Shown: piece after piece, positions 1-64,000 of the stretch | How the letters are laid out: each line of letters opens with the position of its first letter | Numbering within the stretch: position 1 is the first letter of the stretch | NCBI GenBank assembly: GCA_013297865.1 | Contig: JAAFIP010000012.1 | Span: forward strand, 1-64,000 | Direction of reading: 5' to 3' | DNA from: Polaromonas sp. | GTDB taxonomy: Bacteria > Pseudomonadota > Gammaproteobacteria > Burkholderiales > Burkholderiaceae_C | Length of the DNA: 64,000 bases | The notes under the pieces: model-generated | What the model saw: only the letters and a program-made list of their open reading frames with translations | Databases searched by the model: none | What the model was told of the DNA's origin: nothing | Position numbers and translations under genes: made by a program

Positions 1-1
1 C

Positions 2-958
2 CGCATCGGCCAGGAAGTCATCGTCGACTTCTTGAACGGCGACCCCGACCGCCCCTTCATCATGGGCCGCGTCTACAACGACGACCAGCCCAAACCCTTT
101 GACAGCCACACCCAAAGCGGCTTCAGAACACGATCCACCCCCGAAGGCACGGCCGCCAACTGCAACGAATTTCGCTTTGATGACAAAAAAGGCGAAGAAC
201 AGGTCTACCTGCATGCCGAGAAAAACCAGGACCTGGAGGTAGAGAACGACGAAACCCACTGGGTCGGCCGCGACCGCAAAAAGACCATTGATCGCGACGA
301 AACCAACCACATCAAGCAAGACCGCACCGAAACCGTAGATCGCAACGAAAAGATCAACGTACACGGCTGGAGAACCGAAGAGGTTGACCTGGACGAGACC
401 ATCACCATCCACAAAAACCGCACCGAGCGGGTGGATCTGGATGAGAAGATCAGTATTGGCAAGAACCGAAGCGAAGATGTGGAGCTCAACGAGACCATCA
501 GCATCGGCAAGAACCGCACCGAGAGTGTGGGGGCTAATGAGACGATTGCTATTGCTAAGAACCGCAGCGTGACTATTGGCGGCAGCAAGACTGAGTCGGT
601 GAAGAAGACCAAGACGGAGACTATCGCCTTGGCCAAAGCCTTGAGCATTGGCTTGGGCTACCAAACTACGGTAGGCGCAGCAATGAACACCACGGTAGCA
701 GGATTTCAGGCTACGCAGGTAGGCCTGTACAAGAACATCCTGGTAGGCGGCAACTGGACCAACACCGTCAAATCATCATACAGCCTGGATGTGAGTAAAG
801 ACATTGTGATCGATGCAGGCAGCAGCATCACGCTGCGGGTTGGTAAGAGCGTCCTCGTTCTTAAAAAAGACGGTACTGTGACCCTTAATGGCAAAGACAT
901 TGATGTTGTCGGCTCCAAGCACATTGGTATGGAAGCCAAGCGTATCGACATGAATTGA
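2..958 (+). CDS. vgrG: VgrG, type VI secretion spike protein (5' end missing)
   Basis: This is the C-terminal part of a VgrG/Tssi spike protein; the reading frame is already open at the first bases of the window, so the start lies outside. The opening residues (RIGQEVIVDFLNGDPDRPFI, then a short MGRVYN motif) are the gp5-like OB-fold region of VgrG. After that comes a run of about six 16-residue repeats, roughly window positions 300-600, with the pattern x-K-N-R-[ST]-E-x-V-[DEG]-x-[ND]-E-[TK]-I-x-I. These fit the triple-stranded beta-helix needle. The needle would carry the PAAR-like tip encoded downstream and load the effector encoded after it. Family identity is clear. The effector partner is inferred from gene order. 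Confidence 0.93.
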   Translation, partial: RIGQEVIVDFLNGDPDRPFIMGRVYNDDQPKPFDSHTQSGFRTRSTPEGTAANCNEFRFDDKKGEEQVYLHAEKNQDLEVENDETHWVGRDRKKTIDRDETNHIKQDRTETVDRNEKINVHGWRTEEVDLDETITIHKNRTERVDLDEKISIGKNRSEDVELNETISIGKNRTESVGANETIAIAKNRSVTIGGSKTESVKKTKTETIALAKALSIGLGYQTTVGAAMNTTVAGFQATQVGLYKNILVGGNWTNTVKSSYSLDVSKDIVIDAGSSITLRVGKSVLVLKKDGTVTLNGKDIDVVGSKHIGMEAKRIDMN

Positions 959-1007
959 TCATGCGCATTTATCCACAAAATAGCTCCTAAGAGAAACATC
1001 ATTCGCG

Positions 1008-2291
1008 ATGACGTCCAGTATCGACACAACCGTCTCCGCCCCCTTTAAAGCGGAGCCACCGCCCGAAGTGGTTAACCACACGCCTTGGCCCAGCCAAAAC
1101 TATCAGCATATTGATCCCTTAGGCGATCTGTTCCATGTGGTTGTCACCCGCGTCAGCTACAGCATGGCAGGCATGGACTACGACTCAGGTCTGCCCATTC
1201 CTCACATCCTGCCGCCCGAGCAGCAAGGCGAACTCATTACGTCAGATCAATACCAAGGCGACATCAACTACACCAGCGTCATCCAAGAAAGCGACTTCGC
1301 GCCCTACAAACCGCTGTGTGATGTGATCTTGGCTAACGCAGCAGCTTTTGCTCCACAAGGTAAGCCCGCTGCCAGATGGTTAGCTGGCTTTCGATTCGGT
1401 GAGCACATCCTCAAGAAACTCCAAGTCACAGGCCCGCGCCACTACACTAACGGCATCTCTGGGTGGAGCATGAGTGAACCCGAATTGGCCATCAGCGTTC
1501 CGTTGTGCTACGAGTTAGCCTTTGGGGGTCCCAACATTGTGCCTGCGCGTGATCTCGCACATACTGATGAAGAAGACGCTAAATTCCCGGCCTACTACGA
1601 ACCGAATCCCATCGGCTGTGGACGTTTAGGCGGTAAAGACACCAAAGTTTGGATCGAGAGCCAATGTAGGTTGTTTAAACAAAACAAAAACCAAAATAAC
1701 GAAAAAATCTCTGAACTCCTCCAATACGTTGTCAACCAACAGGGTCACTACCGCGCCCCCCAAATCGAAGAGGTCGAGCGCCCCTACAAATCCGCTGAGC
1801 ATGACTACCCCATCATCGGTGTCGGTGCTGTAGCACGCTGGTGGCTACCAAGACGCAACTACGCTGGAACCCATGACGACAAATGGAAGCAAACCCAGTG
1901 GCCCAAAAGCCCCAAGGATCATGATTACCGCTACTGGAACTGCGCCCCTGAAGACCAGCAAGTACCGTACCCCCAAGGCGGCGAGCAAATCAGCCTGATT
2001 AACCTCACCCCGAACCCCGCGCCCGATGGTGGCCCCATCCATTTTGCGCTGCCCACTGAAAAACTCCAAGTACTCGTGCGCCTGCAAGCTGGTCCCATGC
2101 TCATGATGCCCATGAACATAGACACTGTTGTGATCGACTTTGCCAGCGGCACGCTCAGCACCACCAGCCGCATCCTCATCCCTACTGATCTAGAAGTACG
2201 CAAGATAGAGATTGGCACAGCCAATCCACAGGGCGATGGACTCCTGCAAGTCCAAGGGGCGAGCTTAGCAAGCCGTGCTAATCAGAGCTAA
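1008..2291 (+). CDS. DUF2169 domain protein, T6SS effector adaptor
   Basis: A 427-residue protein directly behind vgrG. The N-terminal half has the DUF2169 pattern: a proline-rich opening, then VVVTRVSYSM, then a DVI..A.A.AP.G.P short motif and an FGEHILKKL-like segment. DUF2169 proteins are established adaptors or chaperones encoded between vgrG and PAAR/effector genes, and they help load cargo onto the spike. The ATG at 1008 has a weak AAGAGA ribosome site upstream and no closer alternative. No signal peptide or membrane segment is seen, so the protein should act in the cytosol. Confidence in the domain is high; the specific cargo (the toxin at 2735) is inferred from position. Confidence 0.85.
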   Translation: MTSSIDTTVSAPFKAEPPPEVVNHTPWPSQNYQHIDPLGDLFHVVVTRVSYSMAGMDYDSGLPIPHILPPEQQGELITSDQYQGDINYTSVIQESDFAPYKPLCDVILANAAAFAPQGKPAARWLAGFRFGEHILKKLQVTGPRHYTNGISGWSMSEPELAISVPLCYELAFGGPNIVPARDLAHTDEEDAKFPAYYEPNPIGCGRLGGKDTKVWIESQCRLFKQNKNQNNEKISELLQYVVNQQGHYRAPQIEEVERPYKSAEHDYPIIGVGAVARWWLPRRNYAGTHDDKWKQTQWPKSPKDHDYRYWNCAPEDQQVPYPQGGEQISLINLTPNPAPDGGPIHFALPTEKLQVLVRLQAGPMLMMPMNIDTVVIDFASGTLSTTSRILIPTDLEVRKIEIGTANPQGDGLLQVQGASLASRANQS

Positions 2292-2344
2292 GAAGTTACC
2301 CGCTCAAGCCCTAGACCCAACCGCATCAAAAAGAGAATCCCACC

Positions 2345-2704
2345 ATGGCCTTACAAGCAGCCACCGCCAAAGACAGTCAGTTCGTCATCATCTGCATGGC
2401 TCCAGATGTGTGCTTCACACCCAAAAAGCCGTACTACCCCATACCGTACCCCATCACGCACAAATTCGATCAAACCAAGAAACCCTCCCAAAATGTTTTC
2501 TTTGCTGGTAAAGCCGCTTATCGTCACAAAGTCAGCTTTGTCGATAACGTCAGCGGCGATCAGCCCGGCAAAGGTGGCGGCTTGGTTAGTCAAGTCAACG
2601 TCAAGATCAGCCACAACATCGACAAGAGTGACACTGTCTTCGTCAACGGCAAGCCCATCGTGCGCACGGGCGATACGGTCTGGATGAACTGGAAGAAGAA
2701 ATAG
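2345..2704 (+). CDS. PAAR-like DUF4150 protein, T6SS spike tip
   Basis: A 119-residue protein of the DUF4150 (PAAR-like) family. A proline/tyrosine-rich N-terminus precedes an NVFFAGKAAYRHKVSF-like strand, a G-D-Q-P-G-K-G-G-G turn and a C-terminal V-F-V-N-G-K-P-I-V-R-T-G-D segment typical of PAAR-type tip folds. It should cap the VgrG trimer and help carry the effector. The gene lies 53 bp after the DUF2169 gene and 30 bp before the toxin gene, so the four genes are probably one transcript. It carries no toxin domain of its own, so the effector is a separate protein. Confidence 0.85.
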   Translation: MALQAATAKDSQFVIICMAPDVCFTPKKPYYPIPYPITHKFDQTKKPSQNVFFAGKAAYRHKVSFVDNVSGDQPGKGGGLVSQVNVKISHNIDKSDTVFVNGKPIVRTGDTVWMNWKKK

Positions 2705-2734
2705 GGCAACGAGTAAACGAGCAAGACAAGCGCT

Positions 2735-3898
2735 ATGGCTCCTCCCAAGATTAATAAACCCGCCAAAGGCAAGAAAGCCAACGCCAAACCGGCCAGTGAT
2801 CCGGCCCAGGGGCCGATTGGCAACACCAGCGGCGTAGTCGTGCCCAAGGTTGACCCCAACCTCAATGACGGCAACACTGAAATCCCCGTGGTGGCCGAAA
2901 CCAAAGAAGAGAAAAACTTCCTTGAAAAACAAAAAGCAAGTAACCAGCAAGCGATTGACGACTGGGTAGCCAGCAAAGGCGATAGCAAGCTAGCGATGGC
3001 AGGGGGCGCATTAGCCACAGCCGTCAATGAAGTGTTTATGCCTGAAGCTTTGTGGGAAATCATTCCCGTAGGCAAGCTTTTCAAGCTAGGTAAGAAGGGC
3101 AAAGACCTGATTACCGGCGGGAAGAAGGCTGACGAAGCGGCTGCTGCAAAAAGAGCAGCAGATGCTAAGAAAGCAGCAGATGCCAAGAAAGCTGAAGAGG
3201 CGAAAAAGGCTGAAGAGGCTAAGAAAGCCAAAGATAAGAATGGCGGCCATATTAAGGGTAAGAAGAAAGTTAAATGCTTTTGCGTCGATGATCACGCCAA
3301 AGGTGGACGTGATGAATATGAGAGGCAACTCAAAAAGCAGCAAGAGGGCATCAACTCGATGTCTGCTAATGACTATTTGAAAGAGCGGCGCGCCTACACA
3401 GGTAAAGACCCTTGTGGCGGATACAAACCGACTGCGGATGGCGTTACCAAGAATCGTGATTCTAGTGTGACTAGGAAGGCAACAGCTGAAATGAAAAAGA
3501 AGCTTGCTAGCCAATACACCAAAGGCATGCTTGCTAAAGGCTTGCCTCCTGGTAAGGCTAAAAGCCTTGGTTCAACTAAAGCGCAGCAGGAACTGGGTAA
3601 CAATGCAGCATTGCATAATCAAGACATGGTTGCAGGTGGCAAAGACGCTATAGGCACTTTGAAAGCGGATGGTAGTCGTAGCCTAGGTTCTGCTGATTTT
3701 GGCTATCGTGATACCAATAGTCATATTGGAAGTCAATGGAATGGTGGTCGCGTGCAAGATATTGATAAGCAAGCTTGCGAAATGGCGTCAGATGGCCAGG
3801 GCGATGAGAAGTTGAATGTAGAGTTACGTCCATGCGGAAAGCACGAGGCCGCTGCCGCAGGGTGTAAAGGTAAATCTAAGCGCAAAGGAAAGAAATAA
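2735..3898 (+). CDS. T6SS effector with Ntox15 (HxxD) DNase domain
   Basis: A 387-residue antibacterial effector candidate. Residues 1-130 form a Lys/Pro-rich leader plus a moderately hydrophobic stretch (KLAMAGGALATAVNEVF). Residues 130-175 are a K/A/E-rich heptad-like linker (repeats of KKAEEA). The C-terminal half matches the Ntox15 polymorphic toxin type: KVKCFCVDDH near its start, a G-K-D-P-C-G-G-Y segment, and the catalytic-type H294-N-Q-D297 motif. Ntox15 is the domain of the Agrobacterium Tde DNase effectors, where HxxD is required for DNA cleavage. The stop codon overlaps the start of the immunity gene by one base (TAATG). The G+C content falls through this gene, as is usual for horizontally exchanged effector/immunity pairs. 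Target (DNA) is inferred from the family. Confidence 0.85.
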   Translation: MAPPKINKPAKGKKANAKPASDPAQGPIGNTSGVVVPKVDPNLNDGNTEIPVVAETKEEKNFLEKQKASNQQAIDDWVASKGDSKLAMAGGALATAVNEVFMPEALWEIIPVGKLFKLGKKGKDLITGGKKADEAAAAKRAADAKKAADAKKAEEAKKAEEAKKAKDKNGGHIKGKKKVKCFCVDDHAKGGRDEYERQLKKQQEGINSMSANDYLKERRAYTGKDPCGGYKPTADGVTKNRDSSVTRKATAEMKKKLASQYTKGMLAKGLPPGKAKSLGSTKAQQELGNNAALHNQDMVAGGKDAIGTLKADGSRSLGSADFGYRDTNSHIGSQWNGGRVQDIDKQACEMASDGQGDEKLNVELRPCGKHEAAAAGCKGKSKRKGKK

Positions 3899-4554
3899 TG
3901 AGTGAGTACAGATTCGATGCGGAGTTTGATTATTTTTTGTCAGAGTTCGGTGAGCCTGCTCAACAAATCCAGATTCCAGATGCAGTGATTACACAGTATG
4001 CAAACAAGTTACCCTCCCAATTGTTTACTTACTGGCGAGGTGTAGGTGCATGTAGTTTTCACAATGGTTTGTTGTGGATGGTTAACCCTGAAGATTACAA
4101 AGTCACCCTTGAAGAATGGCTAGAGGGGACACCTTTTGAAAAGCGAAACGACTTAGCCGTATTCGCGCGTACGGCCTTCGGTAGCTTGCAGGTGTGGGCT
4201 AAGGGGCGAGGCAACATCATGAATATCGATCCTCATCATTCCGTCATTTTTTATTTTGCAAAATCTGATCAAGGCTTGTGGGATGAAAAAGAAGAGAATT
4301 TTGATATGCGTGCTTGGTGGTGTTCCAAGTCGCCAGAAGATTTTGACTACGAAGACGCCAGCGAAAAGCATTTATTCAAACGTGCTTTAAAAAAGCTCAG
4401 CTTCCTAGCCGATGAAGATATGTACGGATTTAGCCACAGCTTAGCGCTAGGTGGCAAAGAAACCTTAGACAACCTTGATGTCGTCAAGCTTGAGATTTAT
4501 CACGACTTGGCAAGGCAGATGAAAGAACCTGAGATAGTGGAACTGGATGTGTAA
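3898..4554 (+). CDS. Immunity protein, GAD-like + DUF1851 domains
   Basis: A 218-residue cytosolic protein that overlaps the toxin stop codon by one base, so translation is probably coupled. The N-terminal part (FDYFLSEFGEPAQQ, then a YWRGVGACSF.NGLLW segment) fits the GAD-like domain. The C-terminal part (F..DFDYEDASEKHLFKRAL, then DEDMYGFSHSLALGG) fits DUF1851. This pair of domains is the established architecture of Tdi1, the immunity partner of the Ntox15 DNase Tde1 in Agrobacterium, so the cognate role here is a strong inference. The sequence is lower in G+C than the flanking core genes. Confidence 0.85.
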   Translation: MSEYRFDAEFDYFLSEFGEPAQQIQIPDAVITQYANKLPSQLFTYWRGVGACSFHNGLLWMVNPEDYKVTLEEWLEGTPFEKRNDLAVFARTAFGSLQVWAKGRGNIMNIDPHHSVIFYFAKSDQGLWDEKEENFDMRAWWCSKSPEDFDYEDASEKHLFKRALKKLSFLADEDMYGFSHSLALGGKETLDNLDVVKLEIYHDLARQMKEPEIVELDV

Positions 4555-5337
4555 CCACCATGTGTGTCACCCGCACGCAACTACACGCACACGAATAATT
4601 ACTCCTATTTCAGCAGCAAACTAATGAAAAAATATGTGTTCTTAGAGGCTAGTTAGGTTTGTGAGTTCTTTACATTTAATATTTATATTTTTGAACGAAG
4701 CAGTAGATCAAATCTACGGCATACTAATTCTTGATACGCCTTCGCGTGATAGGTCACCAACTCCTGCTAATTGGGATAGTGAAAAATTGCAATAACGTAA
4801 ATCTACCGTGCAAGAAGCGGAGTTGGTAGTACATCTAAAACCCATCTATTTATTAGATAACTTTAGGCCGTCGATCCAATAAAACATCGCGGGAGAAGCT
4901 ATTAAATTCATAGTGTTTTCTTCTATCGGTTTTTTCATAATTCGCAGCACTTCTATGAATGGGCGCGTATACTTTTCAGCATCCGGGATAATTCGCTACG
5001 CGACTGTCACTGCCCTGCGTGCTAGTCCTTGATGTCGTTATGCCACTCACCGGAAGCGCTGAAGAGGGAAGAGGAACGGGCGCACTACTGACCTGATTTC
5101 GGGAAGCAGTACCCTGTGCCGACTAAGCTTCACAAATCTAGCTAAACCCCAAAGCACCTAGCTTACAGGGCATCGCATAAATGCAAACACCTCCTAGAGC
5201 GCTGTCCCTGTCCCAAAAATCCAGACAGTTCAAAAATAAAAAATCCAAGCATGATTTTTGCTGTACCAGTAAGAGAGTGTGTCACGAGAAGAGCTAACTT
5301 ACCTATATTCGTAGGAGTCTGGCACAGATTAGTATTT
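4555..5337. other. Non-coding, low-G+C gap behind the T6SS immunity gene
   Basis: About 780 bp separate the immunity gene from the convergent hydrolase gene. No open frame with convincing protein features is seen on either strand. The DNA is AT-rich compared with its neighbours and includes one diverged copy of the interspersed repeat (4863-4908). It is probably decayed sequence at the edge of the T6SS effector island, but no recognisable gene fragment could be named. Confidence 0.5.
4863..4908 (+). repeat. Interspersed repeat, copy 1 (diverged)
   Basis: A full-length but diverged copy of the family: TTAGGCCGTCGATCCAATAA followed by AACATCGCGGGAGAAGCTAT. It carries the TAGGCC arm, the CCAATA block and the CGCGGGAG core in the same order as copies 3, 4 and 8. 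It lies in non-coding DNA. Confidence 0.75.
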
Positions 5338-6696
5338 CTATGCTAGCCAAGCCAGCATCTGCTTGCTAACCACCGGGCTGCTCAGCAGGTGCATATGGTG
5401 AGTACGGTATGCAATGAATTGACGGCTCTTGTCAAAGGCGAGTTGTTGTCCCAGATTGGAGTGTTGACCTAGTGCACTGGGCAACGTAACCAGGCCGTCG
5501 CCAAGCATGCGTTGCGACAGGGTGCTGCGGGGGGCAGCTAGGGTACCGGCTATGGTGTAGCAGGCCACGCCTTGGGGTAGGGGCAGGGGCTCGCGATGGT
5601 CGGGGCTGCGGCGAAAGCGGTCTTTGCCTTGCCAGTGGGTGTCCAATGTGAAGCCATAGCGCAAGTCGGTGATGCCTGCGCTGCGTAGCTGGCCCAGCTT
5701 GGCAAAGGGTTTGGAATAGGGCGTGCTGCCCAGCAGGATGTCGATCCAGTTGCCTGCTTTTTCCAGTGGTGCGCCATGGTGTGGGGTGCCCAGGAAGACG
5801 ATGCTTTTCAGTGCGGTCAGCCAGCTTCCCGGGTTAACCTGCGCGTTGCCCTGGTATGAGTCTGGCTTTTTGGCATGAGGGTTTGGCGCAGACTGGTTTT
5901 GCGCCGCGTGCACAGCGCTGCGTGTGACCAGGCCGCCCATGCTGTGCACGATGATGGTTAGCTCGGTGATGGGCACGCGCCAGTGGGTCATCAGTTGATC
6001 GAGCAGGGCTGACAGCGTGTGGCCATTGGTAGAAGTGTGCAGGCCGGTGTTATAGCGCAGATACAGCGGCGTGGCCTGCATGGCGGCGGCCAGCGTTGCG
6101 CCATGGTCCATCACCTCGCCAGTGGGCTGGGTGCTGCGCCACTGCAGGTCGTTCATGCACAGCCCGTGTATTAGTAGCAGTACTTTGCCTTTAACGGCGC
6201 GCTTGGGCGGCATGGCTTGCCAGTCGAGGGGCTGGCCCTGATAGCGCAGGGTCATGGGCGTGGCAAGGGCGTTGCCGCTGGCCGCCAGGTGGTCGCCCAG
6301 CACACCGTTGAGGGCGGCCAGCACAGCTTCGCGTTCAGCGGTGGGTGGGCTGTCGGGGGAGCTGGGTGGCTCGATATACGGCAGCAGCTTGGCCAATGCA
6401 GTGTCCACCCCCTTGCCCACCAGCGTGGTGATGCTGCGGATGCTGTTAAACACCAACCCGGTGATACCGCGTGTCTGGTCGGGCGTTGCGCCACTGGGCG
6501 CGCCCAGCGTGCTCCACACCGCTTGGTTCACGCCCTCGGCAATGCGGGTGATGTTGTGGGTGGCGCTGGTGGCCAGCTGGGCTGCGGCGCGCAGGTCACT
6601 GGCGCGCAGGTGTGCTCGCAGGGGCTGTGCTTTGGGGGCGCTGCGAGGAGACTTGGGTAGCAAACGAGGCCAGTCGGTTACCAGATTTTCCACCAA
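5338..6696 (-). CDS. Alpha/beta-hydrolase, lipase/PGAP1-like
   Basis: A 452-residue serine hydrolase. Residues 1-160 are an Ala-rich helical region without a clear domain. The hydrolase core starts with VLLLIHGLCMND (oxyanion strand), followed by the nucleophile elbow H-S252-M-G-G and a G-T-P-H-H-G-A-P segment typical of lipase/PGAP1-like esterases. A C-terminal H (near YRTHHMHLL) can complete the triad. The chosen TTG start at 6696 overlaps the end of bamD by 19 bp; a GTG one codon later is equally possible. No signal peptide is seen. The substrate is unknown; a neutral lipid or ester is plausible. Confidence 0.8.
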   Translation of the reverse strand: MVENLVTDWPRLLPKSPRSAPKAQPLRAHLRASDLRAAAQLATSATHNITRIAEGVNQAVWSTLGAPSGATPDQTRGITGLVFNSIRSITTLVGKGVDTALAKLLPYIEPPSSPDSPPTAEREAVLAALNGVLGDHLAASGNALATPMTLRYQGQPLDWQAMPPKRAVKGKVLLLIHGLCMNDLQWRSTQPTGEVMDHGATLAAAMQATPLYLRYNTGLHTSTNGHTLSALLDQLMTHWRVPITELTIIVHSMGGLVTRSAVHAAQNQSAPNPHAKKPDSYQGNAQVNPGSWLTALKSIVFLGTPHHGAPLEKAGNWIDILLGSTPYSKPFAKLGQLRSAGITDLRYGFTLDTHWQGKDRFRRSPDHREPLPLPQGVACYTIAGTLAAPRSTLSQRMLGDGLVTLPSALGQHSNLGQQLAFDKSRQFIAYRTHHMHLLSSPVVSKQMLAWLA

Positions 6697-7514
6697 GGAT
6701 CGGTGGAAGACTTGAAGCCTTTGCTGAGGTATTCGCTCTGGGGGTAGGTTTTTTCCATCACGCGGCGGGTGTCGTCGGCCAGCTGTTTCATGCCCAGGGA
6801 CTCATAGCTTTTGAACATGATGAACAGGGCTTCTTCCAGCGCGGGCACGTTTTGGTAATCGGTGAGGGCGGTCTGGGCGCGGTTGACGGCGGCCACATAA
6901 GCGCCGCGGTTGTAGTAGTAGCGCGCCACGTGCACTTCGTATTGCGCCAGCGAGTTGACGATGTAGGTCATGCGCGCGGTGGCGTCAGGCGTGTAGCGCG
7001 ACTCGGGGAAGCGGGTGGCCAGCTCCTTGAACGACTCAAAAGACTCCTTGGCCGCTTTCTGGTCACGCTCTGACAGGTCTTGCTTGGAGATGAAGCCAAA
7101 CAGGCCCAGTTCGTCGTTGAAGTTGACCAGGCCTTTGAGGTACAGCGCGTAGTCCATCGCCGGGCTGGCGGGGTGCAGCTTCATAAAGCGGTCCAGCGTG
7201 GCCACGGCCTGGGCAGGCTCGCGCGATTTGAAATGGGCGTAGGCTTTTTCCAGCTGGGCCTGCTGGGCTAGCGGAGTGCCTGCAGCGCGGCCTTCAAGCT
7301 TTTCATACAGCGGGATGGCTTTGTCATAAGCGCCCGATTTGGCCTCTTCTTTGGCCTCTGCGTAAATTTTGTTGGGGCTCCAGCCCTCGGTTTTGTCCAC
7401 CGGTTGCGACGAGCAGGCCGCCAGGGCCAACACCATGATGGCAGCGGCTGCCTTGCTCAGCGTTTTCGCGCTGCGGGCCAAGGAAGAATTCACCATCGAT
7501 AATGCTACTGCCAT
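6678..7514 (-). CDS. bamD: Outer-membrane assembly lipoprotein BamD
   Basis: An essential lipoprotein of the BAM complex that holds the TPR scaffold under BamA in the outer membrane. The N-terminus is a lipoprotein signal with lipobox L-A-A-C, followed by five TPR-like helical pairs (YDKAIPLYEKLE, AYAHFKSREPAQAVATLDRF, PDATARMTYI, YYYNRGAYVAAVNRAQ, EEALFIMFKSYESLGM). The preferred start at 7514 has a GGAGCAAGG ribosome site 4 bp upstream; an ATG at 7538 is also in frame. The length (278 aa) is normal for the family. The gene is divergent from rluD with a very short gap, the usual arrangement in betaproteobacteria. Confidence 0.93.
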   Translation of the reverse strand: MAVALSMVNSSLARSAKTLSKAAAAIMVLALAACSSQPVDKTEGWSPNKIYAEAKEEAKSGAYDKAIPLYEKLEGRAAGTPLAQQAQLEKAYAHFKSREPAQAVATLDRFMKLHPASPAMDYALYLKGLVNFNDELGLFGFISKQDLSERDQKAAKESFESFKELATRFPESRYTPDATARMTYIVNSLAQYEVHVARYYYNRGAYVAAVNRAQTALTDYQNVPALEEALFIMFKSYESLGMKQLADDTRRVMEKTYPQSEYLSKGFKSSTDPWWKIW

Positions 7515-7567
7515 AACGCCTTGCTCCAAGCTATTCATCCATACTCTTCAGAACTGCTGTTCCATTC

Positions 7568-8686
7568 GTGCAATCCATTATATCGACCCCCCCATCGCCA
7601 CAGCCCGGCCCTGCCATAGACCCCAGCGCAGAGTCAGAAGAGCTGTTCGAGCCCAGCGCGCTGGACCACGAGCTGCGCAGCTTCGAGCTGCCCGCCGCGC
7701 TGCACGGCCAGCGCCTGGACCGCGCCCTGGTGGAGCTGGTGCCGGAGTTTTCACGTAGCTATTTGCAACAATTAGCCGACGATGGAGCGGTGCTGCTCAA
7801 TGGCGCCGCCGTGCGCAAAAACGCCACCAAGCTGCGTGCTGGCGACCAGCTGCAGATCACCCTTCGACCCACGCCGCAAAGCCAGGCCTTTCGGCCCGAG
7901 GCGATGGACCTGGACATCGTGTTTGAAGACGCGCATTTGCTGATTGTGAACAAACGTGCTGGCGTGGTGGTGCACCCGGCAGCTGGCAACTGGAGCGGTA
8001 CGCTGCTCAATGGCCTGCTGGCCCACGACGCGCAGTGCGCCGAGCTGCCGCGCGCGGGCATTGTGCACCGGCTTGACAAAGACACCAGCGGTTTGATGGT
8101 GGTGGCGCGCACCAGGCTGTGCATGGACGCGCTGGTGGCCATGATCGCTGCGCGTGAGGTGAGCCGCCAGTACATCGCCATTGCCCACCGCGCATGGCCT
8201 GGCGAGGTGCAGCGCCGAGTAGATGCCGCCATCGGCCGCGACATCAAAAACCGCCTACGCATGGCAGTGGTAGACCTGCAGCGCAGCCCCGGCAAGGAGG
8301 CCATGACAGATTTCGAATTGCTATCAAATTCGAAGCTGCCCCCGCGATATTCTATTGGCATGGAGACCCAAAACACTATTGATAACACCTCCAAAACAGA
8401 CGATCAGAGCAATGTGGATGACCGCAGCTACTGCCTGCTGCGCTGCGTGCTGCACACTGGCCGCACCCACCAGATCCGCGTGCACGCCGCGCACATTGCC
8501 CATCCGCTGGTGGGCGACGCGGTGTATGGCGGGGCCAGCGCTGCAGGCCTTGCGCGCCAGGCCCTGCACGCCCAGCGCCTGGCTTTTGCCCACCCCATGA
8601 CAGGGGAAGACCTGGTGTTTACCGCCCCAATGCCCGCCGATTTGCTGCAGGCTTGCCAGGCGCTGGGCCTGCGCTACAATGGCTGA
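7568..8686 (+). CDS. rluD: 23S rRNA pseudouridine 1911/1915/1917 synthase RluD
   Basis: An RluA-family synthase that modifies helix 69 of 23S rRNA. An S4 RNA-binding domain covers about residues 45-105 ([20 protein letters not shown]). The catalytic motif is [10 protein letters not shown] with Asp170, and the C-terminal R-T-H-Q-I-R-V-H motif is intact. Start is GTG at 7568. Residues ~251-270 interrupt the normal fold with a peptide encoded by a reverse-oriented interspersed repeat (positions 8320-8375). It lies between the [10 protein letters not shown] strand and the [15 protein letters not shown] strand, probably as a surface loop, and the frame is kept. The gene is divergent from bamD, with scpB downstream. 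Confidence 0.93.
8320..8375 (-). repeat. Interspersed repeat, copy 2 (in frame inside rluD)
   Basis: Carries AGCTGCCCCCGCGATATTCT, then ATTGGCATGGAGACCCAAAA. Relative to the family it is in reverse orientation, and it translates as [17 protein letters not shown] within RluD without breaking the frame. Confidence 0.85.
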
Positions 8687-8832
8687 AATGTCACGGCACT
8701 GTTAACCATTCCAGCCGATTTGACGAATGGCGCAAAGAGCGCCGCCCACCCCTTGAATTCAACGCCTTTTTGAACGCACCGTGCCTGTGGCCGGTTTGCA
8801 CACAGCTTATTCTTATTGGGAATCTGACAACC

Positions 8833-9576
8833 ATGAATACCGTGGATGCTAAACGCGTCCTAGAGACCGCCTTAATCTGCGCCAGCCAGCCACTGCAAGT
8901 GCGTGAGCTGCGGGTGCTGTTTAACGACGAGCTAGGCGCCGACACCATCAAAACCCTGCTGGAGGAACTGCAGCTGGAGTGGACGCCCAAGGGCGTCGAG
9001 CTGGTCAGCGTGGCCACAGGCTGGCGCTTCCAAAGCCGCCCGCAGATGCGCGAGTACCTGGACCGCCTGCACCCCGAAAAGCCGCCCAAATACACCCGCG
9101 CCACACTGGAGACGCTAGCCATCATCGCCTACCGCCAGCCTTGCACCCGCGGCGATATGGAGGATATCCGCGGCGTCACCATCAATTCGCTGATCCTCAA
9201 GCAGCTGGAAGACCGCGGCTGGGTCGAAACCATTGGTCACCGCGAGACAGTAGGCCGCCCCGCGCTGTTTGCCACCACCAAGCAGTTTTTGGACGATCTG
9301 GGCCTGGAGTCGCTTAACCAGCTGCCTGCGCTGGACAGTTCAGCCGCCCAGGCCGAAGCATTTGAAAAGCTGGGCATGGGCGAGGCCACCAATGACCCGC
9401 AAGCCCAACTGCTGGGTGACGGCGAGTCGCTAGAGCATGTGGCTGGCAGCGCCGATCAGGGCAGCGCAGCCGCCAGCGACAGCCAGCACGACAGCGAGGT
9501 GCCCGAACCCGCGCTAGCTACCGACACCCCTGACACCGCCGATACCGCTACCACCGAGGCCCCGCGCCATGACTGA
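8833..9576 (+). CDS. scpB: Segregation and condensation protein B
   Basis: The winged-helix subunit of the SMC-ScpAB condensin. The two winged helices are visible at about residues 5-90 ([17 protein letters not shown]...[13 protein letters not shown]) and 95-170 ([28 protein letters not shown], then [12 protein letters not shown] and GRPALF). After residue ~180 there is an acidic, Ala/Asp-rich low-complexity tail, which is common in this lineage. The start is placed at the ATG at 8833 because homology begins there, although the frame is open 60 codons further up. The last 8 bp overlap rluB, so the two are translationally linked. Confidence 0.92.
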
Positions 9577-11503
9577 CCCCCACACCGTTGACGCCGCCGA
9601 AGTGCCGCCCCTGGCACCGCCCGAGACAGAGGCTGCCAAAGTGGCCAAGCCGCGCAAACCCCGCGCACCGCGCAAAACCACCGCCCAGGCGCAGCCCGCT
9701 GAGGCAGAGATGGTGCAAGAGACGCAGGGCGAGTTGCCCGACAGCGACCTTGGCAATACTGCAGCAATGCAGGTGCCCGAGCTGCCTGCTGAAAATGCCA
9801 TAAGTTCAGAACATACCGCTGCCGAACAAGACTTTGCAAAGCAGGATGAAGACGCACAGCCCGCAGTGCAGCACACTGGCTCGCAGCACGCCCCAGCAGC
9901 CAGAACCTATCAGTTCCTCGATGTGATTTCAGGCCAGCTGGATGCCGATGCCGAAGACGAGGCCCTGCCTTTGCCCAAGCGCGTGCTGGCCCCTCAGCCC
10001 GAGAGTCCCAAGCTGCACAAAGTGCTGGCCCAGTCGGGCCTGGGCTCACGCCTGGAGATGGAGCAGCTGATTACCGAAGGCCGGATTTCGGTCAACAACC
10101 AACCTGCCCACATTGGCCAGCGCGTGCAATGGGGTGACCAGGTCAAGGTCAATGGCAAGCCGCTGCGCATCCGCATCGACCCACCGCCTGCAAGGGTGAT
10201 TGCCTATCACAAGCCCACGGGTGAGGTGGTCACGCATGACGACCCGCAAAACCGCCCCACCGTGTTTCGCCGCCTGCCCAAGCTGTACCAAGGCAAATGG
10301 CAGTCGGTGGGCCGGCTGGATTTGAACACCGAAGGCCTGCTGCTGTTTACCAGCTCGGGCGAGCTGGCCAACCGCCTGATGCACCCGCGCTTTGGCCTGG
10401 AGCGCGAGTATGCCGTGCGCGTGCTGGGCAAGCTGTCCAACGAAGAAAAGCAAAAACTGCTGGATGGCGTGCAGCTGGAAGACGGCATGGCGCAGTTTGG
10501 CAGCATCGAGGACGGCGGCGGCGAAGGGTCAAATGCCTGGTACCGCGTCACCATCAGCGAGGGCCGCAACCGCGAGGTGCGCCGCATGATCGAGTCGGTG
10601 GGCCATGCAGTCAGCCGCTTGATCCGCATCCGCTACGGCGCCATGATGCTGCCACGCGGCCTCAAGCGCGGCGCGTATATGGAGCTGGATGATCAGGACA
10701 TCAACGCCCTGATGCGCGCTGCAGGCGGCCCATTGCAGGGCCAGGCAGGCCCAGGGGGCGAGCGGCGCAATTTCAACGATCGCTCACGGGGCGAATCCAA
10801 CGACCGCCCGCGGGGCGAGCGAGGCTCGGGCAACCGCGGCCCCAATTTCCGCAACCAGGACGGGCGCAGCCCGCAGGGCAGGCCCTTTAACGACAGAATG
10901 CAGCCGCAGGCCGAGGGCCAGCTGCCCGACGCTGAACAGGCAGGTGAGGGCGCAGCTCTAGGCGCGCAGCCAGGCGAGCACATGGGGGCTAATGCAGGGG
11001 CACAGCAGCCCCGCGAGAACCGTGGCCCACGCCGAGGCCCCGGTGCGCAGCGCAACCGCAACCGTCGCAACAACACCAACGATAACCGCAACGACAACCG
11101 AGGCAACAACTTTGGCCCGCGGGACCAGCGCCCCTATCCTCCAGCCGAAGGCAGCGCCGCGCCGCCTCGCGCAAACCCCGCGCAGCCCTACGATGATGAT
11201 TTTGAAGACGACCACCAGAGCCAGGCGGGTGTCAGCCACGAAAGCGGCTTTGCCCGGCCCAATAACCGCAACCGCAATCGGGGTGGCATGGGCGGCGGCG
11301 CAGGCGGCGGTATCGGTGGCGGTCAGCGTGGCAAAGGTGGCCCGGCCGGAGGCCAGCCCGACCCCATGAAGACTTCGCTGGGATACATCGGTGCCGACAG
11401 CTTCCAGCGCCAGCGCCGCGAAGGCAATGGTGGCGGACGCGGTGGCCCCCGTGGCGGGCGCGGCCCCAGCCGGGGCAATGGCGGTGGTGGCCGCAGAGGC
11501 TGA
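9569..11503 (+). CDS. rluB: 23S rRNA pseudouridine 2605 synthase RluB with long disordered tails
   Basis: A 644-residue RsuA/RluB-family synthase. Residues ~150-210 hold the S4 domain ([20 protein letters not shown], then GRISVN). The catalytic motif is [10 protein letters not shown] with Asp251, and [23 protein letters not shown] closes the domain near residue 360. The first ~145 residues are an acidic/Pro/Ala-rich extension. Residues ~390-644 are a Gly/Arg/Asn-rich tail with RGG-like and N-R-N-R repeats. The core domain is about 250 residues, so well over half the protein is disordered. Long RGG tails are known for RluB in Burkholderiales and probably add nonspecific RNA affinity (inference). 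Confidence 0.92.
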
Positions 11504-11543
11504 CACATGCACCCAGGCTGTTTGCGGCCCTGCTTCACAGGAC

Positions 11544-11572
11544 TTGGGCTGGTCACAGTTACGGGTTAGAAT
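11544..11572 (+). promoter_or_regulatory. Predicted sigma-70 promoter of ndk
   Basis: TTGGGC at 11544-11549 and TAGAAT at 11567-11572 are separated by exactly 17 bp, 57 bp upstream of the ndk ATG. The following T-rich leader agrees with a promoter. Prediction by consensus only. Confidence 0.5.
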
Positions 11573-11628
11573 AGAGGGCTATAGTTTTTTAACTAATTTT
11601 TGTACTTTCATTCGGGAAAATCACCACC

Positions 11629-12054
11629 ATGGCTATCGAGCGCACCCTATCCATCATCAAGCCTGACGCCGTCGCAAAAAACGTGATCGGCCAGATCTAC
11701 GCACGCTTTGAAGCCGCTGGCCTCAAAGTGGTCGCTGCCAAAATGGTGCACCTGTCGCAGGGCGAGGCAGAAGCCTTCTATGCTGTGCACAAGGCACGTC
11801 CTTTCTTCAAGGATCTGGTCAGCTTCATGGTCTCTGGCCCTGTCATGATCCAAGCCCTCGAAGGCGAAGGCGCTATTCTCAAAAACCGCGACCTGATGGG
11901 CGCTACCGACCCCAAGAAAGCGGCTGCCGGCACGATCCGCGCTGACTTTGCTGACAGCATCGATGCCAACGCCGTGCACGGCTCTGACGCAGCAGAAACT
12001 GCTGCGCAGGAGATTGCATTTTTCTTCCCCGGCATGAATGTGTACTCGCGCTGA
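11629..12054 (+). CDS. ndk: Nucleoside diphosphate kinase
   Basis: Transfers the gamma phosphate between nucleoside triphosphates and diphosphates through a phosphohistidine. All family landmarks are present in 141 residues: [12 protein letters not shown] at the N-terminus, the [19 protein letters not shown] segment, and the active-site N-A-V-H117-G-S-D. The ATG at 11629 follows the predicted promoter at 11544. The gene is followed 66 bp later by rlmN, as in other Burkholderiales. Confidence 0.97.
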
Positions 12055-12120
12055 TTGCGAGGCTCCTGTTCACGCCCACTAACCCAAGGACAGGTCGGCT
12101 AGCGCCGACGACACCCCACT

Positions 12121-13284
12121 ATGACGGCCAACCTGCTGGATTTTGATCTCGAAGGTTTGGCCGTTTTTTGTGAGGGCCTGGGGGAAAAGCGTTTTCGCGC
12201 CACCCAGCTGTACCGCTGGATCCATCAAAAAGGCGCGTCCAGCTTCGGCGAAATGACCGATCTGGCCAAATCCCTGCGAGAAAAACTCGCCACCACAGCG
12301 CATATTGCGCCGCTCAAGGTGCTGACCGAGCAAAAGTCCGCTGATGGCACCATCAAATGGCTGTTCGATGTGGGCCATGGCGATGCGGTGGAGGCGGTGT
12401 ATATCCCCGAAACTGACCGTGGCACCCTATGCGTTTCTTCGCAGGCGGGCTGTGCGGTGGGCTGCCGTTTTTGCTCCACCGGCCACCAGGGCTTCAGCCG
12501 CAACCTCAGCAGTGGCGAGATCATTGCCCAACTGTGGTTTGCCGAACACACTCTGCGCCGCACGCTGGGCAGCACCGAGCGCGTGATTTCCAATGTCGTG
12601 ATGATGGGCATGGGCGAGCCCTTGCAAAACTTTTCGGCCCTGGTTCCTGCCCTGCGCACCATGCTGAGCGACCATGCCTATGGCCTGTCGCGCCGGCGCG
12701 TGACGGTGTCTACCTCGGGTGTGGTGCCCATGATCGACAAGCTGGCTCAGGAATGCCCGGTGGCACTGGCCGTTTCCCTGCATGCGCCCAACGATGCGCT
12801 GCGCAACGACTTGGTACCGCTTAATAAAAAATACCCCCTCAAGGAGCTGCTTGAGGCCTGCCATCGCTACCTCGAATTTGCACCGCGCGACTTCATTACC
12901 TTTGAATACTGCATGCTCGACGGCGTCAACGATACGCCTGACCACGCCCATGAGCTGGTGGCGCTTGTGCGCCAGGCGCGGCTGCCCGTCAAATTCAATT
13001 TGATTCCGTTTAATCCGTTCCCGGCATCCGGGCTTTTGCGCTCTGGTGCAAAAGTTGTAGCAGATTTTGCCAAAATTTTGCAAGATGGTGCTATTGTTAC
13101 CACTGTGCGCAAAACCCGCGGTGATGATATTGACGCAGCCTGCGGCCAACTGGCCGGAGATGTGCAGGATCGCACCCAGGCTAGCCAGCGCATGGCGCAG
13201 CGGCGCGTTGTGATGATGCGCAGCGCGACCGAGGCACAGTCAGCGGCACATGCCCACAAGAGCACCAGCGAAGGAACAGCATGA
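12121..13284 (+). CDS. rlmN: Dual-specificity 23S rRNA/tRNA m2A methyltransferase RlmN
   Basis: A radical-SAM enzyme that methylates C2 of A2503 in 23S rRNA and A37 in tRNA. The [4Fe-4S]-binding motif is C111-x3-C115-x2-C118, preceded by CVSSQAG. The GEPLQNF segment and the [10 protein letters not shown] segment are typical of RlmN rather than Cfr. An N-terminal HhH-like domain (residues 1-90) precedes the barrel. The C-terminus ends in a short Ala-rich tail. The stop overlaps the pilW start by 4 bp (ATGA), so the two genes are probably translated together. Confidence 0.96.
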
Positions 13285-14144
13285 CACAGTTTGATTTGAA
13301 GCCATTGCAAGACACGGCATGCTCACCATCCGGATGGCGGGCAGCAGCAGTTTGGGCCCTGCTGGCGCTCTGCATGGGCATCTTCGCTGGCTGCGCCAGC
13401 GACATGAGCCCTGGCGGTGCAGGCGAATCCAATGCCCGCAAGGACATCCTGACCGACTCTGACGAGCCTGAAGGCCGCAAACGCGCCCGTATTCGCCTGG
13501 AGCTGGCATCGGGTTACTTTGCCGAAGGCAAAACCAATGTGGCGCTGGATGAAATCAAGCAGGCGCTGGTTGCCGACCCTTCTTTTGGCGACACCTACAC
13601 CCTGCGCGGCCTGATCTACATGCGGCTGAACGATCCACGCCAGGCGGAAGACAGCTTCAAGCGCGCCATCTCGCTCAATGGCCGCGATGCCAATGCCTCC
13701 CACAATCTGGGCTGGCTGATGTGCCAGCAAAGACGCTATCCCGAGTCCAATGCCTACTTTGCCCAAGCCCTGGCCGTGCCGTTTTATGGTGATAAAGCCA
13801 AAACCTACATGACCCAGGGCATCTGTCAGGTAGCCGCAGAGCAAAAAGGCGATGCAGAGCGCAGCTTTGCGCGTGCCTACGAGTTGGATGCAGCTAATCC
13901 GATTGCGGGCTACAACCTGGCCAGCCTGCTTTACGATCGCGCTGAATACCTGCGCTCACAGTTTTATATCCGGCGATTGAACAACAGCGAGCTGGCCAAT
14001 GCTGAGTCGCTGTGGCTGGGCATCAAAGTTGAGCGCAAGCTGGAGAACGAAATAGCAGTACAACAACTGGTAGGCCAACTCAAGCGGCGCTTTCCGCAGT
14101 CGCGCGAGCTGGGATCTTACGAACGAGGAGCGTTTAATGAGTGA
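13281..14144 (+). CDS. pilW: Type IV pilus biogenesis/stability lipoprotein PilW
   Basis: An outer-membrane-directed lipoprotein needed for type IV pilus assembly as the pilotin/stability factor. An N-terminal signal of about 37 residues ends in lipobox F-A-G-C38. TPR units follow ([66 protein letters not shown]). The 4-bp overlap with rlmN and 8-bp overlap with rodZ indicate an operon. Other pilus genes are not in this window. The C-terminus contains the polar end typical of the family. Confidence 0.9.
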
Positions 14145-15081
14145 TGGGTTGCAGGCTGTGCAGGCCGCAGGCGAGAGTGCTGGAAAACTGTTGAGGAATG
14201 CCCGGGAAGCGCAGGGTTTGCATATTGCCGCTTTGGCCGTATCGCTCAAAGTGCCCGTGAAAAAGCTTGAGGCCCTGGAGGCTGACCGCTTTGATCTGCT
14301 GCCCGATGCCGTGTTTGTGCGCGCTCTGGCGTCCAGCATGTGCCGTGCGCTCAAGGTGGACCCCAGCGAGATTCTGGCGCGCTTGCCCCAAACGACCAAG
14401 CCGCGCCTGAGCAGTGACCAGCAAAACATCAATACGCCTTTTCGCATGCCTGCCGATGGCCCCAGCCCCAGCCCCTTGGCGCCGCTCAAACGCCCGGTGG
14501 TGTTGGCCGTGATAGCCCTGCTGCTGGGGGCACTGGTGCTGATCGTGATGCCCGATGTGGGCAAAAAAACCAGTGATGCAGCCAATGCTGCTGTATCCGG
14601 CCTGAAAAGCAGCACGGCGCTGGGCACAGTCAATGGATCCCCGGATGCCAACACCAACGGGACGGCACTGGGCAGTGAAACCCCAGTGTTTTCTACCGCA
14701 GATGGCAGCAGCACCAGCGTGCAGACCACTGCACCCACAGCTGCCAGCACGGCCACAGTAGCTACTGCTTCTGCGCCCACCGTGACCAGTCCTGCGCTGG
14801 TGATTTCCACCAGCCTGTCGCCTGCATCAGCTGCCGCCAATGTGGATGGCATTGTGGTGTTCCGCGCCAAGGGTGAGTCGTGGGTGGAGGTGATTGATGC
14901 ACGGGGGCAGGTGACGCTGCGGCGCACCTTGCAGGCTGGCGAGGCGGTAGGTGCCAACGGCGCCATACCCTTGCGCGTGACGGTGGGTCGTGCAGACCAG
15001 ACCCAGGTGCTGGTGCGTGGCAAGGCCTTTGAAGATGACACCCGCGTGCGCGATAACGTGCTGCGCTTTGAAGTGAGATAA
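14137..15081 (+). CDS. rodZ: RodZ-like helix-turn-helix membrane protein
   Basis: A cytoskeletal protein of the RodZ family. Residues ~14-85 form a Cro/CI-type HTH (LLRNAREAQGLHIAALAVSL, then KLEALEADRF and LASSMCRALKV) that in RodZ binds MreB. One transmembrane helix spans about residues 118-140 (VVLAVIALLLGALVLIV). A Thr/Ala/Ser-rich periplasmic linker follows to about residue 235, and a DUF4115 beta domain ends the protein (GESWVEVIDARGQVTLRR). It lies between pilW and ispG, the common betaproteobacterial order. The function in cell shape is inferred from the family. Confidence 0.85.
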   Translation: MSDGLQAVQAAGESAGKLLRNAREAQGLHIAALAVSLKVPVKKLEALEADRFDLLPDAVFVRALASSMCRALKVDPSEILARLPQTTKPRLSSDQQNINTPFRMPADGPSPSPLAPLKRPVVLAVIALLLGALVLIVMPDVGKKTSDAANAAVSGLKSSTALGTVNGSPDANTNGTALGSETPVFSTADGSSTSVQTTAPTAASTATVATASAPTVTSPALVISTSLSPASAAANVDGIVVFRAKGESWVEVIDARGQVTLRRTLQAGEAVGANGAIPLRVTVGRADQTQVLVRGKAFEDDTRVRDNVLRFEVR

Positions 15082-15090
15082 GGATCGGCT

Positions 15091-16365
15091 ATGAGCACTA
15101 TCGTGCAGCCCATTGCAGTGGCTTTGCCCAAGGCACGGCGTTCGCTTCAGTCCAGTGTGGTCTGGGGACCGCGCACGGTGACCGTGGGCGGCGATGCGCC
15201 AGTGCGTGTGCAGTCGATGACCAATACCGACACCGAGGACGCTATTGGCACGGCCATTCAGGTCAAGGAGCTGGCCATTGCCGGCTCGGAGCTGGTGCGC
15301 ATCACGGTCAACACACCCGAGGCCGCGCAGGCGGTGCCCTATATCCGCGAGCAGCTCGACAAAATGGGCATAGACGTGCCCTTGATCGGCGACTTCCACT
15401 ACAACGGCCACCGCCTGCTCACCGACGTACCCGCCTGTGCAGAGGCACTTTCCAAATACCGCATCAACCCAGGCAATGTGGGCAAGGGCGACAAGCGCGA
15501 CAAGCAGTTTGGCCAGATGATTGACGCGGCCATGAAGTGGAACAAGCCGGTGCGTATCGGTGTGAACTGGGGTAGCCTGGACCAGGAACTGCTGGCCAGC
15601 CTCATGGACACCAACAGCCAGCGCGTTGAGCCCTGGGATGCCAAGCAGGTGATGTATGAGGCGTTGATTACCTCAGCCATCGAATCAGCCAAACGTGCAG
15701 AGCAGATGGGCATGCGCGGCGAGCAGATCATGCTCAGCTGCAAAGTCTCGGGCGTGCAGGATTTGATCAGCGTCTACCGCGAGCTGGCCAAACGCTGCGA
15801 CTACGCGCTGCACCTGGGCTTGACCGAAGCGGGCATGGGCACCAAAGGTACTGTGGCGTCTACCGCTGCGTTGGCGGTATTGCTGCAGGAAGGCATTGGC
15901 GACACCATTCGCGTGTCGCTCACGCCAGCGCCGGGCGAGTCGCGCACGCAGGAGGTGGTGATTGCGTCTGAAATCCTGCAGTCGCTGGGCCTGCGCATTT
16001 TTGTGCCCAGCGTAACAGCCTGCCCAGGCTGTGGCCGCACCACCAGCGACACGTTCCAACACTTGGCCAAACAGATTGACGACTTCCTGCGTATGCAGAT
16101 GCCGGTATGGCGCAAAAAATACCCTGGGGTGGAAAACCTCAAAGTCGCTGTGATGGGCTGCATTGTCAATGGCCCCGGCGAGAGCAAGCATGCCGACATT
16201 GGCATCAGCTTGCCTGGAACAGGCGAGGCACCGGCAGCGCCCGTGTTTATCGACGGCGAAAAAGCGCTGACCTTGCGTGGCGAAAACATCGCTACCGAAT
16301 TCCAGAGCCTGGTAGAAAACTATATTGAAAAACGTTTTGGGCAAACCGAAGCGGCGAATGCATAA
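15091..16365 (+). CDS. ispG: 4-hydroxy-3-methylbut-2-enyl diphosphate synthase
   Basis: Catalyses the penultimate step of the MEP isoprenoid pathway, converting MEcPP to HMBPP with a [4Fe-4S] cluster. The TIM-barrel start ([12 protein letters not shown]) and the long [14 protein letters not shown]-type segment are present. Cluster ligands are C311-P-G-C314 and the cysteine of MGC357IVNGPGE. The 424-residue length is normal for the proteobacterial form. It sits 6 bp ahead of hisS and 9 bp behind rodZ, within the same transcription unit. Confidence 0.97.
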
Positions 16366-16371
16366 AAAACC

Positions 16372-17727
16372 ATGACAGAACCTTCCGTCGCAGCCAGCCA
16401 CAACAAACCCGTCGCCGTCAACAACACCAAGCTGACCGCAGTCAAGGGGATGAACGACATTCTCCCGCCAGAATCGGCCACCTGGGAGTGGTTTGAAGAG
16501 CATGTGCGCCATGTGATGGCGCTCAGCAGCTACCGCAATATCCGCACACCCATCGTGGAGCCCACCGCACTGTTTGTCAAAGGCACGGGGCAGACCACCG
16601 ATATCGTGGAAAAAGAGATGTATTCGTTTGAGGACAAACTCAACGGCGAACACCTCACACTGCGCCCCGAAAACACGCCGGGCGTGGTGCGCGCTGCCAT
16701 TGAGCACAACCTTACCTATGAAGGCGGCAAGCGCCTGTACTACATGGGCCCGATGTTTCGCCACGAGCGGCCCCAGCGCGGGCGCTACCGCCAGTTTTAC
16801 CAGTTAGGTGCTGAGGCTTTGGGTTTTGCGGGCCCTGAGGTGGATGCCGAACTGATGCTGCTGGTGCACCAGCTTTTTGACCGATTGGGTTTAAAGAACG
16901 TGCGGGTCGAGCTCAACAGTCTGGGTGTGCCAGCCGAACGTGCAGCCCACCGCGCCGCCCTAGTGGACTACTTTTCACAGCATGCAGACGCCCTGGATGC
17001 CGATTCTCAGCGCCGCCTGCAAACCAACCCCCTGCGTATTCTGGACACCAAAAACCCTGCCATGCAGGCCTTGGTGCAGGCCGCGCCGCAGCTGATCAGC
17101 TATTTGGGCGAATCCTCGCTCAAGCACCTGGACACCGTCAAGCACCTGCTCAGCGTCTGCGGCGTGCAGTGGACAGTCAACCCCCGCCTGGTGCGCGGGC
17201 TGGACTATTACAGCCACACCGTGTTTGAGTTCATCACCAGCGAGCTGGGTGCTCAGGGCACTCTGTGTGGTGGCGGGCGCTATGACGGTCTGTTTGAAAC
17301 CCTGGGCGGCAAACCCACCCCAGCGGTAGGCTGGGGCATGGGCATTGAGCGGGTACTGGAGCTGGTCAAAGAGCAGTCATTGGCAAGCAGCGCCCCCGTG
17401 CCCGATGCCTACGCTGTGGTGCCTGACGCTGCTGCCCTGAGCACCGTCGCCACCACGTTGCAGGCCCTGCGCGCCCAAGGCGTGAGCGTGCAGATGCATG
17501 CCAGTCTGGATGGCAGCACCGGCAGCTTCAAAAGCCAGTTCAAAAAGGCCGATGGCAGCGGCGCGCGCTTTGCGCTGATTTTTGGCGCGGACGAGCTGGC
17601 GCAGGGCAAGGTGGCACTGAAGGCCTTGCGCGCGCGCGCCGATGCGCAGGACAGCCAGGCTACAGCCCAGCAGCTATTCGCTTTGGACAACCCCAATGCC
17701 CTGGCCCTGGCCATCAAGACCACCTAA
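16372..17727 (+). CDS. hisS: Histidyl-tRNA synthetase
   Basis: A class II aminoacyl-tRNA synthetase that charges tRNA-His. Residues 1-25 are a short polar extension. Motif 1 lies near [15 protein letters not shown], motif 2 near [20 protein letters not shown], and the His-specific [14 protein letters not shown] and motif 3 [24 protein letters not shown] are all intact. The anticodon-binding domain covers the C-terminal ~100 residues. A paralogous, non-catalytic HisZ occurs at 25495. Confidence 0.97.
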
Positions 17728-17811
17728 CGGCCCTTAAGATACCCGCGCGCCGCAGGTTTAAACTTTGCCCGTCAGACGGACGGCCCAGGCAGCCCACTAC
17801 AATCACTCCTT

Positions 17812-18561
17812 ATGGCTATGAAACATCTAGATCTCGAAGAACAAGAGCAACTTGACCAACTCAAGAGCTTTTGGAACCAGTATGGCAACCTGATCAGCAC
17901 TGCGCTGATTGTGGTGTTTGGCTCGATTGCGGCCTACAACGGCTACCACTATTGGCAGCGCAGCCAGGCGCTGCAGGCGTCTACCATGTATGACGAGGTG
18001 GACCGCGCCGTCAAATCGGGCGATGCCGCCAAGGTGGAGCGCGCCTTTACCGACATGAAAGACAAGTTTGGCGCCACCACCTACGCCCAGCAGGCGGGCC
18101 TGCTGGCTGCACGTGAGCTGCTGGATAAAAGCAAACCTGACGCAGCCAAGGTGGCACTGGCCTGGGTGGCCGACAGCGGCAACGATGAAAGTTACAAAGC
18201 CGTAGCCAAGCTGCGCCTGGCTGCCTTGCTGTTGGAAGCCAAGTCGTATGACGAGGCTCTCAAGCGCATGGAAGGCAGCTTTCCCAAGGAGTTTTCCGCC
18301 TTGGTGTCAGACCGCCGTGGCGACATTTTCATGGCGCAAGGCAAAAAAGCCGAAGCCAAAGCGGAGTACGAAAAAGCCTACAAGGCCTTCGATGACCGCA
18401 CCGAATACCGCCGCCTGGTGGAAGTCAAACTCAATGCGCTGGGGGTAGATCCTGTGACAGCCATTGCTAGTGCACCGGCTGCTGCGCCTGTTGCTCAGGC
18501 CGCCAAAGAACCCGTCTCAGCCGCTGTGACCCCAGCCAGTGCCGCTGGAGATAAAAAATAA
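17812..18561 (+). CDS. YfgM-like TPR membrane protein
   Basis: An inner-membrane protein of the YfgM/DUF2133 type. Residues ~26-46 (LISTALIVVFGSIAAYNGYHYW region) form one transmembrane helix, and the remainder is a periplasmic TPR-like domain (AAKVERAFTDMKDKF, DEALKRMEGSF, GDIFMAQGKKAEAKAEYEKA). An Ala/Pro-rich tail ends it. In E. coli YfgM is an ancillary SecYEG/PpiD partner. The stop codon overlaps the bamB start by one base, the conserved hisS-yfgM-bamB-der order. Confidence 0.85.
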   Translation: MAMKHLDLEEQEQLDQLKSFWNQYGNLISTALIVVFGSIAAYNGYHYWQRSQALQASTMYDEVDRAVKSGDAAKVERAFTDMKDKFGATTYAQQAGLLAARELLDKSKPDAAKVALAWVADSGNDESYKAVAKLRLAALLLEAKSYDEALKRMEGSFPKEFSALVSDRRGDIFMAQGKKAEAKAEYEKAYKAFDDRTEYRRLVEVKLNALGVDPVTAIASAPAAAPVAQAAKEPVSAAVTPASAAGDKK

Positions 18562-19739
18562 TGCCGCGCTTGCCTTTCCAAGCCCAGTTTTATAAGCCTT
18601 TTAGGCTGCCAGGCCAATGGAATATCGCGGGAGCAGCTATTATTTCAATAGCATTTAGTTTGCTCCTGGGCGCCTGTTCGGGCGGTACCAAACGGCCCCC
18701 TGCGGCCGAGCTGGGTGCCAATACCCCCCTGATCGGCGTGCGCCAGGTGTGGTCTAACCGCATAGGCGAGTTGCCGCTGGGCGCAGCCCCTGCTGTGGTC
18801 GGCGGTGCTGTTGTCTTGGCGTCTGCGGATGGCACGGTGGTGTCCATGGACGCCGCCACTGGCCGCGAACAGTGGCGCGGCAGCGCGGGCGCTGCGGTGG
18901 CAACGGGTGCAGGCAGCGATGGCCAGCGTGCGGCGGTGGTCACCCGCAGCAACGAAGTGGTCACGCTGGAGGCCGGTAAAGAGATTTGGCGTGCCAAGCT
19001 GCCAGCCCAGTCCTACACAGCGCCTTTGGTGGCGGGTGGGCGGGTGTTTGTTTTGGCTGCAGACCGCTCAGTCAGCGCGTTTGATGGGGCTAACGGCGCC
19101 AAGCTGTGGGTGCAGCAGCGTCCGGGCGAGGCTTTGGTGCTCAAGCAGCCCGGCACGCTACTGGCAGTGGGCGACACCCTAGTGGTCGGCCTGTCGGGCC
19201 GCCTGGTGGGAATTAATCCCAACAACGGCAGCATCCGCTGGGAAGCGCCTGTGGCTTCGCCGCGCGGCACCAACGAAGTGGAGCGGCTGGTAGATATCGT
19301 AGGCCGCGCCAGCCGCGTGGGGGATGTCGTGTGTGTACGCGCATTCCAGGCATCGGTAGGCTGTGTGAACACTGCGCGTGGCGCGCTGGTGTGGACCAAG
19401 CCCGCCAGCGGCGCAGAAGGCCTGCATGGAGATGACCGCCTGGTTTTTGGTACCGAAGGTGATGGCAAGGTGATAGCCTGGCGCAGAGCCGATGGCGAGC
19501 GCGCCTGGACGTCTGAGCGGCTGTTGTACCGCTATCTGAGCGCCCCGATCGTCGTGGGCCGCTCTGTCGTGGTGGGCGACAGCACCGGCTTGGTGCATTT
19601 GCTCTCGCGTGAAGATGGCTCACCTCTCACACGCCTGAACACCGACAACTCAGGTGTGGCCGCAGGCCCTGTGCTGGCTGGCGAAACCCTGATTGTCGTC
19701 ACCCGCAATGGCGGTGTCTATGGCTTCGCCCCCGAATAA
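18561..19739 (+). CDS. bamB: Outer-membrane assembly lipoprotein BamB
   Basis: The eight-bladed beta-propeller lipoprotein of the BAM complex. Propeller blades recur as G-x-V-x-x-x-D-[AG]-x-[TN]-G segments ([36 protein letters not shown], then [17 protein letters not shown]). The lipobox is L-L-L-G-A-C39. The signal peptide is unusual: residues ~13-27 ([15 protein letters not shown]) are encoded by an interspersed repeat copy, which supplies the start of the hydrophobic stretch. No other ATG within the leader gives a better lipoprotein signal, so the long leader appears real. Confidence 0.93.
18599..18650 (+). repeat. Interspersed repeat, copy 3 (in the bamB signal peptide)
   Basis: Contains TTTTAGGCTGCCAGGCCAAT, then GGAATATCGCGGGAGCAGCT and ATTATTTCAATAG. 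It is one of the best-conserved copies and is read as W-N-I-A-G-A-A-I in the BamB leader. Confidence 0.9.
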
Positions 19740-19756
19740 CTCCGCAAAGCCCACCC

Positions 19757-21088
19757 ATGAAACCAGTGCTGGCTTTAGTTGGCCGCCCCAACGTCGGTAA
19801 ATCGACCCTGTTTAACCGCCTCACCAAATCGCGCGATGCGATTGTGGCTGATTTTGCGGGGCTCACGCGCGACCGCCACTACGGCAACGGCAAGCAGGGC
19901 AAGCACGAGTACATTGTCATCGACACCGGGGGTTTTGAGCCTACGGCGGAAAGCGGCATCTACAAGGAAATGGCCAAGCAGACCCGCCAGGCTGTGGCTG
20001 AGGCGGACGTGGTGATCTTTGTGGTGGACGCGCGCGAAGGCATCAGCGCACAAGACTACGACATTGCCAAATACCTGCGTAAGCTGGGCAAACCCACCAT
20101 TTTGACGGCCAACAAGGCCGAGGGCCTGAAAGAAGGCCACCAAGTATCAGATTTTTACGCCTTGGGCTTGGGCGATGTGATGCCGATCTCGGCCTCGCAC
20201 GGGCAGGGCATGAAAGAATTGCTCGAGCTGGCTTTTGCCCCGCTTAATCTGAGCGACGAGCCCGAGGTGATCGAAGACAACGGTGCCATCAAGCTCGCCG
20301 TTGCGGGCCGCCCCAATGTAGGCAAATCGACCCTGATCAACACCTGGCTGGGTGAAGAGCGATTGGTGGCATTTGACATGCCCGGCACCACACGCGACGC
20401 GATCAGTGTGCCTTTTGAGCGTGACGGACAGCTGTTTGAGCTGATTGATACGGCAGGCATTCGCCGCAAAGGCAAAGTGTTTGAAGCGATCGAAAAATTC
20501 TCTGTAGTCAAAACCCTGCAGGCGATTGAGTCGGCCAACGTCGTGCTGCTGCTGCTGGATGCCACGCAGGGCATCACCGAGCAGGACGCCCATATCGCAG
20601 GCTACATCCTCGATTCTGGCCGCGCCGTGGTGCTGGCCGTCAACAAATGGGATGCGGTAGACGCTTACCAGCGCGAGCAGTTGCAGCGCTCAATCGAGTT
20701 GCGCCTGAGTTTTCTGAAATTCGCCAACCTGCATATGATCTCGGCCACCAAACGCCAGGGCCTGGGCCCCGTGTGGAAATCCATTATTCAGGCCCACAAG
20801 GCGGCGACTTGCAAGATGTCCACCCCCATGCTGACCCGTCTGTTGATGGAGGCGGTGCAGTTCCAGGCGCCCCAGCGTTCAGGCATGTTCCGTCCCAAGC
20901 CACGCTATGCCCACCAGGGCGGCATGAACCCTCCTGTGGTCGTGGTACACGGCAACTCGCTGGAGGGAATTACAGATTCCTACAAAAGATTTTTGGAGGG
21001 TCGTATCCGCAAAGCTTTTGACCTGACAGGCACCCCGCTACGGGTGGAAATGAAGTCTTCCAGCAATCCTTACGCCGATAAAGACTAA
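19757..21088 (+). CDS. der: Ribosome assembly GTPase Der (EngA)
   Basis: A tandem-GTPase-domain factor for 50S subunit maturation. Two G1 motifs are intact, [12 protein letters not shown] at the N-terminus and [12 protein letters not shown] near residue 187. NKAE and NKWD are the respective G4 motifs, and DTGG and DTAG the G3 motifs. The KH-like C-terminal domain includes [11 protein letters not shown]-like basic sequence. The length of 443 residues is standard. The gene begins 17 bp after bamB. Confidence 0.97.
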
Positions 21089-21121
21089 AACCTCTAAACG
21101 CCACTGGCTTTGTGTGAACTT

Positions 21122-21150
21122 TTGGGTTTTAAGCCAGTCTATGGTATGTT
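21122..21150 (+). promoter_or_regulatory. Possible promoter ahead of hfq
   Basis: TTGGGT (21122-21127) and TATGTT (21145-21150) are 17 bp apart, 53 bp before the hfq GTG. A separate hfq-hflX-hflKC promoter here would match other proteobacteria. Consensus-based only. Confidence 0.35.
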
Positions 21151-21203
21151 CGCAACCTCACAATTAATTTTCATCAACCTCACTCTTGAACACGGAGCAT
21201 ATC

Positions 21204-21473
21204 GTGAGCAATAACAAAGGCCAACTTCTGCAAGACCCCTTCCTCAATCAGCTTCGCCGCGAGCATGTGCCTGTGTCGATCTATCTGGTCAACGGAATCA
21301 AGCTGCAGGGTCAAATTGAATCTTTCGACCAGTACGTCGTCCTCCTGCGTAACACCGTGACCCAAATGGTCTACAAACACGCTATTTCCACCATCGTTCC
21401 AGGCCGTGCAGTGGCGTTTACCAACATGCACACCGAAGAAGACGGTGCCCAGGGAGCCGGACCTGCGCAATGA
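21204..21473 (+). CDS. hfq: RNA chaperone Hfq
   Basis: An Sm-like hexameric RNA chaperone for small RNA-mRNA pairing. The sequence carries the full Sm fold: [20 protein letters not shown], then the proximal-face Q8/D9-like residues, [17 protein letters not shown] and the Sm2 motif YKHAIST. The GTG at 21204 is preferred because ACGGAG lies 6 bp upstream; a TTG 18 bp earlier is also in frame. The C-terminal tail is short (about 15 residues after the Sm core). hflX follows immediately. Confidence 0.96.
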
Positions 21474-21474
21474 C

Positions 21475-22704
21475 ATGGCCCCGCAGCACGGGGTTTCCAA
21501 GTCGCAAGCAGCAGACACCGTCAAGGTAGTCTTGGTAGGGGTTGACCTTGGTCTACCCCACTTTGATAACGAGCTCGAAGAGCTGGGCCTGCTGGCACAG
21601 ACGGCAGGCATGACACCGGTGTGCCGCATCACCTGCAAACGCAAAGCACCCGATGCGGCGCTGTTTGTAGGCTCGGGTAAAGCCGACGAAATCAAAATGC
21701 TGGCCCAGGCCCACGGCGCCACTGAAATCCTCTTTGACCAGTCGCTCAGCCCCGCGCAGCAGCGCAATCTGGAGCGCCACACGGAGCTGGCGGTGAATGA
21801 TCGCACCTTGCTGATTCTGGAGATCTTCGCGCAGCGTGCGCGCAGCCACGAAGGCAAGCTGCAGGTCGAGCTGGCACGGCTGCAATACCTGTCCACCCGA
21901 CTGGTGCGCCGCTGGTCCCACCTGGAGCGCCAGCAGGGTGCCATCGGCACGCGCGGCGGCCCGGGTGAAAAGCAGATCGAACTGGACCGCCGCATGATCG
22001 GTGAAACCATCAAGCGCACCAAAGCCCGGCTGGAGCAGGTCAAAAAACAGCGCGGCACCCAGCGCCGCCAGCGCGAGCGACGCAATCACTACGGCATCTC
22101 ACTGGTGGGCTACACCAACGCTGGCAAATCCACCCTGTTCAATGCCCTGGTCAAGGCCCGCGCCTATGCCGCCGACCAGCTGTTTGCCACGCTGGACACC
22201 ACCACGCGAGCGCTGTATCTGGGCGACGCACGCCAGTCGGTCAGCCTGTCAGACACGGTGGGTTTTATCCGCGATCTGCCTCACGGCCTGATCGATGCGT
22301 TTGAGGCCACCCTGCAAGAGGCGGCAGAAGCTGATCTTTTGCTGCATGTGGTCGATGCGGCCAATTCCGATTACACCGAGCAGATTGCCCAGGTGCAGCG
22401 CGTGCTGCAAGAGATTGGTGCAGACAAAATTCCGCAGGTTCTGGTATTTAATAAACTTGATGCTATTGAAAAAGCGCGTTGGCCCCTGCATCTGCGCGAT
22501 ATGTATAAAATCGATGGTGTTTCCCATGCCCGTGTGTTTGTCAGCGCCCGCGACGCCACTGGCTTGCCACAGCTGCGTGCCTTGCTGGCCGAACGTGCCA
22601 TGCTGACTCGGACTGACGACGCCACACTGCTGCCGCTGGAGCAGGGTGAATTTGCAACAAATTCCCTGCCAGCAGCCCCACATATTGCAGCACAATCGGG
22701 CTGA
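21475..22704 (+). CDS. hflX: Ribosome-splitting GTPase HflX
   Basis: A GTPase that rescues stalled or stressed 70S ribosomes. The N-terminal HflX domain carries GSGKADEI and ILFDQSLSPAQQRNLE, followed by a coiled coil (RTKARLEQVKKQRGTQRRQR). The G domain has GYTNAGKSTLFN, DTVGFIRDLPH and NKLD. The ATG at 21475 sits one base after the hfq stop, behind an AGGGAG site within the hfq 3' end. Gene order hfq-hflX-hflK-hflC is the classical hflA locus. Confidence 0.95.
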   Translation: MAPQHGVSKSQAADTVKVVLVGVDLGLPHFDNELEELGLLAQTAGMTPVCRITCKRKAPDAALFVGSGKADEIKMLAQAHGATEILFDQSLSPAQQRNLERHTELAVNDRTLLILEIFAQRARSHEGKLQVELARLQYLSTRLVRRWSHLERQQGAIGTRGGPGEKQIELDRRMIGETIKRTKARLEQVKKQRGTQRRQRERRNHYGISLVGYTNAGKSTLFNALVKARAYAADQLFATLDTTTRALYLGDARQSVSLSDTVGFIRDLPHGLIDAFEATLQEAAEADLLLHVVDAANSDYTEQIAQVQRVLQEIGADKIPQVLVFNKLDAIEKARWPLHLRDMYKIDGVSHARVFVSARDATGLPQLRALLAERAMLTRTDDATLLPLEQGEFATNSLPAAPHIAAQSG

Positions 22705-22784
22705 AACTGCTGGCAACCGCCCAGGATTAGGCACAATGCTGTTTATTCCCATGTGATTACGCTTCACCTAAATACCCGATCCCC

Positions 22785-24257
22785 ATGAGCCCCATTGCTA
22801 TTCCCTCGCGCCTTGCCAGTTTGCCAGCGGCCATTGTTCGCGGCTTGCGCGGCATGTTCAATCTCAACGATGGCAAGTGGGGGCGCGGTGACGACAAGCC
22901 TGCTTCCGGCTCGGATGGAGCAGCTCCAACACCTGCGCCAGCGCCCGATGCCGCACCTGCTCCAGCCCCAGCCCCTGCGCCTGAGCAGCCCTCCAATGTG
23001 CGCCCGCTCAACACGGGTGGCCAGGGCAATGGGCCGCAAAACTCCAACCAAGGCCCCAACCAGGGCCCGCCCGATCTGGACGAGCTGTGGCGCGATTTCA
23101 ATAAAAAACTCAACGGCCTGTTCGGTGGCAAAAAAGGCAAAGCCGACCCTCGCCAGACAGACTGGAACCGCCATAACGGTGGGGGTGGAGGCGGCGGTGG
23201 TGGCGGTTTTCAGCCCGACATGAAATCCGCCGGCATTGGCGCGGGCCTGATTGCAGTGATCGCTGTGCTCATCTGGTTGGGTACAGGCTTTTTCATTGTG
23301 CAGGAAGGTCAGCAGGCGGTCATTACCCGGTTTGGCGAGCTCAAAGGCACGCGTGAAGCAGGTTTTAACTGGCGCATGCCATACCCGATTGAGCGCCATG
23401 AAACCGTGGCCTTGACGCAGCTGCGCTCCATCGAGATTGGCCGTGGCACCAATGCCCAGGCCACGGGTCTGAAAGATTCGTCCATGCTCACGCAGGACGA
23501 AAACATTGTCGACATCCGGTTCACCATCCAGTACCGCCTCAAGAGCGCAGCCGACTACCTGTTCCAGAACCGCAACCCCGACGATGCTGTCACCAAGGCC
23601 GCTGAATCTGCCATCCGCGAAGTGGTGGGTAAAAGCACCATGGATACCGTGCTCAACAAAGACCGCGAGTCCATTCAGCGCGATGTCGTCAAGAGCGTGC
23701 AGTCCCAGCTGGACCGCTACAAGACCGGCATCCAGATCCAGACGGTCAACATCCAGAACGTGCAGCCGCCCGAGCCGGTGCAGGCCGCGTTTGACGACGC
23801 GCTCAAGGCAGGCCAGGACCGTGACCGTCTGAAAAACGAAGGCCAAGCCTACGCCAACGACGTGATTCCGCGCGCCAAAGGTACGGCAGCCCGGCTCAAG
23901 GAAGAAGCTGACGGCTACAAATCCAACGTGATTGCCCGCGCCGAAGGTGATGCGCAGCGCTTCAAATCCGTTTTTACCGAATACCAAAAAGCGCCCCAAG
24001 TCACGCGTGACCGCATGTACCTGGACGCCATGCAGCAAATCTACAGTGGTGTGACCAAGGTCATGGTGGACTCCAAGCAGGGCAATAACCTGCTGTATCT
24101 GCCACTGGACAAGATCATGCAAATGACTGCCAACCAGGGCAGTGAAATCCTCACCCTGCCAACGACCAGCTCGCCCACCAGCACGGCCCCCATAGCCAGC
24201 CCGCCTGACGCCCGCTCACGCGACACTGGACGCAGCCGCGAGCGCGACCCTCGCTGA
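22785..24257 (+). CDS. hflK: HflK, SPFH subunit of the FtsH-regulating complex
   Basis: A membrane-anchored band-7/SPFH protein that forms the HflKC cage around FtsH. The first ~145 residues are a long Pro/Ala/Gly-rich cytoplasmic leader with a poly-Gly stretch (positions ~23180-23205). One transmembrane segment (AGLIAVIAVLIWLGTGFFIV region) follows at about residues 148-168. The SPFH domain includes QAVITRFGEL, DIRFTIQYRLKSAADYLF and KSTMDTVLNKDRE. The tail after residue ~450 is Ser/Thr/Pro-rich. It is 15 bp ahead of hflC. Confidence 0.94.
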   Translation: MSPIAIPSRLASLPAAIVRGLRGMFNLNDGKWGRGDDKPASGSDGAAPTPAPAPDAAPAPAPAPAPEQPSNVRPLNTGGQGNGPQNSNQGPNQGPPDLDELWRDFNKKLNGLFGGKKGKADPRQTDWNRHNGGGGGGGGGGFQPDMKSAGIGAGLIAVIAVLIWLGTGFFIVQEGQQAVITRFGELKGTREAGFNWRMPYPIERHETVALTQLRSIEIGRGTNAQATGLKDSSMLTQDENIVDIRFTIQYRLKSAADYLFQNRNPDDAVTKAAESAIREVVGKSTMDTVLNKDRESIQRDVVKSVQSQLDRYKTGIQIQTVNIQNVQPPEPVQAAFDDALKAGQDRDRLKNEGQAYANDVIPRAKGTAARLKEEADGYKSNVIARAEGDAQRFKSVFTEYQKAPQVTRDRMYLDAMQQIYSGVTKVMVDSKQGNNLLYLPLDKIMQMTANQGSEILTLPTTSSPTSTAPIASPPDARSRDTGRSRERDPR

Positions 24258-24272
24258 TCAGGAGACAACAAC

Positions 24273-25169
24273 ATGAATAAACTCGGACTCGTCATCACCA
24301 CCATTTTGGTCGCCCTGGCCATATTGGCTTCTACCCTGTTTGTGGTCGACCAGCGCCAGTTCGGCGTGCTGTACTCCTTTGGCCAGATCAAGGAAGTCAT
24401 CACCGAACCCGGCTTGCGCTTCAAGCTGCCCCAGCCTTTCCAGAACGTCGTTTTCCTCGACCGCCGTGTGCTTACGCTGGACAGCCCCGAAACCGGCTCC
24501 ATCCAGACTGCCGAAAAGAAAAACCTGGTGGTCGATTGGCTGGTGAAATGGCGCATTGCCGATGCGCGCCAGTTCATCCGCAATAACTCTGGTGGCACCA
24601 ACATCTCCACCGCTGAAGCGCGATTGACCTCGGTAGTGCAGGATGCGCTGAACTCCGAGGTGACCAAGCGCACCGTCAAGGATGTGCTGTCTACCGACCG
24701 CGACAAAATCATGCAAGGCGTGCAGCAGCGCCTGATCGACGACGCCAAAACCTTTGGTATCGAGATCGTGGACGTGCGCATCAAGCGCGTGGATTTTCCC
24801 TCTTCGGTGGCCGATTCGGTTTACCAGCGCATGAAGTCTGAACGCCAGCAGGTAGCCAATGAGCTGCGTTCCACGGGCGGTGCCGAAGGCGAAAAAATTC
24901 GCGCTGATGCAGACCGCCAGCGCGATGTGCTGATTGCCGAAGCCTACCGTGATGCGCAAAAAGTCAAGGGTGATGGCGATGCCAAAGCCGCAGCGCTGTA
25001 TGCAGAGGCTTTTGGTCGTGACCCGCAGTTTGCGCAGTTTTACCGCAGCCTGGATGCCTACAAGGCCAGCTTTAGCAAAAAGAGCGACGTCATGGTGCTC
25101 GACCCATCTTCAGAGTTCTTTAAAACCATGCGCAGTGGCGGCCCTGGCGCTGCAGCGGCTAAAAAATAA
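24273..25169 (+). CDS. hflC: HflC, SPFH subunit of the FtsH-regulating complex
   Basis: The partner of HflK. A signal-anchor helix at residues 5-22 (GLVITTILVALAILASTLFV) precedes the SPFH domain (DQRQFGVLYSFGQIKEVI, FLDRRVLTLDSPE, NLVVDWLVKWRIADARQF). A helical region with E-A-Y-R-D-A-Q-K-V-K-G-D-G-D-A is typical for the family end. Length 298 is normal. AGGAGA lies ahead of the ATG, and the gene is the last of the hfl cluster. Confidence 0.94.
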   Translation: MNKLGLVITTILVALAILASTLFVVDQRQFGVLYSFGQIKEVITEPGLRFKLPQPFQNVVFLDRRVLTLDSPETGSIQTAEKKNLVVDWLVKWRIADARQFIRNNSGGTNISTAEARLTSVVQDALNSEVTKRTVKDVLSTDRDKIMQGVQQRLIDDAKTFGIEIVDVRIKRVDFPSSVADSVYQRMKSERQQVANELRSTGGAEGEKIRADADRQRDVLIAEAYRDAQKVKGDGDAKAAALYAEAFGRDPQFAQFYRSLDAYKASFSKKSDVMVLDPSSEFFKTMRSGGPGAAAAKK

Positions 25170-25187
25170 GCCTGCGCTGTCAAGCCA

Positions 25188-25370
25188 ATGGACACGTTAT
25201 GGGCAGCGCTGGCTCTGGTCCTGGTGATTGAGGGCTTGCTGCCTTTCATTTCTCCAGGCACCTGGCGGCGCATGTTCGAGCAGGTGCTCAAGATGCACGA
25301 CGGCCAGATACGCTTTTACGGCATGGCCAGCATAGCGATAGGTTTGGTGCTGCTTTGGCTTGTGCGCTGA
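25188..25370 (+). CDS. DUF2065 small membrane protein
   Basis: A 60-residue protein with two membrane helices (LWAALALVLVIEGLLPFI and YGMASIAIGLVLLWLV) around a basic loop with W-R-R-M-F. This is the DUF2065 (YjeT-like) family, which regularly follows hflC and precedes hisZ/purA in proteobacteria. Function is unknown. It lies 18 bp behind hflC. Confidence 0.85.
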   Translation: MDTLWAALALVLVIEGLLPFISPGTWRRMFEQVLKMHDGQIRFYGMASIAIGLVLLWLVR

Positions 25371-25494
25371 TCTGACAGTGGGCTGTCCGCAGCCCAAAGA
25401 ACGCGCAAAAACCTGGGTAGGGGCCATAAAACCCCAGGATAGCCCGGTAAAATCCTGTTTTTAACAGCACGCGCTTTTCCTTGGCGCTTTTCCC

Positions 25495-26667
25495 ATGTCC
25501 GCCTGGGTCCTCCCTGATCACATCGCCGATGTTTTGCCCTCAGAGGCCCGGCACATCGAAGAACTGCGCCGCGAACTGCTGGATACCGCGCGCAGCTACG
25601 GCTATGAGCTGGTCATGCCGCCCCAGCTGGAATACCTCGAATCCCTGCTGACGGGCACCGGCCAGGCGCTGGATTTGCAAACCTTCAAACTGGTCGACCA
25701 GCTCTCGGGCCGCACCATGGGCCTGCGTGCCGACACCACGCCCCAGGTGGCCCGTATTGATGCCCATCTGCTCAACCGCGAAGGTGTCACCCGCCTGTGC
25801 TATTGCGGCCCGGTGTTGCACACCGCCCCTGCCAAACCCCATGCCACCCGCGAGCCCTTGCAATTGGGCGCTGAGATGTATGGCCACGCTGGCGCAGAGG
25901 CTGACCTGGAGGTGCTGCTGCTGGCTATCGACTGCCTGCAGCGCGCTGGCGTGCAGCACATGACGGTGGACCTGGCCGATGCGCGCCTGGTGCGCAGCAT
26001 GCTCGCTGGCGTGATGGCTACACCCGAACAGCTGGAGCAGGTGCATGCGGCTTTAGCTGCTAAAGACGCCGCCGCCCTGGCCCATTTGACAGCCAGCTTC
26101 CCAGCGGCCAGCCGCGACGGCTTGGCCACGCTGGTGCAGCTGTATGGCGATGAAAAGGTGCTGGTTGAGGCAGAAAAAGCCTTCCAGGCCAATAAAACAT
26201 CGCGGGAGCAGCTATCAAATTTGAAGCAACTGGCCAGCCAGGTGAAGTCTGTGTACCCGCAGGTCAGCATCAGCTTTGACCTGGCCGACTCGCGCGGCTA
26301 CGCCTACTACACCGGCGTGCGCTTTGCGGTCTACTGCCCCGGCGCTACCGATGCGCTGGCGCGCGGCGGGCGCTATGACGAAGTCGGTTCCGTGTTTGGG
26401 CGTAACCGCCCGGCAGTGGGCTTCAGCCTGGATGTGAAAGAGCTGGTGGGCGTGGTGCCAGCACGTGCGCTGAAAGCTGCCATCCGCGCGCCCTGGCCAG
26501 AGCAGACGCCCCAGGGCGCCAGCTTGCGCGCCGCCGTGCACGCGCTGCGCGCACGCGGCGAGACGGTGGTGTGCGTGCTGCCCGGCCATGAACATGAAGT
26601 GCAGGAATTTACCTGTGACCGCGCGCTGGTAGAGGCGGCGGGGCAGTGGGTGGTGAAAGCGATTTAA
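25495..26667 (+). CDS. hisZ: ATP phosphoribosyltransferase regulatory subunit HisZ
   Basis: A catalytically inactive histidyl-tRNA synthetase paralogue that pairs with short-form HisG in the first step of histidine synthesis. It keeps the class II fold ([17 protein letters not shown], then [23 protein letters not shown] and [19 protein letters not shown]) but lacks the full synthetase tRNA-binding domain. Residues ~230-243 ([15 protein letters not shown]) are encoded by an interspersed repeat copy and lie in a helical region. hisG is not in this window. purA follows. Confidence 0.93.
26183..26224 (+). repeat. Interspersed repeat, copy 4 (in frame inside hisZ)
   Basis: TCCAGGCCAATAAAACATCG followed by CGGGAGCAGCTATCAAATTT. 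It is read in a different frame (T-S-R-E-Q-L) from the bamB, metC and phaZ copies (N-I-A-G-A-A-I). Confidence 0.85.
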
Positions 26668-28035
<1,368 letters not shown>

Positions 28036-28095
28036 GCGTTTTTAGCGTTATATCCCTTCCCCTCACATTACCCACCAACACAAGAGACCTCCAAC

Positions 28096-28620
28096 ATGCT
28101 TACCGAAGACGGCAAACACCTTTATGTCAGCTACGACGAATACCACAACCTGACCGAAAAACTGGCCATCAAAGTGCACCAGTCGGGCTGGCAGTTTGAC
28201 ACCATCCTGTGCCTGGCACGCGGTGGCATGCGCCCTGGCGACATTTTGAGCCGCATCTTCAACAAGCCCCTGGCCATCATGTCCACCAGCTCCTACCGCG
28301 CCGAGGCCGGCACGGTGCAGGGCCATCTGGACATCGCCCGTTACATCACCACACCCAAGGGCGAAATCGCCGGCAAAGTGCTGCTGGTAGACGACCTGGC
28401 CGACACGGGCCACACGCTCAAAGCCGTGGTCGACTCGCTGCGCAACAACTACAAGCCCATCACCGAACTACGCACCGCTGTCATCTGGACCAAGGGCGTG
28501 TCCACCTTCCAGCCCGACTACTCGGTAGACTTCCTGCCCACCAACCCCTGGATTCACCAGCCTTTTGAGGGCTACGACAGCCTGTCGCCTGACAAACTGA
28601 TGGAGAAGTGGAAGGTTTGA
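28096..28620 (+). CDS. Purine-type phosphoribosyltransferase
   Basis: A 174-residue type I phosphoribosyltransferase. The PRPP loop is VLLVDDLADTGHTL, with C-L-A-R-G-G-M at the N-terminal sheet and a W-I-x-x-P hood-like C-terminus. Position directly after purA points to hypoxanthine or xanthine/guanine salvage; the substrate cannot be fixed from sequence. A Rho-independent terminator follows at 28645. Confidence 0.88.
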   Translation: MLTEDGKHLYVSYDEYHNLTEKLAIKVHQSGWQFDTILCLARGGMRPGDILSRIFNKPLAIMSTSSYRAEAGTVQGHLDIARYITTPKGEIAGKVLLVDDLADTGHTLKAVVDSLRNNYKPITELRTAVIWTKGVSTFQPDYSVDFLPTNPWIHQPFEGYDSLSPDKLMEKWKV

Positions 28621-28644
28621 TACTCAAATCTCCCTGAGGATGTC

Positions 28645-28668
28645 AAGGGCCGCTCACGCGGCCCTTTT
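28645..28668 (+). terminator. Rho-independent terminator
   Basis: A 9-bp perfect stem AAGGGCCGC / GCGGCCCTT with a TCAC loop, followed by TT and a short T-rich run, 25 bp after the phosphoribosyltransferase stop. It closes the hisZ-purA unit. Confidence 0.8.
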
Positions 28669-28711
28669 GCTTTGTGCCATGGTTTGCGCAAAAACTCGCT
28701 ACCATCTAGCC

Positions 28712-29959
28712 ATGACCGAGCCCATCACCCACCTGATCCACCATCCCTACCAGCCGCCTAACACCTTTGTCGCGCCACAAACCGGCGTGTACAAGGCGTC
28801 TACCGTTATCTTCCCCAACGTTGCTGCCATGCGCACGCGCGAGTGGAAAGACAAGTCGGGCTACACCTACGGACTGCACGGCACACCCACCACCTTCATT
28901 CTGGAAGAGCGCATCGCCGCGCTGGAAGGCGGCTTGCAGTGTGTGCTGGTGCCCAGCGGGCTGGCAGCTATTGCCAATGTAGACTTCGCGCTGCTGGCCA
29001 CAGGCGACGAGCTGTTGATCCCCGACAACGCCTACGGCCCTGGCAAAGTGCTGGCCGCAGGCGAGTTGGCGCAGTTCGGCATCAGCCACCGCTACTACGA
29101 CAGCATGGACGCAGCCGACCTGGCCGCCAAAATCACCCACAAAACCAAACTCGTCTGGCTCGAAGCCCCTGGCTCGGTCACCATGGAGTTTCCCGACCTG
29201 CTGGCCTTGGTCACCGTGTGCAAACAGCGCGGCGTGCTCTGCGCCATTGACAACACCTGGGGCGCAGGCCTCGCGTTCAATGCGTTTGACCTGGATGGCA
29301 AAGGCGCGGGCGTGGACATCAGCATCCAGGCACTGACCAAATACCCCAGCGGTGGTGGCGACGTGCTGATGGGCAGTGTGGTCACGCGCGACGCAGCCCT
29401 GGGCCTGAAAATCAAACTCACCCATATGCGCACGGGCGTGGGCGTAGCCGCCAACGACGCCGAGCTGGTGCTGCGCAACCTGCCCAGCATCGCGCTGCGC
29501 TACCAGGCCCACGACGCCGCGGCCCGCCAGCTGGCCGCCTGGCTGCACAAACGCCCCGAGGTAGAGACCGTGCTACACCCCGCGTTGCCCGGCTCCCCTG
29601 GCCATCAGCACTGGAAACAGCTGTGCGCCCAACAGAATATCGCGGGAGCAGCTATAAATAATGTAGCAAGCGAGATGGTTACCCATGGCAATGCCGCCGG
29701 CCTGTTCAGCATCGTTTTCAAAGAGCGCTACACCAGCGCGCAAGTAGACGCATTCTGTGACGCCCTCAAGCTCTTCAAGCTCGGCTACTCATGGGGCGGC
29801 CACCTGAGCCTGGTCGTGCCCTACGACATCCCCTCCATGCGCGACGCCACCGTAGCCCACTGGCCCTACCGCGGTACTTTGGTGCGCTTTAACATTGGTC
29901 TGGAAGATGTGCGCGACTTGCAGGCGGATATGGAGCAGGCGCTGGGCAAATTGGTTTGA
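28712..29959 (+). CDS. metC: Cystathionine beta-lyase-type PLP enzyme
   Basis: A Cys/Met-metabolism PLP enzyme of the MetC type (cystathionine to homocysteine, pyruvate and ammonia). Motifs include YTYGLHGTPTT near the N-terminus, V-L-V-P-S-G-L-A-A-I, the cofactor Asp in C-A-I-D-N-T-W and the Schiff-base region S-I-Q-A-L-T-K210-Y-P-S-G-G. The start is placed at 28712 where homology begins. Near residue 308 an interspersed repeat encodes [14 protein letters not shown]. Everything from that point to the stop is repeated at 32008-32339, so the 3' end may have been exchanged. Confidence 0.88.
   Translation: MTEPITHLIHHPYQPPNTFVAPQTGVYKASTVIFPNVAAMRTREWKDKSGYTYGLHGTPTTFILEERIAALEGGLQCVLVPSGLAAIANVDFALLATGDELLIPDNAYGPGKVLAAGELAQFGISHRYYDSMDAADLAAKITHKTKLVWLEAPGSVTMEFPDLLALVTVCKQRGVLCAIDNTWGAGLAFNAFDLDGKGAGVDISIQALTKYPSGGGDVLMGSVVTRDAALGLKIKLTHMRTGVGVAANDAELVLRNLPSIALRYQAHDAAARQLAAWLHKRPEVETVLHPALPGSPGHQHWKQLCAQQNIAGAAINNVASEMVTHGNAAGLFSIVFKERYTSAQVDAFCDALKLFKLGYSWGGHLSLVVPYDIPSMRDATVAHWPYRGTLVRFNIGLEDVRDLQADMEQALGKLV
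29631..29666 (+). repeat. Interspersed repeat, copy 5 (inside metC)
   Basis: AACAGAATATCGCGGGAGCA then GCTATAAATAATGTAG. It marks the left limit of the segment shared with the partial metC copy at 32008. Confidence 0.85.
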
Positions 29960-30035
29960 TACGCGATCTGGCTTGACCAATTCGACCCAACACAGCTTGG
30001 CAGCTTGAGCCTTAAGGGGAGTGAACCGAACGACG

Positions 30036-30091
30036 GAGCCATTGCGGATAACGGCTTGCCATGCGTTACTTAGCCGTTCCGACAATGGCTC
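30036..30091. repeat. Long imperfect stem-loop behind metC
   Basis: GAGCCATTG/CAATGGCTC (9 bp), CGGA/TCCG (4 bp) and ACGGC/GCCGT (5 bp) pair in nested order, with a TA bulge on one side and a single A on the other, around a 17-nt loop. It lies 20 bp before the first gene of the small membrane-protein cluster. It could be a terminator-like or recombination structure; it lacks a T-run and the GTTRRRY box expected of an integron attC site. Confidence 0.6.
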
Positions 30092-30111
30092 ATTAAAAAG
30101 AAAGGCTATCA

Positions 30112-30363
30112 ATGAACATTAAAGATTTGGCACTCTACATCATCGTTCTGATGGGCATACAGATGCTGCTTGTAGCGATCATTACCCGCATGAATAAAGA
30201 ATTTTTTGATGACGAAAACGCATTGAAGTACTTTATTGCCTTACGACGGTTTTGGGCCGCGAAACCTACATCGGCAGCAATAATTATGTTTTGCTATGCA
30301 GCTTGTTTCATTGAGCTATTTATTGTCTTTTGGGTCGCGTCAAGCCAGAGCGCAGTGCGTTAG
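30112..30363 (+). CDS. Small two-helix membrane protein, unknown function
   Basis: An 83-residue protein with membrane helices near residues 5-25 (LALYIIVLMGIQMLLVAII) and 55-77 (AAIIMFCYAACFIELFIVFWV), separated by a charged loop with NKEFFDDENALKYF. AAAGAAAGG lies upstream of the ATG. It is the first of five small, low-G+C genes placed between two copies of the metC 3' end. No family is recognised. Confidence 0.6.
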   Translation: MNIKDLALYIIVLMGIQMLLVAIITRMNKEFFDDENALKYFIALRRFWAAKPTSAAIIMFCYAACFIELFIVFWVASSQSAVR

Positions 30364-30397
30364 GTTTAATAAAAGTATTCTTTACGAAGAGACGAAA

Positions 30398-30625
30398 ATG
30401 GACAACAAAGATAAAGGTAATGCCGGTATTGGCATAGGAATGTGTTGCCTAGTTCTAGGCATCACCCAAGTCGCCTATCCCTCAGCAAGTCGTCCAACAG
30501 GACGATGGTCTTTCGTGCTTGGTCCGCTGTTTGATGCTTTTGGTTTGATAGGCCCAGCTATGCTCCCTATCATTTTTGGCATCTCACTCGTATTTTTTGG
30601 CTTTTTGCTCAGAAACAGAAAATGA
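30398..30625 (+). CDS. Small membrane protein, unknown function
   Basis: A 75-residue protein with a Gly-rich first helix (GNAGIGIGMCCLVLGITQV) and a second helix near the C-terminus (MLPIIFGISLVFFGFLL). The ATG at 30398 is chosen because GAAGAGACG precedes it. Its stop overlaps the next start (ATGA), so the two are translationally coupled. No family recognised. Confidence 0.6.
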   Translation: MDNKDKGNAGIGIGMCCLVLGITQVAYPSASRPTGRWSFVLGPLFDAFGLIGPAMLPIIFGISLVFFGFLLRNRK

Positions 30626-30876
30626 GCTTTGACGTGATGGTGTATGCATTAATTTTCTGGTTGTTGTTAATTGTTTTTGCTTTTGGCCTTGAAGTTATTC
30701 TTCTGATGGGTTACTCAAACTACGAAGACATGATGCAAAGCAAAGATCAGTTGTTGAATAGTTCAAACTCCTTCGATCGAGTAACTGCAAAGGTGCTTTA
30801 TGCACTGGTTGAATATCGACTACTCATTGGCTACTTGGGTATTGTGGGTCTGATGCTTTCATTGGCCATGAGTTAA
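30622..30876 (+). CDS. Small membrane protein, unknown function
   Basis: An 84-residue protein with helices at about residues 6-30 (VYALIFWLLLIVFAFGLEVI) and 65-83 (LIGYLGIVGLMLSLAM) around a polar loop with SNYEDMMQSKDQLLN. The start overlaps the previous stop by 4 bp. Low G+C like its neighbours. No family recognised. Confidence 0.6.
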   Translation: MSFDVMVYALIFWLLLIVFAFGLEVILLMGYSNYEDMMQSKDQLLNSSNSFDRVTAKVLYALVEYRLLIGYLGIVGLMLSLAMS

Positions 30877-30941
30877 GGTGTGATTTTATGAATGCGTCTG
30901 ATTGGGTGATGCTTTCAAAAAAATCACTTTAATTTTATGGG

Positions 30942-31169
30942 ATGCACCGTATGACAATTGTAATTTTGAGTCTCGCTGGCATCTCATTTGCTGCAGCACT
31001 GGTATGCCTCGTCTTCATACTAAGTAGGCATGGTATTTGGAGTTTTCATGAGATCCCCAAGCTCGCAAAAGAAGGTGATCGCTTCGCAAAAGCGTATCTT
31101 TGGTTCGTTTATATGGCGTTCGGGTTGGGTTTGTTCTTGTCTTTATCCTCACTCGTCTTAAGGAAATGA
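30942..31169 (+). CDS. Small membrane protein, unknown function
   Basis: A 75-residue protein with two hydrophobic helices (IVILSLAGISFAAALVCLVF and FVYMAFGLGLFLSLSSLVL) separated by a loop with GIWSFHEIPKLAKEGDRF. ATG codons at 30942 and 30951 are both possible. No family recognised. It belongs to the same cluster of five. Confidence 0.55.
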   Translation: MHRMTIVILSLAGISFAAALVCLVFILSRHGIWSFHEIPKLAKEGDRFAKAYLWFVYMAFGLGLFLSLSSLVLRK

Positions 31170-31214
31170 CATGACTATCTCCCCAGAATGCGTCAGTGGT
31201 AAAAGCAGAAAATA

Positions 31215-31694
31215 ATGAATCGCGTTTTTCATGAAAAACTCAGTTGGCTGGTTGTCACAGTTTTGGTGCTGCTCTTAGTTTTTTATTCTGCCAGTCAGTC
31301 TCATTTGCCTATTGCAACTAAACTTTTGTCACTAAAAACCGTAAAAGAAAATTCACTCACTGTGTCTAGTGCGTTAGAGCTACCAGATGGAGCATATATC
31401 TGTGTATTGGGCCCTTACACCAGGAGAATTGACGCAGAGGGCATTTACTCAAATGAGATAAACGCTCTTTTAAGCACAGGTGAGTTTCTCGGCGATGAAG
31501 GGCATTGGACGTTTGTTTATGGTCAATCAGGAAAATGGAAGGCTGAAAAAATTCAGCGTCGAATAGTTGATCTTGATGATTTCAAGTCCGTCAATGCCAA
31601 AAAATTTAATTCGGTTTGCGGCTACGCAAACAGCATACAAATCAGCAAACCTTCCAAAGACAAAGTACTCGTTGAATTGAAGGAGAAAAAATGA
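31215..31694 (+). CDS. Exported or membrane-anchored protein, unknown function
   Basis: A 159-residue protein with one N-terminal hydrophobic helix (LSWLVVTVLVLLLVFYSA) and a soluble remainder containing LPDGAYICVLGPYTRRIDAE and a C-terminal Lys-rich end. It should be anchored in the inner membrane with the domain outside. No family recognised. It is the last gene of the low-G+C cluster; a 44-codon open frame starts at its stop codon (31691-31825) but has no recognisable content. Confidence 0.6.
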   Translation: MNRVFHEKLSWLVVTVLVLLLVFYSASQSHLPIATKLLSLKTVKENSLTVSSALELPDGAYICVLGPYTRRIDAEGIYSNEINALLSTGEFLGDEGHWTFVYGQSGKWKAEKIQRRIVDLDDFKSVNAKKFNSVCGYANSIQISKPSKDKVLVELKEKK

Positions 31695-31870
31695 TTTTTT
31701 CCAATTTCAACTTTTCGAGAGTAAGCGCGATGGCTACGTTTACCCCGCCGGCAGCATGGCAAACCACTTTTCCAACAAGCTGTGCCGGTTCGTTGCAGCC
31801 AGTGTTGGCGGCTAACTGGGTCTAGCGTTCAGTCTGTTGGATCAAAAGGTGCGGGCACTTATCTGCTTCT

Positions 31871-32005
31871 CGCTCGCGCCTTTTGTAGCGCCGCTTTGAT
31901 AAACCCACGCTTTTTATCTGGCACGGCGGGGTCGGTGATGCAGTTGTAGGCGGGCACGTTAGTGAGATTTTTCTGTAGTGTTTTGATGGCTTTTAGCCTT
32001 TTTCA
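31871..32005 (-). pseudogene. Fragment related to the rnfB 3' end (antisense)
   Basis: This stretch aligns over about 130 bp with 44955-45100, the C-terminal part of the RnfB gene in the same orientation. Shared blocks include GATAAACCCACG, GGCACGGCGGGGTCGGTGATG (against CAGCACGGCGGGGTCGGTGAT) and GATGGCTTTTAGCCTTTTT (against GATGGCTTTTGGCCTTTTT). Stops and frameshifts prevent translation. It ends at the repeat copy at 32008, where metC-derived sequence begins. Confidence 0.8.
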
Positions 32006-32007
32006 CC

Positions 32008-32044
32008 AACAGAATATCGCGGGAGCAGCTATTAATAATGTAGC
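32008..32044 (+). repeat. Interspersed repeat, copy 6 (chimera junction)
   Basis: AACAGAATATCGCGGGAGCA then GCTATTAATAATG. Left of it lies rnfB-like sequence, right of it metC-like sequence. Confidence 0.85.
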
Positions 32045-32336
32045 AAGTGAGATGGTTTCACACGGCCGGGCCGCTGGCCTGTTCAGCATCGTTTTCAAGG
32101 AACGCTACACCAGCGCGCAAGTAGACGCATTCTGCGATGCCCTCAAGCTCTTCAAGCTCGGCTACTCATGGGGCGGCCACCTCAGCCTGGTCGTGCCCTA
32201 CGACATCCCCTCCATGCGCGATGCCACCGTAGCCCACTGGCCCTACCGCGGCACTTTGGTGCGCTTTAACATTGGTCTGGAAGATGTGCGCGACCTGCAG
32301 GCGGATATGGAGCAGGCGCTGGGCGCACTCAGATAG
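32011..32336 (+). pseudogene. Duplicate of the metC 3' end
   Basis: About 325 bp nearly identical to 29633-29959, encoding the last ~107 residues of the cystathionine beta-lyase (from N-I-A-G-A-A-I-N-N-V-A-S to the stop). Differences are mostly third-position, so this copy evolved as coding sequence and was not merely decaying after a local duplication. An open frame begins upstream at 31962 but has no start region of its own, so no functional enzyme can be made. Confidence 0.88.
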
Positions 32337-32341
32337 TCAGC

Positions 32342-33709
32342 TCAAAGCCACAGAGCCTTCATAGCGCTGGTGAATTGCCTTTGGTGTTGGGCGGTATTGA
32401 CGACCTGATATTTACCAGCCACCACCACAGAGCGCACGGCTGCGCCAGGGCTGGAGAACACCATGGCGTCCAGGTATCTTTTGGGAGCTATGCCTGCCAG
32501 TGAAGGGGCATCTGCAGCGAGCATGCACAGGTCTGCGCGTTGACCTGCTGCAATTCCTGCTAGTGGCACTCCGCTAGCGGCTACTGCGCTGTGTATGGGG
32601 CCTTGTAACAGTGCTGCTGCGCTACTGTCTGTGCCAGACGCGCGCGCTGCCACGTTGCGTTGGCGCAGCGTGAGGCGTTGGGAGTATTCGAGCAGTTGCA
32701 GCTCTTGCAGGGCGTGGCGCGTAACATGGCTGTCGGAGCCGATGGACCAGCGCCCGCCCAGCCTAGCCCAGGCCTGAAAATCAAACACGCCATCACCGAG
32801 ATTGGCCTCGGTGCTGGGGCAGATCACTATGGCCGCGCCTGTCGCCTGCAGGCTGTGCAGTTCGCTGGGTGTGGCATGGGTAGCGTGCACCAGGTTCCAA
32901 TGCGGGTCCACCTGGGCTTGGCCCAGCAGCCATTCAATCGGTCGCTGGTCATGGTGGGCGATGCAGTCATTGACCTCTTGCAGTTGTTCGCTGATGTGCA
33001 GATGCACGGGCCAACCGCCGTGCTGGCTGGCCTGCGCCACTTCGGCCAGCGCACCAGCATCGACGGCGCGCAACGAATGCAAAGCAACCCCCGCGTTGAC
33101 CTGCGGCAGCCCCAGCGCGTTGATGGCCTGCGTAATGCGCAAAACGCTTGAAGGCGTGCTGGCAAAGCGGCGCTGGTCATCGCCTAGGCCCGCTGCACCA
33201 AAGCCCGAGCGCATATACAGCGCGGGCAACAGGGTCAGCCCGATGCCTGCGGTCTGCGCTGCGCGAACCAGCGCCATGGACAGCTCCATCGCATCGGCAT
33301 AAGGCTTGCCGTGCTCGTCGTTATGCAGGTAATGAAACTCGCAGACCTGTGTGTAGCCGCCCGCTAGCAGCTCGGTATAGAGCTGCGTTGCGATAGCCTC
33401 TAGTTGATCGGGTGTGATGCGCAGTGCCACGCTGTACATGCGATGGCGCCAGCTCCAGAAATCGTCGTCTTGGCCCGCACTGTGCTCGGTCAGGCCTGCG
33501 ATCGCACGCTGAAACGCATGGCTATGTGCATTGACAAGGCCAGGCAGCACCAGGCCTTGCAGAACGGTTGTTTCCTGATGGTCTTTGCCCGCAGTTACCC
33601 CGGGCTTGACTGACTTCCAGTAGCCATCAGCAGCCACCAGCTGCACGTCATAAGCCCAAGCATCCGCAACCCAGGCCTGGTGTGCAAAAAATATTTTCTC
33701 AGTAGCCAT
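32342..33709 (-). CDS. hutF: Formimidoylglutamate deiminase
   Basis: Hydrolyses N-formimino-L-glutamate to N-formyl-L-glutamate and ammonia in the five-step histidine pathway. An amidohydrolase-type metal site is visible: G-L-V-N-A-H-S-H-A-F-Q-R near residue 65, H in C-E-F-H-Y-L-H, H in H-L-H-I-S-E-Q and D in S-I-G-S-D-S-H. The ATG at 33709 (MATEKIFF) is preferred. It overlaps hutG by 11 bp and is the last gene of the leftward hut operon. Presence of HutF plus HutG defines the formylglutamate branch. Confidence 0.95.
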   Translation of the reverse strand: MATEKIFFAHQAWVADAWAYDVQLVAADGYWKSVKPGVTAGKDHQETTVLQGLVLPGLVNAHSHAFQRAIAGLTEHSAGQDDDFWSWRHRMYSVALRITPDQLEAIATQLYTELLAGGYTQVCEFHYLHNDEHGKPYADAMELSMALVRAAQTAGIGLTLLPALYMRSGFGAAGLGDDQRRFASTPSSVLRITQAINALGLPQVNAGVALHSLRAVDAGALAEVAQASQHGGWPVHLHISEQLQEVNDCIAHHDQRPIEWLLGQAQVDPHWNLVHATHATPSELHSLQATGAAIVICPSTEANLGDGVFDFQAWARLGGRWSIGSDSHVTRHALQELQLLEYSQRLTLRQRNVAARASGTDSSAAALLQGPIHSAVAASGVPLAGIAAGQRADLCMLAADAPSLAGIAPKRYLDAMVFSSPGAAVRSVVVAGKYQVVNTAQHQRQFTSAMKALWL

Positions 33710-34502
33710 ACATCGCCTTGGTTGCATCAAGCCCAGCGCTTACCATGGCCTTGAGCAGCGGCTCCACCCGTGTAGCCTTGACCTCATCATAGGCAAAAGG
33801 TGCTGATTCCTGCATATACAGGCTCTGGCACATCTCCAGCTGCAGTGCATGCACATGGTGCCCGACTGGCTGACCATAGTGGCGTGTGATGTAGCCGCCT
33901 TTGAAGCGCCCATTGACTATACTGCTGACGCTTGCAGCAGACTGGCACGCCGCGGCCACCGCTGCAGTGATCGCAGGGTTTGCCGCTGCGCCGTTGGCTG
34001 TGCCAATGTTTAGGTCTGGTAGCTTGCCCTCAAACAGCCAGGGGATGTGGCTGCGGATGCTGTGTGCATCCCATAACAGCACAAAGCCGTGGCGGGCTTT
34101 GATGCGCGCCAGCTCAGCGTCCAGCGCATCATGGTAGGGCTGCCAGTAGCTGGCGCGTCGGCGCAGTTTTTCGCTGTTGTCAGGCTCAGCGCCTGGCAGA
34201 TACAGCGGATCGCCAGTGAAAAAACGCGTAGGGCACAGCTCGGTGTTGGAAGCGCCTGGATACATGGGCGCATCGTCAGGCGGGCGGTTCAGATCAATCA
34301 CATAGCGCGACACCTGCGCTACCAGCATGCTTGCACCCATCTGCTGTGCAAAACCGTATAGGCGCTGCAGATGCCAGTCGGTGTCTTCCACCGCCAGTGC
34401 GCGTGATGTGTACTGGGGTTTCAGATCGTCGGGAATGTGCGTTCCCACATGCGGCATGCTTACCAGCAAGGGCAGGGTGCCGTGGTGCAGTTCAAAACTC
34501 AT
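33699..34502 (-). CDS. hutG: N-formylglutamate deformylase
   Basis: Releases formate from N-formyl-L-glutamate, the last step to glutamate. The family pattern is present: [15 protein letters not shown] at the N-terminus, DLNRPPD, and [10 protein letters not shown] in the middle. The ATG at 34502 overlaps the hutI stop (ATGA). The length of 267 is normal. Confidence 0.95.
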
Positions 34503-35713
34503 ACTGACTGGCCTTTGACTACGGTGCGCAAGCGCGGGTTGGCACCGAAGGCGTAGCTCAGCTGTGCGGGGTGTGCCACATCCCACAGCACAAAATCAGC
34601 ACGCAGGCCTGCTGCCAGCACACCTCGGTCGCGCAGGCCCAGCGCCAGTGCGGCATTGCGGGTCACGCCAGCCAGTGCTTCTTCAGTGGTTAGCTGCAGC
34701 AGCGTGCAGGCCATGCTCAGCATCAACAGCAGTGAGGTGCAAGGAGAACTGCCGGGGTTGCAGTCCGTGGATACAGCTATCGGTATCTTGTGCCCGCGCA
34801 GCAGCGCCACAGGAGGGTGCCGGGTTTCACGCAAAAAATAGAACGCACCTGGCAGCAGCACGGCTACGGTGCCATGCGCCGCCATGGCAGCGGATCCCTC
34901 GGGGCTGAGCCATTCCAGATGGTCGCAGCTCAGTGCGCCAAACTCTGCAGCGAGCTGGCTGCCACCGCTGTCGCTCAGCTGTTCTGCATGCAGCTTGACT
35001 GCCAAGCCCAAGGCCTGCGCTGCCTCAAACACCTTGCGCGTTTGTGCGGTGCTAAACGCAATGCGCTCGCAAAATACATCCACCGCATCCACCAGGCCTT
35101 CAGCGTGCAGCAAGGGCAGCATGCGCAGCACCTCCTGCAGATAATCGTCTGGACGGCCAGCAAACTCGGGAGGCACTGCATGCGCGCCCAGAAAGGTAGT
35201 GACAACATCGACAGGCGTGCTGTGGGCCAGCGCGCGCGCCACCTTAAGTATCTTGCGTTCGTGTTCAAGCGCCAGGCCGTAGCCCGACTTGATCTCTACG
35301 GTGGTGACGCCCTCAGCGCACAGAGCTTTGAGCCGTGGCAGGCTCTGAGCAGTGAGTGAGGCAGCGTCGGCTGCGCGCGTGGCACGCACGGTGGAGGCTA
35401 TGCCACCGCCAGCACGCGCAATGTCTTCATAGCTTGCGCCATGCAGCCGTTGTTCAAACTCATGGGCGCGGTCACCGCCATAGACAAGATGGGTATGGCA
35501 ATCAATCAGACCCGGTGTGATGAGTGCACCTTGGGCGTCATGGCGCACAGTGATGCGTGCTTGCAGCGCGCCAGGCAGCTCGGACAATGGGCCTACCCAG
35601 GCAATCTGCTGCCCGTCCACCACCAGCACCCCATCGTCCACCAGACCGTAGGGCGTGGCCGCGTCGGCCTGCATGGTGGCCAGGCGGCAATGTGTCCAGG
35701 CGGCCAGTGTCAT
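34499..35713 (-). CDS. hutI: Imidazolonepropionase
   Basis: Hydrolyses 4-imidazolone-5-propionate to formiminoglutamate. The metal-binding [14 protein letters not shown] motif, K-S-G-Y-G-L, the H-A-E-Q-L loop and [10 protein letters not shown] are all intact. The ATG at 35713 is used (M-T-L-A-A-W). It overlaps hutD by 4 bp upstream and hutG downstream, so the arm is tightly coupled. Confidence 0.96.
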
Positions 35714-36264
35714 AGTGTGATCTCCATCCACAGCGCATCATGCGCCTGCACCGTGATGGTACCGCCTGGCTGCACGCGCTGCCAGGCCAGCGTACCGGGT
35801 TCAATCTCAACACTGTCTCCATTGACCTGAAACAGAGCACTCTGGTCCATCGCATACAGCGCTACCAGACAGCCAGATTGCACCGTCCGCGCACATGGCT
35901 GCTTTACGCGCTGCAGCACTGCAGGTGCTTGTCGGGTCATGAGATTAAAGTCCTGCGTAACCCCATCTATCAGCGTGCAGCTGGTATCGGCGCTGCCTTC
36001 GAAAGCTATAGGGTGACTGTCTGCTGTCAGCATGTTGGTGATGCCGTCGATAGTCAGCTGGACACCTGCACCGTCGAGCACCGCAAACCAGCGCTGCACC
36101 CCTTCGAAGCACGAGAACGGCCCATTGGCTGCTACTTGCGCCACCGATATGCGCACCCGCCAATCCGCTGCACTGGGCCAGGCCAGTAGCTCGCGTGTGG
36201 TGCCACCGCCGTTTTTCCACGGCTGCAGAGCAACTTCGTCAAGGCGAACACACTGCCAGCCCAT
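35710..36264 (-). CDS. hutD: HutD family protein
   Basis: A 184-residue cupin-like protein of the HutD family. It begins with [11 protein letters not shown], the signature of the family, and has a central [17 protein letters not shown] segment. In Pseudomonas, HutD limits hut operon output, possibly by sensing urocanate or formylglutamate. It starts two bases after the hutC stop (CAT at 36262-36264). Confidence 0.88.
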
Positions 36265-36266
36265 GC

Positions 36267-36971
36267 TCAGTACTGCCCCGCTATGCTGTAGCGCGAGCCA
36301 GGGTAGAGCAAGCGGGCCAGGCTGGCTACGTGTGCGCCGCTGACTGTGCGGCGCGTCATGGCCAGGCATGGCTCGTGGGGGGTCACCTCCAGCTGTTTGG
36401 CCTGTTCGGCACTGGGTAGACAGGCTTCAATCGCATAGCTGGCACTGGTCAAAGGGGCGCACTCCAGCAAATGGTGTGTGGGCGTTGTCTGGGTGAAATC
36501 CACGGTCAAATACCCGGGCGCTGCTGCCGGGTTGACATAGCGGTCTTCGTGCTGGATGGGAACGCCGTTTTCCAGGTGGATCAGCACCGAATGAAACACC
36601 TTGCCTCCGGTGCGCAGGCCCAGTATTTTGGCCAGCCCGACAGGTGCCTTTTCTTTGGCAACCAGCAAAACCCTGCTCGTGTGGATATGGCCGCGCTCAG
36701 CAACTTCTTCGTGGATGTCGCGGATGCTCAGGCGCGATGAAATACGGTGCAATTCAGCCACTCGGGTACCAGAGCCCTGTATGCGCGTCACCAGCCCTTC
36801 CGCCGCCAACTCGCGCAGGGCGCGGTTGACCGTCATTCGCGCCACTCCAAACTGCTGGCTTAGCGCAGACTCGCTGGGCACCGGATCGCGGGGCTTCCAT
36901 TGGCCGCTGCTGATGTGGCTCTTGATGAAGGCCTTGACCTGCTCGTATGCGGGTATGTCTGATTTGTCCAT
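36267..36971 (-). CDS. hutC: Histidine utilization repressor HutC (GntR family)
   Basis: A GntR/HutC-type repressor. The N-terminal winged helix reads V-P-S-E-S-A-L-S-Q-Q-F-G-V-A-R-M-T-V-N-R-A-L. A UTRA effector domain follows (FHSVLIHLENGVPIQHEDRYV, then LTSASYAIEACLP), which in this family binds urocanate. The ATG at 36971 gives 234 residues, the standard length. Two likely operators lie in the intergenic region between it and hutU. Confidence 0.95.
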   Translation of the reverse strand: MDKSDIPAYEQVKAFIKSHISSGQWKPRDPVPSESALSQQFGVARMTVNRALRELAAEGLVTRIQGSGTRVAELHRISSRLSIRDIHEEVAERGHIHTSRVLLVAKEKAPVGLAKILGLRTGGKVFHSVLIHLENGVPIQHEDRYVNPAAAPGYLTVDFTQTTPTHHLLECAPLTSASYAIEACLPSAEQAKQLEVTPHEPCLAMTRRTVSGAHVASLARLLYPGSRYSIAGQY

Positions 36972-36989
36972 AGCCGAAGAATACCCCAG

Positions 36990-37018
36990 TTGACACAGGT
37001 TGTATAGACAACTAAACT
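36990..37018 (+). promoter_or_regulatory. hutU promoter with operator in the spacer
   Basis: TTGACA (36990-36995) and TAAACT (37013-37018) are spaced by exactly 17 bp, 52 bp before the hutU ATG. The HutC-like operator at 36999-37012 fills the spacer, so bound repressor would block polymerase directly. Confidence 0.7.
36999..37012. promoter_or_regulatory. HutC-like operator 1
   Basis: GTTGTATAGACAAC, a near-perfect inverted repeat. An identical 14-mer occurs 35 bp downstream. HutC of other bacteria recognises a TGTATA-type palindrome. Confidence 0.75.
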
Positions 37019-37030
37019 GCATTACCAGTT

Positions 37031-37050
37031 CAAGTTGTATAGACAACTTG
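37031..37050. promoter_or_regulatory. HutC-like operator 2
   Basis: CAAGTTGTATAGACAACTTG, a longer near-perfect palindrome with the same 14-bp core as operator 1 (37034-37047). It lies just downstream of the predicted hutU start of transcription. Confidence 0.75.
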
Positions 37051-37070
37051 TAACCCCTTTGGAGTTTGCC

Positions 37071-38789
37071 ATGTCCGATCTGTCCCAAGCCCCATTTCTT
37101 GACAGCAAGGCCCGCCCGGTGCGTGCGCCACGCGGCAGCACCATCAGCTGCGCCAACTGGCAGATTGAGGCAGCCTACCGCATGTTGCAGAACAATCTGG
37201 ACCCGGAAGTGGCCGAAAACCCCGATGAACTGGTGGTGTATGGCGGCATTGGCAAGGCCGCACGCAACTGGCCTGCGTTTGACGCCATCTTGCACAGCCT
37301 GCGCCAGCTCAAGGCAGATGAGACGCTATTGATCCAGTCGGGCAAGCCAGTAGGGGTGTTTCGCACCCACGCGGGGGCACCGCGTGTGCTTTTGGCTAAC
37401 TCCAATCTGGTGCCCAAGTGGGCCAATTGGGAGCATTTCAACGCGCTGGACCGGGCTGGACTGATGATGTATGGCCAGATGACGGCCGGCAGCTGGATCT
37501 ATATTGGCAGCCAGGGCATTGTGCAAGGCACCTACGAAACCTTTGTGGAAGCAGGGCGCCAGCACTATCAGGGCGATCTGTCAGGCCGCTGGATTCTTAC
37601 TTCAGGCCTGGGCGGTATGGGCGGTGCGCAGCCACTTGCGGCTACGTTTGCCGGAGCCTGCTCCCTCACTATCGAGGTGCAGCAAAGTCGCATTGATTTT
37701 CGTCTGCGCACCAGATATCTGGACAAACAGGCCAAAGACTTGGACGAAGCCCTGGCCATGATTGCCCACCACACCAGCCGCAAGGAAGCCGTGTCCATCG
37801 GTCTGTGTGGCAACGCAGCGCAGCTGGTGCCCGAGCTGGCCCGGCGTGCGCAGGCTGGTGGCCCGCAAGGCAAGCTGGCAACGCCAGACATTGTGACCGA
37901 CCAGACTTCGGCCCACGACATCATCAACGGCTATCTGCCTGCGGGCTGGACCATAGCCCAGTGGCAGGCTGCGCAAAAAGACCCTGCCCAGCATGCAGCA
38001 CTCCAGCAGGCGGCAGGTGAATCGTGCGCAGCGCATGTGCGCGCGATGCTCGCCTTCCACGCCATGGGCGTGCCCACGGTGGACTATGGCAACAATCTGC
38101 GTCAGGTGGCCAAAGATTTCGGCGTGGCCAATGCGTTTGACTTCCCCGGCTTTGTGCCTGCCTATGTGAGGCCCCTGTTTTGCCAGGGGATCGGGCCGTT
38201 TCGCTGGGTGGCGCTCAGCGGGGACCCGCAGGACATCTTCAAAACCGACGCCAAGATGAAGGCACTTTTCCCGGACAACAAGCATTTGCACCGTTGGCTG
38301 GACATGGCGGGCGAGCGTATTGCCTTCCAGGGTCTGCCGGCACGCATCTGCTGGATCGGCCTGGGCGATCGGCATCGGGCGGGCTTGGCCTTCAACGAGA
38401 TGGTCAAAAGTGGTGAGCTCAAAGGCCCCATCGTGATTGGTCGTGACCACCTGGACAGCGGCTCAGTTGCCTCGCCCAATCGCGAGACCGAAGCCATGCT
38501 GGACGGTAGCGACGCGGTAAGCGACTGGCCGCTGCTCAACGCCTTGCTCAACACCGCCAGCGGTGCCACCTGGGTCAGCCTGCACCACGGCGGTGGCGTG
38601 GGCATGGGCTATTCGCAGCACAGCGGCGTGGTGATTTGCGCTGACGGTACTGCAGAAGCTGCAGACAAGCTGGGCAGGGTGCTTTTTAACGACCCTGCCA
38701 CCGGCGTGATGCGCCATGCCGATGCGGGCTACGATCTGGCCAAGGCCTGCGCTAAGCAAAACCAGCTCAACTTGCCCATGCTCCCATGA
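37071..38789 (+). CDS. hutU: Urocanate hydratase
   Basis: NAD+-dependent hydration of urocanate to imidazolonepropionate. The 572-residue protein has the family's [33 protein letters not shown] and the Cys of [13 protein letters not shown] near residue 372. The ATG at 37071 follows AACCCCTTTGGAG. It is the first gene of the rightward arm and its stop overlaps a 37-codon frame (38786-38899). Confidence 0.97.
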
Positions 38790-38899
38790 ATCTGTACAGC
38801 CCAATCATCCTGAACGCCTGCGCTTTGGGCGCAAGCCATTGGCCGCGCAAGGGTTTGGATGGGGTGACCATTGGTGCCTGGAGGCTCGCGCACAGCTGA
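38786..38899 (+). CDS. Possible 37-codon coupled ORF between hutU and hutH
   Basis: A short frame whose ATG overlaps the hutU stop (ATGA) and whose stop lies 10 bp before the hutH ATG. It starts [12 protein letters not shown]. It matches nothing I recognise. It may only keep ribosomes moving to hutH, or be a chance frame. Confidence 0.2.
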
Positions 38900-38909
38900 C
38901 GGGATCACC

Positions 38910-40481
38910 ATGACCAACACCCTGCTTCTCAAGCCCGGCGAGTTGACACTGCAACAATTGCGCCGTCTGTGCGGGCCTGTGCCAGTACAGGTAGCGCTTG
39001 ATGCCAGTTGCCGCGCTGGCATCCGCGCCAGTGCAGCGCTGGTCAGGCAAGCCGCTGAAGGAGATGCGCCTGTTTATGGTGTCAACACCGGTTTTGGCAA
39101 GCTCGCCTCGACCCGCATTGCGCGTGATGACCTGGCAGTTTTGCAGCTCAAGTTGTTGCGTTCGCATGCGGTGGGCGTAGGCGAGCCCATGGACGAACGG
39201 GTGGTGCGTTTGATCTTGATTCTCAAAGCCACCAGCCTGGCGCGTGGCTTTTCAGGTGTGCGCGAAGAGGTGGTGGATGCGCTGATCGCCATGCACAATG
39301 CGTCGGTCTTGCCCTGCATTCCATGCCAGGGCTCGGTCGGGGCATCGGGTGATCTTGCGCCCCTGGCCCATTTGTGTCTGCCATTGATAGGTGAGGGCGA
39401 GGTGTTCTACCAGGGCCAGCGCATGGCTGCTGCTCAGGCACTGGCGCTTGCAGGCCTGCGCCCCATCACACTCGGAGCCAAAGAAGGGCTTGCACTGATC
39501 AACGGCACGCAGGTGTCAACTGCTTTGGCACTGGAGGCCTTGCTGGCCACCGACCGCTTGTTTGAGGCAGCTGTGATTTCCGGTTCGCTCACGCTGGACG
39601 CCGCACGCGGCAGCGACGGACCGTTTGATGAACGCATCCATGCAGTGCGTGGCCAGAGCGGGCAAATCGACTGCGCAGCAGCCTACCGTGCGCTGACCCG
39701 CGGCAGCGCCATCCGCGCGTCGCACCTTCAAGGCGATGACCGTGTGCAGGACCCCTACTGCCTGCGCTGCCAGCCCCAGGTGATGGGCGCCTGCCTTGAC
39801 CAGATGCGCCATGCCGCGCAGGTGCTGGTGCGCGAGGCCAATGCCGTGACCGACAACCCCCTGGTCTTTGCATCGACTGCAACAGGCCGCGCAGAAGGCG
39901 AGATTGTCTCTGGTGGTAACTTTCATGCGGAACCAGTAGCTCTGGCGGCGGATGCACTGGCCCTGGTGATTGCCGAGGTGGGGGCCATTACCGAGCGGCG
40001 CATTGCCATGCTGGTGGATACCGTGGTGTCGCGTCTGCCGCCTTTTCTTGCAGCCGAGCCAGGTCTCAACAGCGGTTTCATGATTGTGCATGTGACGGCT
40101 GCGGCGCTGGCCAGCGAGAACAAGTCCATGGCGCATCCGGCCAGTGTAGATAGCCTGCCCACTTCGGCCAACCAGGAAGACCATGTCAGCATGGCGACCT
40201 TTGCGGCCCGCCGCCTTACGCCCATGCTGCACAACAGCGCCCATATCGTAGCCATCGAGTTGCTGGCTGCGGCGCAGGGCATCGAGTTCCTGCGCCCGCT
40301 GACCAGCTCCCCAGCGATGGAAGGTGTGATGCAGCTGGTGCGTGGCGTGTCACCTGCGATGATGCAGGACCGCAGCTTGGCCCCCGACATGGCTGCCCTG
40401 CAGGCGATGGTGCTGCGCGGCGAGGTGGGAGCGGCCATCGAAACCACAGTGGCCGAGCTGCTGGCGCTGCAACTGGCATGA
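38910..40481 (+). CDS. hutH: Histidine ammonia-lyase
   Basis: Deaminates histidine to urocanate. The MIO cofactor is formed from A145-S146-G147 within G-S-V-G-A-S-G-D-L-A-P-L-A-H, and Y-G-V-N-T-G-F-G-K-L is intact upstream. The C-terminal S-A-N-Q-E-D-H-V-S-M motif is typical. The ATG at 38910 (M-T-N-T-L-L-L) is used. The gene is followed by the ABC transporter after 55 bp. Confidence 0.97.
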   Translation: MTNTLLLKPGELTLQQLRRLCGPVPVQVALDASCRAGIRASAALVRQAAEGDAPVYGVNTGFGKLASTRIARDDLAVLQLKLLRSHAVGVGEPMDERVVRLILILKATSLARGFSGVREEVVDALIAMHNASVLPCIPCQGSVGASGDLAPLAHLCLPLIGEGEVFYQGQRMAAAQALALAGLRPITLGAKEGLALINGTQVSTALALEALLATDRLFEAAVISGSLTLDAARGSDGPFDERIHAVRGQSGQIDCAAAYRALTRGSAIRASHLQGDDRVQDPYCLRCQPQVMGACLDQMRHAAQVLVREANAVTDNPLVFASTATGRAEGEIVSGGNFHAEPVALAADALALVIAEVGAITERRIAMLVDTVVSRLPPFLAAEPGLNSGFMIVHVTAAALASENKSMAHPASVDSLPTSANQEDHVSMATFAARRLTPMLHNSAHIVAIELLAAAQGIEFLRPLTSSPAMEGVMQLVRGVSPAMMQDRSLAPDMAALQAMVLRGEVGAAIETTVAELLALQLA

Positions 40482-40536
40482 ACTCTGCATAGATATTTAC
40501 CCGTCCTTTCGTCCATTTTTTAACCCAGGAGAAACC

Positions 40537-41481
40537 ATGAAGAAACTGCTTGCCACCACCCTCGTTGCACTGGCTTGCGCCAGCGCCCACGCCCAGGAGA
40601 CCAAGGTCGCCATCGGCATGTCCGGATGGACCGGCTTTGCCCCGCTCACGCTTGCCAAGGAAGCGGGTATCTTCAAGAAAAATGGCCTGGACGTATCCAT
40701 CAAAAAGATCCCGCAAAAAGACCGCCACCTGGCCATCGCCTCCGGTGACATCCAGTGCGCTGCCACCACGGTGGAAACCTGGGTCGCCTGGAACGCTGCT
40801 GGCGTAGCCACCACACAGATATTCCAGCTGGACAAAAGCTACGGCGCTGATGGCATGGTGGTCAAGCCCAACATCACCAAGATCAGTGATCTCAAAGGCA
40901 AAACCGTGGCGGCCAGCGCTCCAGGCACCGCACCTTACTTCACGCTTGCCTGGATGCTCAAGAAAAATGGCCTGAGCCCCAAAGACGTGAAGATTGTCAA
41001 CCTCGAGCCGCAGGCTGCCGCCAACGCCATGATCGCGGGCAACAGCGATATTGACGCCGCCATGACCTACGAGCCCTACTTGGGTGCAGTGCGCGCCAAG
41101 CCAGAGGCAGGCAAGATCATTGCGACCACGCTGGACTACCCGATGGTGATGGACACCTTTGGTTGCACTCCCAAGTTCCTGGCAGACAACCCCAAAGTAG
41201 CCAAGGCCCTGGCCGACAGCTATTTTGAAACGCTTGAAATGATCGCCAAAGATCCGAAAAAGAGCTTTGAGATCATGGGAGCAGATGTCAAGCAGAGTGG
41301 CGAGCAGTTTGAAGCCAGCCAGAAGTACCTGCGCTGGCAAGACCGCGCTGCCAACCTGAAGTTCTTTGCAGGCGAGCATGCATCCTTTACCAAAGAGGCT
41401 GCCGACTTGTTGCTCGAGGTTGGCATTATCAAAGCGGTGCCTGACCTGAGCAAGCTGGCCGATACGCGCTTTTTGAAGTGA
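40537..41481 (+). CDS. NitT/TauT-type ABC substrate-binding protein
   Basis: A periplasmic binding protein of the NMT1/THI5-SsuA type. The signal peptide is K-K-L-L-A-T-T-L-V-A-L-A-C-A-S-A-H-A, with cleavage expected near residue 19. W-T-G-F-A-P-L-T-L-A-K-E-A-G-I-F opens the mature fold, and S-G-D-I-Q-C-A-A-T-T and P-G-T-A-P-Y-F follow. An AGGAGA site precedes the ATG. Location behind hutH suggests histidine or urocanate uptake, which would be an unusual substrate class for this family (inference). Confidence 0.85.
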   Translation: MKKLLATTLVALACASAHAQETKVAIGMSGWTGFAPLTLAKEAGIFKKNGLDVSIKKIPQKDRHLAIASGDIQCAATTVETWVAWNAAGVATTQIFQLDKSYGADGMVVKPNITKISDLKGKTVAASAPGTAPYFTLAWMLKKNGLSPKDVKIVNLEPQAAANAMIAGNSDIDAAMTYEPYLGAVRAKPEAGKIIATTLDYPMVMDTFGCTPKFLADNPKVAKALADSYFETLEMIAKDPKKSFEIMGADVKQSGEQFEASQKYLRWQDRAANLKFFAGEHASFTKEAADLLLEVGIIKAVPDLSKLADTRFLK

Positions 41482-42251
41482 AGCCGCTTCAACCTGTAGC
41501 ACCCGGCACGCGCATCGTGCTGGGCGTCGCTTTCTTTGTGCTCTTTGTCGCTGTCTGGGCCGCCATCACCTTCAGCGGCTATGTGTCCAAGACCTTTCTG
41601 GCAGACCCGGTGACCATGGTTAGGTCGGGCTATGACCTGCTGGTCAACCAGGGTTTTATCAAGGATATTGGCATGACGGTGTGGCGGGTGCTGGGTGGCT
41701 TTGCGATTGCGGCGGCACTGGCTGTGCCCCTGGGCATACTGATGGGGGCCTACAAGCCCATCGAGGCTTTCTTTGAGCCTTTTGTCAGCTTCGCCCGATA
41801 CCTGCCCGCCTCGGCTTTCATCCCCTTGCTCATTCTGTGGGCTGGCATTGGCGAGGCACAAAAGCTCAGCGTGATTTTTATCGGCAGCTTCTTCCAGTTG
41901 GTGCTGATGATTGCTGTGAGTGTGGGCAATACCCGGCGTGACTTGGTCGAGGCCGCCTACACGCTCGGCGCGGGTGACCGCGGGGTGGTCACGCGGGTGC
42001 TGGTGCCCAGCAGCGCGCCCGAGATTGCCGAGACGCTGCGCATGGTGCTGGGCTGGGCCTGGACCTATGTGATCGTGGCCGAGCTCATCGGTGCGTCCAG
42101 CGGCATTGGCCACATGATCACCGACAGCCAGGCACTGCTGGCCACCGACCAAATCATTTTTGGCATCATCGTCATTGGCCTGATCGGTCTGGCCAGCGAT
42201 TTCACCTTCAAGGCGTTCAATCGCAAACTCTTTCCCTGGGCCATTCTATGA
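41478..42251 (+). CDS. ABC transporter permease (NitT/TauT type)
   Basis: A 257-residue inner-membrane permease with about six helices (first: IVLGVAFFVLFVAVWAAITF). The EAA loop is E-A-A-Y-T-L-G-A-G-D-R-G-V-V. The GTG start overlaps the binding-protein stop by 4 bp, and the stop overlaps the ATPase start. Confidence 0.88.
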   Translation: MKPLQPVAPGTRIVLGVAFFVLFVAVWAAITFSGYVSKTFLADPVTMVRSGYDLLVNQGFIKDIGMTVWRVLGGFAIAAALAVPLGILMGAYKPIEAFFEPFVSFARYLPASAFIPLLILWAGIGEAQKLSVIFIGSFFQLVLMIAVSVGNTRRDLVEAAYTLGAGDRGVVTRVLVPSSAPEIAETLRMVLGWAWTYVIVAELIGASSGIGHMITDSQALLATDQIIFGIIVIGLIGLASDFTFKAFNRKLFPWAIL

Positions 42252-43066
42252 AGGCTGACCCTGTGACCCAGCAGCCCAATCTGATGAACATCCTTGATAT
42301 TGCGCAGGTCTCCAAGACCTTCCCTGGTGCCCATGGCGGCACCTCTGCCTTGCTGGCTACCGATCTTGCGGTGGCTGAAAATGACTTCATCACCATTCTG
42401 GGCCCTTCAGGCTGCGGCAAGAGCACGCTGTTGCGCATGGTGGCCGGGCTGGACACGCCTACCAGCGGTAGTATCGCGCTCGATGGGCAACCCGTCAGCG
42501 GCCCGGGCGCTGACCGCGGCATGGTGTTCCAGAGCTACACCCTGTTTCCCTGGCTTACGGTGCTGCAGAACGTGTGCTTTGGTCTGCGCGAAAAAGGCCT
42601 GCCACTGGCCGAGCAGCAGACTATTGCACGCCAGTTTCTGCTCAAGGTAGGGCTCAAAGGCTTTGAAAACCATTTTCCCAAGCAGCTTTCTGGCGGCATG
42701 CAGCAGCGCACGGCGCTGGCCAGGGCGCTGGCCAACAACCCACGCATTCTGCTGATGGACGAGCCATTTGGCGCGCTGGACCACCAGACACGCGAACTCA
42801 TGCAGGAGCTGCTGCAGGGCATCTGGGAGGCAGAGCGCAAGACGGTACTGTTTGTCACGCACGATATTGACGAAGCCATTTTCATGGGCAGCCGCGTGGT
42901 GGTGATGAGCGCGCGGCCGGGCCGCATCAAGTGTGATCTGCCAGTACCGATAGAGCACCCGCGCCACTACGATGTGAAGACCACGCCGCTTTTCATGAAC
43001 CTCAAAGCCCAGCTGACAGAAGAAATCCGCATTGAGGTGCAGCGCGCTGCGGGGCTGACGGTATAG
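42248..43066 (+). CDS. ABC transporter ATP-binding protein (NitT/TauT type)
   Basis: A 272-residue ATPase. Walker A G52-P-S-G-C-G-K-S-T, signature L-S-G-G-M-Q-Q-R, Walker B I-L-L-M-D-E-P-F-G-A-L-D and the H-loop V-T-H-D are intact. It completes the transporter and is the last gene of the rightward hut arm. Confidence 0.9.
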   Translation: MKADPVTQQPNLMNILDIAQVSKTFPGAHGGTSALLATDLAVAENDFITILGPSGCGKSTLLRMVAGLDTPTSGSIALDGQPVSGPGADRGMVFQSYTLFPWLTVLQNVCFGLREKGLPLAEQQTIARQFLLKVGLKGFENHFPKQLSGGMQQRTALARALANNPRILLMDEPFGALDHQTRELMQELLQGIWEAERKTVLFVTHDIDEAIFMGSRVVVMSARPGRIKCDLPVPIEHPRHYDVKTTPLFMNLKAQLTEEIRIEVQRAAGLTV

Positions 43067-43132
43067 GGCAGGGGGGCGAGTTTTCTGGCCCTTGCCTGCG
43101 GGTTTTCAACGACTAGCGCCTGGCTGTTTCAA

Positions 43133-43636
43133 TCAGGCGTCAAGCATTGCCAGCGTCTCATCCCAGTGCTGTACTACCGCAGGCTTGGCCATGTCCACCG
43201 GGCCCAGCAGGGTCTGCGGGTTTACGGTAACGGCACCGTGCTTGAATTTCATTTTGACCAGCACCTCAGCGCATGGCTGGCCTTGAGCAAACAAAGCGTG
43301 TGAAAAATACACTTGTTTATCGTCAGCATAGAGCACTTGAGACTGCACCGTCACGCGGCTAAACAGTGCAACGGGTTTGCTGAATTTCACCATCTGCGCC
43401 AGATTGACAAAGTGATAGCCGCGCTTGAGTGTGATCCCGATCAAGCCTGTTCTCACCATGTAGTCAAACTGCGCAGCCTCGACCAGTTGAAAGTATTTAT
43501 CACTTTTGAGTTTGCTAAGACCCGTGTCAAACCACGTCACCCAGAAATGGCTGGTGATACGGGCCAACGGGCGGACGCTGGCGTAGCCAAACAAGGCCAG
43601 CAAAACAGTCAGCAGATTGCGCCAAAAACCTGACAT
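43133..43636 (-). CDS. Thioesterase-superfamily protein
   Basis: A 167-residue protein with a hydrophobic N-terminus and a single hot-dog domain (YFQLVEAAQFDYMVRTGL, then VTVQSQVLYADDKQVYFSHALF). This resembles the 4HBT-type acyl-CoA thioesterase-like proteins; catalytic residues are not certain. Substrate unknown. It is convergent with the hut arm and divergent from nothing nearby. Confidence 0.65.
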   Translation of the reverse strand: MSGFWRNLLTVLLALFGYASVRPLARITSHFWVTWFDTGLSKLKSDKYFQLVEAAQFDYMVRTGLIGITLKRGYHFVNLAQMVKFSKPVALFSRVTVQSQVLYADDKQVYFSHALFAQGQPCAEVLVKMKFKHGAVTVNPQTLLGPVDMAKPAVVQHWDETLAMLDA

Positions 43637-43672
43637 GAACGATGGCTCTGTGGATGCGTGGGTATCAGCGCG

Positions 43673-44827
43673 CTACTTCTTCAACCAACCGATCGACTTG
43701 GCATGCAGGCTCTGGATATAGAGCCTGTCGGCGGTCTCGGTAACACCTGTGGTTTCAGGGTAAGCACCAGTAGGGTCTTGCAGGTCGGCCACCACCTTGC
43801 CGTCTTCGGTAAACGCCATCACATGGCCGTAGCGCGGCGGTATGGGCCACAGGGCGCGGGGCAGGCGCAGGGTGATCTGGCGCATCAGGGGCTTGCCTGC
43901 CATGCTGTCAATCGCCTCGCCGCGCGGCTTGGCAAAGCCCAGCCAGATTTTGGCTTTGCCGTCTGCAGTGGGCAGGCCGCGCATCAGGTTGTCGGGGTAG
44001 CCGGGCAGGTTGGCCAGCAGCACGCTGGCGCCGCTGTCCTGCTTGGTAGCATCCTGGCCCACCGGCTTGCCTGCGTCGTTGTTGGACAGATCCAGCTGGT
44101 TCGATCCTGTGCGCACAGCCCAGACACGGTAGCGACCGGTTTCGTTCACAAACAGGGTCTGCTCGTCCTGGCTGAGCGCCACGCCGTTGGCAAAGCTCAG
44201 GCCCTTGGCCACAATGCGGCTGGTCTTGCTGGCGGGGTCGTATTCAATAATACGGCCGGTGGCAGACTGCTCCAGAACATCCAGCACACTGGCCTCAAAC
44301 GGACCGCCCCATTCCTTGGCACCAAAGCGGGTCGTGGCATCGCTGATGTACATCTTGCCTGATTTGGCGATCACCACTGCGTCGGCAAATTTCAGCGGCG
44401 TGCCATCAACCTTGTCGAGCAGCACGGTGATTTTTTTGTCTGGGGCGATGGACAGCAAGCCCAGCATGGCATCCGCGGCCACCAGATTGCCCACCGCATC
44501 AAAGTCAAAGCCCAGCACGCGCCCCCCGGTGTTGACAAACACTTCTTGGGCGCTGCCATCGGGCGCCATGCGGATGATCTTGCCGCTGGCCACGGCAGCA
44601 TACAGCTTGCCATCCGGCCCAATGGCCATGTGCTCAGGGCCTTCTTCACTGCCCAGGGGGATGGTCTGCAATGCAGCCAGGCCCGTGTTGACGGCATGCA
44701 CGCCCTGGTAGCCGGGCGCTGCGGGGGCCTGCCACATCACGGGTTGTACGGGCACGGGCCATAGCAGCAGGTAAGCCACCAGCGCGGCAACGATGGCAAA
44801 GCCAGAAAGGAATATTTTTTTCAGCAC
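43673..44827 (-). CDS. SMP-30/strictosidine synthase-like beta-propeller, exported
   Basis: A membrane-anchored or exported propeller protein. An N-terminal helix (IFLSGFAIVAALVAYLLLW) precedes blades with G-P-E-H-M-A-I-G-P-D-G-K-L-Y-A-A, V-L-G-F-D-F-D and S-Q-D-E-Q-T-L-F-V-N-E-T. The start is placed at the GTG at 44827, which has AAGGA 8 bp upstream; the frame is open to 44866. The family includes lactonases and strictosidine synthase-like proteins. The substrate is unknown. Confidence 0.75.
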   Translation of the reverse strand: MLKKIFLSGFAIVAALVAYLLLWPVPVQPVMWQAPAAPGYQGVHAVNTGLAALQTIPLGSEEGPEHMAIGPDGKLYAAVASGKIIRMAPDGSAQEVFVNTGGRVLGFDFDAVGNLVAADAMLGLLSIAPDKKITVLLDKVDGTPLKFADAVVIAKSGKMYISDATTRFGAKEWGGPFEASVLDVLEQSATGRIIEYDPASKTSRIVAKGLSFANGVALSQDEQTLFVNETGRYRVWAVRTGSNQLDLSNNDAGKPVGQDATKQDSGASVLLANLPGYPDNLMRGLPTADGKAKIWLGFAKPRGEAIDSMAGKPLMRQITLRLPRALWPIPPRYGHVMAFTEDGKVVADLQDPTGAYPETTGVTETADRLYIQSLHAKSIGWLKK

Positions 44828-44941
44828 AACAAACGTCCTTGCGTCACGGCACAAAAGTTGTGCCACGGCGATCGTAACTGAGTGTTACTTGTAAGGCAAG
44901 TTTTAGTGCGGCAGGTGCGCCTGTTGCAGTGGGCCGCCCGA

Positions 44942-45649
44942 CTAGTTGCCAGCAGCGCTCTTATCGCGGGCTTTCTTCAACGCAGCTTCGATAAACCCAC
45001 GTTTTTTGTCCAGCACGGCGGGGTCGGTGATGCGGCTGTGGGCGGGCAGGTCGGTGAGCTTGTCCTGCAGTGTTTTTTGATGGCTTTTGGCCTTTTTGCC
45101 CAATAGAATGTCGCGGCGATAGCTATGATTTTCGTAGCGATCCAGGGCTAACTGCGCGTCTGCTTCAGTCCATGCCTGCCAGCCTGTGCGCCCTGGTGTG
45201 GTGATCTCAATCTCGATGCAGTCTACCGGGCAGGCGGGGATGCACAGCTCGCAGCCGGTGCACTGGCTTTCGATGACAGTGTGCATGTGTTTGTTGCTGC
45301 CGATGATGGCGTCTACCGGGCAGGCCTTGATGCATAGGGTGCAGCCGATGCACCAGTCTTCGTCAATGAAGGCGACCGTGCGCTCCTGCTCGCTGCCGAA
45401 AGCGGGGTTGATGGCGCTGCCACTGCTGGGCAGGGCCTGGCCGGTGAGGGCGGCCAGGCGCAGCAAGCCTTCGCCGCCGCCGGGGGGGCACTGGTTGATG
45501 GGCGCGGCCTCGTGGGCGATGGCGTGGGCGTAGCCTGCGCAGTCAGGGTAGCCACAGCGCTGGCACTGCGTCTGCGGCAGGGCGGCGTGGATGCGCAGGG
45601 CCTGGGGGCTGAGCGCTTTAACCGAAGTAGCCTGCGGCGTGTGGGTCAT
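44942..45649 (-). CDS. rnfB: RnfB-like ferredoxin
   Basis: A 235-residue iron-sulfur protein of the RnfB subunit type. The N-terminal Fe-S domain has [10 protein letters not shown], and two 4Fe-4S ferredoxin motifs follow ([12 protein letters not shown] and [12 protein letters not shown]). No membrane anchor and no other rnf genes are nearby, as usual in Burkholderiales, where it acts as a soluble electron carrier. The segment [14 protein letters not shown] overlaps a diverged interspersed repeat (45099-45138), and part of the 3' end recurs at 31871. Confidence 0.88.
45099..45138 (+). repeat. Interspersed repeat, copy 7 (diverged, inside rnfB)
   Basis: CCAATAGAATGTCGCGGCGA then TAGCTATGATTTTCGTAG. 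The family resemblance is clear at CCAATAGAAT-TCGCG-TAGCTAT, but the middle is altered. Confidence 0.6.
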
Positions 45650-45686
45650 GGTCAGATCGCTTCGGCGCGCGCAGGGCAGGGCTGTT

Positions 45687-47192
45687 TTATGCTGCGCGCT
45701 TGGCGGGTTTGCGTTGCGCAGCCACGGGCTTGCCTGCGGCGGGCTTGCGCTTTGCGCTCTTGCTGGCAGCGGACTTGGTGACCGCAGGTTTGCTCACCAC
45801 AGGCTTTGCAGTGCGACGCACAGCAGCTTTTGCAACAGGCTTGCTCGCTATATTTTTAATAGCTGCTCCCGCGATATTCTGTTGGGCTGCAGGCCTTTTT
45901 GTTGATGAAACAGGGCTTGCAGGCAAGGCTTTGTGTGCTTTGGCGATGAAATCACGCACAGCAGGGTAGACCACGTCGCGCCAGCGGCTGCCGCTGAAGA
46001 TGCCGTAGTGGCCTGCGCCTTTGGCTTCCAGGTGCTGGTGTTTGGCAGCAGGGATGCCGGTGCACAGGCCGTGGGCGGCTTCGGTCTGGCCGCTGCCGCT
46101 GATGTCGTCCAGCTCGCCTTCAACGGTCAGCACGGCGGTGGTAGTAATGTCTTGCGGGCGCACGCGCTCCAGGTTGCCATCGACCGATTTGACATCCCAG
46201 CTGCCATTGACCAGCTTGAAATCCTGAAACACTACGTCGATGGTGTCCAGGTAGTAGTCGGCGTCCATGTCGAGCACGGCGTTGTACTCGTCATAAAACT
46301 TGCGGTGCGCTTCGGTGCTGCGGTTGTCGCCCTTGATCAGGTCTTTGAAATAGTCGTAGTGGCTCTTGGCATGGCGGTCGGGGTTCATCGCCACAAAGCC
46401 GGTGTGCTGCAAAAAGCCAGGGTAGACGCGGCGGCCCGCGCCCGGAAAGCTTTGTGGCACGCGGTAGATCACGTTGTTTTCAAACCAGCTGTGGCTGCGC
46501 TGGGTGGCCAGGTTGTTGACAGCGGTGGGCGACTTGCGCGCATCGATGGGGCCGCCCATCATAGTCATGGACAGCGGCGTGGCCTCGCCCCGGCTGGCCA
46601 TCAGGCTGACCGCGGCTAGCACCGGCACCGTGGGCTGGCAGACGCTGACTACGTGGCAGTTGCCATAGCTGGCCTGCAGATGGCGGATGAACTCCTGCAC
46701 GTAGTTGACATAGTCGTCCAGGTGGAAAGCGCCTTCGGCCAGAGGCACCAGACGGGCGTTTTTCCAGTCGGTGATAAACACCTTGTGGTCGCCCAGCATG
46801 GAGCGCACGGTGTCGCGCAGCAGGGTGGCATAGTGGCCCGACAGAGGCGCCACGATCAGCACTGCAGGCTGGCCTTTGAGGCTGGAGAGCGTGGCCACAT
46901 CGTCGGTAAATCGCTTGAAGCGGCGCAGCTCACAAAACGGCTTGTCGATCTCGATACGCTCGTGGATGGCTACGTCCGTGGTGCCCACCTTGACGGTGCG
47001 GATGCCGAAGACCGGTTTTTCATAGTCCTTGCCCAGGCGGTACATCAGGTCATAGCTGGCCGAGATGCGCTGGGCAAAGGGCACCTGGCCAAAAGCGTTG
47101 AGCGGGTTGTTGAACAGCTTGCTGGCTGCCTGGGCAAACTCAGCAAAAGGCTCCATCAGGGAGCGTTGGGTTTCATAAACTTGGTAGAGCAT
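45687..47192 (-). CDS. phaZ: Intracellular polyhydroxyalkanoate depolymerase with basic tail
   Basis: An alpha/beta-hydrolase of the intracellular PHB depolymerase family ([16 protein letters not shown] near the N-terminus, lipase-box-like V-C185-Q-P-T-V-P-V-L, W-x-x-A-R-x-V-P, and a C-terminal H-G-L-C-T-G-I-P and G-H-Y-G-I-F-S-G). It mobilises stored PHA granules. The ATG at 47192 is used. After residue ~435 the enzyme core ends and a ~65-residue Lys/Ala/Pro-rich tail begins, whose first part ([14 protein letters not shown]) is encoded by a repeat copy. The tail resembles histone-H1/PhaF-like basic sequences (inference). Confidence 0.9.
45850..45895 (-). repeat. Interspersed repeat, copy 8 (in frame inside phaZ)
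   Basis: ATATTTTTAATAGCTGCTCC then CGCGATATTCTGTTGGGCTG and CAGGCC. Read on the gene strand as N-I-A-G-A-A-I, the same frame as in bamB and metC. Confidence 0.88.
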
Positions 47193-47443
47193 GCGTAGCC
47201 TTGTGTCTGCGGGTGGGCAGTGGTGAAATGAAACGGCAACGGGACTGCTTATGTTGCATTGCACCATTGTACGGACTACTCAGGGTTTTGGGGTATAAAA
47301 ATGGCATATCCCGTTCAGGGATTTCACTAAAATAGACTGCAGGCTCTAGCTTGGCGTGTGGCACAGCGCAATACAGGTGCCAAAAACGCACATCTGCACC
47401 AAGATAGGCGTGCTTTGCACATTGCAAGGTATATTACGCAGCA

Positions 47444-47842
47444 ATGAAAGCACTCGCCCCCCAACTACGCATCGCGCTGATTGCCCACGATGCCAAAAAA
47501 AGCGACATCGTCATCCTGGCCACCGACTTCAAACCCTTTCTGGCCACCTGCAAGCTCTGCGCTACTGGCACTACAGGCACACGCATCACCCAGGCCACAG
47601 GCTTGAAGCTGGAGCGCTTTCTCTCAGGCCCGCTCGGTGGTGACCTGCAGATTGGCGCACGCCTGGCCAGTGGCAAGATCGACGCGGTGATTTTTCTGCG
47701 CGACCCCATGACGCCCCAGCCCCACGAGCCCGATATCAACGCCCTGGTGCGCGCCTGCGACGTGCACAACGTGCCGTGTGCCACCAACATCGCCTCGGCG
47801 CAGCTGCTGCTGCAGTCGCTGATGGTGGTGGTGAACAGCTAA
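47444..47842 (+). CDS. mgsA: Methylglyoxal synthase
   Basis: A 132-residue enzyme that converts dihydroxyacetone phosphate to methylglyoxal and phosphate. The family pattern is present: [27 protein letters not shown] and R-D-P-M. The start is at 47444 on an isolated gene divergent from phaZ. Confidence 0.95.
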
Positions 47843-47891
47843 CAGCTAACTGCTTGCTGGGTGCTGGCAGTCAGCTAAAGTTGCGCTGTGG

Positions 47892-49073
47892 CTAGAGCGC
47901 CGAGCCGAGCGCCTTCAACGCTCCAGTCTCTTGGTTGACTTCGTATGCGGTGATGGTGTTGATGTCGTCGTGGAAGGCGTAGATATAGCGGTCGCCGATG
48001 GCGGCTCTCGGGTTGTTAGTTAATCTGAACGGGTTGGCCTGCGTGGGCACGTCAGGGCCTAATCGAACAAAGTTTTTGGTTGGTGCGTCGTATCGCAAAG
48101 TGGTAATAGTCCTGCCGGTACGGTTGAGCACGTACATTAAAAATTGACCATTGGGTAAAGCTATGGAGTAGAAATTTTGCGGACCACTCCCCACGATTAC
48201 ATCGGGAGTGAAGCTTTGCAAAGTGCCAAGTAAATTGTCCAGGGAGAATGTGGAAATACTGTTGCCTGTTTCGTTGGCCGTTGCGATAAATGTAAATGTG
48301 GTGTCTGCGCTGAAGCTGAACATAAAGTAGGGATCAGCTCCTGTAGCTAGTGCCGTGCCTTTGGCGCTCAGGCTGCCATCGGTCAGGTTGATTTCATACA
48401 GCTGGAGTTTGTTGGGATAGCTGGCCACTACCGCATATTTACCAAACACGCGTACCTGCGAGGGTGACGCCAGGGTCGGCGACACGCCCAATGCAGTCAG
48501 CTGGCAGGTGGCAGGGTCATAGCTGTAGCGGCTGATGGTGCTGTCGCCAAAATTGGTCACATACACAAAGCGGTTGCTCTGTCTAAAATCCATGCCCACT
48601 CCACTGGGAGATGCTCCCGCTTTGATGCGGGACAGGGTGAGGCTGGGTGTGGCAGGGTCGATGTAGGTGATAAAGCTGGAGACGTCATTGCTGCCCTGAT
48701 TGGCGACATACGAGCAAACCTGGTTTGCGTTAATCAAGACAAAGCTTATGTCAATGGGCTCTGTGCCCGTGGCACGAGCTAGGGTTGGTTGCAACTTTAA
48801 TTTATAGGAATTCTCAAGCCCCGCGATATCCTCCAGTGTGTTGCGGGGGTAATAAGGGATTGCGTAGCCAACTGGCTTCACCTCAGCAGGCGGCGGTGTG
48901 ACCACGCCCCCATCCCCGCTTCCTCCCCCACCTCCAGCGTCACCGCCTCCACCCCCGCCCCCACACGAAGCCAGCGCCCATGCCATGGCAGCCACAGCGC
49001 CCAGGCGCAAAATTTTCTGCCGCGCCAGGCGAGCAAGCAGACCTTGAAATACAGCGTGTGCAATGGACATCAT
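47892..49073 (-). CDS. Beta-propeller lactonase-type lipoprotein
   Basis: A 393-residue lipoprotein. The signal ends in A-L-A-S-C and is followed by a poly-Gly/Asp linker (positions ~48895-48965). The remainder is a seven-bladed lactonase-like propeller (V-C-S-Y-V-A-N-Q-G-S-N-D-V-S-S, F-V-Y-V-T-N-F-G-D-S-T-I-S-R-Y, L-M-Y-V-L-N-R-T-G). Adjacent ATG codons at 49073 and 49070 are equally good. The substrate is not known. It is divergent from the response regulator. Confidence 0.78.
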   Translation of the reverse strand: MMSIAHAVFQGLLARLARQKILRLGAVAAMAWALASCGGGGGGGDAGGGGGSGDGGVVTPPPAEVKPVGYAIPYYPRNTLEDIAGLENSYKLKLQPTLARATGTEPIDISFVLINANQVCSYVANQGSNDVSSFITYIDPATPSLTLSRIKAGASPSGVGMDFRQSNRFVYVTNFGDSTISRYSYDPATCQLTALGVSPTLASPSQVRVFGKYAVVASYPNKLQLYEINLTDGSLSAKGTALATGADPYFMFSFSADTTFTFIATANETGNSISTFSLDNLLGTLQSFTPDVIVGSGPQNFYSIALPNGQFLMYVLNRTGRTITTLRYDAPTKNFVRLGPDVPTQANPFRLTNNPRAAIGDRYIYAFHDDINTITAYEVNQETGALKALGSAL

Positions 49074-49186
49074 ACGAGCGGCCTCCGCAGAGATTAAGTT
49101 TGATGTAAGCTTAAAGTACGGAGGCTGATTCCAACATCGAACCAAAGTACAGCCTGGGTAGCAAGACGTAACAGGAGCCATAGCGC

Positions 49187-49798
49187 ATGCGCATTCTGGT
49201 AATCGACGACCATCCCCTTTTCAACGCGGGCATTGCCGCTGCGTTGCAGCTGCACGCGCAAGGCAGCGCGCAGATCGCCACGGCCACCAATCTGGAAGAC
49301 GGCCTGGAGCTGGCGCTGCAGTTTGGCCCCGATATCGTGCTGCTGGACTACCATCTGCCCGACACATCCGGACTGCAGTTGTTACAGATGTTTGCGGTGC
49401 GCTTTCCGTGGACAGCGCGCGTGGTGATGTCGGGCGACGAGCGCGCTGAGCTGGTGGCCGCCGCCCGCGCCAACGGTGCCAGTGGCTTTATCTCCAAAAC
49501 CAAAGCGGCCGAGACGGTGTGGCAGGCGCTGCAGGCCATTGCGCAGGGGCAGGAGTGGTGGCCAGACCAGACAGCACCAAGTGGCAGCGAACTGCTGGAC
49601 ACTGCCCAGCTAACGCCCCGCCAGTCGCAGGTGCTGCGCTACATCAGCCAGGGCTGGAGCAACCGCGACATCGCCCACAAGCTGGCCATTGCCGAGCGCA
49701 CTGTCAAGCAGCACATGAGCGACCTGCTGGCCAAGACCGCCACCACCAACCGCGACACCCTGCTGCAGTCGGCCCGCAGCCGCGGCTGGCTGCTGTGA
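49187..49798 (+). CDS. NarL/LuxR-type response regulator
   Basis: A 203-residue two-component regulator. The receiver has D-D-H near the N-terminus, phospho-acceptor Asp in L-L-D-Y-H-L-P-D and a conserved Lys in I-S-K-T. The LuxR HTH reads L-T-P-R-Q-S-Q-V-L-R-Y-I-S-Q-G-W-S-N-R-D-I-A. It directly precedes the hybrid kinase at 49837, its likely partner. Confidence 0.92.
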   Translation: MRILVIDDHPLFNAGIAAALQLHAQGSAQIATATNLEDGLELALQFGPDIVLLDYHLPDTSGLQLLQMFAVRFPWTARVVMSGDERAELVAAARANGASGFISKTKAAETVWQALQAIAQGQEWWPDQTAPSGSELLDTAQLTPRQSQVLRYISQGWSNRDIAHKLAIAERTVKQHMSDLLAKTATTNRDTLLQSARSRGWLL

Positions 49799-49836
49799 GC
49801 TGCTGTGCATGAGCGCCAGCGCATGAGCGCCCACAC

Positions 49837-51717
49837 ATGAGCCGCTGGACAGACAGCGCCCTGTCCGACAGCGTATGGTGGCAACGCTGGAGCACTTGGG
49901 TGGGCGGCCATATCGACGAGGACGCGCAGGTCTATCGCCAATACCAATCCAGCGCACAGTCGATGTGGGTGGGCCTGGCCGTGGGCTGCGCGCTGGGGGT
50001 GTTTTTGTGGGGCAAGGTGGCTGCAGCGGCCATTGTGGGCTGGCTGCTCGCATACATCACGCTGTTTGCGCTGCGCATGGCGCTGCGCCGCAGGTTCATG
50101 CGCCTGCAGCCTGCGGGCGCCGCGCTGCAGCCCTGGGCGGGGCTGCTGGTGCTGCTGGTGGCGCTGTCGGGCGTGCTGTGGGCAACCACCGTGCCGCTGT
50201 TTCAGCTGCCGCATGAGTATGAGTCCAGCGCGGCGCGCATGACGCTGTATGTGCTGGGCGGCTCGGCGCTCGCGGGCCTGCCGATGTATGCGGGCTTTTA
50301 TCCCGCGTTGGTGGCCTATGTCAGCGCCATGCTGCTGCCAGCGGGGCTGTTTTTTACGCTGCAGGGTGCGCAGGGTTATTTCAACGGCTTTCTGTGCGTG
50401 GCGCTGTGGGGCATCTTCATGATGCAGGGCCGCCGCCAGTCGCGCCACCTGCAGCAGATGATCCAGATGCGCCAGGAGAAAGAGCAGCTGGCCGCGCAGC
50501 TGCAAACCGAAAACATCGCCAAGCAGGCCGCGCTCACGCAGGCACAGGAGGCCAACGCCACCAAGACGCGTCTGTTCTCTGCCATCAGCCACGATGTGCG
50601 CCAGCCCATGTCGGCCCTGGCCCTGCTGGCCGACGCCGCGCAGCGCAGCGACAACCCGCAAGAGCGCGACCAGCTGCTGGCCCACATGCAGCGCAGTGTG
50701 GAGGTGGTGAACGACCTGTTCAGCCAGGTGCTGGAGCTGTCGCAGCTGGACTCGGGCGCGGTCGAGCTGCAGATGCAGCCCGTGGCGCTGCACACGCTGC
50801 TGCGCGAGGTGCAGCAGCTGTTTGGCGCGCAACTCAGGCAGTCGGGCCACACACTGCATCTGCAGGCCGAGCCGGTGTGGGCCTGGGCCGACCGCGCCTG
50901 CCTGCAGCGCGTGGTGCTCAACCTGCTGGGCAACGCGCTGCACCACACCCCCGCCTGCGCGCTGCACCTCACGGCCCAGTGTGAGCGTGACAAGGTGGTG
51001 CTGACCGTGCGCGACGAAGGCCCCGGCATTGCAGCCGACAAGCAGGCCATGATTTTTGAAGAGTTTTACAAAGGCACGCCGGTGCGGCACGCTGACGAGG
51101 GCCACCATACCGGCAGCCACGCCCCAGCACACATCAGCAGAGCCACGCCACCTGCGCGCAACTTTGGCCTGGGCCTGGCCATTGCCCGCCGTCTGGCGCG
51201 CGCGATGGGCAGCGATCTGTCGCTGCAGTCGGCGCCAGGGCAGGGCAGCAGCTTTAGCCTGCACCTGCGCCGCGCCACCGCGCCTGTCGTGCCGCAGGGC
51301 AGCGCGCCCGCAGCCAGCGCGCACAGCGCAGGCCTGCTGCACGGCGCGCGCATCGGCATTGTGGACGACGACGCGCTGTCGGGCCAGGCCCTGGTGGCGT
51401 GGCTGCAGTCGTGTGGAGCGCAGCCGCTGTGGGCGCGCAGCGCGCAGCAGGCGCTGGCCTGGCCCGTGCAAGACGCCATTGTGGTGGACTACCAGCTGGG
51501 CGAGGGCATGACGGGTGACCAGCTGATTCGCCAGCTGCGCAGCCAGTGGGCCAGCGCGTCGGATGCTGCCACACCTGCGCTGTTGATCAGCGGCGTGTCG
51601 CCCCCGGCGCAGGCGCTGCAGGGGCTGGAGTTTGCGCCCAAGCCGCTGACGGCCATCAAGCTGCGCGCCTGGCTGCTGCATGCGCTGTCCAAAGTAGTTG
51701 CCAGCACAACCAGTTAG
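49837..51717 (+). CDS. Hybrid histidine kinase with C-terminal receiver
   Basis: A 626-residue membrane sensor. About six helices fill residues 35-200. A HisKA domain follows (T-K-T-R-L-F-S-A-I-S-H-D-V-R-Q-P-M-S). HATPase_c carries the N-box N-L-L-G-N-A-L-H-H-T, G-P-G-I and F-G-L-G-L-A-I. A receiver closes the protein with I-V-D-D-D near its start and acceptor Asp in I-V-V-D-Y-Q-L-G. The sensory input is not evident. The Gln after the phospho-His motif (H-D-V-R-Q-P) fits the RpfC/ArcB-like kinase class. Partner is the regulator at 49187. Confidence 0.9.
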   Translation: MSRWTDSALSDSVWWQRWSTWVGGHIDEDAQVYRQYQSSAQSMWVGLAVGCALGVFLWGKVAAAAIVGWLLAYITLFALRMALRRRFMRLQPAGAALQPWAGLLVLLVALSGVLWATTVPLFQLPHEYESSAARMTLYVLGGSALAGLPMYAGFYPALVAYVSAMLLPAGLFFTLQGAQGYFNGFLCVALWGIFMMQGRRQSRHLQQMIQMRQEKEQLAAQLQTENIAKQAALTQAQEANATKTRLFSAISHDVRQPMSALALLADAAQRSDNPQERDQLLAHMQRSVEVVNDLFSQVLELSQLDSGAVELQMQPVALHTLLREVQQLFGAQLRQSGHTLHLQAEPVWAWADRACLQRVVLNLLGNALHHTPACALHLTAQCERDKVVLTVRDEGPGIAADKQAMIFEEFYKGTPVRHADEGHHTGSHAPAHISRATPPARNFGLGLAIARRLARAMGSDLSLQSAPGQGSSFSLHLRRATAPVVPQGSAPAASAHSAGLLHGARIGIVDDDALSGQALVAWLQSCGAQPLWARSAQQALAWPVQDAIVVDYQLGEGMTGDQLIRQLRSQWASASDAATPALLISGVSPPAQALQGLEFAPKPLTAIKLRAWLLHALSKVVASTTS

Positions 51718-51755
51718 ACGTATAGTTGCGCTTGCAACTATATTTTTATACCGTT

Positions 51756-53501
51756 ATGTCTGCTGCTGCCACCTTTCCTGCCCATGTGCCCGTGTTGATC
51801 GTGGGCGGCGGCCCTGTGGGCATGACCTGCGCGGCGCTGCTGGCGCGCTATGGCGTGCGCAGCCTGGTGATAGAGGCTGACGAGGGCTACTGCACCGGCA
51901 GCCGCGCCATCTGCGTGTCGCGCCGTTCGCAGGAGATTTTGGGCTGGGTGGGGGCTGACGCCGCAGTCAGCGCCACGGGCCTGCCCTGGGCCGGGGGCCG
52001 CAGCTACTGGCGCGGCCAGGAGGTGCTGCACTTCACCATGCCGCACGACAGTACCCAGCGCTTTGCGCCCATGGTCAACATCCAGCAGTACTACATTGAG
52101 GAATACGCCCACCAGGCCGCGCACCGACTAGGGGCAGACAATCAAGTGGGCAGCGAGGTACGGTGGCAGACCCGGCTGCTGCAGGTCAACAACCTGGCTG
52201 ATGGCCCCGAGGCCACCGTGCAGGACGCTAGCGGTCTGCAGCATGTGATCAAAGCAGACTATCTGGTGGCCTGCGACGGCGGGCGAAGCACGGTGCGCGA
52301 ACAGCTGGGCCTGCAGCTCGAAGGCGTGCAGTATGACGGCAAATACGTGATTGTCGATATTGAGCAGACCACCGAGCGCGAGGTGGAGCGCCTGGCCTGG
52401 TTTGACCCGCCGTCCAACCCCGGCAGCACCATCCTCATGCACCGCCAGCCCGGCAACGTGTGGCGCGTGGACTATCAGGTGCGCGACGACGAAGACCCGG
52501 CCGAGGCCGTGAAGCCTGAGAACGTGCTGCCCCGCGTGCAGAGCCATTTGGACATGATCGGCGAGCGCGCGCCCTGGAAGCCGCTGTGGATATCTATCTA
52601 CAACGCCAAATGCCTCACGCTGCCCAGCTACCAATATGGCCGCACCTTTTTTGCGGGCGACGCAGGGCACCTGGTGCCTATCTTTGGCGTGCGCGGACTC
52701 AACTCGGGCCTGGACGATGCTGGTAACCTGGCCTGGAAGCTGGCCGCTGTGCTGCAGGGCCAGGCCAGCGCAGCGCTGCTGCCCAGCTACAGCCACGAGC
52801 GTGTGCACGCCACCCGCGAGAACATTGCCTACGGCGCAAAAAGCACTGAGTTTATGGCCCCGCCACACTACGGCTTTGTGCTGCTGCGCGAAGCCGCGCT
52901 GCGCCTGGCCAGCGTGGGCCATGCCGCAAAGTCGTTGATCAACCCGCGCCAGTCCACGCCTATCGAATATGTAGGTTCACCGCTTAACGTGGAGCTTAAC
53001 GTTGCACCCAGCGCAGCACCCCGCGTCAGCCCCAGCCCTCAGGCCCCCGCTGCGCCTGCCAGCCCGGCCGCGCGCCCCGGCATGCCCGCGCCCGAAGCCT
53101 CGCTCACCTGCGCCACTGGCCCCTGCCACCTCAGCCAGCAGCTGGGCCACAGCTTTGTGCTGCTGGTGTTTTCGCAAGACGCCGCTGCGCTGCAGCCCTT
53201 GCGCACGCTGGCCACAGGGCAGGGCGTGGCCGCGCTCAGGCTGTTGCGCATTGCGCCCGCGGGCAGCGCTGGTGCTGACCCACGCCCGTCCAGTGCTGAC
53301 ACCTTGATCGACCACACCGCCCAAGCCAGCCAGCGCTACGACGCCACCGAGGGCACCACGCTGCTGCTGCGGCCCGACGGCTACATTGCCGCGCGCTGGC
53401 CGCAGCCCCATGCACACGACGTGGCCCGCGCCATGGCCCAATGCCTGGGCAGCGCCAGAGTGCTCAGCGCCACCTTGCCGCAGGTCCTCATCACCGCATG
53501 A
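51756..53501 (+). CDS. FAD-dependent aromatic monooxygenase-type protein
   Basis: A 581-residue class A flavoprotein monooxygenase. The Rossmann motif G17-G-G-P-V-G22 is at the N-terminus, the D-G motif is V-A-C-D-G-G-R-S-T-V-R and the second FAD motif is F-A-G-D-A-G-H-L-V-P-I-F-G-V-R-G. The C-terminal ~140 residues have an Ala/Pro-rich linker and a thioredoxin-like end (F-V-L-L-V-F-S). It is of the MhpA/PheA-like kind; the substrate is probably a phenolic compound (inference). DUF2783 and MarR genes follow. Confidence 0.88.
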   Translation: MSAAATFPAHVPVLIVGGGPVGMTCAALLARYGVRSLVIEADEGYCTGSRAICVSRRSQEILGWVGADAAVSATGLPWAGGRSYWRGQEVLHFTMPHDSTQRFAPMVNIQQYYIEEYAHQAAHRLGADNQVGSEVRWQTRLLQVNNLADGPEATVQDASGLQHVIKADYLVACDGGRSTVREQLGLQLEGVQYDGKYVIVDIEQTTEREVERLAWFDPPSNPGSTILMHRQPGNVWRVDYQVRDDEDPAEAVKPENVLPRVQSHLDMIGERAPWKPLWISIYNAKCLTLPSYQYGRTFFAGDAGHLVPIFGVRGLNSGLDDAGNLAWKLAAVLQGQASAALLPSYSHERVHATRENIAYGAKSTEFMAPPHYGFVLLREAALRLASVGHAAKSLINPRQSTPIEYVGSPLNVELNVAPSAAPRVSPSPQAPAAPASPAARPGMPAPEASLTCATGPCHLSQQLGHSFVLLVFSQDAAALQPLRTLATGQGVAALRLLRIAPAGSAGADPRPSSADTLIDHTAQASQRYDATEGTTLLLRPDGYIAARWPQPHAHDVARAMAQCLGSARVLSATLPQVLITA

Positions 53502-53559
53502 ACCCCCGCATAAACCGTCACACAAGCCGCCCCGCAAACCTTCATTTAAGCCGCGCCAC

Positions 53560-53760
53560 ATGACCCACCGCATGACCGACACCCAAATCGACACCGCCTA
53601 CACCGCGCTGGCCCACGCCATCGCCCGCAGCCACAGCCTGGGGCAGGGCAAAGCCGAGCTCTTCCTGGCCACGCTGTGCCTGTCGCTGCTGACCGAGCAG
53701 GCCGACGACAGCGCCTGCCTGCAGCGCATCGCCCAAGCCGAGCAGCTGGCCGCAGCCTAA
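53560..53760 (+). CDS. DUF2783 small protein
   Basis: A 66-residue helical protein (D-T-A-Y-T-A-L-A-H-A-I, then L-F-L-A-T-L-C-L-S-L-L). DUF2783 proteins are commonly encoded behind FAD monooxygenases of aromatic degradation, where their role is unknown. ATG codons at 53560 and 53572 are both possible. Confidence 0.7.
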   Translation: MTHRMTDTQIDTAYTALAHAIARSHSLGQGKAELFLATLCLSLLTEQADDSACLQRIAQAEQLAAA

Positions 53761-53821
53761 GCCCAGCGGATTGCCCTACGAATTACCTTGCAAATAACCC
53801 TGCGCAATTTACGCCTCAGCC

Positions 53822-54271
53822 ATGCAACTCGACCGCACGCTTACCCACCGCCTGCATGCCCTGCACAAGCTCACCGACATTGCCACTGCGCGGGCGTATC
53901 AAAACACGCTGGGCTTGTCCCTGGGCGACAGCCGCTGCCTGGCCGCCATCGGCGCGCTGGGGGGCGCAGGCGGCATGTCGGTGAACGACTTGGCCCACCA
54001 CGCCAACCTCAACAAAAGCCAGGCCAGCCGCGCCGCCCAGTCGCTGATCGACCAGGGCCTGGTCACCAAAGCCGACAGCGCGCTGGACGGCCGCGGCGTC
54101 GCCCTCACGCTCACCCGCCAGGGCCGCGCCACCCACCGCCGCTGCATGGCCCTGATCGCCCAGCGCAACGACGACATCTTCGGCTGCCTCAGCGCCACCC
54201 AACGCCAAACCCTCAGCACCCTGCTAGACCGCCTGCTACAAGCCAACGCGCCATCTGCAGACAGTACCTAG
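53822..54271 (+). CDS. MarR family regulator
   Basis: A 149-residue MarR-type winged-helix protein (L-G-D-S-R-C-L-A-A-I, S-V-N-D-L-A-H-H-A-N-L-N-K-S-Q-A-S-R, L-V-T-K-A-D-S-A-L-D-G-R). It likely controls the monooxygenase genes just upstream in response to an aromatic ligand (inference from position). Confidence 0.88.
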   Translation: MQLDRTLTHRLHALHKLTDIATARAYQNTLGLSLGDSRCLAAIGALGGAGGMSVNDLAHHANLNKSQASRAAQSLIDQGLVTKADSALDGRGVALTLTRQGRATHRRCMALIAQRNDDIFGCLSATQRQTLSTLLDRLLQANAPSADST

Positions 54272-54280
54272 ACAGCAAAA

Positions 54281-54339
54281 CGCTACATATTCAATAGCTG
54301 CCCCCGCGATATTCTATTGGCCTGGTGGCCTAAAACACT
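54281..54339 (-). repeat. Interspersed repeat, copy 9
   Basis: CGCTACATATTCAATAGCTG, CCCCCGCGATATTCTATTGG and CCTGGTGGCCTAAAACACT, nearly identical to copy 10. It is intergenic, behind the MarR gene. The last bases of the next gene (CTATTGGCC, 54350-54358) echo its core. Confidence 0.92.
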
Positions 54340-54350
54340 ACTGCAGCAGT

Positions 54351-55301
54351 CTATTGGCCTGCCTCAGCCATCAGCAGCCCGTTGTCCAGCAGCGACTGCA
54401 CAATCTCTGCCTGGCGCAGATCGCGTCTGCGTTTAGGTCCCTCTCTATGCGCCGCCTTTTCAGCCATCCAGCGCTTGAACTCAATAAACGTGGCAGGCGC
54501 TACGGTGCGCATCAACGCCATATGACCAGTCGCCGAGATAACGATATGCTCAAAGCGCGGTGCACTGGTCAGCACCGAAGCGCGCACAGCTTGCACAGGC
54601 CACAAGTCGTCCTCATCGCTTGAAAAACGAAACGGGTGTGGATCGCCATCCACAGGCTGACGGCGCAAAAAATCCACTTCAAAACCTTTGGAATTAATAG
54701 CGGTTTCGTTGTGGCCCGCTTTGCGCACAAACGTAGCGTCCGCCTTCTGCAGCACCTGCAGCATCGACGAATCCAGCTTGTCGATGTCCGTCATAAACTG
54801 CACCCGCCGGCGCGCGTCCCACAGCAAGTCCACATCCTGCGTAGCCAAAGCACCCTGCACAATGCGCACGCCCGCGGCCGCCTCATAGGCATACAACGCA
54901 TGCGTGCCCACCACCGTAAAGTGCGAGCCCAGCCCCGCCGCCTCAATCGTTTGCAACACCGACACCACCGTAGCCGGCACGCGCCCAGCCTTCAAAGCCT
55001 TGTTCATGCGCTGCGCGTCCCGCAGCTGCTCGCGCAGCGAGCCCAGGCGCGCCTCCAGCTCACGCTTGCGCGTGGTGAACTCCAGGTAAATTTTCTCGCT
55101 CTCAGGCGAGCGGGGGCCCAAACGCTTCTGCCTGTTGTTAGGTGCCGTCTTCACCAAATACTCATACTCCCCCTGCCGCTTCCAATACATGCCCCCAGCG
55201 TATGGCCGCGCTTGCAGCGCAACACGGTGGTATTCACCAAAAACAGCAGCCGAATCAATCACCTGCCGCATGGCATTGTCAGAGACGGGAATGTAGTCCA
55301 T
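54351..55301 (-). CDS. GSU2403-family nucleotidyltransferase-fold protein
   Basis: A 316-residue protein of the GSU2403 type. After a basic N-terminus with L-E-A-R-L-G-S-L-R-E-Q-L (coiled coil), the nucleotidyltransferase fold is seen as V-V-G-T-H-A-L-Y-A-Y-E-A-A-A-G and the metal-binding pair D-V-D-L-L-W. The K-x-W-M-A-x-K-A-A-H-R-x-x-P-K-R-R-R-D-x-x-Q-A motif ends it. Members are often near mobile or defence-related genes. Its stop codon lies in a partial repeat copy, so its last residues (E-A-G-Q) may be repeat-derived. Confidence 0.75.
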   Translation of the reverse strand: MDYIPVSDNAMRQVIDSAAVFGEYHRVALQARPYAGGMYWKRQGEYEYLVKTAPNNRQKRLGPRSPESEKIYLEFTTRKRELEARLGSLREQLRDAQRMNKALKAGRVPATVVSVLQTIEAAGLGSHFTVVGTHALYAYEAAAGVRIVQGALATQDVDLLWDARRRVQFMTDIDKLDSSMLQVLQKADATFVRKAGHNETAINSKGFEVDFLRRQPVDGDPHPFRFSSDEDDLWPVQAVRASVLTSAPRFEHIVISATGHMALMRTVAPATFIEFKRWMAEKAAHREGPKRRRDLRQAEIVQSLLDNGLLMAEAGQ

Positions 55302-55383
55302 GGCCGTATGTTTATTAAAAATATATTTTATACGGCCAATTGTTTTGAATCAGTGACTTAGATAAGAGTTAACGCTTAGTCAT

Positions 55384-55512
55384 TCAGCGATTCAAGCTAT
55401 GCAGATCAGTCGGTGAAATTTCGTCACCGACTGGTTGCCCCCCTAGATCAGCCGCCTCGTCATACACCCTGCGGATAGACTGGCCGTCAAAATCGGCGGG
55501 CAAGATTTTCAT
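55384..55512 (-). pseudogene. Possible Bro-N/DinD-like antirepressor remnant
   Basis: A 42-codon frame starting M-K-I-L-P-A-D-F-D-G-Q-S-I-R-R-V-Y-D-E-A. The F-x-x-x-x-I-R-R-V-x-D-E pattern is that of Bro-N phage antirepressor proteins, but the expected W-[FY]-F-S-V-V-D-[IV] continuation is absent. It follows a LexA-like box (55556). I regard it as a 5' fragment after deletion; the similarity is weak. Confidence 0.35.
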
Positions 55513-55555
55513 GGCAGATCCTGTGTGCGAAGAACCCTCGATCATACCTTAAATA

Positions 55556-55571
55556 CTGTATATTAAAACAG
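55556..55571. promoter_or_regulatory. LexA-like box
   Basis: CTGTATATTAAAACAG fits the CTGT-N8-ACAG consensus exactly. It lies 44 bp before the antirepressor-like remnant on the minus strand. Confidence 0.6.
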
Positions 55572-55610
55572 TTTTTTGAAAATGGCAAACTTGCCTATAC
55601 TTATCACAAG

Positions 55611-55669
55611 CGCTACATATTCAATAGCTTCCCCCGCGATATTCTATTGGCCTGGCGGCCTAAAACACT
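55611..55669 (-). repeat. Interspersed repeat, copy 10
   Basis: CGCTACATATTCAATAGCTT, CCCCCGCGATATTCTATTGG, CCTGGCGGCCTAAAACACT. It matches copy 9 across its whole length, showing a recent common source. Confidence 0.92.
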
Positions 55670-55701
55670 CTAAAAAAGCACCTAAAAAAGCGCCAAAAAC
55701 C

Positions 55702-56238
55702 TCACCCAGCCACCACAGCCGCCCGCCCCGCCGCCCAATACACCGTGCCATCCGCCTGCACGGCCACCGGAAAGGGTCTGCCGCCCGGCCCACCCGGCGC
55801 ATACAGCACACGGCCAGGCCGCCTGGCCAGGTTCACCTCAGCCCCCGGGGCGCGCTCGTTCAGCAGCGGAAAATGCCAGCGCACCTGGCTGTTCAGGTCG
55901 GTCACCTGCGCCGAATAGCTTGTCGAATCCATACCCCGCTGCGCCGAAATGCCAAACTCACACGCCGCCCACACGCCCCCGCCACCCCCCGCGCCGCCCC
56001 CCACATCACCCCGGTAAGCCGCCAGCAAAAGGCGCAGCCACCGGCTGCCCACCCACAGCAGCAGCACCCCCATCACCACAAACAGCACCCCCGCCGCCCT
56101 AAACACCCCCGCATGCTCCCCCGAGCGCGGCGCCACATACCCCAGCCAAAACACCCCAAACAAGCTCAGCACCACGCACGCACCCAGCTTCACCCCATAG
56201 GCGCGCCGCAGATAGATGACTTCAGGGGGAGTGGACAT
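55702..56238 (-). CDS. Two-helix membrane protein, unknown function
   Basis: A 178-residue protein with two membrane helices at residues 17-33 and 46-66 (L-G-A-C-V-V-L-S-L-F-G-V-F-W-L and A-A-G-V-L-F-V-V-M-G-V-L-L-L-W-V), then a Gly-rich linker and a soluble beta-rich end (V-R-W-H-F-P-L-L-N-E-R-A-P-G). It is bracketed by repeat copies 10 and 11. No family is recognised with confidence. Confidence 0.6.
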   Translation of the reverse strand: MSTPPEVIYLRRAYGVKLGACVVLSLFGVFWLGYVAPRSGEHAGVFRAAGVLFVVMGVLLLWVGSRWLRLLLAAYRGDVGGGAGGGGGVWAACEFGISAQRGMDSTSYSAQVTDLNSQVRWHFPLLNERAPGAEVNLARRPGRVLYAPGGPGGRPFPVAVQADGTVYWAAGRAAVVAG

Positions 56239-56261
56239 GGTGGTTAAAGTGAGAGTGGATA

Positions 56262-56318
56262 CTATATATTTTATAGCTGCTCCCGCGACATTCTATTGGG
56301 CTGGAGGCTTAAAACACC
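56262..56318 (-). repeat. Interspersed repeat, copy 11
   Basis: TATATATTTTATAGCTGCTC, CCGCGACATTCTATTGGGCT, GGAGGCTTAAAACAC. Intergenic. Confidence 0.88.
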
Positions 56319-56518
56319 AGTAAATTACCCTTTCAAAGGCCGTACAGTTTGCCTCTCAGGCTTAAAGCCCCCATCAATTTGCGTGCCAAGATTTCGGGAA
56401 ATATTTGCCAAAGATATCCATTGCCGGGAGTTGTATATCCGCACAAAGGCGTTGCCGTGACAGTGCTTTGCCTGCATCATCTGTGTAGCAATATGTAAAC
56501 AGATTTAGCAGCTCCCGA

Positions 56519-56859
56519 ATGGCAACACTTATTCCTTCAATCGGTACTTTAGCGTTTGAGTCCGCAGCTGAGCGGTGCTTGGCGGAGCGATTGGAGCAAA
56601 AGCTGGGCAACGAAGACCACCACGGCATCCCCTGGCCAAACCTACCAACTGCGGCCACCCCCGCGCAGACGCCATCTAAATCATGACCATGAAAGTCAGC
56701 AAAGGCCTGGAGTTCCACGTAGTAGCGCTTCCGGGAGTAGGGCACATGCCCGCTAAGGGAAAAGACGAGCAGGAAGCCGCGCGGGTGTTTTATGTGGCGG
56801 CAACGCGGGCTACGCAGCGGTTTGTGATTGGGGTGGGTGGTGGTGCAACCCGCTCCTGA
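56519..56859 (+). pseudogene. Internally deleted NERD/UvrD-type helicase
   Basis: Two overlapping frames (56519-56686 and 56683-56859) hold the two ends of one large gene. The first begins M-A-T-L-I-P-S-I-G-T and continues A-E-R-C-L-A-E-R-L-E-Q-K-L, the start of NERD-domain helicases. The second keeps superfamily-I motif V (S-K-G-L-E-F-H-V-V-A-L-P-G) and motif VI (V-F-Y-V-A-A-T-R-A-T-Q-R). An intact protein would be several hundred residues; here nearly all of it, including the Walker motifs, is gone. Confidence 0.7.
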
Positions 56860-56907
56860 ACATGAGCCGCAAGTGGTTTCAATTCACAAACAACAAAGGG
56901 ATTAGAA

Positions 56908-59517
56908 ATGACAATACTTCAAGAGATTTTCAAATGGGCAAAGGGTCTTCCAACATGGCAGCAGGATGCAATCACAAGACTTATTGCCAAAGGCGCGTTG
57001 GATGCAGCCGATGTAGATGACCTCTATGCGCTTTTGAAACTTTCACATGGAATTCCCGACCCTAAAGGGCGAATTGCAAAGCCGGTGGACCCCAACAGCA
57101 TTCCCATCCCATCAGACGGATCTTCGCTGGTACAGATTACCTCAATACGCGACCTAAAGCACGTCAATGCAATAGCAGAAGCACAGACCGTACCTATAGC
57201 TACAACAGGGCTTACGGCCATATATGGCGGCAATGGCGCTGGCAAGTCTGGATATTCGCGTGTGCTAAAGCGCGCCTGCAGGGCGCGAGACCAGAGTGAG
57301 CGAATTCGGCCTAATGCGGCTCTCCCACCCGGCAAGGCTGGCCCGGCAACGGCCACCTTTGACTTGTTAATTAATGGCGTGGCTTCATCTGTCGATTGGA
57401 TTGACAAGCAAGCGGCTCCAGACGTACTTGGCGCAATAGCCATATTCGACTCACTGTGCGCACGCGCGTATATCGACAAGGACGATGACTTTTCGTATGT
57501 TCCGTATGGTTTGGACGTTCTTGAAGGATTGGCGAAGACGTTCAACCAACTGAAGAAAATGGTGGAAACGGAGTTGGCAAAGTCAATTCCAAATACGCTC
57601 CCATATGCCAGTCTTTCGATTACCAGTACGGCTGTCGGAAAACTCCTATCTGGCTTGAACGCCAAGACAAAAGCGTCAGATGTTGAGGTCATGTGCACCA
57701 TCACTGAAGACGAGACGGCACGGCTAGCTGCTCTTGAAAAAGGACTTAAGGAAGGGAATCCTAAGGAGAAAGCCCAGTTGCTCAGACTTCGACGTAATCG
57801 GTTTGTTAAGCTTAATGAACGCTGCAAAGAGAAGCTGGGATTGCTTTCAGATGCCGCGCTTAACGAGCTTAGAGCGCTAGTCGATGCATCGCGGGCTGCA
57901 AAGGCTGCGGCAGATTTAGCCGCAGCGCAATTTAAGGCGACGCCGGGCCTCCTTCCAGGAACCGGCGGGGAGGCATGGCAGGAACTGTTCGCCGCCGCTC
58001 GGAAGTTCGCAATCGAATCTCACGCAGCACACAAGTTCCCAACCTTAGGCCCTGACGCTGCCTGCCCGCTTTGCCAACAGCCTCTCTCCACTGGAGCCGA
58101 TCGACTCGTAGCTTTCGAGCATTTCATTCAGGGTGAAGCCGAGGCGCTGGCACGTGAGAAGCAAAGGATCGCAAAGACGAGTTACGAAGCGTTTGTAGCC
58201 GCAGATATGAACATCCACGTCGACGTTGATCTAAAGACGGAGCTTGGAGCCATCAATCCAGCACTTCCCGCACAGTGTGATTTACTGCAAGCAGCTTTGA
58301 GTGAGCGACGCACAAAAGCGAAGGATGCATGTGCAATTGGAGGCGACTGGAGCTTAATCAATGCTGTTTCAGACGAGGTTTGCCAAGTGCTATCCACAAT
58401 TGAGGAGCAATTGCGGCAAGAGATCAACGTCCTCGACAAAGCAACCGATGAAAATCAATTGGCCGCTCTTGCGAATGAATACAGAGAACTTGACGCTCGT
58501 CGCCAACTTGCAGCGATAAAGTCTGCCGTATTGGATGCCATCATTCGATTCGGAATACAAGCCAAGCTAAACGCTTGTATACCGGCACTCCGAACAAATG
58601 CAATATCTGTCAAGTCGACTGAATTGGTCGACAAGGTAGTTTCCAAAGGACTTGCTGACGCCTTAAATGCCGAGTTCCGACTTCTCCATGTGGAACACCT
58701 CAACGTAACACCTAAATCATCGACCGTCAAAGGTAAAACTTTGCATAAACTGATGATTCAGATGCCTGGGGGATTCGAGCCCAGAGAAATATTGAGTGAA
58801 GGTGAGCAGCGGGCAATCGCGATTGGATCGTTTCTTGCTGAGGTAAACATCAGTGGATCTAATGGCGGAGTGGTATTCGACGATCCAGTGTCGTCACTGG
58901 ACCACGTTCGTCGCGAATTAGTTGCGCGCAGACTGGTATCTGAATCTCTAAAACGCCAAGTAATTGTCTTTACTCACGACTTGTATTTCCTCTCACTTCT
59001 TCAACATGAGGCCGGACAGATTGGTGCGCCAATGCAATCAAGTAGTCTTCGGCGTACACCCAAAGGATTCGGCGTTTCATCAAACACGTTGCCGTTCGAT
59101 GGTGCTGGGGCTAAGGCCCGCATTGGTTTGCTGAAAAATTTGCAAGTTGAAGCTGAAAAGCTTCACAAGGAAAACGATGAAGATGGCTACGCACAACGTG
59201 CCAGGCAGACATACCAACGGCTGCGCGAGGCTTGGGAACGAACAATTGAAGAAGTGCTGCTCAACGGTGTGGTGTGGCGATTCAAACCGGGTATTTCGAC
59301 GCAAAGTCTGCGCGAGGTGGCGGTAGAAGACGGTGACTACGCGGCGATTCAGCGCGGAATGGGTAAATGTTCCAAATACGCGCACGATGGCGCTGCGCAC
59401 GCTCAAATTGCTCTCCCGCTTCCACAGGAGTTGTTGGACGACATAGTGACTCTCGAAACGTGGAGGAAGTCAATCGAAGACAGACGAGCGCAGCTTCGTG
59501 AGGCACGACCAAAATAG
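56908..59517 (+). CDS. SMC-like AAA ATPase with zinc hook, defence-type
   Basis: An 869-residue ATPase of the Rad50/RloC-like AAA_13 class. An N-terminal domain (W-A-K-G-L-P-T-W-Q-Q-D-A-I) precedes Walker A G107-G-N-G-A-G-K-S114. A helical region leads to a CxxC zinc hook, C386-P-L-C389. The distal half has the ABC signature L629-S-E-G-E-Q, Walker B V-V-F-D658-D659-P and the H-loop T-H690-D. The C-terminal end has R773-E-A-W-E777 and K-Y-A-H826-D, spaced somewhat like the Arg-Glu-His triad of RloC/PrrC anticodon nucleases; this is tentative. The codon use is less G+C-rich than core genes. Partner: the DUF2130 gene 150 bp downstream. Confidence 0.85.
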   Translation: MTILQEIFKWAKGLPTWQQDAITRLIAKGALDAADVDDLYALLKLSHGIPDPKGRIAKPVDPNSIPIPSDGSSLVQITSIRDLKHVNAIAEAQTVPIATTGLTAIYGGNGAGKSGYSRVLKRACRARDQSERIRPNAALPPGKAGPATATFDLLINGVASSVDWIDKQAAPDVLGAIAIFDSLCARAYIDKDDDFSYVPYGLDVLEGLAKTFNQLKKMVETELAKSIPNTLPYASLSITSTAVGKLLSGLNAKTKASDVEVMCTITEDETARLAALEKGLKEGNPKEKAQLLRLRRNRFVKLNERCKEKLGLLSDAALNELRALVDASRAAKAAADLAAAQFKATPGLLPGTGGEAWQELFAAARKFAIESHAAHKFPTLGPDAACPLCQQPLSTGADRLVAFEHFIQGEAEALAREKQRIAKTSYEAFVAADMNIHVDVDLKTELGAINPALPAQCDLLQAALSERRTKAKDACAIGGDWSLINAVSDEVCQVLSTIEEQLRQEINVLDKATDENQLAALANEYRELDARRQLAAIKSAVLDAIIRFGIQAKLNACIPALRTNAISVKSTELVDKVVSKGLADALNAEFRLLHVEHLNVTPKSSTVKGKTLHKLMIQMPGGFEPREILSEGEQRAIAIGSFLAEVNISGSNGGVVFDDPVSSLDHVRRELVARRLVSESLKRQVIVFTHDLYFLSLLQHEAGQIGAPMQSSSLRRTPKGFGVSSNTLPFDGAGAKARIGLLKNLQVEAEKLHKENDEDGYAQRARQTYQRLREAWERTIEEVLLNGVVWRFKPGISTQSLREVAVEDGDYAAIQRGMGKCSKYAHDGAAHAQIALPLPQELLDDIVTLETWRKSIEDRRAQLREARPK

Positions 59518-59667
59518 AACAAGTTTTGCCGCTGCCTGGTAGCGAATTTGGAGCAAATCGGTCTGACAAAAAGTTACAGCGCTCGGAATGTGAAAAGGAG
59601 GTCGGGCTCGATTTACCAAACACAGATGTCCGATTGGACGACAACTAACAAAAGAGGAAGCACCGAC

Positions 59668-61077
59668 ATGCATGAAATCATCTGCCCCCACTGCAGCAAA
59701 GCATTCAAAATCGACGAGGCTGGATACGCGGATATTCTGAAGCAAGTTCGCGATGGCGCGTTCGAGCAGCAGTTGCATGAGCGACTTGAATTGGCCGAGC
59801 AAGACAAGCGCAATGCCGTCGAGCTTGCCCAGGCCCAGGCTGCCAGTGCAATGCAGAAGACTGCGGTTGCCAAGGATTCCGAAATCCAGGCGCTTAAGGC
59901 AAGGCTGGATGCCGGTGAGGTTGCGCGCAAGCTGGCCGTCACCGAGGCCCTAAGTGCTGTGCAGAAGGAGCGTGACGCGCTGGCGAACGAACTTGCGCAG
60001 GCTAAGCGCGATAAGCAAGCCGCCTCAGAGCTAGCTGAGGCCAAGCTTATGAGCGGGCTACAAAATGCGGCTGCCACTAAGGACGCGGAAATTCAGGGGC
60101 TAAAGGCCAAACTGGACGCCACCGGTGTTGTACAAAAGCTCGCGATTACTGAGGCCGTTGGCGTGGTCGAGAGGGAGCGCGACGAACTGAAAAACGGCCT
60201 TGCACGGGCTGAGCTTGAGAAACAACTCGCAGAGAAGTCGCTTAAAGACAAGTACGAGACGCAGATTAAAGATCGTGATGACGCGATTGAGCGCCTGCGA
60301 GACATGAAGGCGCGCCTGTCCACCAAGATGGTGGGCGAAACGCTTGAGCAGCACTGCGAGACGGAGTTCAATCGCATTCGAGCGACAGCGTTCCCCAGGG
60401 CCTATTTCGAGAAAGACAACGATGCTAGGACTGGCAGCAAGGGGGACTACATTTTTCGCGACTTGGATGAGGCGGGCACTGAGATCGTCTCGATCATGTT
60501 CGAGATGAAGAACGAAAACGACCGTACTTCTACAAAAAACAAGAACGAGGATTTTCTGAAGGAGCTGGACAAGGATCGCCTTGAGAAAGGGTGCGAGTAT
60601 GCCGTGCTGGTCTCTCTGCTGGAGCCGGACAGTGAGCTTTACAACACCGGAATCGTTGATGTGTTCCACCGGTACCCCAAGATGTACGTCGTTCGCCCAC
60701 AGTTCTTTATCCCCATCATCACATTGCTGCGGAATGCCGCGATGAACTCGCTCAAGTACAAATCAGAACTCGCGCTAGTGAGGGCTCAGAACATTGATAT
60801 CACCAACTTCGAAAACAACCTCGAAACATTCAAGACGGCATTTGCACGTAACTACGACCTCGCATCCAATAGCTTCAAAAAGGCAATCGATGAAATCGAC
60901 AAATCTATCGACCACCTGCAGAAAACCAAGGACGCTCTGCTTGGCACAGATAGGAATCTACGCCTTGCGAATGATAAAGCGCAAGATGTAACGATCAAGA
61001 AGCTGACGCGGGGCAACCCGACGATGGCGGCAAAGTTCTCCGAATTGAAGACTTCTGGTTCTTCTAACGCTGAGTGA
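59668..61077 (+). CDS. DUF2130 protein, putative PD-(D/E)XK nuclease
   Basis: A 469-residue protein that starts with a zinc-ribbon-like C6-P-H-C9 segment. Residues ~25-215 are a coiled coil built from two similar ~65-residue units ([13 protein letters not shown] and [13 protein letters not shown]). The DUF2130 core follows with G-S-K-G-D260-Y-I-F and E279-M-K281, spaced like a PD-(D/E)XK active site. A helical C-terminal part ends the protein. The start at 59668 is chosen because the C-P-H-C homology begins there, although the frame is open from 59548. No intact relative of its function is known to me. Confidence 0.8.
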
Positions 61078-61198
61078 ACCTCGAATTCAGCGGTTTTGGT
61101 TCACTTTATGCGGCGCATCACGCCGCAAACAACCATCTCGCTGCCACCATCAGCTACCATTACCCCAGCGTCCACCCCGGGCCACCACGGAGAAACCA

Positions 61199-61579
61199 AT
61201 GTTCAGTCACGTCATGCTAGGTGTTAACGACCTTGAGAGGTCGAAGAAGTTTTACGACGCGCTGTTGGGTGCGCTGGGGATTGGCCCGGGGGTGGCTAAC
61301 AAAAACCGGTATTTCTACCGCGGCCCTAGCGGCACATTTGCCATCACCACGCCCATCAACGGCGAGCCGGCCACGCATGGCAATGGCAGCACGATTGGGT
61401 TTACTGTGCAGTCGGCAGAGCAGGGCGATGCGTTTCATGCGGCGGGCCTGGCCCATGGCGGCACCACGTGTGAAGACCCGCCTGGCTTTCGCGAGGGCCC
61501 CACGGGCAAGATCTATCTGGCCTATCTGCGCGACCCCGACGGCAACAAGATTTGCGCGCTGCACCGGCCTGCCAAGTAG
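61199..61579 (+). CDS. VOC-family (glyoxalase-like) protein
   Basis: A 126-residue vicinal-oxygen-chelate protein with two beta-alpha-beta-beta-beta units (M-F-S-H-V-M-L-G-V-N-D-L and Y-L-A-Y-L-R-D-P-D-G-N-K). Metal ligands are plausible (H4 and the D-P-D-G-N end) but the substrate is unknown. GGAGAAACC lies just before the ATG. Confidence 0.85.
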   Translation: MFSHVMLGVNDLERSKKFYDALLGALGIGPGVANKNRYFYRGPSGTFAITTPINGEPATHGNGSTIGFTVQSAEQGDAFHAAGLAHGGTTCEDPPGFREGPTGKIYLAYLRDPDGNKICALHRPAK

Positions 61580-61726
61580 CGCAAAGCCAGGGGCGCGGCG
61601 CTGTCTAGCGTTGCTAGGCGCGCGTAGCCCTGGGTTCGGCAGTACTGTTTTGCTCGGCCAGCGCTTTTGCAGCGGTTTGGATAGCCCTGCGATTTTCCGT
61701 ACTGGTGGGTTGATACGGCTGAAATA

Positions 61727-61742
61727 CTGTATATAAACACAG
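61727..61742. promoter_or_regulatory. LexA-like box
   Basis: CTGTATATAAACACAG fits CTGT-N8-ACAG exactly. It is followed after 51 bp by the ORF6N-like remnant. Confidence 0.6.
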
Positions 61743-61815
61743 TAACGTGACGGGTGCTGATTTGACTCAAATTCACCGCGCCCAACTGCCCCATGACATC
61801 CCAGCCATCTGCTCA

Positions 61816-61848
61816 CTCTTTAAGGTCGCAGTTTGCGACCTTAAAGAG
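61816..61848. repeat. Perfect 15-bp hairpin A
   Basis: CTCTTTAAGGTCGCA, loop GTT, TGCGACCTTAAAGAG: every base of the 15-bp stem pairs. The core GGTCGCA-N3-TGCGACC recurs in hairpin B. Confidence 0.95.
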
Positions 61849-61905
61849 GGGTAACGGAGCCATGACTGGCGCTAGTGTATGAATGCCGTTAATGGTATTG
61901 AAAAA

Positions 61906-61938
61906 GCCGAGGTGGTCGCAAATTGCGACCACCTCGGC
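61906..61938. repeat. Perfect 15-bp hairpin B
   Basis: GCCGAGGTGGTCGCA, loop AAT, TGCGACCACCTCGGC: perfect 15-bp stem with the same 3-nt loop length and core as hairpin A, 90 bp downstream. It encodes A-E-V-V-A-N-C-D-H-L-G. Confidence 0.95.
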
Positions 61939-62067
61939 AAGTTAAAGTTTTCTACAGCTTTGTCCTACGCCTTTACTGAGCAATTTGCTGTTCAAGCCGC
62001 AAACGTCTTGGCCTCCAACCAAGCGGCCCATCGAGTTTGTCACGCCAAAAGAGAGTCAGAAATCTAA

Positions 62068-62184
62068 TGGGACGAGCTAACACAGTTTAAACTCCTGACC
62101 AAAAGCTATGCATCGCTCACAGCCACCCAACTACAACAACTGATGGACGATCAATATTTTGTGGAGATATGTCATGGCCCCTAA
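62068..62184 (+). pseudogene. C-terminal fragment of a HigB/RelE-like toxin
   Basis: A 38-codon frame without a start, reading W-D-E-L-T-Q-F-K-L-L-T-K-S-Y and L-T-A-T-Q-L-Q-Q-L-M-D-D. This resembles the C-terminal helix of HigB/RelE-superfamily toxins that sit before a HigA-like antitoxin. It follows the stop of the ORF6N remnant directly and overlaps the antitoxin start by 11 bp. Identification is from the pattern and the neighbour. Confidence 0.5.
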
Positions 62185-62359
62185 GTCTGCGATCAAGCCT
62201 GCAACGAAGCCCAAATTCAAGTCTGATGCTTTCCAGGCCATCCATTCCTCTGCCAGTGCCTTGCTCAAAATCGGCGCTATCGACAAAAACATCATGCGCA
62301 GCTTTGACGAAAGCTGTCTGGCCGTGGTTCAAAAGCATGGGCTGAAAGTATTAGCCTGA
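62174..62359 (+). pseudogene. HigA/NadS-like antitoxin with its HTH core deleted
   Basis: A 61-residue frame. The first 46 residues (F-K-S-D-A-F-Q-A-I-H-S-S-A, then A-I-D-K-N-I-M-R-S-F-D-E-S-C-L) and the last ten (V-V-Q-K-H-G-L-K-V-L) are the two ends of an HTH antitoxin that normally has about 100 residues. The central helix-turn-helix, expected after F-D-E-S-C-L, is missing in frame. The product could still be made but should not bind DNA. Confidence 0.6.
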
Positions 62360-62375
62360 GGCACCACCCCCTGAC

Positions 62376-63524
62376 ATGCCCGTTGCCCCCATCACTCTAG
62401 ACCTGCTGCGCAGCTACGCAGTAGCCCGCACGCTGTTTGCCCCCACCACGCTGCCCGTGGCCATCAAGCGGCTGGGCTTTGTGCAGGCGGACCCGATCCG
62501 TGCGCCTGCGCGGGCGCAGGACCTGACCTTGCGCCACCGGGTCAAAGACTATCGGGCGGGCGATCTGGAGCGGCGCTACGCCAAGCTGGCGGTGGAGGAG
62601 GACTTTTTTGTCAACTATGGCTTTTTGCCGCGTGCCACACAGGTGCTGATGCATCCGCGCACGCTGCGCTCGGCCTGGCCCAAGGCGCGGATGGCGCAGG
62701 CCATGCAGGTGCTGGAGTATGTGAAGGCCCATGGCGTAGTGCACCCGCGCGAGGTGGACGCGCAGTTTGCCCATGGCCGCGCGCGCAGCGGCTTTGGCGG
62801 TGTGTCCAGCGCCAGCACGCAGCTGCTGGACGGCATGCACTATCGGGGCATGCTGCGCATTGCCGGGCGCGTCAGCGGTGTGCGCACCTATGCGCTGCCT
62901 ACCGCCGCGCTGCTGCCTCTGCCCAATGCCAAACAGGCGCTGGAGCGGGTGGTGGACCCGTCCCAGGCCATGGACGCACTGGTAGACGTGATTGTGGGCA
63001 AATACGCGCCGCTGCCCGAGCGATCGCTGGCCGAGCTGATCCGCCTGCTGCGCTATGGCGTGCCCCAGTGGGACGCCATGCGCCCCGAGGCCCTGGCGCG
63101 GGCCAGGCTGCGCCTGCCCAGCGCGGTGGTGGACGGTGTGACGTGGTATTGGCCGCAGGGCGAGTCGCCGCTGTCCAAGCGCTTTGCTGCGCCGAGCGAC
63201 GCGCCGCCCAGCGTGCGCCTGCTGGCGCCGTTTGACCCTCTCGTGTGGGACCGCCGCCGTTTTGAGCTGCTATGGGGCTGGGCCTACCGTTTTGAGGCCT
63301 ACACCCCCGCGCCCAAGCGTGTGCGCGGCTACTACGCGCTGCCCCTGCTGTGGCGCGAGCAGGTGATAGGCTGGGGCAATATTGCTTTGAAGAACGACAG
63401 CCTGCGAGCCGACCTGGGCTACGTAGCCGGCAAGCCCCCGCGCGACGCCGCCTTCAAGCCCGCGCTGCAGGAAGAGCTGGCGCGCATGCAGACATTCCTC
63501 ACGCAGAAGCAGCAGCTCAGTTGA
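62376..63524 (+). CDS. YcaQ-like winged-helix DNA glycosylase family protein
   Basis: A 382-residue protein of the YcaQ/AlkX-like family that repairs interstrand crosslinks. It has an N-terminal A-I-K-R-L-G-F-V-Q-A-D-P-I-R-A-P-A-R motif, E-E-D-F-F-V-N-Y-G-F-L-P, and a C-terminal L-A-P-F-D-P-L-V-W-D-R-R-R segment with W-G-W-A-Y-R-F-E-A-Y. The length is normal. It stands alone behind the decayed toxin-antitoxin pair, 17 bp after it. Confidence 0.85.
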   Translation: MPVAPITLDLLRSYAVARTLFAPTTLPVAIKRLGFVQADPIRAPARAQDLTLRHRVKDYRAGDLERRYAKLAVEEDFFVNYGFLPRATQVLMHPRTLRSAWPKARMAQAMQVLEYVKAHGVVHPREVDAQFAHGRARSGFGGVSSASTQLLDGMHYRGMLRIAGRVSGVRTYALPTAALLPLPNAKQALERVVDPSQAMDALVDVIVGKYAPLPERSLAELIRLLRYGVPQWDAMRPEALARARLRLPSAVVDGVTWYWPQGESPLSKRFAAPSDAPPSVRLLAPFDPLVWDRRRFELLWGWAYRFEAYTPAPKRVRGYYALPLLWREQVIGWGNIALKNDSLRADLGYVAGKPPRDAAFKPALQEELARMQTFLTQKQQLS

Positions 63525-63540
63525 TGCAGTGCTTATAGTC

Positions 63541-63597
63541 GCTATTAATAATATAGCTGCCCCCGCGATATTCTATTGGCCTGGCGGCCTAAAACAC
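63541..63597 (-). repeat. Interspersed repeat, copy 12
   Basis: GCTATTAATAATATAGCTGC, CCCCGCGATATTCTATTGGC, CTGGCGGCCTAAAACAC. Intergenic, behind the YcaQ-like gene. Confidence 0.92.
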
Positions 63598-63693
63598 GAA
63601 TAAATGGCGGCTTTGAGAGCGGCACAGCCTGTTTATCAGGCCAACGCTGCCCGGCAAGTAGCGCGTTAGCACGGTTGGCGACAGGGCAAGCAG

Positions 63694-63999
63694 TTATATC
63701 TTGACCATAGCAACCATTTCGTCGCGAAACTGTTTTGGTGTCTTGTTAAACTGCTGGCGGAAGCGCCGGTTGAAATAGGCTTCGTCACTGAAGCCGCACT
63801 GATAAGCCACTTCACGTACCCGCACTTGCGACATCGAGAGCAATTCCTTGGCCCGTTCCATACGCCGCTCTGTTACCAAATCAGTGAAGGTGCGACCTGT
63901 GTCTTTCTTGAGCAGATGGGCGAGATAGTTTGGTGAGAGAAAGGCCGCTGCAGCGGCTTCGGTCAGACTGATGTCCTTGGCCAGGTTCTCCTTCACGTA
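63694..63999 (-). CDS. AraC-family regulator (5' end outside the window)
   Basis: The C-terminal DNA-binding part of an AraC/XylS regulator. Two HTH units are visible: S-L-T-E-A-A-A-A-A-F-L-S-P-N-Y-L-A-H-L-L-K-K and V-R-E-V-A-Y-Q-C-G-F-S-D-E-A-Y-F-N-R-R-F. The frame is still open at the right edge, so the start and any ligand-binding domain are cut off. Confidence 0.85.
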   Translation of the reverse strand, partial: YVKENLAKDISLTEAAAAAFLSPNYLAHLLKKDTGRTFTDLVTERRMERAKELLSMSQVRVREVAYQCGFSDEAYFNRRFRQQFNKTPKQFRDEMVAMVKI

Positions 64000-64000
64000 G

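Follow-up and report, generated by a model that had tools for sequence, protein, structure and literature searches.

A repeat-edged rnfB-metC recombination scar

In the 64,000-nucleotide stretch of DNA analysed here (the window), a decayed copy of the 3′ end of rnfB is joined, inside a copy of a short dispersed repeat, to the 3′ end of metC. We conclude that this joined sequence has no function and is a scar of recombination, edged by repeats, that took at least two steps to form. The genome contains several such scars: repeat-edged gene scraps recur in it, often beside low-GC cargo. The material was a draft assembly of 27 contigs (3.99 Mb; contamination estimate, 0.04%). The features of the locus, the two intact parent genes and the neighbouring gene are as follows.

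28640..29959, + strand: metC, intact cystathionine beta-lyase gene, parent 1 (Pfam PF01053, E 2e-82)
29618..29671, + strand: repeat copy, right part only, in frame inside metC (nhmmer, 45.6 bits)
29960..31870, no strand assigned: low-GC cargo whose small ORFs belong to no known family (GC 43% versus 59%)
31871..32005, − strand: rnfB 3′-end scrap with a 2-base gap and a broken frame (83% to 44981-45116)
31981..32049, + strand: chimeric repeat copy at the joint, left half rnfB-like and right half metC-like (nhmmer, 48.8 bits; base-by-base alignment)
32006..32336, + strand: metC 3′ scrap, including its own stop codon, adjoining hutF (94.7% to 29629-29947; 12/14 codon differences silent)
32342..33730, − strand: hutF, formimidoylglutamate deiminase, resident neighbour (NCBIfam TIGR02022, E 1.7e-147)
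44942..45649, − strand: rnfB, intact, parent 2 (TIGR01944, over cut-off)
45075..45143, + strand: full-length decayed repeat copy in the rnfB coding region (nhmmer, E 1.8e-6)

To delimit the two pieces, we used BLAST together with global and base-by-base alignments. BLAST matched 31889-32022 to 44981-45116 of rnfB (83% identity, E 4e-35) and 32006-32324 to 29629-29947 of metC (94.7% identity, E 3e-143), and global alignment placed the left edge of the rnfB similarity at about 31870, with a 2-base gap inside. Overall, the part at 31871-32005 is ~82-83% identical to the rnfB 3′ end and its frame is broken by the gap. These results bear out the initial annotation, which had described an rnfB-metC chimera with a decayed copy of the rnfB 3′ end as its left part. 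The annotation had also let metC begin at 32011; the identity of this piece holds, but it begins at 32006, and in the base-by-base alignment the parent changes between 32005 and 32010 (‘CCAAC’, where C is the metC base and T the rnfB base). A profile of the repeat family (nhmmer) found one copy each over the joint, in metC and in rnfB. As had been proposed, the switch of parent lies inside the repeat, with a matching repeat site in both parents. The rnfB similarity stops at the repeat, with none beyond it, and a genome search for a third locus carrying both parts found none, returning only the locus itself, the two parents and isolated copies of the repeat. We rejected the idea of a functional fusion protein, because stops interrupt the rnfB part and the first two thirds of the enzyme, counted from the N-terminus, are missing from the 124-residue ORF.

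Of the parents, rnfB was present in 60 of 61 genomes searched. The best NCBIfam models for the metC product are those of cystathionine beta-lyase, with scores under their cut-offs. The repeat copy in metC encodes 14 residues that, in alignments, are absent from most relatives and from solved cystathionine beta-lyases. At the protein level, the metC scrap ends in ALGALR, the intact gene in ALGKLV and a relative (L001) in ALGKALR, which suggests that the end of the scrap may be the original one beside hutF, as it is nearer to that of L001 than the end of the intact gene is. Adjoining metC and hutF genes were found at none of 87 loci of other genomes, and an empty site was not observed among them.

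Unequal divergence of the two pieces and the low-GC cargo

We compared each piece with its parent. Mismatches amounted to 25/131 (19%) in the rnfB scrap and 17/319 (5%) in the metC scrap (P = 2e-5), and the difference was seen both at codon positions 1 and 2 (11/87 versus 4/212; P = 3.5e-4) and at codon position 3 (14/44 versus 13/106; P = 0.009). Had a single-step exchange between resident metC and rnfB simply been succeeded by unconstrained decay, the halves would be equally diverged, which they are not. Among the altered metC codons, 12 of 14 carry silent changes, and more than half of the metC differences (9 of 17) fall within the 70 bases nearest the joint, out of 319 (P = 0.005). The metC piece would look younger if it had undergone gene conversion with the nearby metC or exchange with another strain, and the crowding of differences at the joint is what partial conversion could leave.

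Between metC and the rnfB scrap lies 1.9 kb of cargo with ORFs at 30112-30363, 30296-30625, 30622-30876, 30942-31169 and 31215-31694. None of these ORFs had a Pfam or NCBIfam match over cut-off; the 159-residue ORF gave one weak family hit. Relatives of the cargo DNA were not found in 400 family genomes, plasmids or phages, and a plasmid or phage source was set aside, as there was no match in either. Since the cargo has a GC content of 43% versus 59%, foreign DNA also appears to have been involved at this locus. Altogether, the unequal divergence, the 12/14 silent metC codons and the intervening cargo call for at least one later step.

A high-copy repeat that also lodges in genes

The repeat core, AAYAGAAYATCGCGGGAGCAGCTAT, occurs in 571 copies at ≤3 mismatches in the 3.99-Mb genome, with 0 control matches. 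The full unit is ~70 bp long (TTTTATA..GTTTTAGGCCTCCAGGCCAATAGAATATCGCGGGAGCAGCTATTAAATTnATAGCA) and has an AT-rich consensus. Its plus strand folds better than shuffled sequences (z = −2.8) and its minus strand does not; the hairpin columns are too conserved to inform on covariation. Rfam gave no match for the repeat in the window. The exact core is nearly restricted to the source genome, being matched in 5 of 151 searched genomes, with a single copy in each of the other four. The right-hand part, GCAGCTATnAAAnnnnTAGC, is abundant in numerous genera of the family (matches in 28 of 61 genomes, with up to 391 copies outside the source genome), and in some family genomes it is accompanied by left parts related to the left part of the repeat. 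In the source genome (G000), a repeated family of 200-740 bp starts directly at a short-repeat copy in at least four places (C1:198623, C8:40510, C21:90936 and C2:2266).

Copies were classed as in-gene by an open-frame plus codon-bias test. By this measure, 92 of 370 sampled copies are gene-internal and in frame, versus 905 of 1500 random 70-mers; that is, the repeat lies in genes ~2.4-fold less often than random sequence, yet is far from excluded. About a quarter of the sampled copies appear to sit in frame within genes, including the core genes uvrD, purL, truB and metC. Compared with solved homologues, UvrD has a clean 17-residue insertion, PurL is longer at two sites (+4 and about +13 residues), TruB by 4 residues and MetC by about 20, and the alignment of RnfB with its relatives reveals no net length change. 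The net insertion thus varies among proteins, as RnfB has none though its repeat is recognisable. In these conserved genes, the copies are in frame and absent from homologues, a trait of protein-coding palindromic elements of the Rickettsia type. In-gene copies more often have CAACAG or CAATGG in place of CAATAG; this replacement of TAG is suggestive, being partly built into the open-frame test. A pattern search of other family genomes found in-frame copies at 3 of 20 loci sampled.

Several individual copies were also recorded. The two in-frame copies of purL (C1:158011-162213), at 159016 and 161371, are in different reading frames. In the window, the C-terminal region of the PHA depolymerase gene phaZ (45687-47267, − strand) contains a repeat at 45843-45912 that has the same frame as the metC copy and encodes 16 residues, and further copies at 26170-26233 and 8313-8383, classed as in-gene, are in frame in other reading frames than that of metC. 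In other family genomes, related in-frame repeats occur in what by appearance are a caspase-like protein (L258), an outer-membrane efflux protein (L259) and an EamA-like transporter (L271). Separately, window positions 324-563 hold four in-frame 48-bp tandem units (NRTExVDLDETISIGK) that resemble a VgrG-type repeat region.

Duplication edges coincide with repeats across the genome

To look for further repeat-to-repeat joins, as the initial annotation had advised, we masked the repeats in 2.04 Mb (~51% of the genome, sampled in stretches) and searched this DNA against itself. We counted a case when both copies of a homologous segment stopped at a repeat and the repeats were consistently oriented. 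This yielded 16 repeat-edged duplications, compared to a mean of 0.045 and a maximum of 1 in 200 random repeat placements, so duplication edges fall at repeats far beyond chance. Several of the 16 edges belong to two larger repeat families, which leaves about five independent loci:

metC (window)
rnfB (window)
C1:70447 and 74208: 5′ end of an rmuC-like gene, 3.8 kb apart; the DNA between is mostly 44-61% GC versus ~65% in the gene
C1:362594 and 363318: C-terminal scrap of a small gene, 0.7 kb apart
C6:32957 and 34364: inverted pair around DNA of ~42-50% GC

The clearest of these duplications also flank lower-GC DNA.

Origin of the scar

The initial annotation had held that the simplest account was recombination between repeats at two loci ~13 kb apart or in a donor genome. 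Recombination at repeat copies is well supported, since 16 duplication edges lie at repeats in both copies versus 0.045 expected; a single simple step does not stand, given 25/131 versus 17/319 mismatches. The rnfB and metC repeats are in direct orientation 15.5 kb apart, and by rough estimate a random partner would be so near on that side in ~0.4% of cases in 3.99 Mb. Moreover, the order rnfB-left/metC-right is that of the novel joint expected of unequal crossover between direct copies. On the grounds of this proximity, orientation and order, a local origin is favoured, whether the event took place in the source lineage or in a donor whose genes were ordered alike.

From the directly observed joint, repeat copies, divergence mismatch, cargo and genome-wide link between duplication edges and repeats, we infer an order of events and a type of crossover. 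An unequal exchange between the direct repeats in metC and rnfB would have produced the joint of rnfB 3′ end, repeat and metC 3′ end, much as in a tandem duplication. The first duplicate would later have been mostly lost or swapped for low-GC foreign cargo, giving the layout metC, cargo, rnfB scrap, repeat, metC 3′ scrap, hutF. After that, decay would have affected the rnfB scrap; the metC scrap may have stayed similar or been refreshed, either through gene conversion templated by the intact metC, which lies 2.4 kb away, or through homologous exchange with a different strain. We assign a probability of roughly 0.5 to this history of an old local unequal exchange, later loss or replacement of the duplicate and refreshment of the metC piece. 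Two points weigh against it: nearly all of the ~13-15 kb duplicate must be lost, and the repeat copies are near-identical over only ~17-20 bases at the crossover, which is short for RecA. No intermediate or close relative lacking the insert was present among the searched genomes, which include no other genome of the genus.

The mostly silent 5% divergence of metC, the older rnfB scrap and the low-GC cargo would also be accounted for if related-strain DNA bearing the metC end, the cargo and a decayed rnfB scrap ending in a repeat had entered by transformation. One crossover would have taken place in metC and the other between the donor repeat and the resident metC repeat, so that the metC end became duplicated around the cargo. 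The similar layout at the rmuC-like gene, a ComEC-family gene in the genome and the documented precedent of homology-assisted illegitimate integration (PMC2884548) fit such an event. However, it leaves the choice of rnfB, a gene 13-15 kb away, unexplained unless the donor had the same gene order, and no donor was found among 400 family genomes, plasmids and phages; we regard this route as possible but doubtful.

The differing divergence of the halves would fit independent events, in which illegitimate joining brought a metC fragment next to an old relic of rnfB and the repeat at the joint is incidental. However, in both parental repeats the matching position is only a few bases from the joint, and duplication edges lie at repeats far above chance, which makes this explanation unlikely. 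As for an assembly misjoin at the repeat, a draft in 27 contigs and a repeat with hundreds of copies would invite one; nonetheless, the repeat is only ~70 bp long, the halves are 19% and 5% off their parents and are thus distinct sequences rather than misplaced parental reads, and contamination is estimated at 0.04%. A misjoin is therefore highly improbable. Compared with these alternatives, the old local unequal exchange remains our preferred reading.

Comparison with known systems

The process behind the scar is ordinary genome plasticity, and the gene-dwelling repeat is the part worth following. We tentatively propose, at somewhat short of even odds, that a short repeat found throughout the Comamonadaceae has, much as the RPEs did in Rickettsia, entered many core protein genes of the source genome in frame, and that these gene-internal copies anchor recombination that swaps gene ends and admits foreign cargo. 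A high-copy repeat is here tolerated in core protein genes of a 4-Mb betaproteobacterium, something for which Rickettsia and Wolbachia provide the best-documented examples. The scar also connects repeats of this kind with foreign DNA flanked by duplicated gene ends. This makes it practicable to study the way in which a short repeat enters a gene in frame, the tolerance of proteins for it and its possible steering of gene acquisition.

As in repeat-mediated unequal exchange and homology-assisted illegitimate integration (PMC2884548), duplicated gene ends surround foreign cargo and the joint lies at a short shared sequence; the difference is that one anchor here is a specific high-copy repeat family also found inside genes. 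Like REP sequences and their RAYT transposases (PMC2817692, PMC3733652), the genome combines hundreds of short hairpin-forming repeats with one Y1 transposase gene. This single Y1_Tnp gene (C12:185248) has a repeat ~650 bp away on just one side. In addition, roughly one in four copies of the repeat is in a gene, whereas REPs are extragenic. The BRE (PMC3110155) is a short dispersed repeat of betaproteobacteria including Comamonadaceae, with some copies within coding sequences, as is the case here. It is described as GC-rich (69% in Bordetella), ~90 bp long, often tandem and present in at most 29 copies, whereas our repeat is AT-rich, ~70 bp long, dispersed and present in hundreds of copies; BRE is a possible relative despite differing in GC content, copy number and arrangement. 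In its gene-dwelling habit, the repeat has its nearest parallels in the RPEs of Rickettsia, which it resembles, together with the WPEs of Wolbachia (PMC3767692), in being a high-copy short repeat in frame in pre-existing genes that are left unbroken. It differs from them in length (~70 bp versus 100-150 bp) and in its Comamonadaceae-type genome.
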